DNA of 64,000 nt from Defluviicoccus sp. Lineage in GTDB: Bacteria; Pseudomonadota; Alphaproteobacteria; MPNO01. Below are positions 1 to 64,000 of the stretch, one piece after another; positions within the stretch are counted from its first letter, which is position 1; each line of letters starts with the position of its first letter. The stretch spans positions 1 to 64,000 of the forward strand of contig JAJDVM010000311.1 in NCBI GenBank assembly GCA_022826125.1, written 5' to 3'. The notes beneath the pieces were generated by a model that was not told the origin of the DNA, searched no databases, and saw nothing but the letters and a program-made list of their open reading frames with translations. Made by a program: the position numbers and the translations under genes.

Positions 1-2
1 CC

Positions 3-74
3 GTCGCCGCGGATCTCCGCCTGACGGAACCCGAACCGCCCCTCGACCGGGCGCGCTGTAGTGCCGACCTTTGA
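3..74 (+). CDS. possible 3' end of a gene cut by the window edge
   Basis: One plus-strand frame stays open from the window edge to a TGA at 72-74, and nearly all its codons end in G or C, as in the real genes here. Only about 23 codons are visible and no motif can be recognised. It may be chance, because the minus strand is also open over part of this stretch. No function is assigned. Confidence 0.2.
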   Translation, partial: VAADLRLTEPEPPLDRARCSADL

Positions 75-78
75 GAGG

Positions 79-450
79 TCAATCGAGGAAAATCAATGGG
101 TTAACATCCTCAAAACCCCCGAGTTGCGGAAGTCGGGTTAGCCGGCGCCGCACCAGGTCGAGCTCGTATTTCGGCGTGGCGACACCGCGCTTTGCCTTCT
201 TCTGGAAAGCGTGAAGGACGTAGACCGCCGCCTCGAACCGGACCGTGTACACGGCTCTGAAAGTGTCTCCGTCGTGGCGCGCCACAACTTCGAGGACGCC
301 GGGGCCAAAGCCTTTGAGCGGCTTGGCATCGCGGTGTCGAAGACCCGTCTGGGCCTCGTAGATCGCAAAGCCCATGCGCGCCCGCACGGGTTCCGGAAAC
401 CGCTTCAGTTCCGCCTTGCTCGAACCCACCCATTGGACCGGTCTCAACAT
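79..450 (-). CDS. RelE/HigB-type toxin, phage Gp49-like family
   Basis: A protein of about 123 residues with the hallmarks of Gp49-like/RelE-fold toxins. These are an N-terminal WVGSS, the central AKPLKGFG, then DTFRAVYTVRF and LHAFQKKAKRG. Members are ribosome-dependent mRNA endonucleases usually encoded just before an HTH antitoxin. I chose the ATG at 450 because family members begin a few residues before WVGSS; an in-frame ATG at 462 would add four residues. No antitoxin start is visible in the 78 bases left downstream, so the partner is absent or outside the window. A short tail after the RRRL helix (ending in NPLIFLD) looks non-conserved. The family call is strong; toxicity is inferred. 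Confidence 0.8.
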   Translation of the reverse strand: MLRPVQWVGSSKAELKRFPEPVRARMGFAIYEAQTGLRHRDAKPLKGFGPGVLEVVARHDGDTFRAVYTVRFEAAVYVLHAFQKKAKRGVATPKYELDLVRRRLTRLPQLGGFEDVNPLIFLD

Positions 451-571
451 GGCACCGTTCATCGGTCACTATAGGTGTTCCACCATAAACGGACAAGCCA
501 CCTTTCGTCGGGCGGTGGCCGAGCGGAGTCCGCATGAACGGTAGTCCGTTCCGTCGACCACCCCGCACCCC

Positions 572-1753
572 TCAAAACCGTCGCGAGGTCTCCAGCAGCA
601 CTTCCTCGCCCGACTCCCCGCGGCCGTGGCGGCTGTAGAAGTGGAGCGTCTTCAGCGCCGGCTCGTCGGAGGAGACGAAGAAGATCGCGTCGTCGCGCCC
701 GCTCCGGTTGACGTGCTCGACCCATTCGCCGCCCGGCACGCAGAACGTGTCGAACGGCTCCCAGTCGAAGCGCCGGCCGCCGATGACGGAGTGTCCGCGC
801 CCCTCGAACACGGTGTAGATCAGGCTCGCGTTCTGGCGCGACGGCAGGGTCTTCTCGCCGGGGCGCAGCATCTGGGCGAAGAAGGTCATCGTGGCGTAAG
901 GCGCCCGGCCGGTGGTGGGATCGACATATTCGACTATCACCCCGTCCCACGGGCTCCCCTCGAGCTCGCGCAAATTCTCCAGCAGCTCGCGCGTCGCCTC
1001 CCAGCGATAGACGTACATCGGCGAGGCGTTGCCGGTGCCGCGGTGGTGCGAGACGCTGCGCGGCAGCAGCCCGCCCTGGCCGTAGGTGCGCCGGGAATGC
1101 TCCGGATGGAAGCGGTCCTCCTGGGTCTCCTTGCGGATCCTGCGGCCCTGCTCGTCCTCCTCGAAATAGTCGCTCTCGAAATAGGTGGCGTTGAGCACGT
1201 TCACCAGCGGCATGTCGAGCACGCTCAGATTGACCGCGCCGCCTTCGCCCTCGTTGCCGTGGTTGTGCCAGGTGTCGTGCGGCGTGAGCACCAGATCGCC
1301 CGGGCCGAAGGTGATGGGCTCGCCCTCGACCCCGGTGAAGTTGGTATGCCCGGTGAGCCCGAAGCGGATCGCGTTCGGCGAGTGCCGGTGGGCCGGCGCG
1401 ATCTCGTGCGGGTTGTTGATGCGGTAGGCCGCGAACATCGTGGTGACGGTGGCGATCAGCCCCTTGAGCGCCGGGTTGCACATGATCAGCGAGCGGCGCT
1501 CGCTCTCGTTCATGTCGATCAGCTCGCCGGCCTTCTTCAGGCAGGGCCAGATGTCGCGGTACTTCCAGATATGCGGCACTGCCTTGTCGAAGCGGGCGAG
1601 GTCGCGCACCGCCTCGTGCTCGCCCGCCTTGCCGACCGACCAGAACTCGTAGAGGTCGAGCGCCTGCGTGCGCTCGTGCAGCGCCGCCATCTCCTCTTCC
1701 CAGTTGTAGTCGTTGCTCCCGCGCTTGAGGTCGCCCTGGAGCGTGGTCGCCAT
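572..1753 (-). CDS. cupin-domain dioxygenase, gentisate 1,2-dioxygenase-like
   Basis: A 393-residue bicupin of the gentisate/1-hydroxy-2-naphthoate dioxygenase family, whose members cleave aromatic rings with Fe(II) and O2. The first cupin (about residues 115-190) carries AHRHSPNAIRF, with the HxH iron ligands, and later TWHNHGNEG with the third histidine. The second cupin near residue 300 has GRGHSVIGG. The ATG at 1753 is preceded by GGGAGG at good spacing; the longer ORF-track start runs into the upstream gene in another frame. It is the last gene of a minus-strand operon and lies 13 bases after an LLM monooxygenase. Ring cleavage of a hydroxylated aromatic acid made by the upstream oxygenases is a reasonable inference; the substrate is unknown. 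Confidence 0.85.
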   Translation of the reverse strand: MATTLQGDLKRGSNDYNWEEEMAALHERTQALDLYEFWSVGKAGEHEAVRDLARFDKAVPHIWKYRDIWPCLKKAGELIDMNESERRSLIMCNPALKGLIATVTTMFAAYRINNPHEIAPAHRHSPNAIRFGLTGHTNFTGVEGEPITFGPGDLVLTPHDTWHNHGNEGEGGAVNLSVLDMPLVNVLNATYFESDYFEEDEQGRRIRKETQEDRFHPEHSRRTYGQGGLLPRSVSHHRGTGNASPMYVYRWEATRELLENLRELEGSPWDGVIVEYVDPTTGRAPYATMTFFAQMLRPGEKTLPSRQNASLIYTVFEGRGHSVIGGRRFDWEPFDTFCVPGGEWVEHVNRSGRDDAIFFVSSDEPALKTLHFYSRHGRGESGEEVLLETSRRF

Positions 1754-1766
1754 GGTCCGTCCTCCC

Positions 1767-2708
1767 TCAGCCGATCTCCCCGCGCAGCCCGGCCAGCTCT
1801 TCCATCTGGGCCGCGTCGTCGCTGCCGGTGACGCGGACGCAGAGGTGGCTCGCGCCGGCCTCCACGAAGCCGCCCAGCCAGCCCGCCACCGCGGCGCGGT
1901 CGCCGGCAAAGGCGTACTGCTCGGCCCGGATGCGTTCGGCCGGCAGATTGTAGTAACGCGAAAGATAGGAATCGAGTTCCGCTTCGGCCGCTTTCGGATC
2001 GTCGTTTATCGCCACCGTGACATAGGCCGCGCCGACGATCTCCGCCGGATCGCGGCCGGCTTCCTCCGCGTCCGCCTTGAGCGCCCGCCAGCTCGCGCCC
2101 CATTCGGCGCCACCGCCGGGGCCCGAGGGGAACCAGCCGTCGAAATTGCGCGCGCACCGCCGGAGCGCCGCCGGCACCCCGCCGCCGCCCCAGATCTTCG
2201 GCCCGCCCGGGGTGTGAGGCTCCGGCGCCAGCGTCGCGCCCTCCAGCTTCCAGCGCCCGTCCCAGTCGACCGGCTCGCCGGACCACAGCGCGCGGCACAG
2301 GCGGAGCCCTTCGAGCATCCGGCCGATGCGCTTCTCGAACGGGACGCCGGCGGCCTCGAACTCGGCACGGATCGCCGGCACGTCGCGCGCCGTCCCCGCG
2401 CCCAGGATGAAGCGCCCGTGCGAGATCCGGTCGAGGGTCGCGAGCTGATGCGCGAGCAGCGTCGGGTTCCTCAGCATCGGCAGCAGCACCGCGGTGCCCA
2501 GCGCGATCCGTTCCGTGCGCGCGGCGATCGCGGCCAGCAGGGTGATCGGGTCGTGGCGCGGCTTGGCGATCAGCGAATCGCCGATCCACACCGAATCGAG
2601 CCCGACCTGCTCGGCCACGTCGCCCAGTTCGAGAATGCGGTCGGTGTCGTGCACCCCCACCATCACGCGCTCGCGGGTGGGGAGGAGATAGCCGAGCTTG
2701 AGGGTCAT
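1767..2708 (-). CDS. LLM class flavin-dependent oxidoreductase (copy A)
   Basis: A 313-residue bacterial luciferase-like TIM-barrel protein. The family uses FMNH2 or F420H2 in monooxygenation or hydride transfer. Visible family features are the LGYLLPT start, VGLDSVWIGDS, RTERIALGTAV, HGRFILGAG and a late RVTGSDDAAQMEEL. It aligns without gaps to the next gene upstream (2770-3711), differing at roughly 45 positions, so the two are recent tandem duplicates. The ATG at 2708 has AAGGA upstream. It sits between its twin and the cupin dioxygenase in one operon. No flavin reductase lies nearby, so the reductant source is unknown. Confidence 0.88.
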   Translation of the reverse strand: MTLKLGYLLPTRERVMVGVHDTDRILELGDVAEQVGLDSVWIGDSLIAKPRHDPITLLAAIAARTERIALGTAVLLPMLRNPTLLAHQLATLDRISHGRFILGAGTARDVPAIRAEFEAAGVPFEKRIGRMLEGLRLCRALWSGEPVDWDGRWKLEGATLAPEPHTPGGPKIWGGGGVPAALRRCARNFDGWFPSGPGGGAEWGASWRALKADAEEAGRDPAEIVGAAYVTVAINDDPKAAEAELDSYLSRYYNLPAERIRAEQYAFAGDRAAVAGWLGGFVEAGASHLCVRVTGSDDAAQMEELAGLRGEIG

Positions 2709-2769
2709 GACGCGTCCTTGGCTGAAGAGGCCGCAACTTGCCGGAATCGCCGGGCGGCGGCAAACGGCC

Positions 2770-3711
2770 TCACCCGATCCGATCGCGAAGCGCGGCTAGC
2801 TCTTCCATCTGGCGCGCGTCGTCGGAGCCGGTGACGCGGACGCAGAGATGGGTGCAGCCGGCCTCCACGAATCCGGCGATCCAGCCCGCCACCGACGCGC
2901 GGTCGCCGGCGAAGACGTATTCTTCGGTGCGGATGCGTTCGGCCGGCAGGTTGTAGTAGCGCACCAGGTAGGAATCGAGCGCCGCCTCGGCGGCTCCCGG
3001 GTCTTCGTCGATCGCCACCGTGACATAGGCGGCGCCGGCGATCTCCGCCGGGTCGCGCCCCGCTTCCCCGGCATACGCGCGCAGGGTCTTCCAGTCGGCG
3101 CCCCAATCCGCGCCGCCGCCGCGGCCGGACGGGAACCAGCCGTCGAAATCGCGCGCGCACCGCCTGAGCGCCGCCGGCACCCCGCCGCCGCCCCAGATTT
3201 TCGGGCCCCCAGGGGTCACGGGCTCCGGGGCGAGGGTTGCGCCTTCCAGCTTCCAGCGCCCGTCCCAGTCGACCGGTTCGCCGGTCCACAGCGCACGGCA
3301 GAGGCGGAGGCCCTCCAGCATGCGCCCGACGCGCTTCTCGAAGGGCACGCCGACGGCCTCGAACTCGGCCCGGATCGCGGGCACGTCGCGTGCGAGGCCG
3401 ACGCCCAGGATGAAGCGTCCGCGGGAGATCCGGTCGAGGGTAGCGAGCTGGTGGGCGAGCAGGACCGGGTTCCTCAGTATCGGCACCAGGACCGCCGTCC
3501 CGAGCGCGATGCGTTCCGTCCGCGCGGCGATGGCGGCGAGCAGCGCGATCGGATCGTGGCGCGGCTTGGCGATCACCGAATCGCCGATCCATACCGAGTC
3601 GAGGCCGACTTCCTCCGCGAAGTCGCCGAGTTCCAGAATACGATCGGTGTCGTGCTTGCCCTCCATCACGCGCTGGCGGGTCGGGAGGAGATAGCCGAGC
3701 TTCAGGGTCAT
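2770..3711 (-). CDS. LLM class flavin-dependent oxidoreductase (copy B)
   Basis: A 313-residue luciferase-like monooxygenase and tandem paralogue of the 1767-2708 gene, of the same length and with no indels. The core pieces are shared: VGLDSVWIGDS, AKPRHDPI, DRISRGRFILG, DWDGRWKLEG. Substitutions are spread over the protein and include the N-terminal RQRVMEGKHD against RERVMVGVHD. Spacing is 25 bases after the amidohydrolase C-part and 61 bases before copy A, consistent with one transcript. Two closely related copies may form a heterodimer, as in bacterial luciferase, or may have diverged in substrate. Family certain, substrate unknown. Confidence 0.88.
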   Translation of the reverse strand: MTLKLGYLLPTRQRVMEGKHDTDRILELGDFAEEVGLDSVWIGDSVIAKPRHDPIALLAAIAARTERIALGTAVLVPILRNPVLLAHQLATLDRISRGRFILGVGLARDVPAIRAEFEAVGVPFEKRVGRMLEGLRLCRALWTGEPVDWDGRWKLEGATLAPEPVTPGGPKIWGGGGVPAALRRCARDFDGWFPSGRGGGADWGADWKTLRAYAGEAGRDPAEIAGAAYVTVAIDEDPGAAEAALDSYLVRYYNLPAERIRTEEYVFAGDRASVAGWIAGFVEAGCTHLCVRVTGSDDARQMEELAALRDRIG

Positions 3712-3736
3712 GACGCGGCCTCGCCCGAGCGGACCG

Positions 3737-4027
3737 CTACTCCGCCGCCTCGCGCGCGCGGCCGGGGACTTCGAGGTCGAAGAAGTCCACCGCGTTGGCG
3801 TGGAGCAGGCGGAATTTCTGCTCGTCGGTCAGCCCTTCGCTCGCGACCAGCGCGTCCGGACGTCCGTAGTCCTCGCAGTCGAAATGCGGCAGGTCGGACG
3901 ACCACGCGACCGCCCGGCCGCCGAAGAAGTCGATCGTCGTCGGCAGGATCGCCTCCTCGGCCTCGACGGTCACCAGACAGCGCTCGCGGAAGGTTTCCAG
4001 CGGGTCGGCGGGCATCTCGGGCATCAT
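3737..4027 (-). CDS. C-terminal part of amber-split COG2159 amidohydrolase
   Basis: A 96-residue ORF in the same reading frame as the 4028-4894 ORF and separated from it by exactly one TAG codon. It carries the conserved end of the COG2159/ACMSD-type amidohydrolases, including SSDLPHFD, whose Asp is expected to be an active-site metal ligand, followed by SEGLTDEQKFRLLHANAVDFF. Without it the N-terminal part should not be catalytic. The ORF begins with ATGATG immediately after the stop, and GGGAGG lies about 12 bases upstream, so reinitiation as a separate subunit is possible. The alternatives are a nonsense mutation or a base-call error. Confidence 0.75.
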   Translation of the reverse strand: MMPEMPADPLETFRERCLVTVEAEEAILPTTIDFFGGRAVAWSSDLPHFDCEDYGRPDALVASEGLTDEQKFRLLHANAVDFFDLEVPGRAREAAE

Positions 4028-4894
4028 CTAGCCCATGCCCTCCCATTTCTCGTGCAGCTTCGAGATCCAGAACGGCGCCCAGCCGGCGCCCGCCTCGAAG
4101 AACCCGACCTTGAGCTCCGGATGCCGGTCGAGGATGCCGTACGAAAGGATGCCGGCGGCCGAGATCATCGCCTCGCAGACATGGGTGGTCATGTGATAGG
4201 GCGCGAAGCGGCCGGCGAAACGCTCCGCCGCGAGGCCCCGGTCGGCGATCACCGCGGCCCCGGTATGGGTGCAGAACGGCACGCCGAGCGACGCCATCGC
4301 CTCGAAGAACGGGTCGTAGAAGGGGTGGTAGAGCGGCTGCGGGCCGTGCACCCCGGACGGCGCGAAGATCGCCACCGCGCCCAGCGTCTCGACCGCGTGG
4401 ACCGCTTCCGCCGCGGCCAGCGCCGGGTCGGCGAGGGGAACGGTCGCCGTGTTCCAGAGCCGCGACGAATCGGCCGCGCAGAACTCGGCGACATAGCGGT
4501 TGACGCCCCGGCACACCCCGGCGGCGGCGGCGCCCGGCTGGATCGAGCCGGAGAACAGGCCCTGGCTCGGGAAGATCACCGAGCCGTAAACGCCCTGCTC
4601 GTCCATCAGCGCGAGTCGCGCCTTGGGATCGAAGCCGACCGGGTCGCCTTCGGCGAATTTCATCGGCCGCCGGTCGGGATCGCGGTAGGCGCCCGGCACG
4701 ATCGTCTCGCCCCACGACATCCCCGGCGGCTGCGGCATGTACCGGCCGCCGATGTAGAACAGCTCCGAAGTCCCCTGGTCGAGCATGCGCGGCGCGTAAT
4801 GCCGCCACGGCCTGTCGATCAACTCCGCGAGCCGGTCGAGGTCCTCGCTCAGATGGCTGTCGGCATCGACGATGGGGTAGTCGGGCGTGGGCAT
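4028..4894 (-). CDS. N-terminal part of amber-split COG2159 amidohydrolase
   Basis: A 288-residue N-terminal three quarters of a metal-dependent hydrolase of the amidohydrolase-2 family. This family includes ACMSD, gamma-resorcylate and 5-carboxyvanillate decarboxylases. The N-terminus has the metal-binding IVDADSHLSED. The middle has THTGA and HMTTHVCEA, and the end has HPELKVGFFEAGAGW. The normal protein continues another 90 or so residues, which are encoded in frame just after the TAG (3737-4027). The ATG at 4894 is set by AAGGA and lies 17 bases after the TfdA-type dioxygenase. In this operon a decarboxylase or hydrolase acting on an aromatic acid is plausible. Possibly a pseudogene. Confidence 0.8.
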   Translation of the reverse strand: MPTPDYPIVDADSHLSEDLDRLAELIDRPWRHYAPRMLDQGTSELFYIGGRYMPQPPGMSWGETIVPGAYRDPDRRPMKFAEGDPVGFDPKARLALMDEQGVYGSVIFPSQGLFSGSIQPGAAAAGVCRGVNRYVAEFCAADSSRLWNTATVPLADPALAAAEAVHAVETLGAVAIFAPSGVHGPQPLYHPFYDPFFEAMASLGVPFCTHTGAAVIADRGLAAERFAGRFAPYHMTTHVCEAMISAAGILSYGILDRHPELKVGFFEAGAGWAPFWISKLHEKWEGMG

Positions 4895-4911
4895 GGCGTT
4901 CCTTTCTGCTC

Positions 4912-5748
4912 TCACACCGGGACGTCGCCGGCGATGCCGATGCGGCGCATCAGACGGGTCTGGTCCGCCGGGAAGTCGCGCCGCGCGTGCTGGGCGCAGC
5001 GGTTGTCCCAGACGATCAGGTCGCCCTTTCGCCAGACATGCTCGTAAACGCAATCCGGGCGCTCGATGGCCGCGAACAGGGTTTCCAGCAGCGCCGCGCC
5101 GTCGGCGGGCGGCAGGTCGAGGATCTCCTCGGTCATCAGCCGGTTGACGTAGACCGCCTTGCGGCCGGTCTCGGGGTGGGTGCGGATGACGGGATGAACC
5201 GCCTGCGGCAGCCCCGCGCGCTCCAGGGTCCCCGATTTCACCTGGGTCGCGTAATCGTAGATGTTGAAGGCGCGCAGGCCCGCCAGCCGCTCCTTCGTCT
5301 CGGCGTCGAGCGTCTCATAGGCCCGGTAGGCATTGGCGAACAGCGTCTCGCCGCCCCGGTCCGGGATCTCGACGGCGTAAAGAACGGTCGCCATCAGCGG
5401 GCAGTCGAGAAACGCCGAATCGGAGTGGAACTGGAGCTCTCCGTCGGGCAGGAAGCCGACCGGCCTGCCGTTCTCGCGGATATTGGTGATCAGGAGGACG
5501 CGCCGGTCGGGGTTGTGCTTCATGCTGCGCTCGTCCGGCGCCTGGGTCTCGCTGGTGTCGCCGAAATACCGGGCGAATCGGGCCTGCGCCTCGACGTCGA
5601 GCGCCTGGCCCCGGAACACGAGAACCAGATGCTCCAGCCACGCCGCGCGGAGCGCGGCGACGGTCGGCGCATCGATGGGCCGCGAGAGGTCGAGCCCGCG
5701 TATCTCCGCCCCGAGCGCGGCGGAGAGCAGGACGGTTCGGAACGTCAT
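4912..5748 (-). CDS. TauD/TfdA family Fe(II)/2-oxoglutarate dioxygenase
   Basis: A 278-residue member of the taurine/2,4-D dioxygenase family, which hydroxylates or cleaves ether, sulfonate or other bonds using 2-oxoglutarate and O2. The HxD metal motif is in QFHSDSAF (about residue 107). The distal His lies in NRCAQHARRDF (about residue 255), followed by the 2-oxoglutarate-binding RLMRRI. The length is typical. It is the first gene of the minus-strand operon running to the cupin at 572. The ATG at 5748 follows a GGAG. A REP-like palindrome pair separates it from the TRAP binding protein gene. Substrate not predictable. Confidence 0.88.
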   Translation of the reverse strand: MTFRTVLLSAALGAEIRGLDLSRPIDAPTVAALRAAWLEHLVLVFRGQALDVEAQARFARYFGDTSETQAPDERSMKHNPDRRVLLITNIRENGRPVGFLPDGELQFHSDSAFLDCPLMATVLYAVEIPDRGGETLFANAYRAYETLDAETKERLAGLRAFNIYDYATQVKSGTLERAGLPQAVHPVIRTHPETGRKAVYVNRLMTEEILDLPPADGAALLETLFAAIERPDCVYEHVWRKGDLIVWDNRCAQHARRDFPADQTRLMRRIGIAGDVPV

Positions 5749-5773
5749 CGCCGTCTCCGGGTTGCCGGCCGCG

Positions 5774-5872
5774 TCCCTCGATACGGCGCTGGCGCGCCTA
5801 CTCGGGATAAAGGGTTACATTGGCCAACCCATCCCTCACCCTGAGTAGCCGCGCAGCGGCGTATCGAAGGGC
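5774..5872. repeat. REP/BIME-like pair of inverted palindromic units
   Basis: Two related units face each other. Unit 1 (5774-5814) starts CCCTCGATACG and ends CTACTCGGGATAAAGGG. Unit 2 (5833-5872), read on the minus strand, starts CCCTTCGATACG and ends CTACTCAGGGTGAGGG. Each unit has an internal GC-rich hairpin. The same arrangement recurs at 29470-29572. It lies between dctP and the TfdA operon, on the downstream side of dctP. Confidence 0.8.
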
Positions 5873-5879
5873 GCCCGGC

Positions 5880-7001
5880 CTAGATCTTGTCGGGGTCGAG
5901 CTTGCTGAACACCTCGTCCCACAGGGCTTGCGCGAACTTGTCGGGATCGTCCCCGATCTTCTCGTGGATCTTCTCCCACTTGGCGACGTTGGCGAGATGG
6001 GCCTCGACGATCGCGTCGGCAGACTTTACCCCGTCCTTCTTGGCCAGCGCGGGAACGACATCGAGCTCCTTCTTCTTGTAGGCCTCGAAGGCGGGCCCCA
6101 TCGAGCCGTCCTCGGCGGTGATGGTAACGCCGCGCTTCTTCGCCTCGGCGCGCACCTGCACGTCTTCGGCCATGTAGCCCCTGACCGTGGTGTTGGCGAT
6201 CAGGCCCGGAGCGTGCTTGATCATCGCCGCCCTCTCGGCCTTCGACAGCGCCTTCCAGGCGTCGCGGTTGACCACCATGGCCGACGGCGTCGGTTGGATG
6301 GCGAGGTGGGCGTCGAGCACGTGCTTGGTGAGATCCCACAGCCCGAACGATTGCAGCCAGCTGATCGGGCCCGCGATGCAGTCGAGGTTGCCGCGCTGGA
6401 TCGCCTGGACCGCCTTGGCCGGGCTGCCGCCGACCGGAACCGCGCCGAGCGACTTCAGGAAGCGGCCGAGCGCGCCGACGACGCGGACCCGCCTTCCCTT
6501 CATGTCGGACGCCTTGGCGATCGGCGCGCGGCACAGGAGGTTGAACCTCGTGGACGCGTAGTTCGCCAGGAACAGCGCGTTGTTCTTCGAGAAATCCGCC
6601 TTACAGTCGGGGCAGTCGAGGTGATAGGTCTCGGCCACGGCGCCCGCCATGACGACCGGCGAGACCGACGCGTTGATCAGGTCGTAGACCACGTTGGCGG
6701 CGCGCAGCTCCTTGCGCGTGAATGCGGGGATCACCGGTCCGCCGGCATCGGCGATGCGGTCGCGGATGCCGGCCAGTGTCGCGCGTCCGCCGAACAGTTG
6801 CCCGCCGGCCAGGGTCTTCCATTTGAGCGAGCCCCCGGTCTCCTTCGTGACCGCCTTGAGATAGGGCCCGACGCCCTCGGTCAGTACCACGTTCTTCGGG
6901 CTGTTCCACGATCCGTACACGTATTCGGCCGCCGTTGCCGGCTGGGCCGCGAAGGCGAGCGCGGCGGCGAAAGGCGCGAAAAGAATAAATCGTCCGGACA
7001 T
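5880..7001 (-). CDS. TRAP transporter substrate-binding protein, DctP family
   Basis: A 373-residue periplasmic binding protein. An N-terminal signal peptide (FILFAPFAAALAFAAQPATAAE) is cleaved after about residue 24. The mature part has DctP features such as GGQLFGGRATLAGIRDRIADAG and GRRVRVVGALGRFLKSLGAVPV. The ATG at 7001 follows GGGAGAGAAGAA. The permease genes dctQM are divergent, 159 bases away, so the three genes form one TRAP system with a shared control region. TRAP systems take up organic acids with sodium; the ligand is unknown. Confidence 0.88.
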   Translation of the reverse strand: MSGRFILFAPFAAALAFAAQPATAAEYVYGSWNSPKNVVLTEGVGPYLKAVTKETGGSLKWKTLAGGQLFGGRATLAGIRDRIADAGGPVIPAFTRKELRAANVVYDLINASVSPVVMAGAVAETYHLDCPDCKADFSKNNALFLANYASTRFNLLCRAPIAKASDMKGRRVRVVGALGRFLKSLGAVPVGGSPAKAVQAIQRGNLDCIAGPISWLQSFGLWDLTKHVLDAHLAIQPTPSAMVVNRDAWKALSKAERAAMIKHAPGLIANTTVRGYMAEDVQVRAEAKKRGVTITAEDGSMGPAFEAYKKKELDVVPALAKKDGVKSADAIVEAHLANVAKWEKIHEKIGDDPDKFAQALWDEVFSKLDPDKI

Positions 7002-7044
7002 TTCTTCTCTCCCTGTCGGTTTCCGGTCGGGTTATCCGTTTCGG

Positions 7045-7074
7045 ACTGTATCGGCGGGAACGCCGGTCGTCCAA
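7045..7074 (-). promoter_or_regulatory. candidate promoter for dctP
   Basis: On the minus strand, TTGGAC (7074-7069) and TACAGT (7050-7045) are 18 bases apart in the dctP/dctQ divergent region. A start point about 35-40 bases before the dctP ATG would follow. On the plus strand a weaker TTGACC (7104-7109) points toward dctQM without a good -10 box. Prediction by eye only. Confidence 0.35.
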
Positions 7075-7160
7075 GTCCAAACTTGCCCGCGTCCCGCCCG
7101 CGCTTGACCCTGGGCCTCGATTGCCGACAGTGTGAAGGAACCGGGACGGGGGAGCACCGG

Positions 7161-7706
7161 ATGGCGTCGTTCAATCCCGAGCGTCCTCTCAGGCGGCTTG
7201 GCGAGGGTCTCGCCGTTGCCGGCGGCGCGGCGATGGTCCTGATGATGCTCCACATCGTCGCCGACGTCGCCACCAAGTACCTGTTCAACGATCCCATCGA
7301 CGGCACCACCGAGGTCGTCGCGGCCTATTACATGGTCGCGGTGGTGTTCCTGCCGCTGGCCTACGTGACCTTCGCCGAGGGTCATCTGATCGTCGAGCTG
7401 TTCACCGCGCGGGTGAGCGGCCGTCCGCGCGCCGCGCTGGTCGGCTGCGCCGGGCTGGTCACGCTCGCCTACCTCCTCTTCTTCATCTGGTTCACCGGGG
7501 TCGAGGCGGTGCGCCGGACGCGCGAGGGCGAGGCGTGGGAGACCTCCGTCGACCTCGTGGCGGTGTGGCCGAGCCGCTGGTTCCTGACGATCGGCCTCGG
7601 CGCCATGGCGCTCTACGTCGCGCTGGCGCTGGTTCGCCATTTCGGGCGAGGTTCCGGCGAGCCCGGCTCGGCCCGGCTCGAAGTCCGCGCCCGCGACACC
7701 TGGTGA
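7161..7706 (+). CDS. TRAP transporter small permease, DctQ family
   Basis: A 181-residue inner-membrane protein with four predicted helices, in the order LAVAGGAAMVLMMLHIVADV, VVAAYYMVAVVFLPLAYV, LVGCAGLVTLAYLLFFIWF and WFLTIGLGAMALYVALAL. The DctQ-like NDPIDGTTEVVAAYYMV follows the first helix. The ATG at 7161 has GGGGGAG upstream; the much longer ORF-track start is antisense to dctP. It is followed 15 bases later by dctM, with which it forms the membrane complex. Confidence 0.85.
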   Translation: MASFNPERPLRRLGEGLAVAGGAAMVLMMLHIVADVATKYLFNDPIDGTTEVVAAYYMVAVVFLPLAYVTFAEGHLIVELFTARVSGRPRAALVGCAGLVTLAYLLFFIWFTGVEAVRRTREGEAWETSVDLVAVWPSRWFLTIGLGAMALYVALALVRHFGRGSGEPGSARLEVRARDTW

Positions 7707-7721
7707 GGCGGGGCGCTCGGC

Positions 7722-9029
7722 GTGACCAATCTCGAAATCGGCTTCGCGGGCATCGGCGCCGTCCTCGCGCTGATCGCGATAAGGGTGCCGATCGGGGTTG
7801 CGCTCGGCGGCGTGTCGATCGTCGGCATCGTCCTGATCCGGGGCACCGGCGTGGCCGCGGGGGTGGTCAAGAACACGCCCTTCGAGTTCGCCGCCAACTG
7901 GTCGATCTCGGCGATCCCGATGTTCCTGCTGATGGGCGCGGTGGCGCACCATTCGGGGATCAGCGCCTCGCTGTTCCAGGCCGCGCGGCTGTGGCTCGGC
8001 AACCTGCCGGGCGGGCTCGCGGTGGCCAGCAACTTCGCCTGCGCGGGGTTCTCGGCGGCGTCGGGATCGAGCCTCGCGACGGCGGCCGCGATGGGCCGCA
8101 TCACCATCCCCGAGATGATCGGGCACGGCTACGACAAGGGGCTGTCGACCGGGGTGGTGGTCGCGGCGGGCACGCTGGGCTCGCTGATCCCTCCCTCCAT
8201 CCTGATGGTGCTCTACGGCATCTTCGCCGAAACCTCGATCGCGCAGCTGCTGATCGCGGGCGTGCTGCCGGGAATCCTGACCGCCGTGGTCTACGCCGCG
8301 ATGATCGTCACCCGCTGCTCTCTCAACCCCGCGCTCGCGCCGCCGGTCCGGGAGAAGATACCGCTCGGGCGCAAGATCGCGGCGCTCGGCGACGTGTGGC
8401 CGATCCTGGTGCTGATCCTCGGCATCGTCGGCGGCATCTACTCGGGACTGGTCACGCCGACCGAGGCGGGCGCCTTCGGCGCGTTCCTGTCCTTCGTCAT
8501 CGCCGCCTTCCAGGGGCGGATGAGCTGGGACCTGTTCAGGACCAGCGTCATGGAAGCGCTTCTCGGCACGGCGAAGATCTTCTTCATCGCCATCGGCGCG
8601 GTGCTGCTCACCCGATTCCTCGCGCTCAGCGGCGTTCCCTTCTTCATCGGCGAGATGATCGGCGACTGGGCGCTCGATCCGCTGCTGCTGGTGCTGGCGA
8701 CCTCGCTGATCTACGTGGTCCTCGGCATGTTCCTCGAGCCGCTCGGGCTGATGCTGCTGACGCTGCCGCTGCTGCTGCCGATGTTCGAGGCGCTCAATCT
8801 CGACCTCGTGTGGCTCGGCGTGCTGGTCATCAAGTATCTGGAGATCGGGCTGATGACGCCGCCGGTCGGGTTCAACGTCTATATCGTCAAGAGCGTCGTG
8901 GGCGACGAAGTCCCGCTCGGCACCATCTTCCGCGGCGTGGCCTGGTTCCTCGCCTGCGAGGTCGTCGTCGTCGCCCTGCTGGTCGCCTTCCCGGAGATCT
9001 CGCTGTTCCTCCCCGGGCTGATGCGGTGA
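7722..9029 (+). CDS. TRAP transporter large permease, DctM family
   Basis: A 435-residue polytopic membrane protein of the DctM family and the sodium-coupled transport subunit. Typical elements are IAIRVPIGVALGG near the N-terminus, ASGSSLATAAAMGRITIPEM, AAGTLGSLIPPSILMVLYG and GLVTPTEAGAFGAF. The late EIGLMTPPVGFNVYI also fits. About a dozen helices are visible. GTG start at 7722. The gene ends 20 bases before the convergent molybdoenzyme gene. Confidence 0.92.
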   Translation: MTNLEIGFAGIGAVLALIAIRVPIGVALGGVSIVGIVLIRGTGVAAGVVKNTPFEFAANWSISAIPMFLLMGAVAHHSGISASLFQAARLWLGNLPGGLAVASNFACAGFSAASGSSLATAAAMGRITIPEMIGHGYDKGLSTGVVVAAGTLGSLIPPSILMVLYGIFAETSIAQLLIAGVLPGILTAVVYAAMIVTRCSLNPALAPPVREKIPLGRKIAALGDVWPILVLILGIVGGIYSGLVTPTEAGAFGAFLSFVIAAFQGRMSWDLFRTSVMEALLGTAKIFFIAIGAVLLTRFLALSGVPFFIGEMIGDWALDPLLLVLATSLIYVVLGMFLEPLGLMLLTLPLLLPMFEALNLDLVWLGVLVIKYLEIGLMTPPVGFNVYIVKSVVGDEVPLGTIFRGVAWFLACEVVVVALLVAFPEISLFLPGLMR

Positions 9030-9048
9030 CTCCGCCTCTCTCTCCGGC

Positions 9049-11436
9049 CTAACGCTCCGCGTCCTCGATCAACCGGTGGATCCTTGCCGGGGTCAGCGGG
9101 AGCTCGCGGACCTCGACGCCGAGCGGGGCGAGGGCGTCGGCGAGCGCGTTGGCGACCGCGCCGACCGCGCCGATGGTGCCGCCCTCGCCGAGGCCGCGGA
9201 ACCCGCCGAGCGTGCCGGGCGGCTCGGCCTCGAGATGCGTCACCCCCATCGGCGGCACGTCGCAGGAGCCCGGCACCACGTAGTCGGCGAGCGTGGCGGT
9301 GAGCAGCTGGCCGGCCTGGTCGTAGATCACCTCTTCCATCAGCGCGGCGCCGATCCCCTGGGCGATCCCGCCATGCGCCTGTCCGTCGGCGATCATCGGG
9401 TTGATGATCCGCCCGCAATCCTCCGCCGCGACGTAGCGGGTCACCGCGACGCCGTAGGTCTCGCGGTCGATCTCGACCGCCGCGATATGGGTCGCCGAGG
9501 TCGCGGTCGCCGTGAACGGGTCGTAGACCCGGGTGGCCTCCAGGTTGCCGATCTCGTCGCGGATGTCCTTGGGCACGCGGCCCATGTCGGAATAGACCGC
9601 GCGGGCGAGCTCCTTGAGGCTCATCGACCGGTCGGTGCCGGCGACCCGGATCTCTCCGCCGGCGATCTCGATGTCGTCCTCGGCGGCTTCGAGCAGGTGG
9701 GCGGCGCAGCGGACGATCTTCCCGCGCGCCCCCCGGGCGGCGAGGATCGCCGCGCCGCCGCCCAGCACCGCGCCCCGGCTGGCGTAGGTTCCCGTCATGT
9801 GGCCGAGGGTGGCCGAGTCGCCGATCGTCGTCTCCACGTCGTCGATCCCGACCCCGAGCTCGTCGGCCACGATCTGGCTCAGCGTGGTTTCCGTCCCCTG
9901 GCCCTGCGAGGGGACCCCGAAGGTGGCGGTCACCGCGCCGGTGGCGTCGACCGAGACCGAGGCGGTTTCCGTCCCGGTGTTGACCGGCATCCCCGGTGCC
10001 GCCGAGATACGCGAGCCGAGCCCGGTGAGCTCCGCGTATGACGCGACTCCGATGCCGACCAGACGGCCTTCCGCCCTCGCTTCCGCCTGCTCGGTGCGCA
10101 GCTTGTCGTAGCCGATCGCGCGGCACGCGGTCTCCAGGCAGTCGAGGAAGCTGGAGCGGTCCCAGACGATGCCGGACGCCGTGCGGTAGGGGAACTCGTC
10201 GTCGGCGATCATGTTGCGGCGGCGGATCTCGACCGGGTCGAGGCCGAGCGCGCGCGCCGCCATGTCCATCATGCGCTCCATGACGAAGGTCGAGATCGGC
10301 CGCCCGACGCCGCGATAGGGACCGCCGGCCGGCTTGGGCGTCGTCACCGACCGCGCCCGCGCCCGGTAGTTCCCGACCCGGTAGGGGCCCGGCAGGAAGC
10401 TCACCACCTGGACCGGCTCGATGCAGGCGGTCCAGGGATAGACCGAATAGGAGCCCACGTCGCAGATCGCGTCGGCTTCGAGCGCGACGATGCGCCCGTC
10501 CGCGTCGAGGCCGAGCCCGGTTTCCAGCACCTCGTCGAAGGCCTGGGTGGTAGCGCGCAGATCCTCGCGGCGGTCGCCGAACCACTTGACCGGCCGGCCG
10601 AGCAGCAGCGCGACCGCCGCGAGGCAGACCTCCTCGGGATAGAGCGCCGTCTTGGCGCCGAACCCGCCGCCCACGTCCGGCACCGAGACCCGGACGCGGC
10701 TCCCCGGCAGGGACAGGATTTCGGCCAGCGCGTCGCGCACGATGCCCGGCACCTGGGTGGTCGAGCAGAGATCGAGGATTCGGGTCCGCCGGTCGTAGCT
10801 CGCGACCGCGCCCCTGGGTTCCAGCGCCATCGGCGTCTTGCGATGCACCCGGAAGCGTCCGCCGACCCGGACCGCCGCGAAAGCCATCGCGTCGTCCACG
10901 TCGCCGCGCGCGAACTGGCGGGCGGCGATGGCGTTGCCGCCGGCATCTTCGTGGATCGCAGGCGCGTCCGGGACGAGGGCCCGTTCGGGATCGGCCTCGG
11001 CGCCGAGCGGTTCGATGTCGGGCGCGATGCGGTCCGCCGCGTCCTCGGCGGCGTAGCGGCTTTCGGCGACCACCGCGGCGACCGGTTCGCCCGCGTAGCG
11101 CACGATGTCGGGGACGAGGGGCCAGAGCGGGGTGGGGTAGTAGTCCGACATGCGCGAGGTCGCGCGTATCGGCCGGACGGTGGCGGCGAGGTCCTCGGCG
11201 GTGAACACCGCGACCACGCCTGGCATCGAGCGGGCCTCGTCCGCATCGATCCCGTTCAGCCGCCCGTGCGCGACGTCGGAGCGGCGGAAGGCGACGTGGA
11301 GAAGCCCGTGCAGCCGCCGGTCGTCGATGAAATCGCCCAGCCCGCGCAGCAGCCTGCGGTCCTCGCGGCGCGTGACCCGCGCGCCGACGAGACGCGGCGC
11401 CGATGTCGACGGGTCGGGCGCCGGCGGCGCGGTCAC
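9049..11436 (-). CDS. molybdopterin-binding subunit, CoxL/xanthine dehydrogenase family (form II-like)
   Basis: A 795-residue molybdenum hydroxylase large subunit. Features in order are RREDRRLLRGLGDFIDD, the DVGGGFGAK cofactor motif, GGPYRGVGRP at the active-site loop, QGQGTETTLSQIVADELG, and the C-terminal GLGEGGTIGAVGAVANA with the catalytic Glu. The loop is PYRGVGR, resembling form II AYRGAGR, not the AYxCSFR of true CO dehydrogenase, so the substrate is probably a heterocycle or aldehyde. The usual iron-sulfur (CoxS) and FAD (CoxM) subunits are not adjacent. GTG start at 11436 behind GGGGAG. It lies 72 bases after malonyl-CoA decarboxylase, perhaps in one operon with it and the AtzE-like amidase. 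Confidence 0.88.
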   Translation of the reverse strand: MTAPPAPDPSTSAPRLVGARVTRREDRRLLRGLGDFIDDRRLHGLLHVAFRRSDVAHGRLNGIDADEARSMPGVVAVFTAEDLAATVRPIRATSRMSDYYPTPLWPLVPDIVRYAGEPVAAVVAESRYAAEDAADRIAPDIEPLGAEADPERALVPDAPAIHEDAGGNAIAARQFARGDVDDAMAFAAVRVGGRFRVHRKTPMALEPRGAVASYDRRTRILDLCSTTQVPGIVRDALAEILSLPGSRVRVSVPDVGGGFGAKTALYPEEVCLAAVALLLGRPVKWFGDRREDLRATTQAFDEVLETGLGLDADGRIVALEADAICDVGSYSVYPWTACIEPVQVVSFLPGPYRVGNYRARARSVTTPKPAGGPYRGVGRPISTFVMERMMDMAARALGLDPVEIRRRNMIADDEFPYRTASGIVWDRSSFLDCLETACRAIGYDKLRTEQAEARAEGRLVGIGVASYAELTGLGSRISAAPGMPVNTGTETASVSVDATGAVTATFGVPSQGQGTETTLSQIVADELGVGIDDVETTIGDSATLGHMTGTYASRGAVLGGGAAILAARGARGKIVRCAAHLLEAAEDDIEIAGGEIRVAGTDRSMSLKELARAVYSDMGRVPKDIRDEIGNLEATRVYDPFTATATSATHIAAVEIDRETYGVAVTRYVAAEDCGRIINPMIADGQAHGGIAQGIGAALMEEVIYDQAGQLLTATLADYVVPGSCDVPPMGVTHLEAEPPGTLGGFRGLGEGGTIGAVGAVANALADALAPLGVEVRELPLTPARIHRLIEDAER

Positions 11437-11508
11437 GGAGCAGCTCCCCGCCGATCCTCGCGCGTCATGGTCGGAGGAAGGGCGGGAACGGTTCCGTACA
11501 TGCCGGCG

Positions 11509-12915
11509 CTAACGCAGCAGCGCGCGGAACCGCGACGAGGCGGGGATTTCGCCGGCGCCGGTGTAGGATTCATGGTTCCCCGCGATGTCGTCTACCTCGT
11601 AGAGATAGTTCATCATCAGCCCGCAGGACCGGGCGATTCCCCTGGGCGAGGTGTCGGCGAGCCAGTTGAGGCGCTCCATGCGCGCGCCGTTCGACAGATG
11701 GAAATGCGCGACCGGGTCGAGCGCGCGGCCGGTATCCCGCTTCTCCCGCGCGAGATAGTGCGCGCAGAGCCGGGCGAGGGGGGCCGCGAGCGTCTTGGCC
11801 AGCGCGTCGTCCCGGTGCCAGCCCGGGCGCTCGATCAGCACGGCGAGGCACTCCGCGTCGTCGTCCGCGCCGCAGAACGCCGCCAGCGCCCGCCTTTCGC
11901 CGCGCGTCATCAGCTCGCCGGGAGCTTCGGCGAGGTATCCGTCGAGCCACTTGCGGAAACCGGGAATCGGCGAGAGCGTGGCGAACGTGTCGATCCGCCT
12001 GATCTCGGCCGAGAGCTGGTCGACGACGCGCTTGATCAGAAAGCCGCCGAAGCCGATCCCGTCCAGCCCGCGCTGGCAGTTGGAGATCGAGTAGAAGATC
12101 GCGGTGTCCGCCGCCGCCTCGGCTTCCTCGCGCGGAGAGAGCAGGGCCTGGACGTCGTCGGCGATCCCGGCGGTCAGCGCGACTTCGACGAAGATCAGCG
12201 GCTCGTCCGGCATGCGCGGGTGGAAATAGGCGTAGCAGCGGCGGTCGACGCCGAGCCTCGACTTCATCTCGTCCCAGTCCGAGATCTCGTGCACCGCCTC
12301 GTACTCGATCAGCTTCTCGATGATCGCAGCCGGGGTGTCCCAGGTGATCTGGCGGAGCTCCAGGAAGCCCACGTCGAACCAGTTGGCGAGCAGCGATTTC
12401 AGGTCGGCCTCGAGGTCGGCGAACGCCTCGTCCTCCGAGGCCAGGGCGAGCAGGGTCGCGCGCATGTCGACCAGGAACTTCACCCCGTCGGGCAGAGCGT
12501 TGAACTGGGTCAGCAGGCGCAGCCGCGGCGGTTCCAGCGCGGCGCGAAGCTGGCGCTCGCGGCGCTTGCGCCCGCCCCAGTCGTCGAGCTCGTCGAGCCC
12601 GATCGCGGCGGCGGCGACGGCCTGCCGGTCGGTGTCGAACTCGGTCGCGAGGATACGCAGGAAGCGCGCGCGCCCTTCGGCGGTGAGCGACATGTAGGCC
12701 CGGCCCAGCGCCGCGGCGCGGGCGCGGGCGGAGACCTCCCCGCCGTGCCCTTCCAGGCAGGCGCGCATCTGCCTGCGCACCCGGTCGGCGTCGCGGTCGG
12801 GGAGGCCGGGCGCGAGCGGAGCGTCGTCGGGAGCGCCCGACGTGATGTCGCGCCACTGGCCGAGGACGCGCTGGAAGGTGCGCTGCAACAGGTTTTCGCT
12901 TCCGGTTCCGTTCAC
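11509..12915 (-). CDS. malonyl-CoA decarboxylase
   Basis: A 468-residue protein of the malonyl-CoA decarboxylase family, which converts malonyl-CoA to acetyl-CoA and CO2. The helical N-terminal domain contains LLQRTFQRVL. The catalytic GNAT-fold domain has FHPRMPDEPLIFVEVALT, FYSISNCQRGLDGIGFG (with the family's conserved SxSNCQ-type motif) and VAHFHLSNGARMERLNW, whose HLSNGA includes the catalytic His region. The GTG start overlaps the amidase stop in GTGA, implying coupling. Malonyl-CoA synthetase is not nearby, so the source of malonyl-CoA is open. Confidence 0.93.
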   Translation of the reverse strand: MNGTGSENLLQRTFQRVLGQWRDITSGAPDDAPLAPGLPDRDADRVRRQMRACLEGHGGEVSARARAAALGRAYMSLTAEGRARFLRILATEFDTDRQAVAAAAIGLDELDDWGGRKRRERQLRAALEPPRLRLLTQFNALPDGVKFLVDMRATLLALASEDEAFADLEADLKSLLANWFDVGFLELRQITWDTPAAIIEKLIEYEAVHEISDWDEMKSRLGVDRRCYAYFHPRMPDEPLIFVEVALTAGIADDVQALLSPREEAEAAADTAIFYSISNCQRGLDGIGFGGFLIKRVVDQLSAEIRRIDTFATLSPIPGFRKWLDGYLAEAPGELMTRGERRALAAFCGADDDAECLAVLIERPGWHRDDALAKTLAAPLARLCAHYLAREKRDTGRALDPVAHFHLSNGARMERLNWLADTSPRGIARSCGLMMNYLYEVDDIAGNHESYTGAGEIPASSRFRALLR

Positions 12916-14228
12916 GGCCCGATCACGCCTTCCTCGCGCAGCTTCGCGGCCGCGCGCAACAGATAGCCGTCCTTGCCGGGCGCCGCGACGAGCTGGACGC
13001 CGGTCGGGAACGGGCCGTCGCCCGGCACCGGCACCGAGAGCGCCGGCCAGCCGATGAAGGAGAACGGCGCGGTGAAGCGGCCGAGCGTCCCGCGCACCGG
13101 CAGCGTCTCGCCGCCGATCTCGATCTGCGACTGGCCGATCTTCGTCGGAGGGAACGGCGTCGTCGGGGTAATCAGTATGTCGACATTCTCGAACGCCGCG
13201 CGCGCGATCCCCCGGTAGCGCCGGCGGAACTGCTGCGCCCGCGCGACCCAGGCGTGCGGGATCATCGTTGCCGCCACCCAGCGCGCGCGGGTGAATCGGT
13301 CGAACTCGGCATTGCGGGTGCGGATCTCGTCGAAGTGGAGCGTCGCGGCTTCGGCCGAGGTGATCAGAAGCGCGGCCGGACCGGCCCGGTCGCTGTCGGG
13401 GATCTCCACCTCCCGGTCGGCGCCGAGGCATTCGGCCGCCCGTCGGACGGCCGCGAAGACCTCCGGCAACCCACCGGTCGCGAAATGCCCTCCCGCGACG
13501 GCGATGCGAAGCCCGTCGAGCGGGGCGCCGAGATGGGGCGAGAGCGCCTCGGGCTCGTCCGGGCTCGCCGAGGGATCGCGCGCGTCCGGACCCTGGATGG
13601 CGTCGAGCGCGGCGGCGGTGTCCTCCAGCGTAGCGGCGAGGACGCCGACATGGTCGAAGCTCCAGGCGAGCGGCGCGACGCCGGCGCGCGAGACCCGCCC
13701 GTAGGTCGGCTTGAAACCGCAGATCCCACAGAGCGCCGCGGGCACCCGCACCGAGCCGTTGGTGTCCGAGCCGAGCGCGAACGGCACCAGCCCGGCGGCG
13801 ACGGCGGCGCCCGATCCGCTCGACGAGCCGCCCGCGATGCGCTCCGGGTCGCGCGGGTTGCGCACGGCGCCGTAATGCGCGTTCTCCCCGGTGAAGCCGT
13901 AGGCGAACTCGTCCATGCGGGTGAGGCCGACCAGCACCGCGCCGGCGTCCTTCAACCGGGCGACCGCGGTCGCGTCCTCCCCCGCGGGCGCGGCGTCGGC
14001 GCGGATCGTCGAGCCCGCGCGTGTCGGGCGCCCGGCGATGTCGAACAGGTCCTTGGCCGCGAACGGGCAGCCGTGGAGCGGTCTCGACGGCGTGTCCTCC
14101 CGATCCAGGTTCCGCGCCTGCGCCGCCGCGTCCGCGTCGAAGACGTCGGCGAAAGCCCCGATGCGCGGGTTGTCGCGACCGATCCGCTCGAGTGCCGCCG
14201 CGACCGCGCTTTCCGCCGGTCCCGTCAA
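12912..14228 (-). CDS. AtzE-like amidase (amidase signature family)
   Basis: About 438 residues of an amidase-signature hydrolase. The Lys of the Ser-cisSer-Lys triad is in PFAAKDLFD. The glycine/serine-rich signature is GGSSSGSGAAVAAG, followed by LGSDTNGSVRVPAALCG. Upstream overlaps an AtzG-like gene, the usual partner of AtzE, so this is probably the catalytic half of an AtzEG-type complex. The start is uncertain: I prefer a TTG at 14228 overlapping the atzG-like stop as TTGA, because longer extensions lose homology. This leaves an N-terminus somewhat shorter than usual. The substrate may be an amide or ureido compound, given malonyl-CoA decarboxylase next door. Confidence 0.85.
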   Translation of the reverse strand: MTGPAESAVAAALERIGRDNPRIGAFADVFDADAAAQARNLDREDTPSRPLHGCPFAAKDLFDIAGRPTRAGSTIRADAAPAGEDATAVARLKDAGAVLVGLTRMDEFAYGFTGENAHYGAVRNPRDPERIAGGSSSGSGAAVAAGLVPFALGSDTNGSVRVPAALCGICGFKPTYGRVSRAGVAPLAWSFDHVGVLAATLEDTAAALDAIQGPDARDPSASPDEPEALSPHLGAPLDGLRIAVAGGHFATGGLPEVFAAVRRAAECLGADREVEIPDSDRAGPAALLITSAEAATLHFDEIRTRNAEFDRFTRARWVAATMIPHAWVARAQQFRRRYRGIARAAFENVDILITPTTPFPPTKIGQSQIEIGGETLPVRGTLGRFTAPFSFIGWPALSVPVPGDGPFPTGVQLVAAPGKDGYLLRAAAKLREEGVIGP

Positions 14229-14404
14229 GGCCGGTAGACCGCCGGCGGGTCCGGCGACCCGGGCTCCTCGAAGCCCTCGATCCGCTCGAAAAGCGAAACG
14301 AAGTGGACGAAATTGGCGACCACGCCCGGGCGCAGCGCCGGGTCGATCCCGATCCCGAGCACCGCGGCGGCGCGATCGACGAACGCCTCCGCGTCCTTCT
14401 CCAT
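14225..14404 (-). CDS. AtzG-like small protein (DUF4089)
   Basis: A 59-residue protein resembling AtzG (DUF4089), the small GatC-like subunit that stabilises AtzE-type amidases. Family features are EAFVDRAAAVLGI, PGVVANFVHFVSLFERIEGF and a proline-rich C-terminal tail ending AVYRP. The ATG at 14404 follows AAGGG at normal spacing. The stop overlaps the amidase start. It is read divergently from the M20-like gene, with 112 bases between starts. Confidence 0.8.
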   Translation of the reverse strand: MEKDAEAFVDRAAAVLGIGIDPALRPGVVANFVHFVSLFERIEGFEEPGSPDPPAVYRP

Positions 14405-14516
14405 GATCAGCCCTTCCGACGATTGCCGGGAACCTACACGAGCGCGGAACGGCATGACAATTGTGCGGCGCCCGGGATTCTTGCAGACTCGCGCCGACCG
14501 CCGAGGGGTGAACGCC

Positions 14517-15857
14517 ATGTCGGCACCGGTATCGGTCGAAACCAGGACCCTTCCGCTCGACCGCGCGCGGCGCGACGCCGTCGAACGCGCCCGTGCCGCG
14601 CTCGACGAGGGGTGGATGCGGGATTTGCTGGTCCGGCTGGTGGAGACCCCGAGCCCGTTCGGCGAGGAGCGCGCCATCGCCGAGCTTCTCGCCGAAACGA
14701 TGTCGGATATCGGGCTCGAAGCCGAGGTGCAGGCGCTGGACTCGCGCTCGGCGAACGCCATCGGGCGCGCGAAGGGCGCGGGCGGCGGGCCGGAACTGCT
14801 GCTGTTCGCGCCGCTCGACAGCCCGTTCACCGGCCGGGCGGAGGACGAGGTGCCCTGGGTCGGCGACAGGCTGCCCGATCACATGATCGCCAGGGCCATC
14901 GTTGGCGAAGGTACCGTGACGGGGCTGAGCGCCGATAACCCGAAAGCCCATATCATCAGTATTATCAGTTCGGTACGATCCGTTCTTTCTTCAGGAGTTA
15001 AACCGGTGGGCGACCTCACCGTCGCCTTCGGCGCGGGCGGGGCGCCGGCCGGTCCGCGCCCCGGCGACGACCGGCCCGTCGTAGGGCACGGGCGCGGCTG
15101 CCGTCACATGCTGCGGAACGGCCTCGCGCCCGATTTCGCCCTGATCGCCAAGCCGGGTTACGCGGTGGCGTGGGAGGAGGTCGGGCTCTGCTGGTTCCGG
15201 GTGCGGGTGCGCGGCGTCCAGACCTATGTCGGGCGCAAGCACTTCCTCGCCTACCGCAACCCGATCGCCGACGCCGCACATGTGGTCGCCGGGCTCGAAG
15301 CCTGGTTCGACGACTACGCCAGACGACATACCGACGGGCTGGTCGCGCCGCAGGGCGCGGTCGGCGCGATCCAGGGCGGCTGGACCTACAAGCCCTCGAT
15401 GGTGCCGGCGGCCTGCGACCTCTATGTCGACCTGCGCATAAGCCCCCGGACGACGCCCGAGGACGCGAAACGCGAGCTGGAGGAGGCGCTCGCCGAAATC
15501 GCCGCCCGGCACGAGGGTCTTGAGACGACTTGCGAGACCCTCCTCGAAATACCGGGCCGCGGCACCGACCCGGAGAGCTGGATAATCCAGTCGGCGATCC
15601 GGGGTTTCGAGGATGCCGAGGGCAGGCCGCACGCGCCGTTCCTGGAGACCAGCGGCCAGACCGAGGCGGTGATCCTGCGCGAAGCCGGGATCCCGACCGC
15701 GCGGTTCGGCCTGCCCGCCGTCATGACGGCGTCCGTCGAGCGTCCGCGCCACACGATGGGAGCGGTCGAGACCGCCGGAATGCGGCGCTTGGCGCGCTGC
15801 CTGATCTACACGATCGTTGACACCTGCACGCGGTCGAGGGCAGAGGTTGGGTTATGA
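14517..15857 (+). CDS. M20-family peptidase-like protein, metal ligands largely lost
   Basis: A 446-residue protein with the M20/ArgE/DapE fold: N-terminal VETPSPFGEERAIAELL, a dimerisation-domain-like WFRVRVRGVQTYVGRKH, and C-terminal RHTMGAVETAGMRRL. The usual zinc ligands are mostly not recognisable. The HxD site reads FAPLDSP, the D-K-G site reads SADNPKAH, the EE pair is replaced by GAGGAPAGP, and the next acidic ligand position reads IAKPGYA. It may be a non-hydrolytic or cofactor-independent subfamily. The ATG at 14517 follows GAGGGG. Its stop overlaps the Rieske oxygenase start as ATGA, so the two products are made together. Confidence 0.7.
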   Translation: MSAPVSVETRTLPLDRARRDAVERARAALDEGWMRDLLVRLVETPSPFGEERAIAELLAETMSDIGLEAEVQALDSRSANAIGRAKGAGGGPELLLFAPLDSPFTGRAEDEVPWVGDRLPDHMIARAIVGEGTVTGLSADNPKAHIISIISSVRSVLSSGVKPVGDLTVAFGAGGAPAGPRPGDDRPVVGHGRGCRHMLRNGLAPDFALIAKPGYAVAWEEVGLCWFRVRVRGVQTYVGRKHFLAYRNPIADAAHVVAGLEAWFDDYARRHTDGLVAPQGAVGAIQGGWTYKPSMVPAACDLYVDLRISPRTTPEDAKRELEEALAEIAARHEGLETTCETLLEIPGRGTDPESWIIQSAIRGFEDAEGRPHAPFLETSGQTEAVILREAGIPTARFGLPAVMTASVERPRHTMGAVETAGMRRLARCLIYTIVDTCTRSRAEVGL

Positions 15858-16957
15858 GCGCCGAGACGCAGGATATCGAGCGCTGGGAACGCTACGCGGC
15901 GGCGGCCGACGGGTTGCCGGAATACTGGCACCCCGCCATGCCGTCGTCGAAGCTGGGGAAAAAGCCCAGGGCGTGGCGGCTGCTGGGCCGCGACCTCGTC
16001 TTCGTCCGCCACGCCGGCCGGGCGTATGCGCTGGAGGATCGCTGCCCGCACCGCGGGATCCCGCTCTCGGCGGGCAAATGCGAGTTTCCCGGCACGATCA
16101 CCTGCATCTACCACGGGTGGACCTTCGACCTCGCGGACGGAAATCTCGTCGCCGCGTTGACCGACGGGCCGGATTCGCCGGTCAGGGGCAAGGCCCGGGC
16201 GCGCAGCTATCCGGTCGAGGAGCGCTGCGGCATGGTCTGGGTGTGGATGGGGGAAGGGGCGCCGGTGCCGGTGGAGGACGACATCCCCGATGAGCTGCTG
16301 CGCGCGGACGCGCGGATCTTCGCACTCTACCGCGAGGCCGAGGGCGACTGGCGCCACGCCGCCGAGAACGGCTTCGACGAATCGCACGGCAAGATGCTGC
16401 ACCGCAGCTCGTGGTGGGTGTTCTTCCGCCGCATGGCGGGGTGGAACGAGACCGAGATCGTGCGGGGCGACAGCGACCGCTGGCTCAGCCGCCACCAGCA
16501 TTCGGTGCACGAGGACGACGACTATCCCGGGCTCGGCCGCTGGCCCGGCTTCAATTTCTGGCAGCGCCGGCAGAAGAAGGTGGCGCAGGGCTCGAACGAG
16601 CACGCGGTGTCGATCCGCCTGCCGGCCAACCTCCGGGTGCGCCAGCCCGGGCGGTCCAACTGGACCCATTACGAGTGGTACACCCCGATCGAGCGCGGCC
16701 GCTACCATTACCTCGTGTTCGCGGTCGCCTGGACGAACGGCTGGCGCCGGGTCCTCTGGTGGCTGCGCTACTGGACCTACATCCTCTGGGTCCACCACTA
16801 CAACTTCAACAACCAGGACCTCTCGGTGGTGCCGCTGATGGGGGACAGCCACCCGGCGCCGCTCTTCCGCCCGGACGTCTCGATCGTCGCGTGGCGGAGG
16901 ATGGTCGAGAACGAGGCGCGAACGCCGGGCGCTGGGGACAGGGCGGCGGCCGAATAG
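15854..16957 (+). CDS. Rieske non-heme iron oxygenase, alpha subunit type
   Basis: A 367-residue ring-hydroxylating oxygenase-type protein. The Rieske [2Fe-2S] site is CPHRGIPL (Cys/His) plus CIYHGW (Cys/His), about residues 55-85. The mononuclear iron site is NGFDESHGKMLH (Asp/His/His), about residues 172-183. The C-terminal region is aromatic-rich (WRRVLWWLRYWTYILW). Family members hydroxylate or O/N-demethylate aromatics using a separate reductase, which is not found nearby. Translationally coupled to the M20-like gene upstream. Substrate unknown. Confidence 0.92.
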   Translation: MSAETQDIERWERYAAAADGLPEYWHPAMPSSKLGKKPRAWRLLGRDLVFVRHAGRAYALEDRCPHRGIPLSAGKCEFPGTITCIYHGWTFDLADGNLVAALTDGPDSPVRGKARARSYPVEERCGMVWVWMGEGAPVPVEDDIPDELLRADARIFALYREAEGDWRHAAENGFDESHGKMLHRSSWWVFFRRMAGWNETEIVRGDSDRWLSRHQHSVHEDDDYPGLGRWPGFNFWQRRQKKVAQGSNEHAVSIRLPANLRVRQPGRSNWTHYEWYTPIERGRYHYLVFAVAWTNGWRRVLWWLRYWTYILWVHHYNFNNQDLSVVPLMGDSHPAPLFRPDVSIVAWRRMVENEARTPGAGDRAAAE

Positions 16958-16979
16958 GACGGCGCGTCGCCGTGGGCGG

Positions 16980-17402
16980 TCACATTTGGGTCCAGGGGTC
17001 GATGGCCGCCACGCCCGTTGCCTCGAAATCGGACAGGTTGCCGGTGACGACCGTCATCCCGTGCACCAGGGCCGTCGCGGCGATCAGCGCGTCCCGCTCC
17101 GACCGGGGATCGGGCACGTGCAGCCGGGCGCATTTGAGGGCCACGGCGGAATCCACCGGCAGCGTGCGCTCCAGAAACTCCGGCAGGACATGCCGATCCA
17201 TCCAGCGCCGCAGCCGTTCGCCCTGCGCCCCGTCGCGCCGTTCGATGCGCAGGATGCCGATCTCCAGCTCCATGAGCGTCAGCGCCGAGATGTAGAAGCT
17301 CGCCGCGTCGTGACGTGAAATCCAGGCGACGACGCGGGCATCCGCCTTGCCGTCCCCGACCTTCCGCAGCTCGGAGACGACGTTCGTGTCCAGCAGGAAC
17401 AT
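16980..17402 (-). CDS. VapC-type toxin, PIN-domain ribonuclease
   Basis: A 140-residue PIN-domain protein. The acidic metal-binding residues are visible in LLDTNVVSELRK (first Asp), LMELEIG (Glu), SERDALIAATA (Asp) and GNLSDF (last Asp). VapC toxins cut tRNA or rRNA under stress. Its ATG shares one base with the antitoxin stop at 17402. Convergent with the Rieske gene, 22 bases apart. Confidence 0.92.
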   Translation of the reverse strand: MFLLDTNVVSELRKVGDGKADARVVAWISRHDAASFYISALTLMELEIGILRIERRDGAQGERLRRWMDRHVLPEFLERTLPVDSAVALKCARLHVPDPRSERDALIAATALVHGMTVVTGNLSDFEATGVAAIDPWTQM

Positions 17403-17662
17403 CAGGATAGGTCGGCCGGAGCGCTTTCGATGCGGACGCGCGCCGGAGCGAGGTCGATTTCGGCCAGGCCCGCCATCGACAAGGAGTCCGCGAGGCTGCG
17501 GTTCGTTCGCGCCAGTCGCCGATAGTCGTCGATGCTGAGCAGAACGTGTGCGGGCTTGCCCCGGTCGGTGATGAACACCGGTCCCGATCTCGCCGCCCTT
17601 TTCGCCCGCGCGATGTCCTGGTTGAGTTCGCGGCTGGTGAGCGTCGTCACGGTCATGGTCAA
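17402..17662 (-). CDS. VapB/Phd-family antitoxin
   Basis: An 86-residue Phd/YefM-type antitoxin. The N-terminal DNA-binding half is LTSRELNQDIARAKRAARSG then PVFITDRGKPAHVLLSIDDYRRL. The C-terminal half should wrap the VapC toxin. A second ATG two codons in (17656) is an equally good start, since neither has a clear ribosome-binding site. A palindrome just upstream (17676-17695) suits autorepression by the VapBC complex. Confidence 0.9.
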   Translation of the reverse strand: MTMTVTTLTSRELNQDIARAKRAARSGPVFITDRGKPAHVLLSIDDYRRLARTNRSLADSLSMAGLAEIDLAPARVRIESAPADLS

Positions 17663-17675
17663 GTGCCCAAAGTCT

Positions 17676-17695
17676 ATGTAGGTATGTTACTACAT
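17676..17695. promoter_or_regulatory. palindromic operator candidate of vapBC
   Basis: ATGTAG (17676-17681) and CTACAT (17690-17695) form an inverted repeat with an 8-base spacer, in an AT-rich spot 14 bases before the vapB start. The position suits autoregulation by VapBC. Inferred from symmetry and location. Confidence 0.5.
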
Positions 17696-17828
17696 TCTGG
17701 AAGACGACGCAAAGGGTGGAGACCCGGCGACGAGGCTCGGCGGGCAAGAACGGGTTTGACAATTGCGGCCTGACGGTGGAACTTGCCGGTCCACCAAAAA
17801 ATCGTTGCACCACACAGGGGGAGGCGAA

Positions 17829-19001
17829 ATGAGGTTACGGATTGCTCTGATCGCGCCGGCGCTCGCGCTGGCGGCGACGCCGGGCCTGGCTCAGGAGAAA
17901 GAGATCAGGATCGGCTTCATCAACACCTTCTCGGGCGGCGCCGCAGTGTACGGCAAGCACCAGAAGGACGGTCTCGAGCTGGCGCTGGACCATCTCGGCC
18001 GCAAGATGGGCGGCCTCGACGTCAAGATGATCTACGGCGACGACCAGCGGAAGCCGGACGTGGGCCGCCAGCAGGCCGACAAGATGCTCAAGAAGGACAA
18101 GGTGCATGTCGTCGCCGGCATCACCTGGTCCAACGTGCTCGCGGCCGTGCAGAAGCGGGTCGTCCGCGCCAAGAAGATCCTGATCTCGACCAACGCCGGC
18201 TGGTCGGCCATGGCGGGCAAGAACTGCAGCCCGTATTTCTTCTCGACGTCCTGGAACAACGACCAGACGCCCGAGGCGATGGGCGAGCTGATGAACCAGG
18301 AGAAGCTCGACAACGTGTTCCTGATCTCGGCCAACTACCAGGCCGGCAAGGACATGCTGACCGGCTTCGAGCGGACCTATAAGGGCAATGTCAAGGGCCG
18401 CATCCTCTACCGCCTCGGCCAGCGCGACTATCAGGCGGAGATCTCGCAGATCCGCGCCGTCAAGCCCGGGGCGCTCTTCGGTTTCGTGCCGGGGCCGATG
18501 GGGATAGCGTTCATGAAGCAGTACCGGGCGGCCGGGCTGCACAAGACGATCCCGTTCTATTCGGTCTTCACCATCGACTACCTGACGCTTCCGGGCCACG
18601 GCAAGGCGGCGATCGGGACCTATCACACGTCGTACTGGAACAACGATTCCAAGGACCCGGTGAACCAGCGCTTCATCGCCGACTTCAAGAAGAAGTACGG
18701 CTATCACCCGTCGATCTTCTCGGCCCAGGCCTATGACATGCCGATGCTCGTCGACAGCGGCGTGAAGGGCGCGAAAGGGAATCCCAACGACGTCCGGGCG
18801 ATGATCGCGCAGATGGAAAAGGCCGACTTCCCGTCGACCCGCGGCAAGTTCGCGTACAACGTCAACCATATCCCGATCCAGAACTTCTACCGTCGGGAAG
18901 TCCGGGCGGACGCCGATGGCAACCCGGTGATCGTGACCACGGGTACGGTCTATGAGAACCACAAGGATTCCTACTACAAGCAGTGCAAGTTCAAGTGGTA
19001 G
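17829..19001 (+). CDS. ABC transporter substrate-binding protein, LivK-like (system 1)
   Basis: A 390-residue periplasmic binding protein of the branched-chain amino acid/urea/amide type. The signal peptide LRIALIAPALALAATPGLAQ is cleaved near residue 21. The mature start EIRIGFINTFSGGAAVYG and the KVHVVAGITWSN region are typical. The ATG at 17829 follows GGGGGAGG; the longer ORF-track start lacks this. A TTGACA at 17756-17761 could be part of its promoter, with a poor -10. It is the first gene of livK-H-M-G-F. A strong hairpin follows it and may raise its level relative to the membrane genes. Many such proteins bind aromatic or amide substrates, so the ligand is open. Confidence 0.88.
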   Translation: MRLRIALIAPALALAATPGLAQEKEIRIGFINTFSGGAAVYGKHQKDGLELALDHLGRKMGGLDVKMIYGDDQRKPDVGRQQADKMLKKDKVHVVAGITWSNVLAAVQKRVVRAKKILISTNAGWSAMAGKNCSPYFFSTSWNNDQTPEAMGELMNQEKLDNVFLISANYQAGKDMLTGFERTYKGNVKGRILYRLGQRDYQAEISQIRAVKPGALFGFVPGPMGIAFMKQYRAAGLHKTIPFYSVFTIDYLTLPGHGKAAIGTYHTSYWNNDSKDPVNQRFIADFKKKYGYHPSIFSAQAYDMPMLVDSGVKGAKGNPNDVRAMIAQMEKADFPSTRGKFAYNVNHIPIQNFYRREVRADADGNPVIVTTGTVYENHKDSYYKQCKFKW

Positions 19002-19015
19002 GCATGAGAGTGCGC

Positions 19016-19037
19016 GGCGGGGCCTGACGGCCCCGCC
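19016..19037 (+). terminator. GC-rich hairpin between livK and livH
   Basis: GGCGGGGCC, loop TGAC, GGCCCCGCC: a perfect 9-bp stem 15 bases after the livK stop. There is no T-run after it, so it is more likely a partial terminator or an mRNA-stabilising structure that lets the binding protein exceed the permease. Confidence 0.6.
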
Positions 19038-19091
19038 CGATTCTCGCAACCCCGGCCACGCCCTCCGTAACAGACCGTTCCAGCAAAGCGC

Positions 19092-20015
19092 ATGACCTGG
19101 CTCCTGCTGATCGAGCAGACGTTGAACGGCGCCCAGTTCGGCGTCTTCCTGTTCCTGGTGTCCGCCGGGCTCACGCTGGTGCTCGGCATCATGAACGTGG
19201 TCAACCTGGCGCACGGCTCGCTGTTCATGCTGGGCGCCTATTACGCGGCGACGTTCTTCGGCCTGACCGGAAGCTTCCTGCTCGCCCTGGTCATCATGGT
19301 GCCGCTCGCCCTGATCAGCGGCATCGTCATCGAGGTGGTGGCGCTCAGGACGATGTACGACCGCGACCACATGGATCAGGTGCTGGCGACCTTCGGGCTG
19401 ATCCTGTTCTTCAACGAATCCGTCCGCCTGGTCTGGGGGCCGGAGAGCCAGCCCATGCCGGTGCCGGATTTCCTCGACGGCAGCGTCGAGATCCTGCCCG
19501 ACGCGCCCTATCCGGTGTTCCGTATCGTCGTGATCTTGGTCGGGCTGGCGGTCGGCGCGGGGCTCTATTTCCTCATCACGCGGACCAGGATCGGCATGCT
19601 GATCCGCGCCGGCGCCAGCAACCGGGCGATGGTGGGCGCGCTCGGCGTCAATATCCGGCTTCTCTACACCCTGGTGTTCGGTCTCGGCGCGATCCTCGCC
19701 GGCTTCGCCGGGATGATGGCCGGGCCGATCCAGTCGGTCGAGCCCGGCATGGGCGAGGACATGCTGATCCTCGCCTTCGTGGTGATCGTGATCGGCGGTA
19801 TCGGCTCGATCAGGGGGGCGGTCATCGCCTCGGTGCTGATCGGCATCGTCGAGGTGGTCGGGCGGTCCATCCTGCCCTTTGCGATGGCCAACTTCATGGG
19901 CGAGGACGCCGCCCAGACGGCGGGCCCCGCGGTCGCCTCGATGCTGATCTACGTGCTGATGGCGGCGGTGCTGTTCTTCAAACCGGCCGGGCTGTTCCCG
20001 GCGCAGGCGGGCTGA
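19092..20015 (+). CDS. ABC transporter permease, LivH-like (system 1)
   Basis: A 307-residue inner-membrane permease of the LivH family. The start GAQFGVFLFLVSAGLTLVLGIMNVVNLAHGS is diagnostic, with about eight helices, and VIGGIGSIRGAVIASVLIG near the C-terminus is the cytoplasmic coupling region. It follows livK by 90 bases and is 4 bases from livM. Confidence 0.92.
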   Translation: MTWLLLIEQTLNGAQFGVFLFLVSAGLTLVLGIMNVVNLAHGSLFMLGAYYAATFFGLTGSFLLALVIMVPLALISGIVIEVVALRTMYDRDHMDQVLATFGLILFFNESVRLVWGPESQPMPVPDFLDGSVEILPDAPYPVFRIVVILVGLAVGAGLYFLITRTRIGMLIRAGASNRAMVGALGVNIRLLYTLVFGLGAILAGFAGMMAGPIQSVEPGMGEDMLILAFVVIVIGGIGSIRGAVIASVLIGIVEVVGRSILPFAMANFMGEDAAQTAGPAVASMLIYVLMAAVLFFKPAGLFPAQAG

Positions 20016-20019
20016 GCCG

Positions 20020-20988
20020 ATGATAGACCGCATCAAGCTGATGTTCCTGTTCGGCGGCATCGCGATCTGCGCGCTGGTCCCGCCGGTGGCGGGCGCGATG
20101 GAGGACGACTTCTACGTCTCGCTGTTCGCGCGCATCATGATCTTCGCCATCGCCGCGGTGAGCCTCGACCTGATCCTCGGCTTCGGCGGCATGATCAGCT
20201 TCGGCCACGCCGCCTATCTGGGGCTCGGCGCCTACGCGGTCGGCATCTTCTCGTACTACGGGATCAACGACGGCTTCCTCCAGTTCTTCGTCGCCATCGT
20301 GGGCTCCGCCCTGGTGGCGCTGGTCATCGGGGCGATCTGCCTGAGGACGCGCGGGATCTATTTCATCATGATCACGCTCGCGCTCACCCAGATGCTCTAT
20401 TTCCTCGGCATCAGCCTGGAGGAGTACGGCGGCGACGACGGGCTCAATACCGACCGCAGCGAGTTCTTCGCCGGGTTCGACCTCTACGAGGAGGTCAACC
20501 TCTACTACCTGATCCTCGGTTTCCTGATCCTCTGCGTGTTCATCATGCACCGCGTCATCAACTCCCGTTTCGGGATGGTGGTGCGCGGCTGCCACGCCAA
20601 CGAGGACCGCATGCAGGCGATCGGGTTCCCGACCTTCCGCTACAAGCTGGCGGCCTTCGTGATCTCCGGCACGATGTGCGGCATCGCCGGTGCGCTGCTC
20701 GCCAACCTGACCGAGTTCGTCACCCCCGAGTTCATGCACTGGTTCCGCTCGGGCGAGATCATGATCATGGTGCTGGTGGGCGGCATGGGCTCCTTGTTCG
20801 GCCCCGCCTTCGGCGCCGCGATCTATCTCCTGTTCGAGGAATGGGTGCCGGACCTGATGGAGGCGGCCATCGCCGGCACCGGCGAGAACTGGCACTTCAT
20901 CTTCGGCCCGCTGCTGGTCATCCTGGTGCTGTTCGCCAAGCAGGGGCTGTGGGGGCTGATCCCCGACCGAAGCCGGCGCGATGGCTGA
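20020..20988 (+). CDS. ABC transporter permease, LivM-like (system 1)
   Basis: A 322-residue permease of the LivM family. SLDLILGFGGMISFGHAAYLGLGAY is the classic early motif, and VLVGGMGSLFGPAFGAAIYLL the coupling region. It pairs with the LivH-like protein in the membrane. Its last 8 bases overlap the livG start. Confidence 0.92.
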   Translation: MIDRIKLMFLFGGIAICALVPPVAGAMEDDFYVSLFARIMIFAIAAVSLDLILGFGGMISFGHAAYLGLGAYAVGIFSYYGINDGFLQFFVAIVGSALVALVIGAICLRTRGIYFIMITLALTQMLYFLGISLEEYGGDDGLNTDRSEFFAGFDLYEEVNLYYLILGFLILCVFIMHRVINSRFGMVVRGCHANEDRMQAIGFPTFRYKLAAFVISGTMCGIAGALLANLTEFVTPEFMHWFRSGEIMIMVLVGGMGSLFGPAFGAAIYLLFEEWVPDLMEAAIAGTGENWHFIFGPLLVILVLFAKQGLWGLIPDRSRRDG

Positions 20989-21734
20989 ACCCATCCTCAG
21001 GGTCGAGGGGCTCAACAAGAGCTTCGGCGGCGTCGTCGCCACGCACAATCTCGACTTCGAGGTCGAGCCGGGCGAGATCCATGCGGTGATCGGACCCAAC
21101 GGCGCCGGCAAGACGACCTTCGTCGCCCAGCTCTCCGGCATGCTCAAGCCCGACAGCGGCCGCATCTTCTTCGACGGCAACGACGTCACCGAGCTTTCGG
21201 CGCCGGCGCGCTCGCATGCCGGGCTCGCGCGCTCGTTCCAGATCACCAGCGTGTTCCGCAACTTCACCGCGCTGCAGAACGTGGCGCTCTCGATCCAGGC
21301 CCATTCCGGTCACAGCTTCCGAATGTGGAAGCCGGCGGCCACCGATGCCGAGCTCAACGATCCCGCGCAGGAGATCCTGGAACAGGTCGGTCTCGGCGCC
21401 CGCAGCGGCATCCTCGCCGCCAATCTCGCCCATGGCGAGCAGCGCCAGCTCGAGATCGCGATGGCGCTCGCCACCCGCCCCAGGATGTTGCTGCTCGACG
21501 AGCCGACCGCCGGGATGGGGCCGGAAGACACGCAGCGCATCACCCAGTTCCTGGCCGGGCTCAAGGGCACCTATTCGATGCTCCTGATCGAGCACGACAT
21601 GGACACCGTCTTCGCGCTCGCCGACCGCATCACCGTGCTGGTCTACGGCCGCGCCATCGCCACCGGCACGCCCGAGGCGATCCGCGCCAACGACGAGGTG
21701 AGGGCCGCCTATCTCGGCGAGGAGGAGGCGGAGA

Positions 21735-21742
<8 letters not shown>
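20981..21742 (+). CDS. ABC transporter ATP-binding protein, LivG-like (system 1)
   Basis: A 253-residue ATPase. Walker A is GPNGAGKTT, the signature region is LAHGEQRQLEIAMAL and Walker B is MLLLDEPTAGM, with the switch His in LIEHDMD. LARSFQITSVFRNFT is the typical LivG Q-loop region. It overlaps livM before it and livF after it by 8 bases each, so the proteins are made in a coupled series. Confidence 0.92.
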
Positions 21743-22436
<694 letters not shown>

Positions 22437-22489
22437 CCGCACGGCCCCGGGTGTCCCGGGAGCGGCGGCGCCGATCTATCTCCCGGTCG

Positions 22490-23632
22490 TCACGTCCTGA
22501 AATGCTTGGAGAGCTGGAGCCGCTGGCCCTGATAGCTCGAACCGATATCGCGGCCGTAGAGCCGGTCGGAAGTGTCGGTCAGCCGCAGGTAGCGGAGACC
22601 GCCGATGACCTGCTCGTGCTCCAGGAGGAACGGCACGTCGTGGCTGCGGACCTCCAGCACCGCGCGGCTGCCGCCGCCGCCGGCCTCAGCCCAGCCGAAG
22701 CCGGGGTCGAAGAAGCCGGCATAGTGGACGCGGAACTCCCCCACCTCGGTGTCGTAGGCGATCATCTCGGCGGCGTGGTCCGGCGGCACGGTAATCGCCT
22801 CCCGGGTCGACAGGACGTAGAAGTCGTCCGGGTTCAGGATAATCCCGCGTCCCGGCCGGGCATGGATCGGCTCCCAGAAATCCGCCGCGTCGTACTGCCC
22901 GACCAGGTCGACGTCGACGATTCCGGTGTGGTGTTTGGCGCGGTAGCCGATCAGGCTGCCCGGACCGTCCCCTTCCAGGTCGAGCCGGAGCGGAAGCCCG
23001 CCGTCCCTCTGTGACGCGCCCGACTCCATCTCGGGAGTTACCAGACCGATCCGGTCCTGCAATTGCCGCAGGTGGGACGCCGGAACGGCGGGCGTGCCGC
23101 GATGCAGGCGGAGCTGGCTCAGGCGGCTTCCCGTGCGCACCACGATCGAGAAGGTGCGCGGCGAAACCTCCGCGTAAAGCCGGCCCTGATAGCCGCGCGC
23201 GACGGCGTCGAAGCGGCTCGAACGGTCGGTGATCAGCCGGGTGAACACGTCGAGCCGGCCGGTCGAGCTTCGCGGGTTGGCGAACGCCGCGATCCGGTTG
23301 TCCAGCGCTAGGTGTTCGAGAAGGGGCACGATATAGACGCAGCCGCGCTCCAGCACCGCGCCGCCCTCGAGGTCGATCTCGTGCATGCCGAGCGCGTCGA
23401 CCTTCTCCTCTACCGTGGCACCGGGTCCGGGGAGGAAGCTCGCCTGCACCCGGTACGCGACCTGTCCGAGACGCAGATCGAGGCTTGCCGGCTGGATCAT
23501 GTCGGCGGGGAATTCCCGGGTCGATGAGATCGTCCGGTCGCGGATCAGCGCCGCGACGGTCTGCGACGGGAAGACGCCGGTTCCGGACGGAGAGGACGGC
23601 CCGCCGGACGGAAACAGGGAGTCGGAATTCAC
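22490..23632 (-). CDS. 2'-deoxycytidine 5'-triphosphate deaminase, two-domain alphaproteobacterial type
   Basis: About 380 residues with two tandem dUTPase/dCTP deaminase-like folds. The first half has MIQPASLDLRLGQVAYRVQASFLPG and FANPRSSTGRLDVFTRLI, and the second half has YAGFFDPGFGW, resembling the family's active-site region. The enzyme makes dUTP from dCTP in thymidylate supply. The start is uncertain: homology begins near VFPSQTVAALI. I chose a GTG at 23632, but a GTG at 23689 is possible. Transcribed toward livF, with 53 bases between stops. Confidence 0.85.
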   Translation of the reverse strand: MNSDSLFPSGGPSSPSGTGVFPSQTVAALIRDRTISSTREFPADMIQPASLDLRLGQVAYRVQASFLPGPGATVEEKVDALGMHEIDLEGGAVLERGCVYIVPLLEHLALDNRIAAFANPRSSTGRLDVFTRLITDRSSRFDAVARGYQGRLYAEVSPRTFSIVVRTGSRLSQLRLHRGTPAVPASHLRQLQDRIGLVTPEMESGASQRDGGLPLRLDLEGDGPGSLIGYRAKHHTGIVDVDLVGQYDAADFWEPIHARPGRGIILNPDDFYVLSTREAITVPPDHAAEMIAYDTEVGEFRVHYAGFFDPGFGWAEAGGGGSRAVLEVRSHDVPFLLEHEQVIGGLRYLRLTDTSDRLYGRDIGSSYQGQRLQLSKHFRT

Positions 23633-23712
23633 CGTTGGCGGCCCCGGATTGGAACTACGCGATCGCCGCGAAGGGTAGCGATTCCGCACCAGCGATCAAC
23701 GGCGCCGGATTT

Positions 23713-23796
23713 CCCCGTCATTTCGACCGGAGCGCGAAGCGGAGACATCCCGTGCCCATTTCTCCCCTCCGCCTCCCCTTGATCGAAATGACGGGG
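23713..23796. repeat. intergenic inverted-repeat element
   Basis: CCCCGTCATTTCGA (23713-23726) is matched by TCGAAATGACGGGG (23783-23796), a perfect 14-bp inverted repeat at the ends of an 84-bp element. The inside contains GGAGCGCGAAGCGGAG and TCTCCCCTCCGC, which also pair partly. It looks like a small dispersed repeat (MITE-like or REP-like) and differs from the REP pairs at 5.8 and 29.5 kb. It lies in the divergent region between the dCTP deaminase and the fusion flavoprotein. Confidence 0.75.
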
Positions 23797-23892
23797 GGAC
23801 AGCGATGGTTTAAGCCTAAAATAAATTGCGTCCCGTCGGAGATTGGTTTAGGCATAAAGCAATTTTCCGCACGCGGACCGGAGGGCGGGGCG

Positions 23893-26298
23893 ATGAAGAT
23901 CGAGGTGATCGGCGGCGGACCGGCCGGGCTCTATTTCTCCCTCCTGATGAAGGCGAACGATCCCGACCACGAGATCACGATCTACGAGCAGAACCGGCAC
24001 GACGACACGTTCGGCTTCGGAGTGGTGTTCTCGGCCGAGACGCTGGGCCATTTCCGCGACTACGACGCCGCGAGCTACGACGCGATCCGATCCGGGTTCG
24101 CCTACTGGGACGACATCGACATCTTCTTCAAGGGTCGCAGGACCACATCCGGCGGGCACGGGTTCTGCGGCATGTCGCGCAAGGCGCTTCTGCTTCTTCT
24201 CCAGGAGCGCTGCCGCGAGCTCGGCGTATCCATGGAGTTCCAGCGCGAGATCCGCTCGCTCGACGATCTCCCCGACGCGGACCTGGTGATCGCCTGCAAT
24301 GGGATCAACAGCTGGGTCCGCGAGGACTATGCCGCCGACTTCCGGCCCAGCTACGACTGGCGGCCCAACAAGTTCGTCTGGCTCGGCAGCACCCGGCCGC
24401 TGCCCGCCTTTACCTTCGATTTCCGCGAGAACGACGCCGGCATCTGGAACCTCCACGCCTATCAGTACGACGCCGATATGAGCACCTGGATCGTCGAGAC
24501 CACCGCCGAAACCTTCGCCCGCGCCGGTCTGGAGGACGAGGACGAGGAGGCGACCGTCGCCTATGTAAGCGCGCTCTACGAGGACCTGCTCAACGGCCAT
24601 CCGGTGATTACCAACCGCTCGTTCTGGCGCAACTTCCCAACCATCCGCTGCGAGACCTGGGTGCGCGGCAACATGGTGATCATGGGCGATGCCGCCCACA
24701 CGGCGCATTTCTCCATCGGGTCGGGCACCAAGCTCGCGATGGAGGACGCGATCGCGCTCTACGAGGAGTTCCGCGCGCACGACGACAACGTGGCCGCCGC
24801 GCTCGCCGCCTACGACGTCAACCGGCGCGACGAGGTCGGACGCCTGCAGCACGCGGCGGAGGTCTCGCTCGCCTGGTTCGAGCAGGTCGAGCGTTACTGG
24901 GACATGGATCCGACCCAGTTCGCCTTCAGCCTCCTGTCCCGTTCCAAGGCGATCACCTACGACAATCTGCGAACCCGGGACGCGGACTTCATCGCCGTCG
25001 TCGACCGGGACTTCGCCGCCGGGGTCGCCGAGCGTGAGAACCTGCCCGAGGTCGCCGAAACGCCGCCGCCGCCGATGTTCGCCCCCTTCACGATCGGCAA
25101 CATGCGGCTCCAGAACCGCGTCGTCGTCGCCCCGATGTGCCAGTACTGCGCCGAGGACGGGGTGCCGGGGGATTGGCACTACGTCCACCTCACCAGCCGG
25201 GCGCTGGGCGGCGCCGGGCTGGTCTATACCGAGATGGCCTGCATCGCCCCGGACGCGCGGATCACGCCCGGCTGCGCTGGCATCTGGAACGACGGCCAGG
25301 AGGCGGCGTGGAAGCGTATCGCCGATTTCGCGCACGACTACACGGCCGCGAAGCTCTGCATCCAGATCGGCCACGCCGGGCGCAAGGGCGCGACGAAGCT
25401 CGCCTGGGAGGGGATCGACCAGCCGCTGGAGGTGGGGGCGTGGGAAATCGTCGCCCCGTCGCCGCTGCCCTATCTGCCCAATTCCGTCGTTCCGCGCGAA
25501 ATGGACCGGGCTGACATGGACCGGGTGAAGGCGGAGTTCGTCGCCGCCTTCGAACGCGCTGCGCGGGCCGGTTTCGACATGGCCGAGCTCCACTGCGCGC
25601 ACGGCTACCTGCTGGGCGGGTTCCTCTCTCCCTTCACCAACCGGCGGACCGACGAATACGGCGGCAGCCTGGAGAACCGGCTCCGCTACCCGCTCGAGGT
25701 GTTCGATGCCGTGCAGGAGGCTTGGCCCGCCGACCGGCCGATCTCGATCCGCATCTCCGCGCACGACTGGGTGCCGGGCGGCAACGAGGGCGACGACGCG
25801 GTGGCGATCGCGAAGGCCTTCGCCCGGCATGGCGTCGATCTGGTCAACGTCTCGACCGGCCAGACCGCGTCCGAGGAACGGCCGGTCTACGGGCGCATGT
25901 TCCAGACGCCGTTCTCCGAGCAGGTGCGGATCGAGGCGGGCGTGCCGACGCTGGTCGCGGGCAACATCTTCACCTGGGACCAGGTCAACACCATCGTCGC
26001 CGCCGGGCGCGCCGACCTGGTCGCGCTAGCCCGCACCCACCTCTACAACCCCAACTTCACCCAGCAGGCGGCGGCCTGGTACGGCTGGGACCCGGTGCCG
26101 TGGCCCGACCAGTATCTGTCCGCCAAGTTCGCCGCTTTCCGCCAGTTCGCGCGCGACCGACAGGCGATCGAGGAGCTGCGCGAGGCCGCCAAACCCGCCG
26201 AGCCCGCGGCCCGGCGCCAGTTCCGCCGCGACGCCGGCGCCGAGGAATGGGAGACCAAGGGCGCCGCCGCGGCGAGCGTGGAAACGGCTGGCGGCTGA
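23893..26298 (+). CDS. bifunctional flavoprotein: aromatic-acyl-CoA monooxygenase fused to Old Yellow Enzyme domain
   Basis: An 801-residue fusion. Residues 1 to about 375 are a class A flavin monooxygenase: the FAD site is VIGGGPAGLYFSLLMK and the GD motif is IMGDAAHTAHFSIGSGTK. From about residue 395 there is a YqjM-type Old Yellow Enzyme domain: PFTIGNMRLQNRVVVAPMCQY, IQIGHAGRKG, ELHCAHGYLLGGFLSP, TNRRTDEYGGSLENR. This architecture matches 2-aminobenzoyl-CoA monooxygenase/reductase of Azoarcus and proteins named salicylyl-CoA 5-hydroxylase/oxidoreductase, which hydroxylate then reduce a CoA-activated aromatic ring. The ATG at 23893 follows GAGGGCGGGGCG. No aryl-CoA ligase is in the window. 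Confidence 0.9.
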   Translation: MKIEVIGGGPAGLYFSLLMKANDPDHEITIYEQNRHDDTFGFGVVFSAETLGHFRDYDAASYDAIRSGFAYWDDIDIFFKGRRTTSGGHGFCGMSRKALLLLLQERCRELGVSMEFQREIRSLDDLPDADLVIACNGINSWVREDYAADFRPSYDWRPNKFVWLGSTRPLPAFTFDFRENDAGIWNLHAYQYDADMSTWIVETTAETFARAGLEDEDEEATVAYVSALYEDLLNGHPVITNRSFWRNFPTIRCETWVRGNMVIMGDAAHTAHFSIGSGTKLAMEDAIALYEEFRAHDDNVAAALAAYDVNRRDEVGRLQHAAEVSLAWFEQVERYWDMDPTQFAFSLLSRSKAITYDNLRTRDADFIAVVDRDFAAGVAERENLPEVAETPPPPMFAPFTIGNMRLQNRVVVAPMCQYCAEDGVPGDWHYVHLTSRALGGAGLVYTEMACIAPDARITPGCAGIWNDGQEAAWKRIADFAHDYTAAKLCIQIGHAGRKGATKLAWEGIDQPLEVGAWEIVAPSPLPYLPNSVVPREMDRADMDRVKAEFVAAFERAARAGFDMAELHCAHGYLLGGFLSPFTNRRTDEYGGSLENRLRYPLEVFDAVQEAWPADRPISIRISAHDWVPGGNEGDDAVAIAKAFARHGVDLVNVSTGQTASEERPVYGRMFQTPFSEQVRIEAGVPTLVAGNIFTWDQVNTIVAAGRADLVALARTHLYNPNFTQQAAAWYGWDPVPWPDQYLSAKFAAFRQFARDRQAIEELREAAKPAEPAARRQFRRDAGAEEWETKGAAAASVETAGG

Positions 26299-26326
26299 GC
26301 GGAGACCGCGACCGCCCGCGGGTCTC

Positions 26327-26671
26327 CTAGGACGCGCGTGACAGGTCCCCGCGTCCCTCGGACCGATCCTCGCCCAATGCCCTGATCACGGCCTCGGGGT
26401 TCCGGTCGATGACAGTCAGCAACACGCGGGCCGCGCGGTCAGGGACGCGGCGCCCCTGTTCCCATTCCTGAATGGCGCGCACATCGAGACCGAAACGGTC
26501 GGCGAATTTCTGCCGGCTCAGGCGCAGCCGCTTCCGAAGCGCGACAATCCGTTCGGCGGCGGGATCGTCGACGATCCGGTGCGACAATGCTGCCTCGCCG
26601 CGAACATGGGCAAGAACTTCCCCCAGCGCGGTTTCGATCTCGCGACCGAGCGCCGTACGTTCGTTTGTCAT
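26327..26671 (-). CDS. HigA/XRE-type helix-turn-helix antitoxin-like regulator, apparently orphan
   Basis: A 114-residue protein. After an N-terminal GREIETALGEVLAHVRGE comes an HTH: LRKRLRLSRQKFADRFGLDVRAIQEWEQGRRVPDRAARVLLTVIDRNPEAV. This is the form found in antitoxins of RelE/HigB-like pairs. The ATG at 26671 is set by AAGGAG 11 bases upstream; an ATG at 26701 would run through the presumed operator. The toxin normally lies just upstream, but only a 42-codon ORF (26668-26796), overlapping as ATGA, is present and shows no toxin motif. Orphan regulation or a decayed operon is possible. Confidence 0.8.
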   Translation of the reverse strand: MTNERTALGREIETALGEVLAHVRGEAALSHRIVDDPAAERIVALRKRLRLSRQKFADRFGLDVRAIQEWEQGRRVPDRAARVLLTVIDRNPEAVIRALGEDRSEGRGDLSRAS

Positions 26672-26693
26672 TCTTCGGCGGACTCCTTCTGAA

Positions 26694-26708
26694 TGCGGCA
26701 TTGCCGCA
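26694..26708. promoter_or_regulatory. palindromic operator candidate for the HTH gene
   Basis: TGCGGCA-T-TGCCGCA is a perfect 7-bp inverted repeat about 23 bases before the start codon, next to an AT-rich TATATT that could be a -10 box on the minus strand. The position suits autorepression by the HTH protein. Inferred from symmetry. Confidence 0.5.
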
Positions 26709-26846
26709 ATATAATCAACCACGCCCGGTCTTGCGTCGGGGCAGGGCATTTTACGCGGCCCGATCGTGCGCAGCCGATCCAACGCTTGGTGGCCATCCCG
26801 TCCCGTACTATGCAAAATGGGCGTGGAGCGGTCGGGAGATAGGGCG

Positions 26847-28046
26847 ATGGCGGCGGTCGGCGACGATCTTTCGGGAGCAGTCGCGGAACTGAGACAGAGT
26901 GCCGAGGCCGCCGCCGGGGAGTTCAGGGCGCGGGTTCCCCGGGCCGAGAGCGACCGGCGCGTGCCGGCCGAGAACATGGCCCGGATCCGCGAATCCGGCC
27001 TGCTCCGCGTCATCCAGGCGCGCAATTGCGGCGGTCACGAGCTGTCGATGCGCGCCCATCTCGACGTGATTTCGGCTATCGCGGAGGGCTGCTCGTCCAC
27101 CGCCTGGGTGCTGGGCGTGATGCACGCCCACAGCTGGATGATGGCGCATTTCCCCGGCGAGGCGCGCGAGGACGTCTACGGCGCCGATCCAGACACGATG
27201 GTCTCCGCCGTGATCGCGCCGCGCGGCAAGGCGGTGCTCAACGGCGACGGGTCGTGCAGCGTGAGCGGGTTCTGGCCGTTCGGTTCGGGCTGCGAGCACG
27301 CCGCCTGGATGCTCCTGGGCGCGGAGGTGCTGGATTCTTCGGGCGACGTGGTCGACCTCGCCGACTTCCTGGTGCCCACGAGCGACGTCGACATCCAGGA
27401 CGACTGGTTCGTCGCCGGGCTTTCCGGCACCGGAAGCTGCTCGGTCAAGGTCGACGGGCTCAGCGTGCCCGCGCATCGGCGGCTGTCGATCCCGGCCCTG
27501 ATCGAGGGCAAGACACCCGGCATGGAAGAGGGTTACGACGGCTGGCTGCACAAGGCCGAGGCGGTGCCGGTGCTGGCGCTCTGCATCTGCGGCGCGGCGC
27601 TGGGACTCGGACGCGCGGCGCTCGCCGAGTTCCGCGGGTCCGTCCAGGACAAGCCGGTCGCCTATACGCCGCACATCCATTCCGAATGGTCGGCCACCCA
27701 CATCAAGCTCGGGGAGGCCGCATCCTTGATCGACGCGGCGCACCTGATGCTCTACCGGGTGGCCGACGACATCGACTCCCACGCGCGGTCGGGCACGCCG
27801 ATGACCATGGAGATGCGCGCCCGCATCCGCATGGACTGCTCGCAGGGGGTACGGTTCGCGCTCGACGGCGCGGAAAAGCTGTTCCTGATGGCCGGCGGCT
27901 CCAGCCTCGCGCTCCGGAGCCCGCTGCAGCAGGCTTCGCGCGACCTGCACGCGATCAACATGCACGGGCTTCTGCTGCCGGAAGCGAGCGCCGAACTCTA
28001 CGGCCGCGTGCTGCTGGGTCTGGAACCCAACACCATTTTGATTTGA
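26847..28046 (+). CDS. group D flavin-dependent monooxygenase (acyl-CoA dehydrogenase fold)
   Basis: A 399-residue protein with the acyl-CoA dehydrogenase fold of two-component flavin monooxygenases such as HsaA and HpaH-C2. Markers are AEGCSSTAWVLGVMHAH, VSGFWPFGSGCEHAAWMLLG, DDWFVAGLSGTGS and a late LRSPLQQASRDLHA. Such enzymes hydroxylate phenols with FMNH2 or FADH2 from a separate reductase, none of which is adjacent. I chose the ATG at 26847 behind GGGAGATAGGG; an ATG at 26817 adds ten residues. It sits between the aryl-CoA oxygenase fusion and transport system 2. Confidence 0.85.
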   Translation: MAAVGDDLSGAVAELRQSAEAAAGEFRARVPRAESDRRVPAENMARIRESGLLRVIQARNCGGHELSMRAHLDVISAIAEGCSSTAWVLGVMHAHSWMMAHFPGEAREDVYGADPDTMVSAVIAPRGKAVLNGDGSCSVSGFWPFGSGCEHAAWMLLGAEVLDSSGDVVDLADFLVPTSDVDIQDDWFVAGLSGTGSCSVKVDGLSVPAHRRLSIPALIEGKTPGMEEGYDGWLHKAEAVPVLALCICGAALGLGRAALAEFRGSVQDKPVAYTPHIHSEWSATHIKLGEAASLIDAAHLMLYRVADDIDSHARSGTPMTMEMRARIRMDCSQGVRFALDGAEKLFLMAGGSSLALRSPLQQASRDLHAINMHGLLLPEASAELYGRVLLGLEPNTILI

Positions 28047-28126
28047 AGGATAATAGAAAAACCAGTCAAAAGAGATACTTGAAGGTCGAAGTTCAGGTTT
28101 GATCGTAAACACAGGGGAGAGCCCAA

Positions 28127-29452
28127 ATGTCGAAGAGCGAAAAGGTAACCGCGTTGAAGTCGAAGATCGGCCGCCGGCGCGCCCTCAAATACGGCGGCGG
28201 CGTGCTCGCCGCGGCCGCGGCGTCGGGCTTGCCGGCGCCGGCCGTCCACGCCGCCACCCGGCCGGTGAAGATCGGCTTCGTCAGCCCGCAATCCGGACCG
28301 CTCGCCGCCTTCGGCGAGGCTGATCGGTTCGTGCTCGCCGATGCCCGCGCGGCGATCGGCGACGGCATCTCGATCGGCAAGAAGAAGTACCCGGTCGAGA
28401 TCATCTCGCGCGATTCGCAGTCCAACCCCAACCGCGCCGCCGAGGTCGCGGCCGAGCTGATCCTCAAGCACGAGGTCAATCTGATGATCGGCTCGTCGAG
28501 CGGCACGACGGTCAACCCGGTGTCCGACCAGGCCGAGGCCAACGAGGTGCCCTGCGTTACCGCCGACACGCCGTGGCAGATCGTCTATTTCGGCCGCGGC
28601 GCGACGCCCGACAAGCCCTTCAAGTGGACCTACCACTTCTTCTGGGGCTTCGAGGACATGTTCAGCATCTTTATGGACATGTGGGATGCGCTCGGCACCA
28701 ACAAGAAGATCGGAAGCCTGATCGAGAACAGCGAGGACGGCGTGAACGGCGGCGACCCCAAGCGTGGCTTCAGGCCGCCGATGGAAGCCCGCGGCTTCAA
28801 GTATTTGCAGCCGCCGCTGTTCTCCATGGGAAGCCCCGATTTCACCGCTCAGATTGCGGAGTTCAAGAAGGAAGGCGTGGAGATTCTCACCGGCATCGCG
28901 ACCCCGCCGGACTTCTCGACTTTCTGGACCCAGGCGGCGCAGCAGGGGCTGATCAAGCAACTCAAGGCCGGAACCATGGCCAAGGCGCTGCTGTTCCCGC
29001 CGGCGGTCGAGGCGCTCGGCGAGCGCGGCCACGGGCTGACGACAGAGGTGTGGTGGTCGTCCTCGCACCCCTTCAAGTCCAACCTGACCGGCCAGTCGTC
29101 GCGCGAATACGCCGATTCCTATACCGCCAAGACCGGGCGGCAATGGACCCAGCCCCTCGGCTTCAAGCATGCCAATATCGAGGTGGCGATCGACGTGCTG
29201 AAGCGCTGCGGGGACCCCGGCGATCCGAACGCCATACTGAACGCGATCGAGAACACCGACTACGAGTCGATCGTTGGGCCGGTTTCGTGGAAGTTCGGTG
29301 ACGCCCGGAATCCGGTGAAGAACGCCTGCCGCACGCCGCTGGTCGGCGGCCAGTGGAAGCGCGGCAAGAAGTTCAAATACGAGCTAGATGTCGTGCACAA
29401 CGAACGGGCGAAGAATATTCCGCTGACCGGAGACCTCGAATCGCTGAGCTAG
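28127..29452 (+). CDS. ABC transporter substrate-binding protein, LivK-like (system 2)
   Basis: A 441-residue periplasmic binding protein. The N-terminus GRRRALKYGGGVLAAAAASGLPAPAVHA has a twin-arginine pair before the hydrophobic stretch, so Tat export is possible, and cleavage falls after about residue 43. The mature part starts RPVKIGFVSPQSGPLAAFGEA. AELILKHEVNLMIGSSSG is typical. Start set by AGGGGAG. The 80 bases upstream are unusually AT-rich for this genome and probably hold a promoter. Followed by a REP pair, then livG-F-H-M of the same system. Confidence 0.88.
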   Translation: MSKSEKVTALKSKIGRRRALKYGGGVLAAAAASGLPAPAVHAATRPVKIGFVSPQSGPLAAFGEADRFVLADARAAIGDGISIGKKKYPVEIISRDSQSNPNRAAEVAAELILKHEVNLMIGSSSGTTVNPVSDQAEANEVPCVTADTPWQIVYFGRGATPDKPFKWTYHFFWGFEDMFSIFMDMWDALGTNKKIGSLIENSEDGVNGGDPKRGFRPPMEARGFKYLQPPLFSMGSPDFTAQIAEFKKEGVEILTGIATPPDFSTFWTQAAQQGLIKQLKAGTMAKALLFPPAVEALGERGHGLTTEVWWSSSHPFKSNLTGQSSREYADSYTAKTGRQWTQPLGFKHANIEVAIDVLKRCGDPGDPNAILNAIENTDYESIVGPVSWKFGDARNPVKNACRTPLVGGQWKRGKKFKYELDVVHNERAKNIPLTGDLESLS

Positions 29453-29469
29453 AGGATTTACGGGGCGCG

Positions 29470-29572
29470 CCCTTCGATACGCCGCTTCGCGGCTGCTCAG
29501 GGTGAGGAAAGGGTGGACTCGATCGCGAAAATTCCCTCATCCCGAGTAGTCCCGAAGGGTCGTATCGAGGGA
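29470..29572. repeat. REP/BIME-like pair of inverted palindromic units, second copy
   Basis: Unit 1 (29470-29514) starts CCCTTCGATACGCCGC and contains the hairpin GCCGC-TTC-GCGGC. Unit 2 (29534-29572), on the minus strand, starts TCCCTCGATACG and contains CCC-TTC-GGG. The face-to-face layout matches the element at 5774-5872. It lies between the binding-protein gene and livG of system 2, ending 11 bases before the livG start. Confidence 0.8.
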
Positions 29573-29583
29573 CGGACCGCCCC

Positions 29584-30309
29584 ATGAGCGCGATCCTTTC
29601 GGTCGAGGGCCTGTCCAAGAGCTTCGGCTCGCTCCTGGTGGTCGACTCGTTCGACATGGCGGTCGAGGAGGGCGAGGCGCTCGGCATCATCGGCCCCAAC
29701 GGGGCGGGGAAGAGCACGCTCTTCAACCTGATTACCGGCAGCCTGCCGCCGGACGCGGGCAGGATCGTGTTCGCGGGTGAGGACATCACCCGCCTGCCGG
29801 CCCATCTCCGCAGCCGTGCCGGGATCGGCCGCTCCTACCAGATCCCGCACCCGTTCGGCGGGATGACGGTGTTCGAGAACCTGCTGGTGGGCGGGGCGTT
29901 CGGCGCCGGCCAGTCGGAAGCCGCGTCCTACGATCACTGCGTCGAGGTGCTGGAACGGACCGGACTCGCGCCCAAGGCGAACGCGCTGGCCGGCTCGCTG
30001 ACCCTGCTGGAGCGCAAGCGGCTGGAACTCGCCCGGGCGCTGGCGACTCGCCCCCGCGTCCTGCTGCTCGACGAGATCGCCGGCGGGCTGACCGAGCACG
30101 AGATCCGCGAGCTCGTCGCGACCATCGGCGAGATACGACGCCAGGGCGTCTCCATCGTCTGGGTCGAGCACATCGTGCATGCGCTGATGTCGGTGGTGGA
30201 CCGGTTGGTGGTGATCGATTTCGGCCGCAAGCTGGACGAGGGCGACCCGCAAGCGGTGATCGACAATCCCGCGGTGCGCGAGGTCTATCTCGGGATCGCC
30301 GTCGAATGA
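29584..30309 (+). CDS. ABC transporter ATP-binding protein, LivG-like (system 2)
   Basis: A 241-residue ATPase. Walker A is GPNGAGKST, GRSYQIPHPFGGMTVFENL is the Q-loop region and Walker B is VLLLDEIAGGL. The signature region reads LTLLERKRLELARAL instead of LSGGxxR, as in one LivG subfamily. No clear ribosome-binding site precedes the ATG, since the REP pair ends there. The stop overlaps the livF start by 4 bases. Confidence 0.9.
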   Translation: MSAILSVEGLSKSFGSLLVVDSFDMAVEEGEALGIIGPNGAGKSTLFNLITGSLPPDAGRIVFAGEDITRLPAHLRSRAGIGRSYQIPHPFGGMTVFENLLVGGAFGAGQSEAASYDHCVEVLERTGLAPKANALAGSLTLLERKRLELARALATRPRVLLLDEIAGGLTEHEIRELVATIGEIRRQGVSIVWVEHIVHALMSVVDRLVVIDFGRKLDEGDPQAVIDNPAVREVYLGIAVE

Positions 30310-31004
30310 GCCTCCTCGAGATCCGCAACCTCGATGCGTATTACGGGGATTTCCAGGCCCTGTTCGGTTTCGACTTCGAGCTGGACGAGCACGAGACGGT
30401 GGCCGCCATCGGCGCCAACGGCGCCGGCAAGACGACGCTGCTGCGGGCGATCACCGGGATGGTGGAGGCGACCAGCGAGGTTCTGTCCTGGCGCGGCGAG
30501 AGCATCCAGTCCCGAGAAGCCGCCGAGATCGTCGCGCTCGGCGTCGCCATGGTGCCGGAGGGGCGCCGCCTGTTTCCCAGCCTGAGCGTCGAGGAGAACC
30601 TGATCATCGGCGGCTACAGCGGCCGGCCGGGGCGCTGGTCGCTGGAGCGCGTCTACGAGTTGTTTCCGGCGCTGCGCAGCCGGCGCTCGGTCCCCGGCAC
30701 CGCGCTCAGCGGCGGAGAGCAGCAGATGACCGCGATCGGCCGCGCCCTGATGGCGAATCCCGACCTGATTCTGTTCGACGAGCTTTCGCTCGGACTCGCG
30801 CCCGTCGTGGTCAAGGAAATCTACGAGGTGCTGCCAGCGATCAAGGCGGAAGGGACCGCGATGGTGGTGGTCGAGCAGGACATCAACCGGGCTCTCGAAG
30901 TGGCCGAACGGGTCTACTGCCTCCAGGAAGGCCGCCTCGCGCTCACCGGCGCGCCCGGGAGCCTGACCCGAGACCGCATCGCGGCCGCCTATTTCGGGAC
31001 CTAG
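30306..31004 (+). CDS. ABC transporter ATP-binding protein, LivF-like (system 2)
   Basis: A 232-residue ATPase. Walker A is GANGAGKTT, the signature LSGGEQQMT and Walker B LILFDELSLGLAP, with MVPEGRRLFPSLSVEENL typical of LivF. ATGA overlap with livG. Followed after 50 bases by a small membrane protein gene, an uncommon place within such operons. Confidence 0.92.
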   Translation: MSLLEIRNLDAYYGDFQALFGFDFELDEHETVAAIGANGAGKTTLLRAITGMVEATSEVLSWRGESIQSREAAEIVALGVAMVPEGRRLFPSLSVEENLIIGGYSGRPGRWSLERVYELFPALRSRRSVPGTALSGGEQQMTAIGRALMANPDLILFDELSLGLAPVVVKEIYEVLPAIKAEGTAMVVVEQDINRALEVAERVYCLQEGRLALTGAPGSLTRDRIAAAYFGT

Positions 31005-31054
31005 ATAATTTTAGGTAGAGTGCCATATAGGTCGAATCCTCCTAAGATTGCAGC

Positions 31055-31285
31055 ATGAGCGCCGAGATCATCACCATGCTGGGCGGGTTCGCCGCGCTCC
31101 TCGCTTCCGGTGGTACTTTCGCCATGTTCATGTTCCGCCTGTTCGTATGGCTCGAGGGTAGGGTGGATGTCCTTGCCGGTGAGGTCGCCGAGCTGCGCGG
31201 CGATTTTTCCCAACTGTCCCGAGAGGTCTCGGAGCTGCGCGGCGAATTCCGCGGTCGCTTCGGCTCGCAACCGGCGGCGGAGTGA
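31055..31285 (+). CDS. small membrane protein with C-terminal coiled coil
   Basis: A 76-residue protein of unrecognised family. One N-terminal helix (MLGGFAALLASGGTFAMFMFRLFVWL) is followed by a heptad-like region with repeated E-V-(A/S)-E-L-R-G: GEVAELRGDF, REVSELRGEF. It resembles small one-helix/coiled-coil proteins in general layout only. No good ribosome-binding site is visible, and upstream bases 31005-31050 are AT-rich. The ORF is kept because its composition is protein-like and it lies in the same direction between livF and livH of system 2. Confidence 0.5.
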   Translation: MSAEIITMLGGFAALLASGGTFAMFMFRLFVWLEGRVDVLAGEVAELRGDFSQLSREVSELRGEFRGRFGSQPAAE

Positions 31286-31379
31286 GCGCAGGCCGGTGGC
31301 CGCCCGAAACCGCTCCATGATGTAATCCCCGAAAGCCGAGGGGGGCGCGCGAGCGAGCCTCTGTCGCTATGCTCGATCC

Positions 31380-32252
31380 ATGATCGAGTGGATCAACAGC
31401 ATCGTGCAGGGGGTGCTGACCGGCGGGCTCTATGCGCTGTTCGCCGCCGGCCTCGCCATCATCTTCGGCGTGATGCGGCTGGTGAACATCGCGCATGGCG
31501 ACCTCATCGTCCTTGCCGCCTTCGTCGCCATGGTGGTGATCGAGACGACCGGGGTCGATCCCTTCGTCAGCATGGTCGCCGTGCTCCCCTTCATGTTCTT
31601 CTTCGGCTACGTTCTGCAGCGCGGCGTTCTCAACTACACCCTCGGCGACGATCTCCTGCCGCCTCTCCTGGTGACCTTCGGGATCTCGATCGTCATCCAG
31701 AACCTCCTTCTCGAGATATTTTCGGCGGACTCGCAGCGCCTGAAGGCGGGCGCGATCGAGACCGCGAGCATCAGGCTCACCGAGGGCATCGAGATCGGCA
31801 CCCTGCCGCTGATCGTCTTCGTCATCGCGGTCGCGCTGATCGCGGCGCTTCAGATCGGCTTCAGCCGGACGCGGCTCGGCCGGGCGTTCCGGGCGACCTC
31901 CGACGATCCCTCGACCGCCCGGCTCATGGGGATCCACCAGAAGCACATCTTCGGCCTCGCGATGGCGGTTTCGCTGGTCCTGGTGGCGATCGCCGGGATT
32001 TTCATCGGCATCAGGACCAATTTCGATCCCGCGCTCGGGCCGACCCGGCTGCTGTTCGCCTTCGAGGCCGTGATCATCGGCGGTCTGGGCTCGATGTGGG
32101 GCACGCTCGCCGGCGGCGTCATCCTGGGCGTGGCACAGAATATCGGCGCCAAGATCGATCCCGGCTGGCAGTTCCTTGCCGGTCATATCGCTTTCCTGGT
32201 CATCCTGGTCCTGCGCCCCAACGGGCTGTTCCCGAGGACCCGCGATGAGTAG
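31380..32252 (+). CDS. ABC transporter permease, LivH-like (system 2)
   Basis: A 290-residue permease. The start VQGVLTGGLYALFAAGLAIIFGVMRLVNIAHGD is the LivH hallmark, and VIIGGLGSMWGTLAGGVILG the coupling region. About eight helices. The ATG at 31380 follows 94 bases after the small membrane protein. Its end overlaps livM by 8 bases. Confidence 0.92.
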   Translation: MIEWINSIVQGVLTGGLYALFAAGLAIIFGVMRLVNIAHGDLIVLAAFVAMVVIETTGVDPFVSMVAVLPFMFFFGYVLQRGVLNYTLGDDLLPPLLVTFGISIVIQNLLLEIFSADSQRLKAGAIETASIRLTEGIEIGTLPLIVFVIAVALIAALQIGFSRTRLGRAFRATSDDPSTARLMGIHQKHIFGLAMAVSLVLVAIAGIFIGIRTNFDPALGPTRLLFAFEAVIIGGLGSMWGTLAGGVILGVAQNIGAKIDPGWQFLAGHIAFLVILVLRPNGLFPRTRDE

Positions 32253-33261
32253 CCGGGTGGTCCGCTCGACCCGGGCGAGCCGGATCGGCATGTCGGTCGC
32301 CGCGGTGCTGATCCTGGTCCTGCTGACGGTGCCCTGGTGGGGCGACCGGGCATCGATGCGGCTTCTCGTCGAGGTCTTCTACATCCTTGCCCTTGCCCAG
32401 CTCTGGAACTTGCTCGCCGGCTATGGCGGTCTGGTCTCGGTGGGCCAGCAGGCCTTTGTCGGGCTCGGCGGCTACCTGCTGTTCATCCTCGTCATCTATC
32501 TGGACATCGGCACCATCTGGACGGTTCCGTTGGCGGGGATTCTCGGGGCGCTGATCTCGCTTCCGATCGCCTTCGTCGTGTTCCGGCTGCGAGGGCATTA
32601 TTTCGCCATCGGCACATGGGTGGTCGCGGAGGTGTTCCTGCTCGGCTTCGCGCAGGTGAAGGCGCTCGGGGGCGGGTCGGGGATGAGCCTGCCGATCGCC
32701 GCGATCAAGTCCATCGCCGCGTCGCGGGCGGACCGGGATGCCACGATCTACTGGCTCGCCTTGGCGATCGCGGTCGCGGTGATCGCCGGCATCTACCTGC
32801 TGCTGCGCTCGCGCTACGGCCTCGCTCTGACCGCGATCCGGGATTCGGAGGAGGCCTCGCGCAGCCTCGGCGTCGACAATCTGCGCGCCAAGCTGCTGGT
32901 CTACATCCTCGCGGCCTTCGGGACGTCGGCCATCGGCGCCTTGATCTACATCACCAAGATCCGGATCACCCCCGCCGCCGCGTTCGACATCAACTGGACC
33001 GTCACGATTATTTTCATCGTTGTGATCGGCGGGATCGGCTCGATCGAGGGCCCGATCGTCGGCACGCTCATCTTCTTCCTGCTGCGCGAGCCGCTCGCGC
33101 CCTACGGAACCTGGTACCTGATCCTGCTCGGCGTCACCGCGGTGGCGGTCATGCTGAAGGCGCCGAAGGGGCTCTGGGGCCTCTTCGCGGAGCGCTTCGA
33201 TATCGCGCTGTTCCCGGTGCAGCGACGATTGTTGCGCGGGACCGACGACAAGCCGGGCTGA
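32245..33261 (+). CDS. ABC transporter permease, LivM-like (system 2)
   Basis: A 338-residue permease. ALAQLWNLLAGYGGLVSVGQQAFVGLGGYL is the LivM hallmark and VVIGGIGSIEGPIVGTLIFF the coupling region. I chose the ATG at 32245 inside the livH end; the ORF-track start further upstream is antisense-like sequence in the livH gene. Directly followed by an MFS gene. Confidence 0.92.
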   Translation: MSSRVVRSTRASRIGMSVAAVLILVLLTVPWWGDRASMRLLVEVFYILALAQLWNLLAGYGGLVSVGQQAFVGLGGYLLFILVIYLDIGTIWTVPLAGILGALISLPIAFVVFRLRGHYFAIGTWVVAEVFLLGFAQVKALGGGSGMSLPIAAIKSIAASRADRDATIYWLALAIAVAVIAGIYLLLRSRYGLALTAIRDSEEASRSLGVDNLRAKLLVYILAAFGTSAIGALIYITKIRITPAAAFDINWTVTIIFIVVIGGIGSIEGPIVGTLIFFLLREPLAPYGTWYLILLGVTAVAVMLKAPKGLWGLFAERFDIALFPVQRRLLRGTDDKPG

Positions 33262-33269
33262 CCCTCCCC

Positions 33270-34454
33270 TTGCGGATTTCCCGCGCACGCGCCGCGATTT
33301 TCGCGGTCGGTTTCTTCGGTCTCGGCTTCGTCCCCATGATGACGGTCGCCGTGCCGCTCTGGGCGCTCGACATCGGGGCGACGCCGTTCATGATCGGCCT
33401 CGTGCTGGGCGCCCGCGCGGCGCTCTCTGTGGTGCTGTCGATTCCGGGCGGCGCGCTGATGGACAGGCTCGGCATCAACCGGATCGCCGCCGCCGCGGCG
33501 ATCGCGGCGGCCGTGCTGTTTCCTCTTTATCCGGCGCTCCCCTCGGTCGCGGTGCTGATCGTCCTGCAGCTGCTGACCGGGTTCGCGCAGGCGCTGGTGT
33601 GGATGGCGGCGCAGGCCCATGTCGGGCGGATCAACCGGGACGATCCCGGGCTGATGGGGCGGTTCAGCTTCGTCTCGACCTCGGGAAACCTGATCGCGCC
33701 GGTGCTGTGCGGAACCGCATGGGACGTATTCGGCCCGGTGGGCGCCTTCTCCCTGATCGGCATTTGGGGGCTCGCTACCCTCGCCACGATCTGCTTCCTC
33801 CCGAAAGACGTGCGGCCGGGTCAGGCGTCGCGCGAGGCCATGCCGCGCGGATCCTGGCTCGGCGACTACCGCGATGCCTTCAGGATAATGAAGGTCCCCG
33901 CGGTCGCCTTCGTGGTCGCATGCTCGTTCCTGATGACCTGCGTTCACGCGCTCCGGCACTCGTTCTACCCGGTCTATCTGGAGTCGCTCGACTTCAGCGG
34001 CGCTACCATCGGCGTGCTGGTGGCCGTCGGTTCGGTGGTCGCGGGGCTCTCGGGGCTGACCGCCGGTCCGGTTTCGCGCAGGGTGAGCCCCAACATCCTG
34101 CTGGTCGTCACCATCGGCACCGCGGCGGCGATGCTCTCCAGCGTCGTGCTTTTTCGGGAATTCTGGCAACTGCTCGGCATCGCCACCGGGTGGGGCGTGT
34201 TTTCCGGTATCGCCTTTCCGCTGATGCTCTACGTGCTGGCGCGCTCGGTGAACGCCGAGCGGCAGGGAATCAGCGTCGGGATCAGGTCAACGGTGAACCG
34301 GTTCGCCGGCTTCGTCGTTCCCGTGGCGATGGGAGCGGCGGTCGACGGATTCGGCCTTCAGGTCGCGTTTTTCGTCTTCGGTGCGGTTATCCTGTCGGCC
34401 CTCTGCCTCATCGCCCTCCGCCTGTTGCCCCGGGCGGGGCGGGGGGCCGGATAA
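33270..34454 (+). CDS. MFS transporter
   Basis: About 394 residues with some 12 hydrophobic helices and the major facilitator loop signature between helices 2 and 3: GGALMDRLGINRI. The start is unclear: TTG at 33270, or a CTG overlapping the livM stop. No ATG lies before the first helix (AAIFAVGFFGLGFVPMMTV). It probably imports or exports a small metabolite linked to the catabolic genes around it. No substrate can be given. Confidence 0.82.
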   Translation: MRISRARAAIFAVGFFGLGFVPMMTVAVPLWALDIGATPFMIGLVLGARAALSVVLSIPGGALMDRLGINRIAAAAAIAAAVLFPLYPALPSVAVLIVLQLLTGFAQALVWMAAQAHVGRINRDDPGLMGRFSFVSTSGNLIAPVLCGTAWDVFGPVGAFSLIGIWGLATLATICFLPKDVRPGQASREAMPRGSWLGDYRDAFRIMKVPAVAFVVACSFLMTCVHALRHSFYPVYLESLDFSGATIGVLVAVGSVVAGLSGLTAGPVSRRVSPNILLVVTIGTAAAMLSSVVLFREFWQLLGIATGWGVFSGIAFPLMLYVLARSVNAERQGISVGIRSTVNRFAGFVVPVAMGAAVDGFGLQVAFFVFGAVILSALCLIALRLLPRAGRGAG

Positions 34455-34472
34455 CGGAATCGCGGGAAAGAC

Positions 34473-35375
34473 ATGCGGATCGCCATCGGGACATCGGAAT
34501 TCGAGAGCACCTTCTACACCCAGGCCGAGGCGATCGCGGCGGTCGCAAAAGAACGGGGGACGTTCGACGGCGTCCGAATTATCGCCACGCCGACCGCGAG
34601 CGTCGGAAACGCCGAACTGCTGGAGACGGGCGAGATCGAATTCGGGCTCCTCGCCGCCAACTGGATCGGCCGGGCGGCGCGGGGCGAGGCCCCGTTCGAG
34701 CGTGCGCTCGACATCCGCATGGCCGCGCCGGCGAACTCGGGGCCCATGTTCTTCGTCGCGCTCCGCGCTTCGGGGATGGAGACGGTCGAAGACTTGCGCG
34801 GCAAACGGGTCTCCATCGGTCCCGCCGGAAGCGGCATGGCACAGCATGTCGCGACCATGTTTGGGGTGCTGGGCATCGGCTTCGAGACCTTCGAGCAGGT
34901 GCATCTCAACTTCCTCGACGGCGCCAATGCGCTGGCGGCGAGGGAGATCGACGCCCAGTTCCAGTGTCCGATCCCGAACAAGGTGATGACCGGGCTCGCG
35001 GAACGGGCCGACATAAGGGTGCTCGACTACCGCGCCGGCCAGCTCGAAACCCTGCTCGACCGGGTCGGCTTCTACCGTCCGGCGCGGGTGAGGGCGGGCG
35101 CGCTCAGGGGCCACGACCGCGACAGCGCCCAGATCGGCGTGCTCAACGTGATCGCGACCCACGCCGGGACCCCGGACGACGCGGTGGGCCGGCTCGCCCG
35201 TCTGATGGCGACGCAGCACGAGCGTCTAGCCGCGCTCAACCCGCTGTTCGACGGGCTCGGCAGCCTGTTCGATCCGCTGAGGGCCGAAGGCGCGGACGGC
35301 CTCGCGATCGACGGGGTGCCGCTCCATCCCGCCGCCGCCGCCGCCTATCGCGAGCTCGGGCTGATCGGGTCTTGA
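34473..35375 (+). CDS. TAXI-type TRAP solute-binding-like protein without signal peptide
   Basis: A 300-residue protein resembling TAXI-family binding proteins: MRIAIGTSEFESTFYTQAEAIA at the N-terminus, TASVGNAELLETGEIEFGLLAAN, and DLRGKRVSIGPAGSGMAQHV. Members are normally exported, but this one starts directly with the first beta strand and has no signal peptide. No fused DctQM permease is near. It could be a cytoplasmic ligand sensor or a decayed transporter part. Its last 31 bases overlap the convergent LLM gene. Confidence 0.75.
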   Translation: MRIAIGTSEFESTFYTQAEAIAAVAKERGTFDGVRIIATPTASVGNAELLETGEIEFGLLAANWIGRAARGEAPFERALDIRMAAPANSGPMFFVALRASGMETVEDLRGKRVSIGPAGSGMAQHVATMFGVLGIGFETFEQVHLNFLDGANALAAREIDAQFQCPIPNKVMTGLAERADIRVLDYRAGQLETLLDRVGFYRPARVRAGALRGHDRDSAQIGVLNVIATHAGTPDDAVGRLARLMATQHERLAALNPLFDGLGSLFDPLRAEGADGLAIDGVPLHPAAAAAYRELGLIGS

Positions 35376-36364
35376 GAAGCCGCGAATTCTCGTACCAGTT
35401 CGAGCGCCAGCGCCTTGTTTTCTGGCGTGCCGCTGATCTGGAGGATCGGTTCCTCGATTCCGGCGTCGAGATAGAGGGCGAGCAGCCTGCGGCAGTCGGC
35501 GGGTGTGCCGCCGACGCAGAACGCCTCGATGGCCTCGTCCGGGATCATCGCGGCAGCGGCCGGGAGGTCGCGCCGCCCGGCGGCATCCATGATCGCCTCG
35601 TGGTCGATGGGCAACCCCGAGGTCGCGATGTTGTCGGCGTGGCGGGCGCTGCGGAACAGGTAGGCGAGCTTGGTCTTCAGGTCCTCCACCGCCGCCCTCC
35701 CGTCCGGCGAGACCGAGAAGTAGATCAGGCTCGCACGGCGAAGCGCATCGCGGTCCCGTCCCGAAGCACCCAGCCCTTCCTCCGCGAAGGCGAGACAGTG
35801 CCGGGTCGATTCGAGGGTGAGCCCACCCGACAGCAGCACGCCGTCGGCGATCCGCCCGGAGAGGCGGAGCACCTGCGGTCCGGTAGAGGCGACATAGATC
35901 GGCGGCGCCGCGGAGGGCGCGAAGTTCATGTAGGCGCCGTCCAGCCGGTATGATGGGGCTTCGCGCCGCACCGGTTCTCCCGTCCAGAGCGCGCGCAGGT
36001 CGGAAACCATGTTGCCGATGGCGGCGACCGGACGCACGGGCTCGTGACCCGATTCCCTGAGGTTGAGCAGGTTGCCCACCGACACCGCGACCGCGACCCG
36101 CCCCGGGGCCAGCTCCTCGAGCGTCGCAAGCGCCATCGCCGTCGGGGTGGGATGCCAGAGGTACGGGCTGATCGCGGTCGGAACCAGGCGGACGGCGTTC
36201 GTCGCGACGGCGATTCCCGCGCAGGCTGTCACCGCTTCGCGCCAACCCATGTGCTCGGCGACCCAAACGCTCGCGGCTCCCGCCGCCTCCGCACCCTGGG
36301 CGAGGCGGATCATTTCGCGCGCATCGTCGAAGCCGTCGAAGACGACGCCGATTTCGACCGTCAT
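35345..36364 (-). CDS. LLM class flavin-dependent oxidoreductase (third copy)
   Basis: A 339-residue luciferase-like TIM-barrel protein: EIGVVFDGFDDAREMIRLAQGAEAAGAASVWVAEH, LEELAPGRVAVAVSVG, PPIYVASTGPQVLRLSGRIADGVLL. It is only distantly related to the tandem pair at 1.8-3.7 kb. F420-dependent relatives exist, but the cofactor cannot be decided here. The ATG at 36364 follows GGAGAGCAGGA; longer starts have no homology. Convergent overlap of 31 bases with the TAXI gene. Confidence 0.85.
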   Translation of the reverse strand: MTVEIGVVFDGFDDAREMIRLAQGAEAAGAASVWVAEHMGWREAVTACAGIAVATNAVRLVPTAISPYLWHPTPTAMALATLEELAPGRVAVAVSVGNLLNLRESGHEPVRPVAAIGNMVSDLRALWTGEPVRREAPSYRLDGAYMNFAPSAAPPIYVASTGPQVLRLSGRIADGVLLSGGLTLESTRHCLAFAEEGLGASGRDRDALRRASLIYFSVSPDGRAAVEDLKTKLAYLFRSARHADNIATSGLPIDHEAIMDAAGRRDLPAAAAMIPDEAIEAFCVGGTPADCRRLLALYLDAGIEEPILQISGTPENKALALELVREFAASQDPISPSSR

Positions 36365-36447
36365 TCCTGCTCTCCCGCGCGCGCCCACGCTTGATCGCGG
36401 CCGTCCCGGGTGTGATCCTCACGGGGCGGCAAAGAAGGCGCGGGGCC

Positions 36448-36762
36448 ATGCTCTACATCATCTACCAGATCGACAAGCCCGGTTCGGAAGAGATCCGGGC
36501 GAGAACCAGAGAAGACCACTTCGCCTATCTCGACGCGCACGAGGACATCCTGGTGCTCGGCGGCGCGCTGCTCGGCGAGGACGGCAAGACGCGTACCGGG
36601 AGCGTGCTGATCGTCAACGTGCCTTCCAGAGAAGAGGCCGAGTCGTTCTCCAGCAACGAACCGTTCCGCAAGGCCGGGCTGTTCGAGCGGGTCGAGATCA
36701 GCCGCATGCGCCGGGGACAATGGAACCCGAGCGCGGCGCCGAAGACCGCGGAAGGCAACTGA
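36448..36762 (+). CDS. YciI-like protein
   Basis: A 104-residue protein of the YCII/dimeric alpha-beta barrel type: LYIIYQIDKPGSEEIR, then HFAYLDAHEDILVLGGALLGEDGKTRTGSVLIVNV, then NEPFRKAGLFERVEI. Such proteins include lyases and dehalogenase-like enzymes with a His/Asp pair, and HFAYLD offers both. The ATG at 36448 was chosen as the start of homology, with AAGG upstream. Stop 13 bases from the convergent PqqC/TenA-like gene. Confidence 0.85.
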   Translation: MLYIIYQIDKPGSEEIRARTREDHFAYLDAHEDILVLGGALLGEDGKTRTGSVLIVNVPSREEAESFSSNEPFRKAGLFERVEISRMRRGQWNPSAAPKTAEGN

Positions 36763-36775
36763 CCGCCGCGGCGCG

Positions 36776-37534
36776 TCAGGCGGCGATGCCCTCGGGCAAC
36801 GGATCCTTTTCGCCGAGGACGGCGGTCCGGTAAATCTCGTTCATGCAGGCCCAGCGCGTCTTGACCGCGATGGTCGCGACCTCGATCGCCCGCGCGGCCA
36901 TTTCCTCGGTTCGTATCAACCGCTCGACGAGCTGGATCTGGCGGCTCGAATGGTCGGCGTCGGCGATGTAATGCTCGGCGAAGAACTCGATCGCCGGGTC
37001 GTCCATCTCCAGCCCGTGGAACTTCCTGAAGGCCGGGAGCGTCCGTTCGCCGTTGATTGCCGGCTGCTGGCCCTCCTGGGTCGACTGCATCGCGACGATG
37101 ATCGGAAACGCCTCGTCCCGCACGGTCGCGAGGTAGAAGTACGAGCGCGCCCGCCATGCCGGCAGCTGCTCGGTTGCGCGCACGTCTTCGTCGGTCATGC
37201 CGGCGTACCGGCAATAGCGGAAAATGAGCTCCATGTGATCGTGCGGTTCCCGGTCCTCGCCGGGACCCGCGACGAGCCCTTCCTCTTCGGCGAGGTTCTC
37301 CAGGATGAACCGCCGCCCGTCGGGCGGCGCCTTGGCGTAGATCAGGCCGAAGCTCGGCAGGGCGCGCACCACATGCTGGTAATGCTGCGCCATCAGCTTT
37401 GCCATCGCCTCGAGCCCGACGGTCCCTTCGTGAAACCCGACATAGAAGGGGTGGTTCTTGGTATGCCAAGTCTCCCGCAAAGCGACGATTTCGGCCGCCG
37501 CCCGATCGCCGATAAGATTGGCTTCGCCGCCCAT
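36776..37534 (-). CDS. heme-oxygenase-like diiron oxidase candidate (TenA/PqqC/CADD superfamily)
   Basis: A 252-residue all-helical protein of the TenA/PqqC superfamily: HPFYVGFHEG, LMAQHYQHVVRALPSF, LENLAEEEG, HDHMELIFR, EFFAEHYIADADHSS. The last piece has an H-x3-D-x2-H spacing and, with the earlier Glu and His residues, resembles the iron ligands of CADD-type diiron oxidases rather than thiaminase or PqqC. Reactions in this group include oxidative cleavage or decarboxylation of small acids. The ATG at 37534 follows GGGAGAC. Divergent from the UbiD gene, 138 bases between starts. Confidence 0.75.
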   Translation of the reverse strand: MGGEANLIGDRAAAEIVALRETWHTKNHPFYVGFHEGTVGLEAMAKLMAQHYQHVVRALPSFGLIYAKAPPDGRRFILENLAEEEGLVAGPGEDREPHDHMELIFRYCRYAGMTDEDVRATEQLPAWRARSYFYLATVRDEAFPIIVAMQSTQEGQQPAINGERTLPAFRKFHGLEMDDPAIEFFAEHYIADADHSSRQIQLVERLIRTEEMAARAIEVATIAVKTRWACMNEIYRTAVLGEKDPLPEGIAA

Positions 37535-37672
37535 GACCGTCTCCCGTGCCGTTCGATGAACTTCAAGGGTGATAGCCAAGCGGCCCCCGCCGTTCAACCG
37601 GGCGCGGCTGGACAAAGCGGTTCCGATGTGGGCGTCTAGCGCGCATCGGCATCGACGGGAGGCGGACGAGCG

Positions 37673-39124
37673 ATGAGTTATGACGGGCTCAGGCCCTATC
37701 TCCAGGTTCTGGAGCAGCAGGGCATGATGCGCTGGGTCGACAAGCAGGTCGACAAGGACTGGGAGATCTCCGCGGTGCTGCGCATGATCTTCCGTGCGAT
37801 GTCCGAGCAGAACCGTTACGGGATCGGCTTCCGCAACATCAAGGGCTATCCCGGAGGACGCGTCGTGGCCGGCGTGGTCGCGGCCTCGCGCGAGATGATC
37901 GCCACCGCCATCGGCTGCGAGCCCGACTTCGCCGCGATCCACGACAAGGTCATCGAGGGCATCGCCAACCCCATCGAGCCGGTGATCGTGGACGACGGCC
38001 CCTGCAAGGAGGTGATCGTCTCCGGCGACGATGTCGATCTGAACGCGCTGCCCATCCCGGTCTGGACGCCGGAAAAGGATGCCGGGCCCTATCTCACGCC
38101 GCTATGGGTGACCAAGGACCCGGATGACGGGCGGCGCAATATCGGTATACGCCGCTGCCAGATAAAGGGCAGGGACAAGACCGGCATCCTGTTCGGCGCG
38201 CCTGACCGCGGCGGCGCCATCCACTGGGAGAAGTGGAAGGCGCGCGGCAAGAACATGCCGGCGGCGATCTTCATCGGCGGCGACCCGGTGCAGTACGTGG
38301 TCGCGCCCGCGCGCTACGGTGCCGACGAGCTTGCCGTCGCCGGCGGGATCCGCGGCGAGGCGATCCCGATGGTGCGCTGCGAGACCGTCGACCTCGAAGT
38401 GCCGGCGCATGCGGAAATCGTGATCGAGGGCGAGGTGCTGACCGATTCGCTCGAACCGGAAGGCCCCTTCGGCGAGTTTACCGGATACATGGCTGGCGGC
38501 CGCCACGCGCCGGTGTTCAAGGTGAACTGCATCACCCACCGCAGGGATCCCATCCTGCTCGGGATCATCAGCCAGCTGCCGCCGTCGGAGAGCAGCATGA
38601 TCAAGCGGTCGCTGCTTGAGGCCGGGCTGAAGAAGCATCTGAGCGAGGATCTCCGCATCCCCGGCATCGCCGACGTGCATGCGCTGGAGGCCGGCGGCTG
38701 CACCGCGACGCTGTGGATTTCGCTGAAGAAGATGTATGCCGGCCATGTCGATCAGGCCGTGTTCGGCGCCTTCGGCCATATGGGGATGAGCTATTTCAAG
38801 TGGATCGTCGTCGCCGACGACGACATCGACATCGAGGACCCGTTCATGCGCGACTGGATCCTCGCCTGGCGGGTCCGCCCGGAGAAGGACGTTCGGGTGA
38901 TCGAGAGCCCGGCGGCGGTCGAGCTCGACCCGTCCTCCTTCGGTCCCGACGCGCCCGAGGGCGGGCAGGCGCCGGGCGCCAAGGTGGTGATCGACGCGAC
39001 CCGGAAATGGGACTATCCGGGAATCTCCCTGCCGCCGCTGGACAAGCTTCGGGGGGTGGCGGAGGACTGGGAGAGCTACGGCCTGCCGCCGCTGGAGGAG
39101 CTCAAGCTGCCGAGGAGCGAGTAG
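37673..39124 (+). CDS. UbiD family decarboxylase
   Basis: A 483-residue UbiD-type enzyme, which needs prenylated FMN to decarboxylate or carboxylate aromatic or alpha,beta-unsaturated acids. The conserved EGPFGEFTGYM (about residue 262) carries the catalytic Glu environment. KDPDDGRRNIGIRRCQIKGRDKTGI and NMPAAIFIGGDP are typical of the non-ubiquinone branch. Start set by GGAGG. No ubiX gene is nearby, so cofactor supply must come from elsewhere. The position among ring oxygenases suggests aromatic acid catabolism rather than ubiquinone synthesis. Its end overlaps xth by 23 bases. Confidence 0.92.
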   Translation: MSYDGLRPYLQVLEQQGMMRWVDKQVDKDWEISAVLRMIFRAMSEQNRYGIGFRNIKGYPGGRVVAGVVAASREMIATAIGCEPDFAAIHDKVIEGIANPIEPVIVDDGPCKEVIVSGDDVDLNALPIPVWTPEKDAGPYLTPLWVTKDPDDGRRNIGIRRCQIKGRDKTGILFGAPDRGGAIHWEKWKARGKNMPAAIFIGGDPVQYVVAPARYGADELAVAGGIRGEAIPMVRCETVDLEVPAHAEIVIEGEVLTDSLEPEGPFGEFTGYMAGGRHAPVFKVNCITHRRDPILLGIISQLPPSESSMIKRSLLEAGLKKHLSEDLRIPGIADVHALEAGGCTATLWISLKKMYAGHVDQAVFGAFGHMGMSYFKWIVVADDDIDIEDPFMRDWILAWRVRPEKDVRVIESPAAVELDPSSFGPDAPEGGQAPGAKVVIDATRKWDYPGISLPPLDKLRGVAEDWESYGLPPLEELKLPRSE

Positions 39125-39896
39125 GCGGGTCGATCTCGCACCACACCGGGGTATGGTCGGACGCCTTCTGCTTTCCCCTCGGGTTGCGGTCTATGCCGGA
39201 CGCCGACAATCGGTCCGCGGCCTGCGGCGACAGCAGCAGGTGGTCGATCAGAAGGCCGAAATCCTTCTGCCACGCGCCGCCCTGGTAGTCCCAGAAGCTG
39301 TAGCTGTGAGGGGCGCCGTTGAACGCCCGGTAGGCGTCGGTCAGGCCGAGATGGACCAGCGAGCGAAAGCGCGTTCGCGACTCCGGCCGGCACAGCGCGT
39401 CGTCGGCCCAGCCCTCGGGGTCGTAGCAATCCCCGTCGGTCGGGACCACGTTGTAGTCTCCGCCCAGCACCAGCGCCTCTTCCTGGCGCAGAAGATCCTT
39501 CGCATGGATCAGAAGCCGGTCCATCCAGCGCAGCTTGTAATCGTACTTGTCGCCCGGCGCCGGGTTGCCGTTGGGCAGATAGATCGAGGCCACCCTGAGG
39601 TCGCCCACGAAGGCTTCGATATAGCGGGCCTGATCGTCGTCCGAATCGCCCGGGAGCCCGGTCCGCACGTCCTCGATCGGTTGCCTGGCGAAGATTCCGA
39701 CGCCGTTGAAGTTCTTCTGCCCGCAGATCGCGACGTTGTATCCCGCGTCCTCGATCGCCTCGCGCGGGAAGGTCTCGTCGGTCGCCTTGATCTCCTGGGC
39801 GAGCACGATATCGGGCGAGAATTCGGCCAGCCATTCGAGGACGCGCGGCAGCCTGGCGCGGATCGAATTGACGTTCCAGGTCGCGATCCGGGTCAT
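39102..39896 (-). CDS. xth: exodeoxyribonuclease III
   Basis: A 264-residue AP endonuclease/exonuclease of the XthA family. Motifs are WNVNSIRARL, LAQEIKATDETFP (metal Glu), GDYNVVPTD, and the final SDHTPVWCEI with the catalytic Asp-His. Acts in base-excision repair. Its start overlaps the erpA stop by 4 bases, the common alphaproteobacterial order erpA-xth. Confidence 0.95.
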   Translation of the reverse strand: MTRIATWNVNSIRARLPRVLEWLAEFSPDIVLAQEIKATDETFPREAIEDAGYNVAICGQKNFNGVGIFARQPIEDVRTGLPGDSDDDQARYIEAFVGDLRVASIYLPNGNPAPGDKYDYKLRWMDRLLIHAKDLLRQEEALVLGGDYNVVPTDGDCYDPEGWADDALCRPESRTRFRSLVHLGLTDAYRAFNGAPHSYSFWDYQGGAWQKDFGLLIDHLLLSPQAADRLSASGIDRNPRGKQKASDHTPVWCEIDPPTRSSAA

Positions 39897-40255
39897 CCGA
39901 CCGCGAACGAGACCCCGCAGCCGCAGGTCGACGCCGCGTTCGGGTTGCGAACCGTGAAATAGGCGCCGACCAGCTCCTCGACATAGTCGATCTCGGAACC
40001 GCCGAGGAATTCGAGCGAGATGTCGTCGATCACGACACGCACGCCGTCGCGGGAGAACACGGTGTCGTCGCCGTTGCAGGCATCGTCGAAGGCGAAGCTG
40101 TATTGAAAGCCGGAGCAGCCGCCGCCGCCGACGGCGACCCGGAGCATCGTGCCGGAAGCGTCCTCGGCCTGTTCGAGTTGGCGGATGCGGCGGACCGCCG
40201 AATCGCTGATCGTAACCGCCGCCCCCTCGGTGCCGCTCTCCGCGCCTTCGGACAT
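39893..40255 (-). CDS. erpA: iron-sulfur cluster insertion protein ErpA-like
   Basis: A 120-residue A-type Fe-S carrier. Three conserved cysteines are in GGGGCSGFQYSF and STCGCGVSF. An N-terminal extension of about 12 residues precedes the core (VTISDSAVRRIRQLEQ). Divergent from argS across 160 bases; in many relatives a dGTPase gene (dgt) sits in this gap but none is here. Confidence 0.93.
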   Translation of the reverse strand: MSEGAESGTEGAAVTISDSAVRRIRQLEQAEDASGTMLRVAVGGGGCSGFQYSFAFDDACNGDDTVFSRDGVRVVIDDISLEFLGGSEIDYVEELVGAYFTVRNPNAASTCGCGVSFAVG

Positions 40256-40415
40256 GCGGAATTATCTAGGCGCCGGTCACGGGCCGGTCAAGCCGCGCCG
40301 GCAATAAGCACTTGAAATCCTTCTCCGCGTCGCGCAAACACGGTGCGCCCGTCGTTGCCCTCGGTAGCGTCTTGGTTATGAAATTCCCCAACGGGACACC
40401 GGGTCCAGGCTGGAC

Positions 40416-42164
40416 ATGAACGTTTATGGCAACGTCAGGAAGCTTTTCAAGGACGCTGTCGACGAAGTCGCCGCGGAGCGCGGCATGTCCGTGTCCGACG
40501 CCGATTTCTCGGTGGAGCCGCCGCGCGATCCGCGCCACGGCGAAGTATCGAGCAATGTCGCGCTGGTGCGCGCGAAGACGGCCGGGATGAAGCCGCGCGA
40601 TCTCGCGGCGCGCGTGGCCGACACGCTCGCCGCGCACGAGGACGTGGTCGAGGTTTCGGTGGCCGGGCCGGGATTCATCAATCTTCGCCTGCGCGGCGAG
40701 GTGTGGCGCGCGCGGCTCCGCGACATTCTCGCCGCCGGCACGTCTTACGGCGATTCGGACCTGGGCAAGGGCAAGAAAGTCAACGTCGAGTACGTATCCG
40801 CCAATCCTACCGGCCCGATGCATGTGGGGCACGGCCGGGGAGCGGTCGTCGGGGATGCGCTCGCCTCGCTCCTTGCGAAGGCGGGCTACGCGGTCACTCG
40901 CGAGTACTACATCAACGACGCAGGCGCGCAGGTCGATCTGCTCGCCCGGTCCCTTTACCACCGCTATCGCGAAGTGATCGGGGAGAATGTCGGCGAGCCG
41001 CCGGAAGGCTTCTACCCCGGCGAATATCTGATCGAGGCGGGACGGGCGTTGTTGGATCGCGACGGCGTCAAGTGGTCGATCTCCGGCGAAAACGAGTGGC
41101 TGCCGCCGCTGCGCGACTTCGCGATCGATGCGATGATGGAGCTGATCAGGGAGGACCTCGCGGCGCTCGGCATCTCGCACGATGTGTTCTCATCGGAGCG
41201 CGCGCTTGCCGCCTCCGGCGCGGTCGAGGAAGCGCTCTCCGACCTCCAGGATCGGGACCTGCTCTACGAAGGCGTCCTCGAAAAGCCCAAGGGCAGGGCG
41301 GACGAGGATTGGGAACCCCGGCCGCAAACCCTGTTCCGTTCGACCGCGTTCGGCGACGACACGGACAGGGCGATTCGCAAATCGGACGGCAGCTGGACCT
41401 ATTTTGCTACCGACATGGCCTATCACCGGGACAAGTTCCGACGGGGTTTCCCCATCCTGATCGACGTCTGGGGCGCCGACCACAAAGGTTACGTCAAGCG
41501 CATGGAGGCCGCGGTGGCCGCGCTGAGCGGGGGCGGGGCGGATTTCGATGTCCTCATCTGCAACCTCGTCAATCTCTCCGAGGCCGGCCGGCCGGTGAAG
41601 ATGTCCAAGCGCGCCGGGACGTTCGTCACGTTGCGCGAGGTGGTCGACCGGGTCGGCAAGGACGTGGTGCGGTTCATCATGCTGACGCGCGGCAACGAAG
41701 CCTCGCTCGACTTCGACCTCGCGCAAGCGGTGGAGCAATCGAAGGACAACCCGGTCTTCTACGTGCAGTACGCCCATGCGCGGGCCTGTTCCGCGCTCCG
41801 CACCGCGGCGGAGACGTTCCCGGGCGAGGATTTCTCCGATCGCGCGCTCGGCGAGGTTCCCCTCGACCGGCTCGGCGAGGAAGAGGAGCTCTCCTTGATC
41901 CGAATGCTGGCGGGCTGGCCGCGCACGGTCGAGGCCGCCGCCGAAGCGGCCGAGCCCCATCGCATCGCCTATGCACTCTCGGACATAGCGGCCGTGTTCC
42001 ACGCCCTCTGGAACCTAGGCAATTTGGACAACGGTCGCCGCTTCGTCGTCGCCGACGACCTCTCGCTGAGCCGGTCCCGTCTCGCCCTGGTCCGGGCGAC
42101 CGCCCTGGTCATAGCGTCCGGGCTCGAAGTCATGGGCGTCGCTCCGGTCGAGGAAATGCGCTGA
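40416..42164 (+). CDS. argS: arginyl-tRNA synthetase
   Basis: A 582-residue class I synthetase. The HIGH-like motif is [13 protein letters not shown] and the KMSKS-like motif is [10 protein letters not shown]. The N-terminal Add1 domain starts at the beginning and the DALR anticodon domain at the end. Start ATG at 40416. The stop overlaps the following SPOR gene as TGATG, so the long co-directional run to tatC starts here. Confidence 0.96.
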
Positions 42165-42901
42165 TGGCGAGGAGCCCCGGCACCGGCACCGGCCGCGGCG
42201 GGCCGGGGGAGCGAGGCGGCATGCGCTGGCTCCGAAAATCGATCTCGGGCGCCGTCGGGATCGTCGCGCTGGCCGCCTCGGGCGTGCTGATGGTCCATGC
42301 CTACAGCGAAGGACGGTCGTCCGCGTCCGGCAGGACCCCGGTGCTGATCAAGGCCGATCCCGGCCCGTTCAAGGTCAAGCCGGACTCGCCCGGCGGCCGC
42401 GCCGTTCCCGACCGGGACAAGGAGATCTACGACCGTATCGCGGCCGCGCCGCTCGGCGGGTCGGTCGAGCGGCTGTTGCCGCCGCCCGAAGTGCCGCTAC
42501 CGCTGCCGAAGGTCGGGTCGACCGTCGCCCCCGAGCCTCCCGCCGCGCCTTCCGAGCCCACGGTATCGGAGCCCGAAACGAAACCCGTGGAAAAGGCGGC
42601 GATAACGAAGACCGAACCGGCCAGGCCCCCCCGCCAGCCCGCGGTCGAGGAGACGTACCGGCTTCAACTCGCGGCGCTCCGGTCTCACGCCGCGGTGCAG
42701 GAGGCATGGAAGCGCCTGCAAAAACGGCATCGGGGTCTCCTTGCCCGCCTCAGGCTGACCGTGGAGAAGAAGGATCTCGGCCCGCCCAAGGGCGTCTACT
42801 ACAGGCTTCTCGCGGGTCCGGTAAGCGGCATGAAGGAGGCCCGGCGCCTCTGCGCCGATCTTGAGAAGCGCAATGTCGGCTGTCTCGTCGTCAGGCGCTG
42901 A
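42164..42901 (+). CDS. SPOR-domain membrane protein
   Basis: A 245-residue protein: a short cytoplasmic start, one membrane helix (ISGAVGIVALAASGVLMVHAY, about residues 25-45), a proline/glutamate-rich linker, and a C-terminal SPOR domain (about residues 165-245, YRLQLAALRSHAAVQEAWKRL ... GVYYRLLAGPVSGMKEARRLCADL). SPOR domains bind denuded septal peptidoglycan. Coupled to argS upstream; its 3' end overlaps the nagZ start. Confidence 0.88.
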   Translation: MARSPGTGTGRGGPGERGGMRWLRKSISGAVGIVALAASGVLMVHAYSEGRSSASGRTPVLIKADPGPFKVKPDSPGGRAVPDRDKEIYDRIAAAPLGGSVERLLPPPEVPLPLPKVGSTVAPEPPAAPSEPTVSEPETKPVEKAAITKTEPARPPRQPAVEETYRLQLAALRSHAAVQEAWKRLQKRHRGLLARLRLTVEKKDLGPPKGVYYRLLAGPVSGMKEARRLCADLEKRNVGCLVVRR

Positions 42902-43886
42902 ATCGACGCGCCCGGCCGCTGTGATCTTCGGTTGCGCGGGCGAAACGCTCGGCGCCGAAGAGCGCGCATTCTTCGCGGAAGCGGATCCGCTCGGCTTCAT
43001 CCTGTTCCGACGCAACTGCCGCGAGCCCGGACAGGTCCGTGACCTCGTCTCGGCCCTTCGCGACAGCGTGCGGCGGGACGACGCGCCGGTCCTGGTCGAT
43101 CAGGAGGGCGGGCGGGTGCAGCGCCTCGGGCCGCCGCATTGGCGGCGGCGGGCGGCATGGCGCGGTTTCGGCGACATGGCCGCCGAATGGGGCATCGACC
43201 GCGCGGTCGAGGCGGCGCGCGGCAACGCCCGGGAAATCGGCGGCGAGATCGCCGAACTGGGGATCGACGTCAACTGCCTCCCGCTGCTCGACGTGCCCGC
43301 TCCGGACGGGCACGGCGTAATCGGAGATCGCGCGTTCTCGGACGATCCCGAAATCGTCGCCGCGCTCGGACGCGCCGTCTGCGACGGGCTGCTCTCCGAA
43401 GGGGTGATCCCGGTGATCAAGCACATTCCGGGCCATGGGCGGGCGACGGTGGACAGTCACTCGTCGCTTCCCTCGGTCGATGCTCCGGAGAGGGCGCTGG
43501 AAACCGATTTCGTGCCGTTCCGGGCGCTGCGCGACATGCCTTGGGCGATGACCGCTCACGTCGTCTATACCGCCTTCGACGCGGCCCGCCCCGCGACGGC
43601 GTCCAGGATCGTCGTCGAGCGCGTAATCCGCGGCTCCATCGGCTATGGCGGCCTGCTCGTCTCCGACGATCTCTGCATGAATGCCCTGACCGGTGGTCCC
43701 GCCGCCCGCGCGCGGGCCGCGCTCGGCGCGGGCTGCGATGTCGTTCTGCACTGTAACGGCGATTTGGGGGACATGCGGGAGACCCTGCGCGGCACCCGCC
43801 CGATGAGCGCGCGCGCGATGGCCAGGTTCCGGGCAGGGGCGGAGATGGCGGGCCGCGCCGGGTTGCCGGTGCCGGCGGTCGGCTGA
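42873..43886 (+). CDS. nagZ: beta-N-acetylhexosaminidase
   Basis: A 337-residue GH3 enzyme that removes GlcNAc from muropeptides during peptidoglycan recycling. Diagnostic KHIPGHGRATVDSHSSLP contains the His and Asp of the mobile loop. DQEGGRVQRLG and the nucleophile Asp in VSDDLCMNALT are also present. I took the ATG at 42873 (GAGAAG upstream) over the TTG at 42861. It overlaps the SPOR gene, and the next gene starts on its stop codon (TGATG). Confidence 0.93.
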   Translation: MSAVSSSGAESTRPAAVIFGCAGETLGAEERAFFAEADPLGFILFRRNCREPGQVRDLVSALRDSVRRDDAPVLVDQEGGRVQRLGPPHWRRRAAWRGFGDMAAEWGIDRAVEAARGNAREIGGEIAELGIDVNCLPLLDVPAPDGHGVIGDRAFSDDPEIVAALGRAVCDGLLSEGVIPVIKHIPGHGRATVDSHSSLPSVDAPERALETDFVPFRALRDMPWAMTAHVVYTAFDAARPATASRIVVERVIRGSIGYGGLLVSDDLCMNALTGGPAARARAALGAGCDVVLHCNGDLGDMRETLRGTRPMSARAMARFRAGAEMAGRAGLPVPAVG

Positions 43887-44563
43887 TGGATTTCGTCTAT
43901 ACCGCGTCCACCTGGATCGCGCCCGTCCTGATAGCGATCACCCTGCACGAGGCGGCGCACGGCTATGTCGCATGGCGGCTCGGCGACGACACCGCGAAAC
44001 GCCTCGGCCGCGTGACCTTCAACCCGCTGCGCCATGTCGATCCCTACGGCACGATCGTCATACCGGCGCTGCTGTTGTCGTTCAGCAACTTCGTCTTCGG
44101 CTGGGCAAAGCCGGTGCCGGTCGACTTCAACCGCCTGGAGCGGCCCCGCCGGGACATGGTCTGGGTCGCCGCCGCCGGACCCGCGGTCAATCTGGGCCTT
44201 GCCACGGTCTCGGCCGCGCTGATGCACCTGGTCCCGCTGCTTCCCGTCACGGTCGATCACTGGGTATTCGAGAATCTGCAGAATTCGATCGTGATCAATC
44301 TGGTGCTCGCGGTCTTCAACCTGCTGCCCTTGCCGCCGCTCGACGGCGGGCGCATCGCGGTCGGGCTGCTGCCTCTGCCGCTCGCGCGCCCCCTGGCCCG
44401 GATGGAGCGATTCGGCCTGTTCGTGATAATAGGCGTCCTGTTCGTTCTGCCTTACGCGGGGCAGGAGTTCGGGGCGGACCTCAACGTCTTCCCCTGGCTG
44501 ATCGGGGAGCCGGTCCGCTTCCTGATGGGTGTGATCGCGGGGCTTGCGGGGTTTGCGCCCTGA
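43886..44563 (+). CDS. M50 family site-2-protease-like membrane metalloprotease
   Basis: A 225-residue polytopic membrane protein. The zinc-binding HEAAH is in the first helix region (ITLHEAAHGYVAWRLG), and NLLPLPPLDGGRI supplies the third ligand. This minimal M50 form lacks a PDZ domain. It is coupled to nagZ and to scpA, a common alphaproteobacterial placement. Substrate unknown. Confidence 0.92.
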   Translation: MDFVYTASTWIAPVLIAITLHEAAHGYVAWRLGDDTAKRLGRVTFNPLRHVDPYGTIVIPALLLSFSNFVFGWAKPVPVDFNRLERPRRDMVWVAAAGPAVNLGLATVSAALMHLVPLLPVTVDHWVFENLQNSIVINLVLAVFNLLPLPPLDGGRIAVGLLPLPLARPLARMERFGLFVIIGVLFVLPYAGQEFGADLNVFPWLIGEPVRFLMGVIAGLAGFAP

Positions 44564-45375
44564 CTGAAGACGACGGAAACCTGGTAGCGGAAGAGGATTG
44601 GCCGGAAGGGCCGGGCGGCACCCTCGTGCTTGATCTCGAGGGCTACGAAGGGCCGATCGACGTGCTCCTGGCGCTGGCGCGTCAGCAGAAAGTCGACCTC
44701 GCCCGCATATCCATCCTCGATCTGGCGGAACAGTATCTGGCGTTCATCGCCGAGGCGCGGCGGCTCGACCTGGAGATCGCCGCCGACTATCTGGTGATGG
44801 CCGCCTGGCTGGTCTACCTCAAGTCGCGGCTGCTGCTGCCCGACGAGGACGACGACGAGGAGCCCAGCGGCCCCGAGCTGGCCGCGGCTCTCGCCTTGAA
44901 GCTGCGGCGGCTGCGGGCGATGCAGGAGAAGGGTCAGCAGCTGATGGCGCGGCCGCTTCTGGGCCGGGAAGTCTTCGCACGCGGCGAGCCGCAGGAGATC
45001 GAGGTCGTCCGCCACTCGGTGTACGAGGTGTCCCTATTCGATCTCCTGTCCGCCTATGGCGAGAGCCGCCGGAGGGCGAACGATTCGGTGCTGGAGATCG
45101 AGCCCAGCGCACTCTACTCGATCGCCGAGGCGATCGAGCGGCTGAGCAGCCTGAGCGGCGCTACCGCCGACTGGCGGACCCTGTCCGAGTTCCTGCCGCC
45201 GGAGGCGGGCGGCGGGATCCGGCTCCGTTCCGCGATCGCGTCGACTTTCGTGGCCGGCCTCGAGCTCGCCCGCATGGGCCGGCTGCAGTTCAGGCAAATG
45301 AGCCCGTTCGGCCCCATATACATACGTGGCCGGAACACTCTTCAACCCGTTCAGGAGGCTACGAATGAAGCATGA
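44560..45375 (+). CDS. scpA: segregation and condensation protein A
   Basis: About 271 residues of the kleisin subunit of bacterial condensin, which bridges SMC heads with ScpB. Core motifs are VLDLEGYEGPIDVLLALARQQKVDL, ISILDLAEQYLAFI and YLVMAAWLVYLKSRLLLP. The start is unresolved: no ATG, GTG or TTG lies between the M50 stop and the core. Either a CTG at 44560 overlaps the stop as CTGA, or a GTG at 44626 starts a 249-residue form right at the conserved core. Confidence 0.88.
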   Translation: MTEDDGNLVAEEDWPEGPGGTLVLDLEGYEGPIDVLLALARQQKVDLARISILDLAEQYLAFIAEARRLDLEIAADYLVMAAWLVYLKSRLLLPDEDDDEEPSGPELAAALALKLRRLRAMQEKGQQLMARPLLGREVFARGEPQEIEVVRHSVYEVSLFDLLSAYGESRRRANDSVLEIEPSALYSIAEAIERLSSLSGATADWRTLSEFLPPEAGGGIRLRSAIASTFVAGLELARMGRLQFRQMSPFGPIYIRGRNTLQPVQEATNEA

Positions 45376-46051
45376 TCTGCGCCTCGTGGAAGCGATCCTG
45401 TTCGCCGCTTCCGAACCGGTCGACGAAGCAGCGCTTGCCGAGCGTTTCGCCCAGGATACCGACGTGGCGGCTCTGATCGACGAGCTCGCGGCGGCCTACG
45501 CCGAACGCGGCGTAAACCTGGTACGCGTCGCCGGCGGCTGGTGCTTCCGCACCGCGGAGGACCTGGCCGGACACATGCGCGTCGAGCGCAAGGTGACCCG
45601 CAAGCCTTCGCGCGCGGCGGTCGAGACGCTCGCCGTCATCGCCTATCACCAGCCGGCGACCCGCAGCGAGGTCGAGGAAATCCGCGGCGTCGCGGCGAGC
45701 AGGGGCACGTTCGACATCCTGCTGGAGGCCGGCTGGATACGTCCGGTCGGCCGGCGCAGGACGCCGGGGCGGCCCGTGACCTGGGGAACGACGGACGAGT
45801 TTCTCGTCCATTTCGGGCTGTCCGGCCTGGCCGATCTCCCCGGGGTCGACGAGCTCAAGGCGACCGGCCTGCTCGATACCCGGCCCGCGAGCGTCATCGT
45901 CGGTTCGGGAGAGCGCCCGGCGGACAAGCGCGAAGACGAGGACGACGGGACGGAGCGCGAGGAGAGCGTGCTGGCCTTTTCCCACCCGCCGCGAGATCCG
46001 TCCGACCTGCCGCAAGAGCCCGAGTTCGTCCCGGCGGCCGCCGCCGAGTAG
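45365..46051 (+). CDS. scpB: segregation and condensation protein B
   Basis: A 228-residue winged-helix protein of the SMC-ScpAB complex: LRLVEAILFAASEPVDEAALAERF, then KPSRAAVETLAVIAYHQPATRSEVEEIRGV, and GRPVTWGTTDEFLVHFGL. The ATG at 45365, inside scpA, is fixed by AGGAGG six bases before it. The last 40 residues are acidic and probably disordered. Followed by a 110-base gap before tatA. Confidence 0.93.
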   Translation: MKHDLRLVEAILFAASEPVDEAALAERFAQDTDVAALIDELAAAYAERGVNLVRVAGGWCFRTAEDLAGHMRVERKVTRKPSRAAVETLAVIAYHQPATRSEVEEIRGVAASRGTFDILLEAGWIRPVGRRRTPGRPVTWGTTDEFLVHFGLSGLADLPGVDELKATGLLDTRPASVIVGSGERPADKREDEDDGTEREESVLAFSHPPRDPSDLPQEPEFVPAAAAE

Positions 46052-46161
46052 GAGCGCCCGCCGCAAACGCGAGTGCACGACATCGCGGTTTCGGGTATAT
46101 ACGCTTTCCGGCATCGCCGCCCGCGGCGGCGGTGGCAGGGTAGAAGGCAGGAGCACCCGCG

Positions 46162-46395
46162 ATGGGATCGTTTAGCATCTGGCACTGGCTCGTCGTCCTC
46201 GTTGTGGTCCTTGTCCTGTTCGGGGGCGGAGGCAAGCTCTCGCGTCTCATGGGCGATGCGGCGCGCGGCATCAACGCCTTCAAGAAGGGCCTGAAGGAGA
46301 CCGAGCCGGCGGGCACGGTGAAGGCGGAAGCCCAGGAAACCGCGAAGGAAATCCCCGCGGAAGCCGGGGAACGGGACGAAGCCGCCAAGAGCTGA
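46162..46395 (+). CDS. tatA: Sec-independent translocase TatA
   Basis: A 77-residue protein: membrane helix [21 protein letters not shown], then amphipathic helix [18 protein letters not shown] and a charged tail. It oligomerises to form the Tat pore. First gene of tatABC; the 110 bases upstream contain a TATATA-like stretch (about 46097) that could be part of a promoter. Confidence 0.93.
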
Positions 46396-46487
46396 CTCCT
46401 CGATGAAAGGCGCGGCGGCCGGTCACGGACGCTGCCGTGGATCGGCCACCCGCCGGAGCGGCACCCTCATGATGGATCGGCCGGCCG

Positions 46488-46925
46488 ATGCTTGACATCG
46501 GCAGTTGGGAATTCCTGATCGTTATCGTGATCGCGCTGATCGTGGTCGGTCCCAAGGAGCTGCCCGGCCTGGTGCGCACGGTAAGCCAGTGGGTCCGCCG
46601 CGCCAGAGAGCTCGCCCGCGAGTTCCAGGGCGGGCTGGAGGACATGGCCCGCGAGGCCGAACTGGACAAGGTCAAGGACTCGATCCAGACGGAGCTCGAT
46701 CCGGACGGCGTGGTAAACACCATCAAGCGCGACATCGAGGACGAGATCGAAGACGAATGGCTCGGCGACGAGTCGGTGTTCGATATCGAAGACGCCGAAC
46801 GGTCGATCGAGGCCGAAGCGGAGGCAGAAGCCCAGAGTCCCGAAGCCGGGGACGGCGCCGACTCGCCGCCCGCCGAGAGCGAAGGGGAGGAACCCGTCGC
46901 GGCGAAGTCCGGAACGGGTGATTGA
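46488..46925 (+). CDS. tatB: Sec-independent translocase TatB
   Basis: A 145-residue protein: MLDIGSWEFLIVIVIALIVVGPKELP is the diagnostic TatB start, followed by a long amphipathic helix (VRTVSQWVRRARELAREFQ) and an acidic tail. It acts with TatC as the receptor for twin-arginine signals. Stop adjacent to or overlapping the tatC start. Confidence 0.95.
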   Translation: MLDIGSWEFLIVIVIALIVVGPKELPGLVRTVSQWVRRARELAREFQGGLEDMAREAELDKVKDSIQTELDPDGVVNTIKRDIEDEIEDEWLGDESVFDIEDAERSIEAEAEAEAQSPEAGDGADSPPAESEGEEPVAAKSGTGD

Positions 46926-46927
46926 CC

Positions 46928-47722
46928 GTGGCCGACGACGACGCACGGCAAGACAAGGCGATGCCTCTGCTCGATCACCTGATCGAGCTTCGCACGCGTC
47001 TGATCTACTGCGTCATCGGTTTCATCGTGACGTTCTTTGCCTGCTTCTTCGTGGCGGAGGAGATTTTCGCGTTCCTGGTGCAGCCGCTCGCGGTGGCCCT
47101 CGACGAGAAAGAGGGCGGGAGGATGATCTTCACCGCCCTGCACGAGGCGTTCTTCACCTACGTCAAGGTGGCGTTCTGGACCGCCGCCCTGATCGGCTTT
47201 CCGCTGTTCTCGATGCAGATCTGGCTGTTCGTGGCGCCGGGCCTCTACAAGAACGAGAAGAGGGCGTTTCTGCCCTTCCTGATCGCGACCCCGATTCTGT
47301 TCTGTATGGGCGCCGCGCTGGTCTATTACGGCGTGATGCCGGTGGCGTGGGAGTTCTTTCTCGACTTCCAGAAACCCGCCGATCCGGGCGACCTCGCCAT
47401 CGAGGTCGAGCCCAAGGTCGATCAGTATCTGTCGCTCGTCATGCGGCTGATCTTCGCCTTCGGCATCGGCTTCGAGCTGCCGGTATTCCTGATGCTGCTG
47501 GCGCGCGCCGGGATCGTCACCGCCGACGGGCTCGCGGCCAAGCGGCGCTATGCGATCGTCGCGGTGTTCATCGCCGCCGCGATCCTGACCCCGCCCGACG
47601 TCTTCAGCCAGATCGGGCTCGCATTGCCGATCATCCTGCTGTACGAAGCCTCGATTTTCGGCGCTCGCGTCATGGAGCGTAAACGCGCCGAGCGTGAGGC
47701 TGCGGAGGACGCTGCCGCCTAG
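46928..47722 (+). CDS. tatC: Sec-independent translocase TatC
   Basis: About 264 residues with six helices. The N-terminal MPLLDHLIELRTRLIYC is the conserved TatC signal-binding region, and AALVYYGVMPVAWEFF and ELPVFLMLLARAGIV are typical. Start GTG at 46928 preferred; a TTG at 46922 overlapping the tatB stop is possible. Followed 12 bases later by serS. Confidence 0.94.
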   Translation: MADDDARQDKAMPLLDHLIELRTRLIYCVIGFIVTFFACFFVAEEIFAFLVQPLAVALDEKEGGRMIFTALHEAFFTYVKVAFWTAALIGFPLFSMQIWLFVAPGLYKNEKRAFLPFLIATPILFCMGAALVYYGVMPVAWEFFLDFQKPADPGDLAIEVEPKVDQYLSLVMRLIFAFGIGFELPVFLMLLARAGIVTADGLAAKRRYAIVAVFIAAAILTPPDVFSQIGLALPIILLYEASIFGARVMERKRAEREAAEDAAA

Positions 47723-47734
47723 GCGGAGTTTCGG

Positions 47735-49012
47735 ATGCTCGATCTGCGTTGGATCAGGGAAAACCCCGGCGGGCTCGACCGCGGGCTCGAGCGTCGCGGG
47801 CTGGAGCCTCTGAGCGCCGAGATACTCGCGCTCGACAGCGACCGCCGCGCCCGGCAAACCGAACTTCAGGGCCACCAGACCCGGCGCAACGAGGCCTCGC
47901 GCGAGATTGGCACGGCGAAGAAGGCAGGCCGGGACGCGTCCACCCTGATCGACGAGGTGGGCACCATCAAGGTCCGGATGCAGGCCCTGGAAGACGAATG
48001 CGCCAATCTCGAAACCCGGATCGACGCACGCCTGATGGACATGCCGAACCTTCCGGCGGAGGACGTCCCCGACGGGGCCGACGAGAGCGCCAATGTCGAG
48101 ATCCGGCGTGTCGGCGAACCTCCCGTCTTCGATTTCGAGGGCCGGGACCATGTCGAGATCGGCGAAGCGCTGGGCATGATGGACTTCGCCGCCGCGTCGA
48201 AGCTGTCCGGCGCGCGGTTCGTGGTGCTCAACGACGTGCTCGCCCGCCTGGAACGCGCGCTGGCGAGCTTCATGCTGGACCTCCACACGGGCGAGTTCGG
48301 ATATACCGAGGTCAGCCCGCCGTACCTGGTACGCGATTCCGCGCTCTACGGAACCGGGCAGCTTCCCAAGTTCGGCGAGGACCTGTTCCGCACGACGACG
48401 GACCACTGGCTGATCCCGACCGCGGAGGTGCCGCTGACCAACCTGGTGGCGGGCGACATTCTCGACGTCGCCGACCTGCCGCTTCGCTTCACCGCCCTTA
48501 CCCCTTGTTTCCGGTCGGAGGCGGGGGCGGCGGGACGCGACACCCGCGGCATGCTGCGCCAGCACCAGTTCCAGAAGGTCGAGCTTGTCAGCATCGTCCG
48601 GCCGGAGAATTCGGCGGAAGAGCTCGAGCGGATGACCGGCGCCGCGGAGGAAGTGCTCAAGCGCCTCGACATCCCCTATCGGGTCGTCGTTCTGTCCACC
48701 GGCGACATGGGCTTCGCGGCGGAGAAGACCTACGACATCGAAGCCTGGCTTCCCGGACAGGACGCCTATCGGGAAATTTCGAGCTGCTCGAACTGCGGCG
48801 CTTTCCAGGCCCGCCGGATGCGCGCGCGCTTCCGGCCGGATGACCGGAAGGGCACGGAATTCGTTCACACGCTCAACGGTTCCGGTGTCGCGGTGGGCCG
48901 GCTGCTGATCGCGGTGCTGGAGAACGGGCAGCAGGAAGACGGTTCTGTCGTCATGCCTGAGGCGATTCGTCCCTATCTCGGCGGCCTCGACGTCATTTGC
49001 CGAACCCGGTAG
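47735..49012 (+). CDS. serS: seryl-tRNA synthetase
   Basis: A 425-residue class II synthetase. The N-terminal long coiled-coil arm spans about residues 1-110. Motif 2 is [22 protein letters not shown] and motif 3 is [18 protein letters not shown]. Start set by GGAG. In relatives surE often follows, but here pcm is next. Confidence 0.96.
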
Positions 49013-49049
49013 AGGGAACCTCCCGGCGCATGCGGAGCGACGCGATTTC

Positions 49050-49703
49050 ATGTCCGTGATCGGTTATGAATCCAAGATCCAGCTGATCATGGAGCTCCGC
49101 AGCCAGGGCATCACCGATGCGGACGTGCTTTCCGCGATCGAGCGCGTACCGCGAGAAACGTTCGTGCCCGAAGGGTTTCGACACCGCGCGAACGACAACG
49201 ACGCGCTGCCCATCGGCCACGGCCAGACCATTTCCCAGCCGGCCGTGGTCGCCTACATGACCAGCGAACTCGAGCTTGAGAAGCGCATGAAGGTGCTGGA
49301 GATCGGCACCGGGTCGGGCTACCAGACGGCGGTGCTGTCCAGGCTCTGCCGCCGCGTCTACACCGTCGAGCGCTACCGCGCCTTGCTACGCGGGGCGGAG
49401 AAGCGGTTCCAGGAGCTACGCCTTCCCAACGTCACCACGAGGTGGGACGACGGTTCCAGGGGTTGGCCGGAGGTCGCCCCGTTCGAGCGGATAATCGTGA
49501 CCGCGGCCGCGGTCGACGTGCCGCCGGTCCTGCTCGACCAGCTAGCGCCCGGGGGAATCATGATCGTTCCCATCGGGGGGGACGGCGAGGATCAGCAGCT
49601 TCTCAAGTGCCGCAAGAGAGGGGCGGACGTGGACTACGAGACCCTGTGGCCCGTCCGTTTCGTTCCTCTGCTGGCCGACACCGTGGATGATCGGAGAGGC
49701 TGA
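49050..49703 (+). CDS. pcm: protein-L-isoaspartate O-methyltransferase
   Basis: A 217-residue SAM-dependent methyltransferase that repairs isoaspartyl residues: GHGQTISQPAVVAYMTSEL, then the SAM motif VLEIGTGSGYQTAVL, then APGGIMIVPIGG. Co-directional with serS, 37 bases apart, and with the LysM/M23 gene 60 bases downstream. Confidence 0.95.
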   Translation: MSVIGYESKIQLIMELRSQGITDADVLSAIERVPRETFVPEGFRHRANDNDALPIGHGQTISQPAVVAYMTSELELEKRMKVLEIGTGSGYQTAVLSRLCRRVYTVERYRALLRGAEKRFQELRLPNVTTRWDDGSRGWPEVAPFERIIVTAAAVDVPPVLLDQLAPGGIMIVPIGGDGEDQQLLKCRKRGADVDYETLWPVRFVPLLADTVDDRRG

Positions 49704-49763
49704 TCTACCGATTCGTTTACGGCAATTGTATTCGGAACAGGGTGAGATTAGGCTGAGAAAAGA

Positions 49764-50753
49764 TTGATTCAACGGACTCTTTCCGCCGTGCTTCGATCCC
49801 TGTTTCTGATAGCCGCGTTGTTTGCGGCGGCCGGTTGCGGAAGCAGCCTCTATGATTCTGGCGCCGACGCGCGTCGGACTCCCGGTGCAACCGCCGACCG
49901 GAGCGGGGGCGGCGCGGTGGTCGTGCGGCAGGGCGACAGCCTTTACAAGATCGCTCGCCGGCATCGGGTCCCTCTCCGCGATCTGATCGCTTCCAACGGG
50001 CTGCGCCCGCCCTACGAGATCTATCCCGGCCAGCGGCTCCGCCTGCCCCGGGCCAAGGCGCATGTGGTCCGCCGCGGGGACACGGTCGGTGCCATCGCGC
50101 AGCGATACGGGGTGTCGCCGAAGCGTCTTGCGGCGGCCAACCGGATCGAACCGCCATACCGGATCTATCCCGGCCAGACCCTGCGGCTGCCCGGCGCGCA
50201 GGCTACGGCGTCGCGGCGTGTCGCGCGGCGGCCGGCAACTCCCGAAAGGGTCAAGTCGAAACCGCCCAAGGCGGTCGCGCTGGCCCGGCCCGCGCCGCCC
50301 GCCGGGAAGCGATTCCTGTGGCCTGTCGACGGTCCGGTCGCGGTCGGCTTCGGCGTCCGCGGCAAGGGTCTTCGCAACGACGGCATAAACATCCTCGCCC
50401 GGCGCGGCACCGGCGTTCGCGCGGCGGAGAACGGCGTCGTCGCCTATTCCGGGAACGCGGTGCGCGGCTTCGGCAATCTGGTGTTGATCAAGCATGCCGG
50501 CGGGTGGATGAGCGCCTACGCCCATAACGACGTGCTGCTGGTCCGGACGGGGCAGAGGGTGCGGCGGGGCGAGACGATCTCGCGGGTGGGCTCGACCGGA
50601 AACGTCAGCAAGCCCCAGCTTCATTTCGAGCTCAGGCGGGGCAGGCGGGCGGTCGACCCGATGCGCTATCTCGCGCCCGCGCGCCGGTCCATAAGCTTCC
50701 TCATTCCGCGCGATCCAGCGTCACACCCAGTTGTCCCGCCAGGTCCTGGATAA
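49764..50753 (+). CDS. LysM/M23 lipoprotein, NlpD-like with degenerate LytM site
   Basis: A 329-residue envelope protein. The lipobox LFAAAGC follows the signal sequence. There are two LysM repeats (about residues 52-95, RQGDSLYKIARRHRV, and 99-143, RRGDTVGAIAQRYGV), a linker, and a LytM/M23 domain (about residues 190-300). The domain keeps YAHND and LHFEL, but the first metal site reads RNDGINI instead of HxGxD, so it is probably not a protease but an amidase activator like NlpD. TTG start at 49764; a GTG at 49785 is possible. The C-terminal 17 residues are read across the end of the convergent DUF815 gene. Confidence 0.85.
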   Translation: MIQRTLSAVLRSLFLIAALFAAAGCGSSLYDSGADARRTPGATADRSGGGAVVVRQGDSLYKIARRHRVPLRDLIASNGLRPPYEIYPGQRLRLPRAKAHVVRRGDTVGAIAQRYGVSPKRLAAANRIEPPYRIYPGQTLRLPGAQATASRRVARRPATPERVKSKPPKAVALARPAPPAGKRFLWPVDGPVAVGFGVRGKGLRNDGINILARRGTGVRAAENGVVAYSGNAVRGFGNLVLIKHAGGWMSAYAHNDVLLVRTGQRVRRGETISRVGSTGNVSKPQLHFELRRGRRAVDPMRYLAPARRSISFLIPRDPASHPVVPPGPG

Positions 50754-51591
50754 ACTGCCAGGCCACGCGCCCGGACCGGGCGCCCCGGGTTACCGACCAT
50801 TCGTTTGCCGCCGCCCTCAGGCGATCCCGCGGAACCTTGAGGCCGAAGCGCGCCGCATAGCCCTCGACGATCCGGAAATAGGTTTCCTGGTCGCAATTGT
50901 GGAAGCCGAGCCAGAGGCCGAAACGGTCCGACAGGGAGACCTTCTCGTCGACCGCTTCCGCCGGCACTATCGCGGTCGACTGCTCGTTCTCGATCATCTC
51001 GCGCGGCATCAGGTGGCGCCGGTTGGAGGTCGCGTAGAAGATCACGTTCGCGGGCCGTCCCTCGATTCCGCCTTCGAGCAGCGCCTTGAGCGACTTGAAC
51101 GTCGTATCTTCCGCCTCGAAGGAGAGATCGTCGCAGAACAGGATGAAGCGGCGGTCGACGGCACGCAGCATGGCCAGCAGCGCCGGCAGGCTGCCGAGGT
51201 CCTCGCGATGCACCTCGACGAGTCCGAGCCCGCCGCCCATTTCCTCGTTGATCGCGCCGTGCACCGACTTGACGAGGGAGCTCTTGCCCATGCCCCGGGC
51301 GCCCCACAGCAGGGCGTTGTTCGCCGGCAAGCCGCGCGCGAAGCGCCGCGTGTTCTCCAGCAGGGTCGACGCCGGGCGGTCGATCCCCACGAGCAGGTCG
51401 AGATCCAGCCGGTTGATCTCGCGGACCGGAACCAGGCGGTTGTCCTCGGCATGCCAGATGAAGGCTTCGCCGTTCCGGAGGTCCGCCGGCGTTTGCTCGC
51501 CCGGCGCGGCGCGATCCAGCGCGTCGGCGATGCGCGCGATCAGTGCCGGGATCTCGGTCTCGTCCGGTTTGCCGTTTCCGCCCCGCGTCAT
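50701..51591 (-). CDS. DUF815 family AAA ATPase
   Basis: A 296-residue ATPase. Walker A is GARGMGKSSL, the Walker B region is RFILFCDDLSFE, and ATSNRRHLMPREM follows, typical of DUF815 proteins. Their cellular job is not established. It is convergent with the LysM/M23 gene and shares 53 bases with it, and divergent from yajC with about 215 bases between starts. No other gene shares its transcript. Confidence 0.88.
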   Translation of the reverse strand: MTRGGNGKPDETEIPALIARIADALDRAAPGEQTPADLRNGEAFIWHAEDNRLVPVREINRLDLDLLVGIDRPASTLLENTRRFARGLPANNALLWGARGMGKSSLVKSVHGAINEEMGGGLGLVEVHREDLGSLPALLAMLRAVDRRFILFCDDLSFEAEDTTFKSLKALLEGGIEGRPANVIFYATSNRRHLMPREMIENEQSTAIVPAEAVDEKVSLSDRFGLWLGFHNCDQETYFRIVEGYAARFGLKVPRDRLRAAANEWSVTRGARSGRVAWQFIQDLAGQLGVTLDRAE

Positions 51592-51806
51592 CGGTCCGCT
51601 CCTCGTTCCGCGGCCTGCGCCGGCGCCGACCGGCGCGAGACCCTAATACACCGCCCCTCGCAGTCAAGGGCGGTGCCCCGGGCCGGCAATCCGGTTGCAT
51701 GCCCGATGCCGGGCGCTATAGTCCGTGCGGTCGCGGCGCCCGGCGCACACAATGTTCCGGCAGCCTCCTCGCGGAAACCCAGCGAATTTGAAAGGAGGAT
51801 CACCCA

Positions 51807-52271
51807 ATGTTGATTTCGCCGGCGTTCGCGCAGGACGGGGGCGGATTGGGCGGCATCGAGCCGTTGATCCCCTTGGTCCTGATCTTCGTGGTCTTTTACT
51901 TCCTCCTGATCCGCCCGCAGCAGAAGAAGGCCAAGGCGCACCGCGAGATGATCGCCGGCCTGCGGCGCGGCGACCGCGTGGTTACCTCCGGCGGCATCGT
52001 CGGCCAGGTGCAGCGCGTGATGGGAGACACCGAACTCAGCGTCGAGATCGCCGAGGGCGTCCGGGTACGGGTCATGCGCTCGATGATCGCCGAACTGGTC
52101 GCCAAGCCGGAGCCCAGCCGCGCCCGCGACGACGATTATGACGACGACGATGATGAGGATGAGGACGAAGAAGAGGAGCGCCGCGCGAGGAGGCGGCGGC
52201 GGAAACGCCGGGAAGAGCGGAACCGCGATGACGACAAGGATGCGGACGAGCCCGATGAGGACCGCTCCTAA
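51807..52271 (+). CDS. yajC: preprotein translocase subunit YajC, with long charged tail
   Basis: A 154-residue protein. The core (about residues 15-100) is normal: helix EPLIPLVLIFVVFYFLLIRPQQKK, then LRRGDRVVTSGGIVGQV. After residue 106 comes a tail of almost only Asp, Glu and Arg/Lys (DDDYDDDDDEDEDEEEE, then RRARRRRRKRREE, then acidic again), roughly doubling the usual cytoplasmic end. Very strong ribosome-binding site AAAGGAGG eight bases before the ATG. First gene of yajC-secD-secF. Confidence 0.95.
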   Translation: MLISPAFAQDGGGLGGIEPLIPLVLIFVVFYFLLIRPQQKKAKAHREMIAGLRRGDRVVTSGGIVGQVQRVMGDTELSVEIAEGVRVRVMRSMIAELVAKPEPSRARDDDYDDDDDEDEDEEEERRARRRRRKRREERNRDDDKDADEPDEDRS

Positions 52272-52312
52272 CGGTCCGGCCGGCACGGAAACCTCGCGGC
52301 GAAGCCGGACCG
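52272..52312 (+). promoter_or_regulatory. 9-bp inverted repeat between yajC and secD
   Basis: CGGTCCGGC (52272-52280) pairs perfectly with GCCGGACCG (52304-52312) around a 23-base loop, ending 16 bases before the secD ATG. No T-run follows, and no ribosome-binding site is visible before secD. It could be an mRNA structure controlling secD translation or a weak attenuator. Confidence 0.45.
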
Positions 52313-52328
52313 CCGGCCGACACCCCCG

Positions 52329-53903
52329 ATGATCTATTTCGCCAAGTGGAAGATCGTCCTTATCGCCGTCGTGTGCGCGCTCGGCATCTTCTATGCCTCG
52401 CCCAACGTGGTGGACCGCGGCATGCTCGAGGGCATTCCGGACGGGCTTCCCAACAAGCAGATCAGTCTAGGTCTGGACCTACAGGGCGGTTCGCATCTCC
52501 TGCTCGAAGTGGAGGTCGACGCCGTGATCCGCGAGCGGCTGGTCGCGCTGGTCGACGCCGCCCGTACCGAGCTCAGACGGAGCCGAATCGGCTATCAGGG
52601 GCTTGGCGTACAGGGCCAGGGCATCGCGTTCACGGTGCGCGATCCCGGCAAGCTGGAAGAGGCGCGGCGTATCGCCCGGCAGCTTGAGACGGGGACCGAA
52701 ACGACGGTCAGCGGCAACCGGTTCACCATCGTCCTTACCGAACAGTCGGTCCGCGACGTCAAGACGTCCGCGGTCAACCAGTCGATAGAGATCGTCCGCC
52801 GCCGGATCGACGAAACCGGCGTGCGCGAGCCCGCGATCCAGCGCCAGGGCGCGGACCGCATCCTGGTCCAGCTTCCGGGCGTCAAGGACCCCGAGCGCAT
52901 CAAGCGCCTGCTGGGTAAGACCGCGAAGATGAATTTCCGCCTCGTCGATCCGTCCATGTCGGCGGAGCAGGCGCGCCGCGGAAGCCCGCCGCCGGGTTCT
53001 GAACTGCTGCCCGCCGACAACGAGATCGGCCCGGACGGCGAACCCGTGCAGTACCTGGTCCGCAAGCGCGTGATGGTGAGCGGCGACACGCTGGTCGATG
53101 CGCAGCCGACGGTGCAGGACGCCCAGCCCGTCGTCAGCTTCCGCTTCGACGCCGTGGGAGCGCGGAGGTTCGGCGATACCACGCGCCGCAATGTCGGACG
53201 GCCCTTCGCTATCGTGCTCGACGGCAAGGTGATCAGCGCGCCCGTGATTCGCGAACCGATCCTCGGCGGGTCCGGCATCATCTCCGGCAATTTCACCGTC
53301 CAGTCGGCGCGCGATCTCGCGCTGCTGCTGCGCGCCGGCGCATTGCCGGCGCCGCTGACGGTGCTGGAAGAGCGCACCGTCGGGCCCGGCATGGGCGCCG
53401 ATTCGATCCGCGCCGGCAAGATCGCGAGCGTGCTCGCTATCGTGCTGGTGATCGTCTTCATGGCGGCGGTCTACGGGGTATTCGGCCTGATGGCCTGTAT
53501 CGCGCTGACGCTCAACATGATCCTGATCGGCGCGGCGCTGTCGCTGCTGCAGGCGACGCTGACCCTTCCGGGAATCGCGGGAATCGTGCTGACCATCGGC
53601 ATGGCGGTCGATGCCAACGTGCTGATCTTCGAACGAATACGGGAGGAACAGAGAAACGGCCGAACGCCGATCTCGGCGATCGACGCGGGCTATCAGCGCG
53701 CGTTGACGACGATCATCGACGCGAACCTGACCACGTTCATCGCGGCGGTCCTGCTGTTCCAGTTCGGCTCCGGGCCGATCAAGGGGTTCGCGGTGACGCT
53801 CGCGATCGGGCTTCTCACGTCGATGTTCACCGCGATCATGGTGACCCGGCTGATGGTGGTGACCTGGCTCCGGCGGCGCCGGCCGCAGGTCCTGCCCCTC
53901 TGA
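52329..53903 (+). CDS. secD: protein translocase subunit SecD
   Basis: A 524-residue RND-type Sec accessory protein. N-terminal helix, then LGLDLQGGSHLLLEV (D1 motif), periplasmic P1 domain, and five C-terminal helices with AVDANVLIFERIREE. Uses proton motive force to finish translocation with SecF, 16 bases downstream. The ATG has no obvious Shine-Dalgarno sequence. Confidence 0.96.
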   Translation: MIYFAKWKIVLIAVVCALGIFYASPNVVDRGMLEGIPDGLPNKQISLGLDLQGGSHLLLEVEVDAVIRERLVALVDAARTELRRSRIGYQGLGVQGQGIAFTVRDPGKLEEARRIARQLETGTETTVSGNRFTIVLTEQSVRDVKTSAVNQSIEIVRRRIDETGVREPAIQRQGADRILVQLPGVKDPERIKRLLGKTAKMNFRLVDPSMSAEQARRGSPPPGSELLPADNEIGPDGEPVQYLVRKRVMVSGDTLVDAQPTVQDAQPVVSFRFDAVGARRFGDTTRRNVGRPFAIVLDGKVISAPVIREPILGGSGIISGNFTVQSARDLALLLRAGALPAPLTVLEERTVGPGMGADSIRAGKIASVLAIVLVIVFMAAVYGVFGLMACIALTLNMILIGAALSLLQATLTLPGIAGIVLTIGMAVDANVLIFERIREEQRNGRTPISAIDAGYQRALTTIIDANLTTFIAAVLLFQFGSGPIKGFAVTLAIGLLTSMFTAIMVTRLMVVTWLRRRRPQVLPL

Positions 53904-53919
53904 ACCGCGGAAGGCCGGC

Positions 53920-54858
53920 ATGCGCCTCATCAGCCTGATCCCGACCGGAACCAAGATCGATTTCATGCGCTGGCGCCGGATCGCCGGCATGGCATCGGGA
54001 GTGCTCGCGACGCTCTCGATCGTCCTGTTTTTGGGCGTCGGGCTCAACTACGGCATCGATTTTCGCGGCGGCATCCTGGTCGAGATCAGGACCGAAGGTC
54101 CGGCGGATATAGGTCAATTGAGATCGGATCTGTCCAATCTGAATCTCGGCGAGGTCGAGCTTCAGGAGTTCGGCGAGCCGACCGACGTGCTGATCCGGAT
54201 CGAGCGGCAGGCCGGCGAGGAGCGCGAGCAGCTCAAGGCGGTCGAGGTGGTGAAGGAAGCGCTCGGCCCCGGTGTCGATTACCGTCGGGTCGAGTTCGTG
54301 GGGCCCAAGGTGGGCGCGGAGCTGATCGAGGCCGGGATCACGGCCGTGCTGCTGGCCCTCGCGGCGATGCTGATCTACATCTGGTTCCGCTTCGAGTGGC
54401 AGTTCGGCGTCGGCGCGGTCATCGCGCTGATGCACGACGTGATCCTCACCATCGGGGTCTTTTCGGTTCTCGGGCTGGAGTTCAACCTGTCGACGGTGGC
54501 CGCGGTCCTCACCATCGCCGGGTATTCGATCAACGACACCGTGGTGATTTACGACCGGGTGCGCGAGAACCTGCGGAAATACAAGACCCTGCCCCTCGAC
54601 GACCTGCTGAACCTCAGCGTCAACGACACGCTTTCCCGGACGATCCTCACCAGCGTGACCACGCTTCTCGCGCTCCTTTGCCTGTTCTTCTTCGGCGGGC
54701 AGGTCATCAAGGGCTTCAGCTTCGCGATGATCTGGGGGGTGATCGTGGGGACCTATTCCTCGATCTGGGTCGCGGTGCCGCTGCTCGTCTACATGAAGCT
54801 CAAGCGCGGCGGCCTTATCGTGGGCGAAGTCGACGACGACCAGCCCGCCGGGGGCTGA
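53920..54858 (+). CDS. secF: protein translocase subunit SecF
   Basis: A 312-residue membrane partner of SecD: GLNYGIDFRGGILVEI, FVGPKVGAELIEAGI and YSINDTVVIYDRVREN are the family signatures. Start behind GGAAGG. Stop 4 bases before the Mth938-like gene. Confidence 0.96.
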   Translation: MRLISLIPTGTKIDFMRWRRIAGMASGVLATLSIVLFLGVGLNYGIDFRGGILVEIRTEGPADIGQLRSDLSNLNLGEVELQEFGEPTDVLIRIERQAGEEREQLKAVEVVKEALGPGVDYRRVEFVGPKVGAELIEAGITAVLLALAAMLIYIWFRFEWQFGVGAVIALMHDVILTIGVFSVLGLEFNLSTVAAVLTIAGYSINDTVVIYDRVRENLRKYKTLPLDDLLNLSVNDTLSRTILTSVTTLLALLCLFFFGGQVIKGFSFAMIWGVIVGTYSSIWVAVPLLVYMKLKRGGLIVGEVDDDQPAGG

Positions 54859-54862
54859 CCCG

Positions 54863-55243
54863 GTGACGGAGATCGCGCCTGTCGACCCCCGCGGGCGCAG
54901 CGTCATTCAGGCTTATGGCGGGGGCCGGTTCCGAATTTCCGGGACCGAGTTCGCCGGTTCGGTGATCGTCCTCGTCGATTCGGTCCTGTCCTGGCCCGAA
55001 GGCGACCGCGGAGAGCTGTCGATCGTGGGCCTTTCTCCGGTGGTGGAGGCGGAGCCGGGCGTGGAAATTCTGCTCCTCGGCACCGGAAAGACGATGCGGC
55101 CCCTCGATCCCGGCCTGCGCGCCGCCCTCAAGGATCGCGGGATCGTCGGAGACGCCATGGACACGGGCGCGGCGTGCCGGACCTTCAACGTGCTGGCCGG
55201 CGAGGATCGCCGGGTCGCCGCCGCGCTGATCGCGCCGGCCTGA
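54863..55243 (+). CDS. Mth938-like domain-containing protein
   Basis: A 126-residue protein of the Mth938/NDUFAF3-like family: IQAYGGGRFRISGTEFAGSVIV, EILLLGTGKTMRPL, and GAACRTFNVLAGEDRRVAAALI. The mitochondrial relative assembles complex I, and this gene usually follows secF in alphaproteobacteria. An NDUFAF6-like gene also occurs in this window (58034). GTG start at 54863. Confidence 0.9.
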   Translation: MTEIAPVDPRGRSVIQAYGGGRFRISGTEFAGSVIVLVDSVLSWPEGDRGELSIVGLSPVVEAEPGVEILLLGTGKTMRPLDPGLRAALKDRGIVGDAMDTGAACRTFNVLAGEDRRVAAALIAPA

Positions 55244-55254
55244 CCCCGAATCGA

Positions 55255-55280
55255 AACGGGGGCCGCGGACGGCCCCCGTT
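55255..55280. terminator. bidirectional terminator-like hairpin
   Basis: AACGGGGGCC, 6-base loop, GGCCCCCGTT: a perfect 10-bp stem between the convergent Mth938-like and PuuD-like genes. The T-run is interrupted (TTCCCGGTTTCGGTTTCTT), so efficiency is uncertain, but position and symmetry fit shared termination. Confidence 0.75.
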
Positions 55281-55303
55281 CCCGGTTTCGGTTTCTTGTC
55301 GGC

Positions 55304-55912
55304 CTAGAAGATGTTCTGGGCCGAAGTCATCGCATAGAGCATCGGGATCGACAGCATCGTGTTGGTCCGCGAGAACAGCATCGCGCGCCGTCCCGCCGCG
55401 GCCTTCGCGGCGTCGCTCTCGGCTTCGACGATGCCGAGGGCGATCTTCTGCGCCGGCCAGATGATGAACCACACGTTGAACCACATGATCGTGCCGAGCC
55501 ACATACCGATGCCGATCTGGGTGTGCCTGGCGACGTCGTCGGTCAGTCCGATCAGGACCGCCTCGATGAAGTAGCCGTTCAGCAGCGCCAGGATGATGCC
55601 GGTGACGATCGTCCACATCGCGCCCCAGCGGAACCAGAACAGCGCCGCCGGCGCGATCACGCCGGTGATCGCCGGCCGCTTGTCGGCGTCGATCTTCGGC
55701 ATGTTCGGGATCTGGACGAAATTGAAGTAGTAGAGGATGCCGATCCACATGATCCCGCCGAGCACGTGCAGCCAGCGGAACAGGAACGACCACCAGGCCT
55801 GGTCGAACGCCACCCCCTCGCCGTGCCACCATCCCACGACAATGAGCAATACGATCGCCAGCACCACGCCGGCGATAATCGTATTGTTAAGATTCTCCAG
55901 GATTTTCGCCAT
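55304..55912 (-). CDS. PuuD-type urate hydroxylase membrane domain protein, no cytochrome c part
   Basis: A 202-residue membrane protein matching the N-terminal domain of PuuD (PF06181): WLHVLGGIMWIGILYYFNFVQIP, ALFWFRWGAMWTIVTG, GTIMWFNVWFIIWPAQK. Full PuuD continues into a cytochrome c domain, which is absent here, so urate oxidation is not assured. Such short forms are common in alphaproteobacteria. Start behind GGGGAGG. Lies downstream of hpnE on the same strand, 91 bases apart. Confidence 0.85.
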   Translation of the reverse strand: MAKILENLNNTIIAGVVLAIVLLIVVGWWHGEGVAFDQAWWSFLFRWLHVLGGIMWIGILYYFNFVQIPNMPKIDADKRPAITGVIAPAALFWFRWGAMWTIVTGIILALLNGYFIEAVLIGLTDDVARHTQIGIGMWLGTIMWFNVWFIIWPAQKIALGIVEAESDAAKAAAGRRAMLFSRTNTMLSIPMLYAMTSAQNIF

Positions 55913-56003
55913 GTCCTCCCCTCAAGATTTCACGGCCGCGACGAACGCGGCCCGTGCCCAAGTTTCATATTCCGAGCAAGTTTCCGCGCCCAACCGAGTC
56001 GCG

Positions 56004-57278
56004 TCAAGCGGCGCGCGCCCTGGCCCGTTCTTCCAGTACCGACCTGGCGGCGAGAGCACCCGATCCGATGCTACCTTCGATAGTCGCCGGCAGGCCGGTG
56101 TCGGTCCAGTCGCCCGCGAGCATGAGGTTCCGGATGGCGGTGCGGGTCGCCGGCCGCCGGGCGATCTCCGCCGGTGTCTGGGCGATAGTCGCCCGACGCT
56201 CCTTGATGATACGGCAGGGCGGAACCGGCCTTTGCGGATGTCCGAGAACGGGCGCAATTTCCGCCCACAGGAGTTCCGCGAGATCGTCGCCGGGTCGGTC
56301 GATCAAGCGGTCGGCGGCGCTGACCGTAACCGAGACGGAATTGCCCCGGGTGAACAGCCACTGCGCTTCGGCGCCGGTCAACCCCAGAAACGGCATGCCC
56401 CACGGCAGCTCGACAGGCTCTTCGAGCAGGTAATGCGCGTTCAGAATGGGGCTCGACCGGGTGGGTGCGCGGCACTCTGGCAACAGCGATCCGCAGACAT
56501 CGGGCGGGACCGCCAGCACCACGTAGTCGTCGTCTCTGACGGGGACGCTGTCCGCCCCGAATGCCAGCTCCGATGCGCGGCCGTCCTCGACGAGGACGGT
56601 GCGGAGCCGCGAACGGAACCGGATTTCGGCGCCGTTGTCGGCGAGCGTCTTCAGGACGGGATCGACCAGAGCGGCCGACAAACCGTTTCCGAAGAAGAAC
56701 GGACGGCAGGCTTTCTCGCCCCGCAGGAAGGTTTCCCTGACCATGCTCCAAAGGAGCCGCGCCGAGCCTTCGCTCGCGTCGGTATTGAGCACCGCGCGGG
56801 AAAGCGGCTGCCAGAATCGCTCATAGAGCCTGCCTGCGCGGTCGACGCGGTCGCTCACGGTTTCGCCGGACCCGGCGCGGGCGAGTCGAAATATCTCGAA
56901 ATAGTCGGCCGGTCCGGTTCCCGCGACGCGGCGGTCGCGGTTCAGCAACCAGAACGGTATCGGACCGGGGCCGGGGGCAACGCGCCATTTCTCGCCGCTC
57001 GGAATGTCGACAAAAGGGAAGGCGGCGGGCGCGATCTCCGTCACCGCGTCCTCCGAGCCGGCATCCGCCAGGTAGCGCCTTGTGGCCTCGTTGGCGCCCA
57101 GCATCATGTGGCTGCCGTTATCGATCGTGCAGCCCAGGGTCTCGTCGAAGAAGGATCGGCAGCGGCCGCCGGCGTGACCCGCCGCTTCGTACACCGTCAC
57201 CCGCGCTCCCGCCCGGGAGAGCTTCAGCGCGCATGCGAGGCCGGCAAGCCCGGCGCCGACGACATGGACCCTCGTCAA
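56004..57278 (-). CDS. hpnE: hydroxysqualene dehydroxylase HpnE-like FAD enzyme
   Basis: A 424-residue FAD-dependent amine-oxidase-fold protein. The nucleotide site is VHVVGAGLAGLACALKLSRAG and AAGHAGGRCRSFFD is the second glycine-rich piece. DNGSHMMLGANEAT and the late LAGDWTDTGLPATIEGSIGSG are typical of HpnE, which reduces hydroxysqualene to squalene for hopanoids. Overlaps the preceding squalene-synthase-like gene by 4 bases. Confidence 0.92.
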   Translation of the reverse strand: MTRVHVVGAGLAGLACALKLSRAGARVTVYEAAGHAGGRCRSFFDETLGCTIDNGSHMMLGANEATRRYLADAGSEDAVTEIAPAAFPFVDIPSGEKWRVAPGPGPIPFWLLNRDRRVAGTGPADYFEIFRLARAGSGETVSDRVDRAGRLYERFWQPLSRAVLNTDASEGSARLLWSMVRETFLRGEKACRPFFFGNGLSAALVDPVLKTLADNGAEIRFRSRLRTVLVEDGRASELAFGADSVPVRDDDYVVLAVPPDVCGSLLPECRAPTRSSPILNAHYLLEEPVELPWGMPFLGLTGAEAQWLFTRGNSVSVTVSAADRLIDRPGDDLAELLWAEIAPVLGHPQRPVPPCRIIKERRATIAQTPAEIARRPATRTAIRNLMLAGDWTDTGLPATIEGSIGSGALAARSVLEERARARAA

Positions 57279-58000
57279 TTCGACCCCCGACGGAGAAATC
57301 GGGTCTGGAACCGGATCACGGCTCGGTCTAGCGCGGTCAGCTTCACCGTGCGGGCCAGGGGATCGGCTCGACGCAGCCGCCGCGCCAGGCGCCGCCGTTC
57401 CGCGATCTCGATCGTCGCTGCCCGCCGCAGGTCCGGTTCGGGAATCGATCGGGCGGCGGCAAAAGCGTCCGAAAATATCGGGTCCATGCGGTCCAACATC
57501 CGGTCGAGCACCGCCCGGAGGCGCGGCCCGGCTCTGGGTGCGGCGAGATCCTCCTCCGCGACGCCCGTCGACCGTATCCAGTCGCCGGGAAGGTAGACCC
57601 GGTCATGCGTAACGCACTCGGAACGGCAGTGTACGAGCAGGTCGAGCAGGTGGGAGGCCACGCAAAAGGCCTCCAGGCGCAGGCGGGCCGGGGCGTCGAG
57701 CCCGGACGCCTCGCCGAAATTCCCCGCCACGGGCGCGACCGCGAAACCGGCATAGGAGACGAGGTCGCTCCAGTTCCGGAAACGCCGCGCGGAGACCGCT
57801 TTCCGATACGCCTCGCAGGAGCGTTTGAAGACCGGATCTTCGGAGACCTCCGCAAGCCGGCCGAGTGAATCACAGCGCTCTTCGATCGGGCGCGTCGTGT
57901 CGTCGGCCAGCGCGCGGGCCCGTTCGAGCGCGGGAACGCCGACGAAAATGTCCGGCCAGGCCCCGAACCGCTCCCTATCCAATGGCGTTGTCGGGCGCAT
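57275..58000 (-). CDS. degenerate squalene/phytoene-synthase-like protein (HpnC/HpnD-type)
   Basis: A 241-residue protein that aligns with the squalene/phytoene synthase fold: DLVSYAGFAVAPVAGNFGEASG, FCVASHLLDLL, DRVYLPGDWIRSTGVAEEDL. It is shorter than HpnC/HpnD, and the two aspartate-rich substrate-binding motifs are not conserved (the second reads LLDLLVHCRSE). It is coupled to hpnE, where a working synthase would be expected, so the synthase may be elsewhere or this may be a partner subunit. Start ATG at 58000, 33 bases from the divergent NDUFAF6-like gene. Confidence 0.7.
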   Translation of the reverse strand: MRPTTPLDRERFGAWPDIFVGVPALERARALADDTTRPIEERCDSLGRLAEVSEDPVFKRSCEAYRKAVSARRFRNWSDLVSYAGFAVAPVAGNFGEASGLDAPARLRLEAFCVASHLLDLLVHCRSECVTHDRVYLPGDWIRSTGVAEEDLAAPRAGPRLRAVLDRMLDRMDPIFSDAFAAARSIPEPDLRRAATIEIAERRRLARRLRRADPLARTVKLTALDRAVIRFQTRFLRRGSN

Positions 58001-58033
58001 CGCCGCAATATACGCCGGTTCGGTGACGCGCAA

Positions 58034-58939
58034 ATGCTGTCCGATTCCCGTTCCTACTGCGCGGCGGAGGTACGCCGCCTCGACCGCGAGCGCTACCTGG
58101 CCGCACTGTTCGCCCCGGGCGGGCGAAGGGACGCGCTGTTTGCGCTCTACGCCTTCGGCCTGGAGACCGCCAAGACCGCGGAAGTCGTTTCGGAGCCGCT
58201 GCTTGGCGAGATCCGGCTGCAATGGTGGCGCGACGCGGTGGATGGGATCTACGACGGGTCGATGCGCGAGCACCCGGTCCTCGAGGCGCTTGCCGAGGCG
58301 ATCGAGACCTGCGGCCTGGAGCGTTTGTCCTTTCACGCGATCCTGGACGGGCGCGCCGCCGACCTCCGTGAGCGGCCGTTCGAAAATCCCGGAGCGCTCG
58401 AGGATTACCTGACGCAAACCGCCGTCAGCACGGTCGAACTCGCCTGCCAGGCGCTTGGCGCGGAGAACGGCGCGATGGAACCGATCGTTCGGGAGGCCGG
58501 GCTCGGGTTCGGTCTTGCCGGGGTTCTGCGCGCCATTCCCTTTCACGTCGGCCAGCGCCGGCTCTATGTGCCCCTGTCGTCGATGACCGAGGCCGGGATC
58601 GCGCCCGCCGCGCTTTTCGACCGTGCTCCGCCGGGGAATTTCGCCGAGGCCGTCAAGCCCATCGCGGCGCGCGCCCGGAGGCACATCGACGCGCTGCGCC
58701 GGAGGCGCCACGACATCCCGGTCGGCGCCCGGGCGGCGTTTCTTTCGCTTGCCGTGTCCGAAGCGTATCTGCGGCGTCTCGCTCGCAACGGTCACGACGC
58801 CTTCGATCCGGGCCTTGCATTCTCGCCGCTCGCGGCTCAGCTCCGCATCGCCCGCGCCGCGATGACCAGGCGCTATTCGGCCGCGTCGGATAGCGGACCG
58901 GACCAGCGTTCGAGGTCGATCAGCGCACGCTCGCAATAG
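58034..58939 (+). CDS. NDUFAF6-like squalene/phytoene synthase family protein
   Basis: A 301-residue protein: [53 protein letters not shown] is the typical opening of the alphaproteobacterial relatives of mitochondrial NDUFAF6, a complex I assembly factor. Aspartate-rich catalytic motifs are absent here, as in that group. The last roughly 20 residues ([17 protein letters not shown]) are read across the end of the convergent trmFO gene (67 bases shared) and look like a non-conserved extension. Confidence 0.85.
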
Positions 58940-60219
58940 GCCCGCTTGCGGTCGCGTCCCCGCTTGCGCTCGGCGAGAGGGGGCAGGAGGCCGAAATTGA
59001 CGTTCATCGGCTGGAACACCTCCGCCTCCGCGCCGCCCGTGATGTGGCCCAGCAGGGCGCCGAGCGCGGTGGTCGGGGGAGGGGGCGCGAAAGACCGGCC
59101 GAGGCTGTCGGCGGCCGCGAACCGGCCGGCGAGCAGGCCGATGGCGGCGCTTTCCACATAGCCCTCAACCCCGGTGATCTGGCCGGCGAAGCGGAGCCTG
59201 GGGGCGGCGCGGAGCCGCAGCGTGGCATCGAGCAGGCTGGGCGAGTTGATGAACGTGTTCCGGTGAAGGCCGCCGAGACGTGCGAACTCGGCGTTCTCCA
59301 GTCCCGGGATCGCGCGAAAAACCCGCCGCTGTTCGCCGTGGCGCAGCTTGGTCTGGAACCCGACCAGGTTGTAGAGCGTGCCGAGCGCGTTGTCCTGCCG
59401 CAGCTGGACGACCGCATGCGCGCGCTTGCCGGTATTCGGGTCGGTCAGGCCGACGGGCTTCATGGGTCCGAAGCGAAGCGTGTCCCGCCCGCGCTCGGCC
59501 ATCACCTCGATGGGGAGGCAGCCCTCGAAATAGGGGGTGTCGCGTTCCCAGTCCTTGAATTCGGTCTTTTCCGCCGAAAGCAGCGCGTCGACGAAGGACT
59601 CGTACTGCGCCTCGTTCATCGGGCAGTTGATGTAGTCGGAGCCGGTTCCGGCCGGGCCGGCCTTGTCGTAGCGGCTCTGGAACCAGGCGACGTCGAAATC
59701 GATGGATTCGCGATAGACGATGGGCGCGATCGCATCGAAGAAGGCGAGCGAATCCTCGCCGGTCAGGGCGCGGATGGCTTCCGCCAGCGGCGGCGATGTC
59801 AGCGGACCGGTCGCGACGATCGCGTTGGTCCAGTCTTCGGGGGGCAGGCCGGCGATCTCTCCCCGCTCGATCCGGATGAGCGGTTCGGCCGCGATCGCGG
59901 CTCCGACGGCGTCGGAAAAGCCGTCCCGATCGACGGCGAGGGCGCCGCCCGCCGGCACCTTGTTGGCATCGGCGGCGGCAAGGATGACCGAAGACAGACG
60001 CCGCATCTCTTCGTGCAGCAGGCCGATCGCCGAGGATCCGGCGTCGTCGGACCGGAACGAATTGGAGCAGACGAGCTCGGCGAGCCCGTCGGTCCGGTGA
60101 ACCTCGGTCGGCCGTTCCGGCCGCATCTCGTGCAGGATCGCCGGTACTCCGGCGCGTGCGATCTGCCAAGCCGCTTCAGAGCCGGCCAAACCGCCGCCGA
60201 TGACATGAACGGGCGTCAT
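58873..60219 (-). CDS. trmFO: methylenetetrahydrofolate-tRNA-(uracil-5-)-methyltransferase TrmFO
   Basis: A 448-residue FAD and folate-dependent enzyme making m5U54 in tRNA. The FAD site is [18 protein letters not shown], and [17 protein letters not shown] and [20 protein letters not shown] are diagnostic. The ATG at 60219 overlaps the chaC stop by 4 bases; the very long ORF-track entry runs into antisense sequence. Last gene of uvrA-chaC-trmFO. Confidence 0.95.
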
Positions 60220-60950
60220 TCGTTTGCCGCCGCGCGCGCCCTCTCGCGCCTCACCAGCGTCGACAGAGTCTGCATGCCGGTGTCCTGGATGCCGAGCGAA
60301 TCGAGATGCGAGACCGTGTTGTAGAGATACTCGCGGCTCGAACCGAGTTCGCCCTCGCCGAAAGCGATATGGCGCGCGGCCTCTTCCGGCGGTACCCGGC
60401 CCGCATAGAAGACATGCCCGGGGTTGGCGACGAAGGTAATCGCTGAGACGGGACCGTCGGCGGTCCGGACGGTTACCCAGCGGGCGTCGTAGGCGGTCGA
60501 GACCATCTCGCGCATGAACACGCTCCGCAGCTCGGTTTCGACCTCCTCCGCGGCAATCCTGAGCGCGAGCCCGTTGCAGGATCCGCCCCGCGAAAGTCCC
60601 ATCATCATGCCGGGCTTTTCCCGGCTTCCCCGGCCGATCGTCGACCAGAACACGAAGCGCCGGTGATAGCCGTGCACCCGGCCGGCACGCGTCTCGGTGT
60701 GGCGAAAGGCCGGGTTCCACATCAGCGAGCCGTAACCGAACACCCAGACGTCCTCGCCGGCGGGCGCCTCCGCCAGCATTTCGCGCATGATCGCGGTCCG
60801 TTCCTCGACCGACTTGATGCGCAGGTTGTAGCGGCGGGCATTCTCGCGGACAAACCGTTCGATCCGGCCGGAGAGGATCGCCTCCCGGGTGAGCACGAAG
60901 CCGTGGGTCCCGGCCGCGCCGCCTCCGTGACTCCGGTCGCCCCGGGGCAA
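60216..60950 (-). CDS. ChaC-type gamma-glutamylcyclotransferase
   Basis: About 244 residues: [15 protein letters not shown] is the substrate-binding loop, and the conserved Glu is in [14 protein letters not shown]. ChaC enzymes degrade glutathione to 5-oxoproline and Cys-Gly. TTG start at 60950 lies 3 bases after uvrA; a GTG at 60896 (giving LTREAIL, close to the E. coli ChaC start) is an alternative. Confidence 0.9.
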
Positions 60951-60953
60951 CGA

Positions 60954-63821
60954 TCAGGCCCGGACGCGGTGCGGCGCAGCCGGTTCTGCGCCGGCGCCGT
61001 TGAGAACCCGGGTCAGGTACTGGCCGGTAAAGCTCGACTCCACCCCGGCGACATCCTCCGGCCGGCCCGTGGCGACTATGCGGCCGCCCTTGTCGCCGCC
61101 CTCCGGGCCGAGGTCGACGATCCAGTCCGCCGTCTTGATGACTTCCAGATTGTGTTCGATCACGATCACCGTGTTTCCCTGATCGACGAGGGCGTGGAGG
61201 ACCGCGAGCAGGTTGCGGACGTCCTCGAAATGAAGCCCCGTCGTGGGTTCGTCGAGGATGTAGACGGTCTTGCCCGTCGAGCGGCGGGACAGCTCCTTCG
61301 AAAGCTTCACCCGCTGGGCCTCCCCGCCCGAGAGCGTCGTTGCCTGCTGGCCGATCCTGATATAGCCCAGCCCGACCTTCTGGAGCATGAGCAGCTTGTC
61401 GCGGATCGCGGGAACCGCGCTGAAGAAGGTGCAGCCCTCGTCCACCGTCATGGCGAGCACTTCGGCGATCGACTTGCCGCGGAAACCGATCTCCAGCGTC
61501 TCGCGGTTGTAGCGCGCGCCCTTGCAGACGTCGCACTGGACGTAAACGTCGGGCAGGAAGTGCATCTCGATCTTGATCTCGCCGTCGCCCTGGCAGGCCT
61601 CGCAGCGTCCGCCCTTGACGTTGAACGAGAACCGGCCCGGCTTGTAGCCGCGCGCGCGCGACTCCGGCAGGTTGGCGAACCAGTCGCGGATCGGGGTGAA
61701 GGCGCCGGTGTAGGTCGCCGGATTCGAGCGCGGCGTGCGACCGATAGGCGACTGGTCGATGTCGACGATCTTGTCGATCAGCTCCAGCCCCTCGATCTCC
61801 TCGTGCGCGCCGGGATGGGCGCGCGCGCCGTGGAGCCGGCGTGCGATCGCCTTGTAGAGGGTCTCGATGATCAGCGTCGACTTGCCGCTGCCCGAAACGC
61901 CGGTCACGCAAACGAACGCGCCGAGCGGGATTTCCGCCGAAATCGAGTCGAGATTGTTGGCGCTCGCCCCCTCCACGCGGATGCGGCGGCCGGTGTCGAT
62001 AGGGCGCCGTTCTTCCGGCACCTCGATGGTGCGATCGCCGCGGAGGTATTTCGCGGTCAGGCTCTTCCGCGAGCGAATCACCGCCTGCGGTTTTCCGGCG
62101 GCGACGACCTCTCCCCCGTGGACGCCGGCGCCGGGTCCGAGGTCGATCAGGTGATCGGCGCTGCGGATCGCTTCCTCGTCATGCTCGACGACGATCACCG
62201 TGTTGCCCAGGTCGCGCAGCCGCTTGAGGGTCGCCAGCAGCCGCACGTTGTCGCGCTGGTGCAGCCCGATGGAAGGCTCGTCGAGCACGTAAAGCACGCC
62301 GGTGAGGCCGGAGCCGATCTGCGAGGCGAGCCGGATACGCTGGCTCTCGCCGCCGGACAGCGTCGCCGAACTGCGGGAGAGCGTCAGATATTCCAGCCCC
62401 ACATTGGCGAGGAAGCCCAGCCGCTCGTTGATCTCCTTGAGGATCGACCGCGCGATCTCCTGGCTCTTCGGCGGAAGCGTCGGGGAAAGCGCCTTGAACC
62501 AGCCGACCGCCTCGGCGATCGACATCTCGGCGACCTGGCTGATGTGAAGCCCGGCGAGCTTGACCGCGAGCGCCTCGGGCTTGAGACGCATGCCGGCGCA
62601 GGTGTCGCAATCGTCGACGTTCTGATAGCGGCCGAGATCCTCGCGCACCCAGGACGAGTCGGTCTCGCGGAAGCGGCGTTCCATGTTGGGCAGCACGCCC
62701 TCGAACGGACGGTCGATGGTGTAGCTGCGCTTGCCGTCGTTGTAGGACATCTCGACCGGCTCTTCGCCGGTGCCGTAGAGGATTCCGTCCCGGATCGCGG
62801 GCTCGAGCTCGCGGAACGGCGTCGCGGTGGAGGCGCCGAAATGCCGGGCGAGGGAGTCCAGCGTCTGCTCGTAATAACTGGACGACGAATTCGCCCACGG
62901 CGCGATCGCCCCGGCGCGCAACGACTTTCCGGGATCGGGAACCACCAGATCGGGATCGAAGAACATCCTGGTCCCGAGCCCGTCGCAGGCGGGGCAGGCG
63001 CCAAAGGGGTTGTTGAAGGAGAACAGGCGGGGCTCGATCTCGTCGATGGTGAAGCCCGAGACCGGGCAGGCGAACTTGGCCGAGAAGATCGTGCGGTCGC
63101 CGCTGTCGGCGTTCTCCGCGACCGCGATGCCTTCGGTCAGGGCGAGCGCGGTCTCCAGCGAATCGGCGAGCCGGTTGCCGGGGTCAGGGCGGATCACCAG
63201 CCGGTCGACGACAACCTCGATGTCGTGCTTGAACTTCTTGTCGAGCGCGGGCACGGCGTCGATGTCGTACAGGGTCCCGTCGACCTTGACCCGGGTGAAG
63301 CCCTGCTTCTGCAAGTCCCGGAACTCCCTGCGGTACTCGCCCTTGCGGCCGCGGACGATCGGGGCGAGCAGGTAGATCCGGGTGCCTTCCTCCATCTCCT
63401 GCATGCGGTCGACCATCTGCGAGACCGTCTGGCTCTCGATCGGAAGGCCGGTGGCGGGCGAGTAGGGGACCCCGACGCGCGCGAAGAGGAGCCGCATGTA
63501 GTCGTAGACTTCCGTCACGGTGCCCACCGTGGAGCGCGGGTTCCGGGAGGTCGTCTTCTGCTCGATCGAGATCGCCGGGGACAGCCCGTCGATGGAATCG
63601 ACGTCGGGCTTCTGCATCAGTTCGAGGAACTGGCGGGCATAGGCCGACAGGCTCTCGACATAGCGCCGCTGCCCCTCGGCATAGATGGTGTCGAAGGCGA
63701 GGGTGGATTTCCCCGAGCCCGAGAGCCCGGTCAGAACGACAAGCGCGTTGCGCGGAATCTCCACGTCGACGTTCTTCAGATTGTGTTCCCGGGCGCCGCG
63801 AACGACGATTTTGGACTGCAT
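60954..63821 (-). CDS. uvrA: excinuclease ABC subunit A
   Basis: A 955-residue nucleotide excision repair ATPase. Two ABC modules have Walker A sites [14 protein letters not shown] (about residue 31) and [11 protein letters not shown] (about residue 640), with signatures [10 protein letters not shown] and [10 protein letters not shown]. Zinc-finger cysteines are CPVSGF/CPACDG and [14 protein letters not shown]. Head of the operon uvrA-chaC-trmFO. Divergent from the gene cut by the right window edge. Confidence 0.97.
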
Positions 63822-63947
63822 GATGCTTCGTGTCAGGGACCGGGCCGCAGGTTACTCCATCGGCCTTCGAGAGCAGAAATACATTCGCCCCGACCGGCCC
63901 GCAATGGCCGAGTCTGCTAACCTGTTCCGCAGGCCGGGGAGGGGACA

Positions 63948-64000
63948 ATGAAGCGCTGCGCGATCATCGACGACTATCAGGGCTGCGCGCTCGGCATGGC
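63948..64000 (+). CDS. start of D-2-hydroxyacid dehydrogenase family protein, partial
   Basis: The first 17 codons after an ATG with GGGGAGGGGA just upstream. The reading [18 protein letters not shown] matches the usual N-terminus of NAD-dependent D-2-hydroxyacid dehydrogenases (IxDDYQG-AL-MA). The gene continues past the window. Confidence 0.7.

Follow-up and report, generated by a model that had tools for sequence, protein, structure and literature searches.

A single in-frame TAG interrupts an amidohydrolase gene

Within the window, by which we mean the whole 64,000-nucleotide stretch of Defluviicoccus sp. DNA analyzed here, the minus strand between 4894 and 3737 very probably carries an ordinary single-chain gene of the Amidohydro_2 family (PF04909) in which a conserved tryptophan codon, TGG at position 289, reads TAG. 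Judging from sequence comparison, this change would be either a genuine mutation or variant or an error of the consensus. The interrupted gene would encode a metal-dependent TIM barrel of the ACMSD/decarboxylase-like type.

Inspection of the minus strand reveals 288 open codons (4894-4031), a TAG (4030-4028) and 96 open codons (4027-3740), all in one register. This agrees with the earlier note, which described two in-frame open reading frames (4028-4894 and 3737-4027) with TAG alone between them and ATG ATG next. The N-terminal piece (4031..4894, minus strand; 288 aa) begins with an ATG just 5′ of which lies an AAAGGAA-like ribosome site. The interrupting TAG (4028..4030, minus strand) is codon 289 of 385, and the C-terminal piece (3740..4027, minus strand; 96 aa) begins with ATGATG and runs to the gene's own terminator, a second TAG at 3737..3739. 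Under table 11 no single open frame encodes a complete amidohydrolase chain, as the TAG at codon 289 intervenes. When that TAG is read as X, PF04909 matches across the junction over profile positions 11-289 with 86.9 bits, compared with a gathering score of 26.4, and the two pieces taken alone match positions 11-187 (N-terminal, 62.2 bits) and 220-289 (C-terminal, 22.8 bits). Because both pieces belong to one Pfam family and the joint match spans the junction, the locus is best described as a single gene interrupted once.

Once the TAG is read through, the gene is a full-length match to a family that includes ACMSD, gamma-resorcylate decarboxylase and PtmU3-like enzymes, with a D-x-D-x-H start, internal histidines and an SSDLPH motif. 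The motif had been assigned to the second piece, and we locate it there at 3884..3901 on the minus strand (residues 332-337). From ACMSD-type amidohydrolases, we take its Asp334 to be the metal ligand expected after the last barrel strand. The closest solved relative by sequence, searched with the intact orthologue L009, is PtmU3 (6omp), and none of the NCBIfam families matches the amidohydrolase. What sets the window gene apart from Amidohydro_2 enzymes is that its coding sequence is broken by a TAG at a conserved tryptophan.

The rest of the operon looks intact, as had been noted, and the neighboring genes match their Pfam families well. These include two luciferase-like monooxygenases, a cupin, a TauD-type dioxygenase and DctP. 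Immediately downstream lies a luciferase-like monooxygenase (2770..3711, minus strand; PF00296, 199 bits) and immediately upstream a TauD/TfdA-type dioxygenase (4912..5748, minus strand; PF02668, 216 bits). We scanned the window for coding-like neighbors that share a frame and have a single stop between them, and three further pairs emerged: tatC/serS, yajC/secD, and uvrA with a gamma-glutamylcyclotransferase-like gene. Named from their translations, these are ordinary adjacent genes, which leaves the amidohydrolase as the only known split gene of the window. Separately, the two adjoining luciferase-like monooxygenase genes (1767-3711, minus strand) share 86% identity over 313 residues, and the pair is apparently a tandem duplication inside the amidohydrolase gene cluster.

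Intact orthologues carry tryptophan at the interrupted codon

To place the TAG in context, the window protein was compared with the only two close orthologues found, L009 and L010. L009, from an uncultured alphaproteobacterium and the sole relative from the public genome set, is 71% identical; L010, found in the family to which the window's genome belongs, is 67% identical. Each is unbroken over its full length of 385 aa. Both align gap-free with the window protein and end at the same residue, in keeping with the earlier remark that the second piece has the normal C-terminus of its family. Codon 289 is TGG in both orthologues, and a paralogue from the same genome as the window (L002, 57% identity) also has Trp at this position. 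In an alignment of these four sequences, in which W was placed at the window TAG by hand, the Trp289 column is invariant, the window copy excepted.

A single transition converts TGG to TAG, and TAG at codon 289 is seen in one genome only. Since the orthologues are unbroken with TGG at the site, the window gene has the form of a young pseudogene or interrupted coding sequence. The change is lineage-specific, with a young mutation or variant the most likely origin and a consensus error next. Alignment of relatives had been proposed as a check on whether the split is conserved, and both orthologues prove to be unsplit. A sense codon at 4028-4030 in a close strain had likewise been named as the finding that would reduce the case to an ordinary gene or an assembly error; sense codons are indeed present, but only at genus or family distance (67-71% identity).

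The gene itself is sparsely distributed. At E<=1e-60 the gene is missing from the four genomes of the same genus, no same-species strain carrying the gene was found, and genomes sampled across the order, class and phylum yielded no orthologue beyond L010. Neighbors of the window gene were not found beside L009 or L010 in the DNA compared, where the surroundings differ. On this distribution the gene is apparently accessory, being missing from same-genus genomes at that threshold, rare in the wider samples and without common neighbors. For an accessory gene, loss by nonsense mutation would be plausible and unremarkable.

Two other amidohydrolases of the same genome, L003 and L006, also appeared to hold in-frame stops; these are normal C-terminal stops, where the search alignment overran the end of the gene.

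The sequence beyond the stop is preserved

The part of the gene 3′ of the stop was examined for decay. Among the three orthologues compared, the window copy alone is changed at 18 of the 284 residues that precede the stop and at 4 of the 96 that follow (Fisher p=0.61); the corresponding GC3 values are 0.93 and 0.92. The downstream part is thus without detectable decay, so the stop would be young, not real, or bypassed, as read from one genome in which synonymous sites are near saturation. We infer that the stop is recent. The TAG probably arose as a real and recent nonsense mutation or as a population variant, with the reservation that a fully kept 3′ part also fits functional read-through or reinitiation.

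The same lack of decay would be expected if the organism's gene were intact and the TAG were a base-call or consensus error, or a minority variant that the assembler made the consensus. The assembly of the bin is fragmented into 377 contigs, with 8.2% contamination, and the closest paralogue is broken too. There is also a precedent in Mycobacterium smegmatis, where 28 of 73 resequenced interrupted genes proved to be sequencing errors (PMC1852416). No miscalls were among those errors, however, in a study whose method favored indels (PMC1852416), and a lone substitution at a non-repetitive site is atypical of assembly error. We regard an error of this kind as unlikely, and a genuine nonsense change remains the preferred reading. 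As for the paralogue (L002:1501-2600; G000 C190:12262-13373), its frameshift falls at a run of nine G, after which reading resumes in another register; this may be a homopolymer error, a mutation or slippage.

Interrupted genes are common in bacteria, and many are errors (PMC1852416). Bacterial in-frame stops are mostly short-lived, and some may be read through (PMC7918605). Interrupted coding sequences and young pseudogenes described previously (PMC1852416; PMC2916853; PMC7918605) likewise combine a single in-frame stop with intact orthologues and little or no downstream decay, and set against them the window gene has nothing distinctive. The case counsels caution: even where a stop neatly meets a start and a Shine-Dalgarno-like motif precedes them, the simplest reading of a lone in-frame stop in a metagenome-assembled genome is an isolated nonsense change or an error.

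The ATGATG next to the stop derives from inherited coding sequence

To understand what a genuine stop would mean for the enzyme, the break was placed on an AlphaFold model, which was used solely for this purpose because it is weak (mean pLDDT 57, built from four sequences). In this low-confidence model the break falls in a loop between predicted barrel strands 6 and 7, and the C-terminal piece holds predicted strands β7 and β8. If the stop is genuine, translation would end after 288 residues and leave a chain lacking strands 7-8 and the SSDLPH aspartate, presumably a metal ligand as in ACMSD-type enzymes. Given these missing parts, the first product is expected to be inactive, except for whatever activity trace read-through or reinitiation might provide. 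The 96-residue piece by itself cannot form a barrel.

These considerations bear on the proposal that the locus encodes a two-polypeptide enzyme, in which ribosomes terminate at the TAG and reinitiate at the adjoining ATG to give chains of 288 and 96 aa that assemble one barrel. The TAG abuts ATGATG, the 96-aa part shows no detectable relaxation, and a GGGAGG (4039..4044, minus strand) formed by the codons TGG-GAG-GGC lies 11 nt 5′ of the second ATG, close to the distance of about 12 bases given in the earlier note. Were the proposal true, an enzyme would have been split in one mutational step. Inspection of the orthologues argues against it. Both are single-chain, and at the residues corresponding to TAG-ATG-ATG, L010 reads W-M-M and L009 reads W-T-M. 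The W-M-M of L010 indicates that the ATGATG was inherited as coding sequence, two Met codons that follow a Trp. GGGAGG was looked for in L009 and L010 and is missing from both. With the ATGATG inherited and the motif in neither relative, the split did not arise as a device for reinitiation and is not conserved, and in the predicted structure the cut would fall inside one barrel domain.

How unusual the motif is can be gauged from the window itself, where a comparably strong motif precedes an internal in-frame ATG in 3 of 256 cases within genes, and a looser motif in 27 of 256. A strong motif before an internal ATG is therefore uncommon, and the succession of GGGAGG, TAG and ATG counts, mildly, against a simple nonsense change or error. 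We consider it a mild coincidence; reinitiation would be physically possible, and selection for the motif appears to be without support. Taken together, a two-polypeptide enzyme is very unlikely. The narrower case, in which one substitution converted W-M-M, with a GGGAGG present by chance, into adjoining stop and start codons and so produced a real, fixed stop and a translationally coupled two-chain amidohydrolase, is likewise very unlikely.

TAG serves as a terminator in the window

A further possibility is amber read-through or recoding, whereby an amino acid is inserted at the stop (Trp, for instance, through near-cognate pairing) so as to regulate expression. In-frame stops under purifying selection have been reported across bacteria, with read-through proposed for them (PMC7918605), and here the frame 3′ of the stop is intact. 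TAG, however, terminates tatC, serS and the amidohydrolase gene itself, and of the window's 44 coding-like open reading frames with 100 codons or more, 13 end in TAG, tatC and serS included. No CTA anticodon, which reads UAG, is present among 49 tRNA hits in the genome, in a bin that is incomplete and where ARAGORN left one tRNA unassigned. On terminator use and tRNA content we reject global reassignment of TAG.

Another observation that seems to favor read-through, and that counts against a simple nonsense change or error, is that release factor 1 (prfA, TIGR00019) has no above-cut-off match in the bin. It is present in all four same-genus genomes and adjoins hisS in two of them (G003 and G001). 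The essential gene hisS also has no above-cut-off match in the bin, and a DNA search with the prfA-hisS block of G003 found nothing of the block there. Because the neighbor of prfA is missing too, we judge the absence to be a likely bin gap, most simply explained by a contig that is missing from this bin, which is reported to be 100% complete. Read-through of this TAG is accordingly ranked as highly improbable.

Of the four choices set out in the earlier note, a nonsense mutation and a base-call error are thus favored, and a two-polypeptide enzyme and amber read-through are disfavored. As far as the available sequences allow, neither of the latter two appears to have positive comparative support: the relatives are unsplit, with ancestral coding sequence at the ATGATG and GGGAGG in neither, TAG acts as a terminator in window genes, and none of the genome's tRNA hits has a CUA anticodon.

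Several translation genes in the bin were noted along the way. A tRNA-like gene (L050:98-174; G000 C121:11092-11164, minus strand) has an apparent 8-nt anticodon loop, to which ARAGORN assigns the 4-base anticodon 'ggca', and no full-length counterpart of it was found among 26 relatives. Two separate low-scoring tRNA hits (L058 and L059; G000 C313 and C38) are called tRNA-Sec (TCA) by ARAGORN, which may reflect selenocysteine use, a mixed bin (8.2% contamination) or a false call. Two candidates for release factor 1 were also rejected. A 267-bit match is RF2, as it carries the RF2-type SPF motif, and a small match where contig C164 ends is recognized, by its resemblance to the first, as the C-terminus of another RF2. 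The bin thus holds RF2 once as a complete gene (C260:10938-11933, L068) and once as a C-terminal part that borders a contig end (G000 C164:6259-6486, L069), an arrangement that appears consistent with contamination of the bin.
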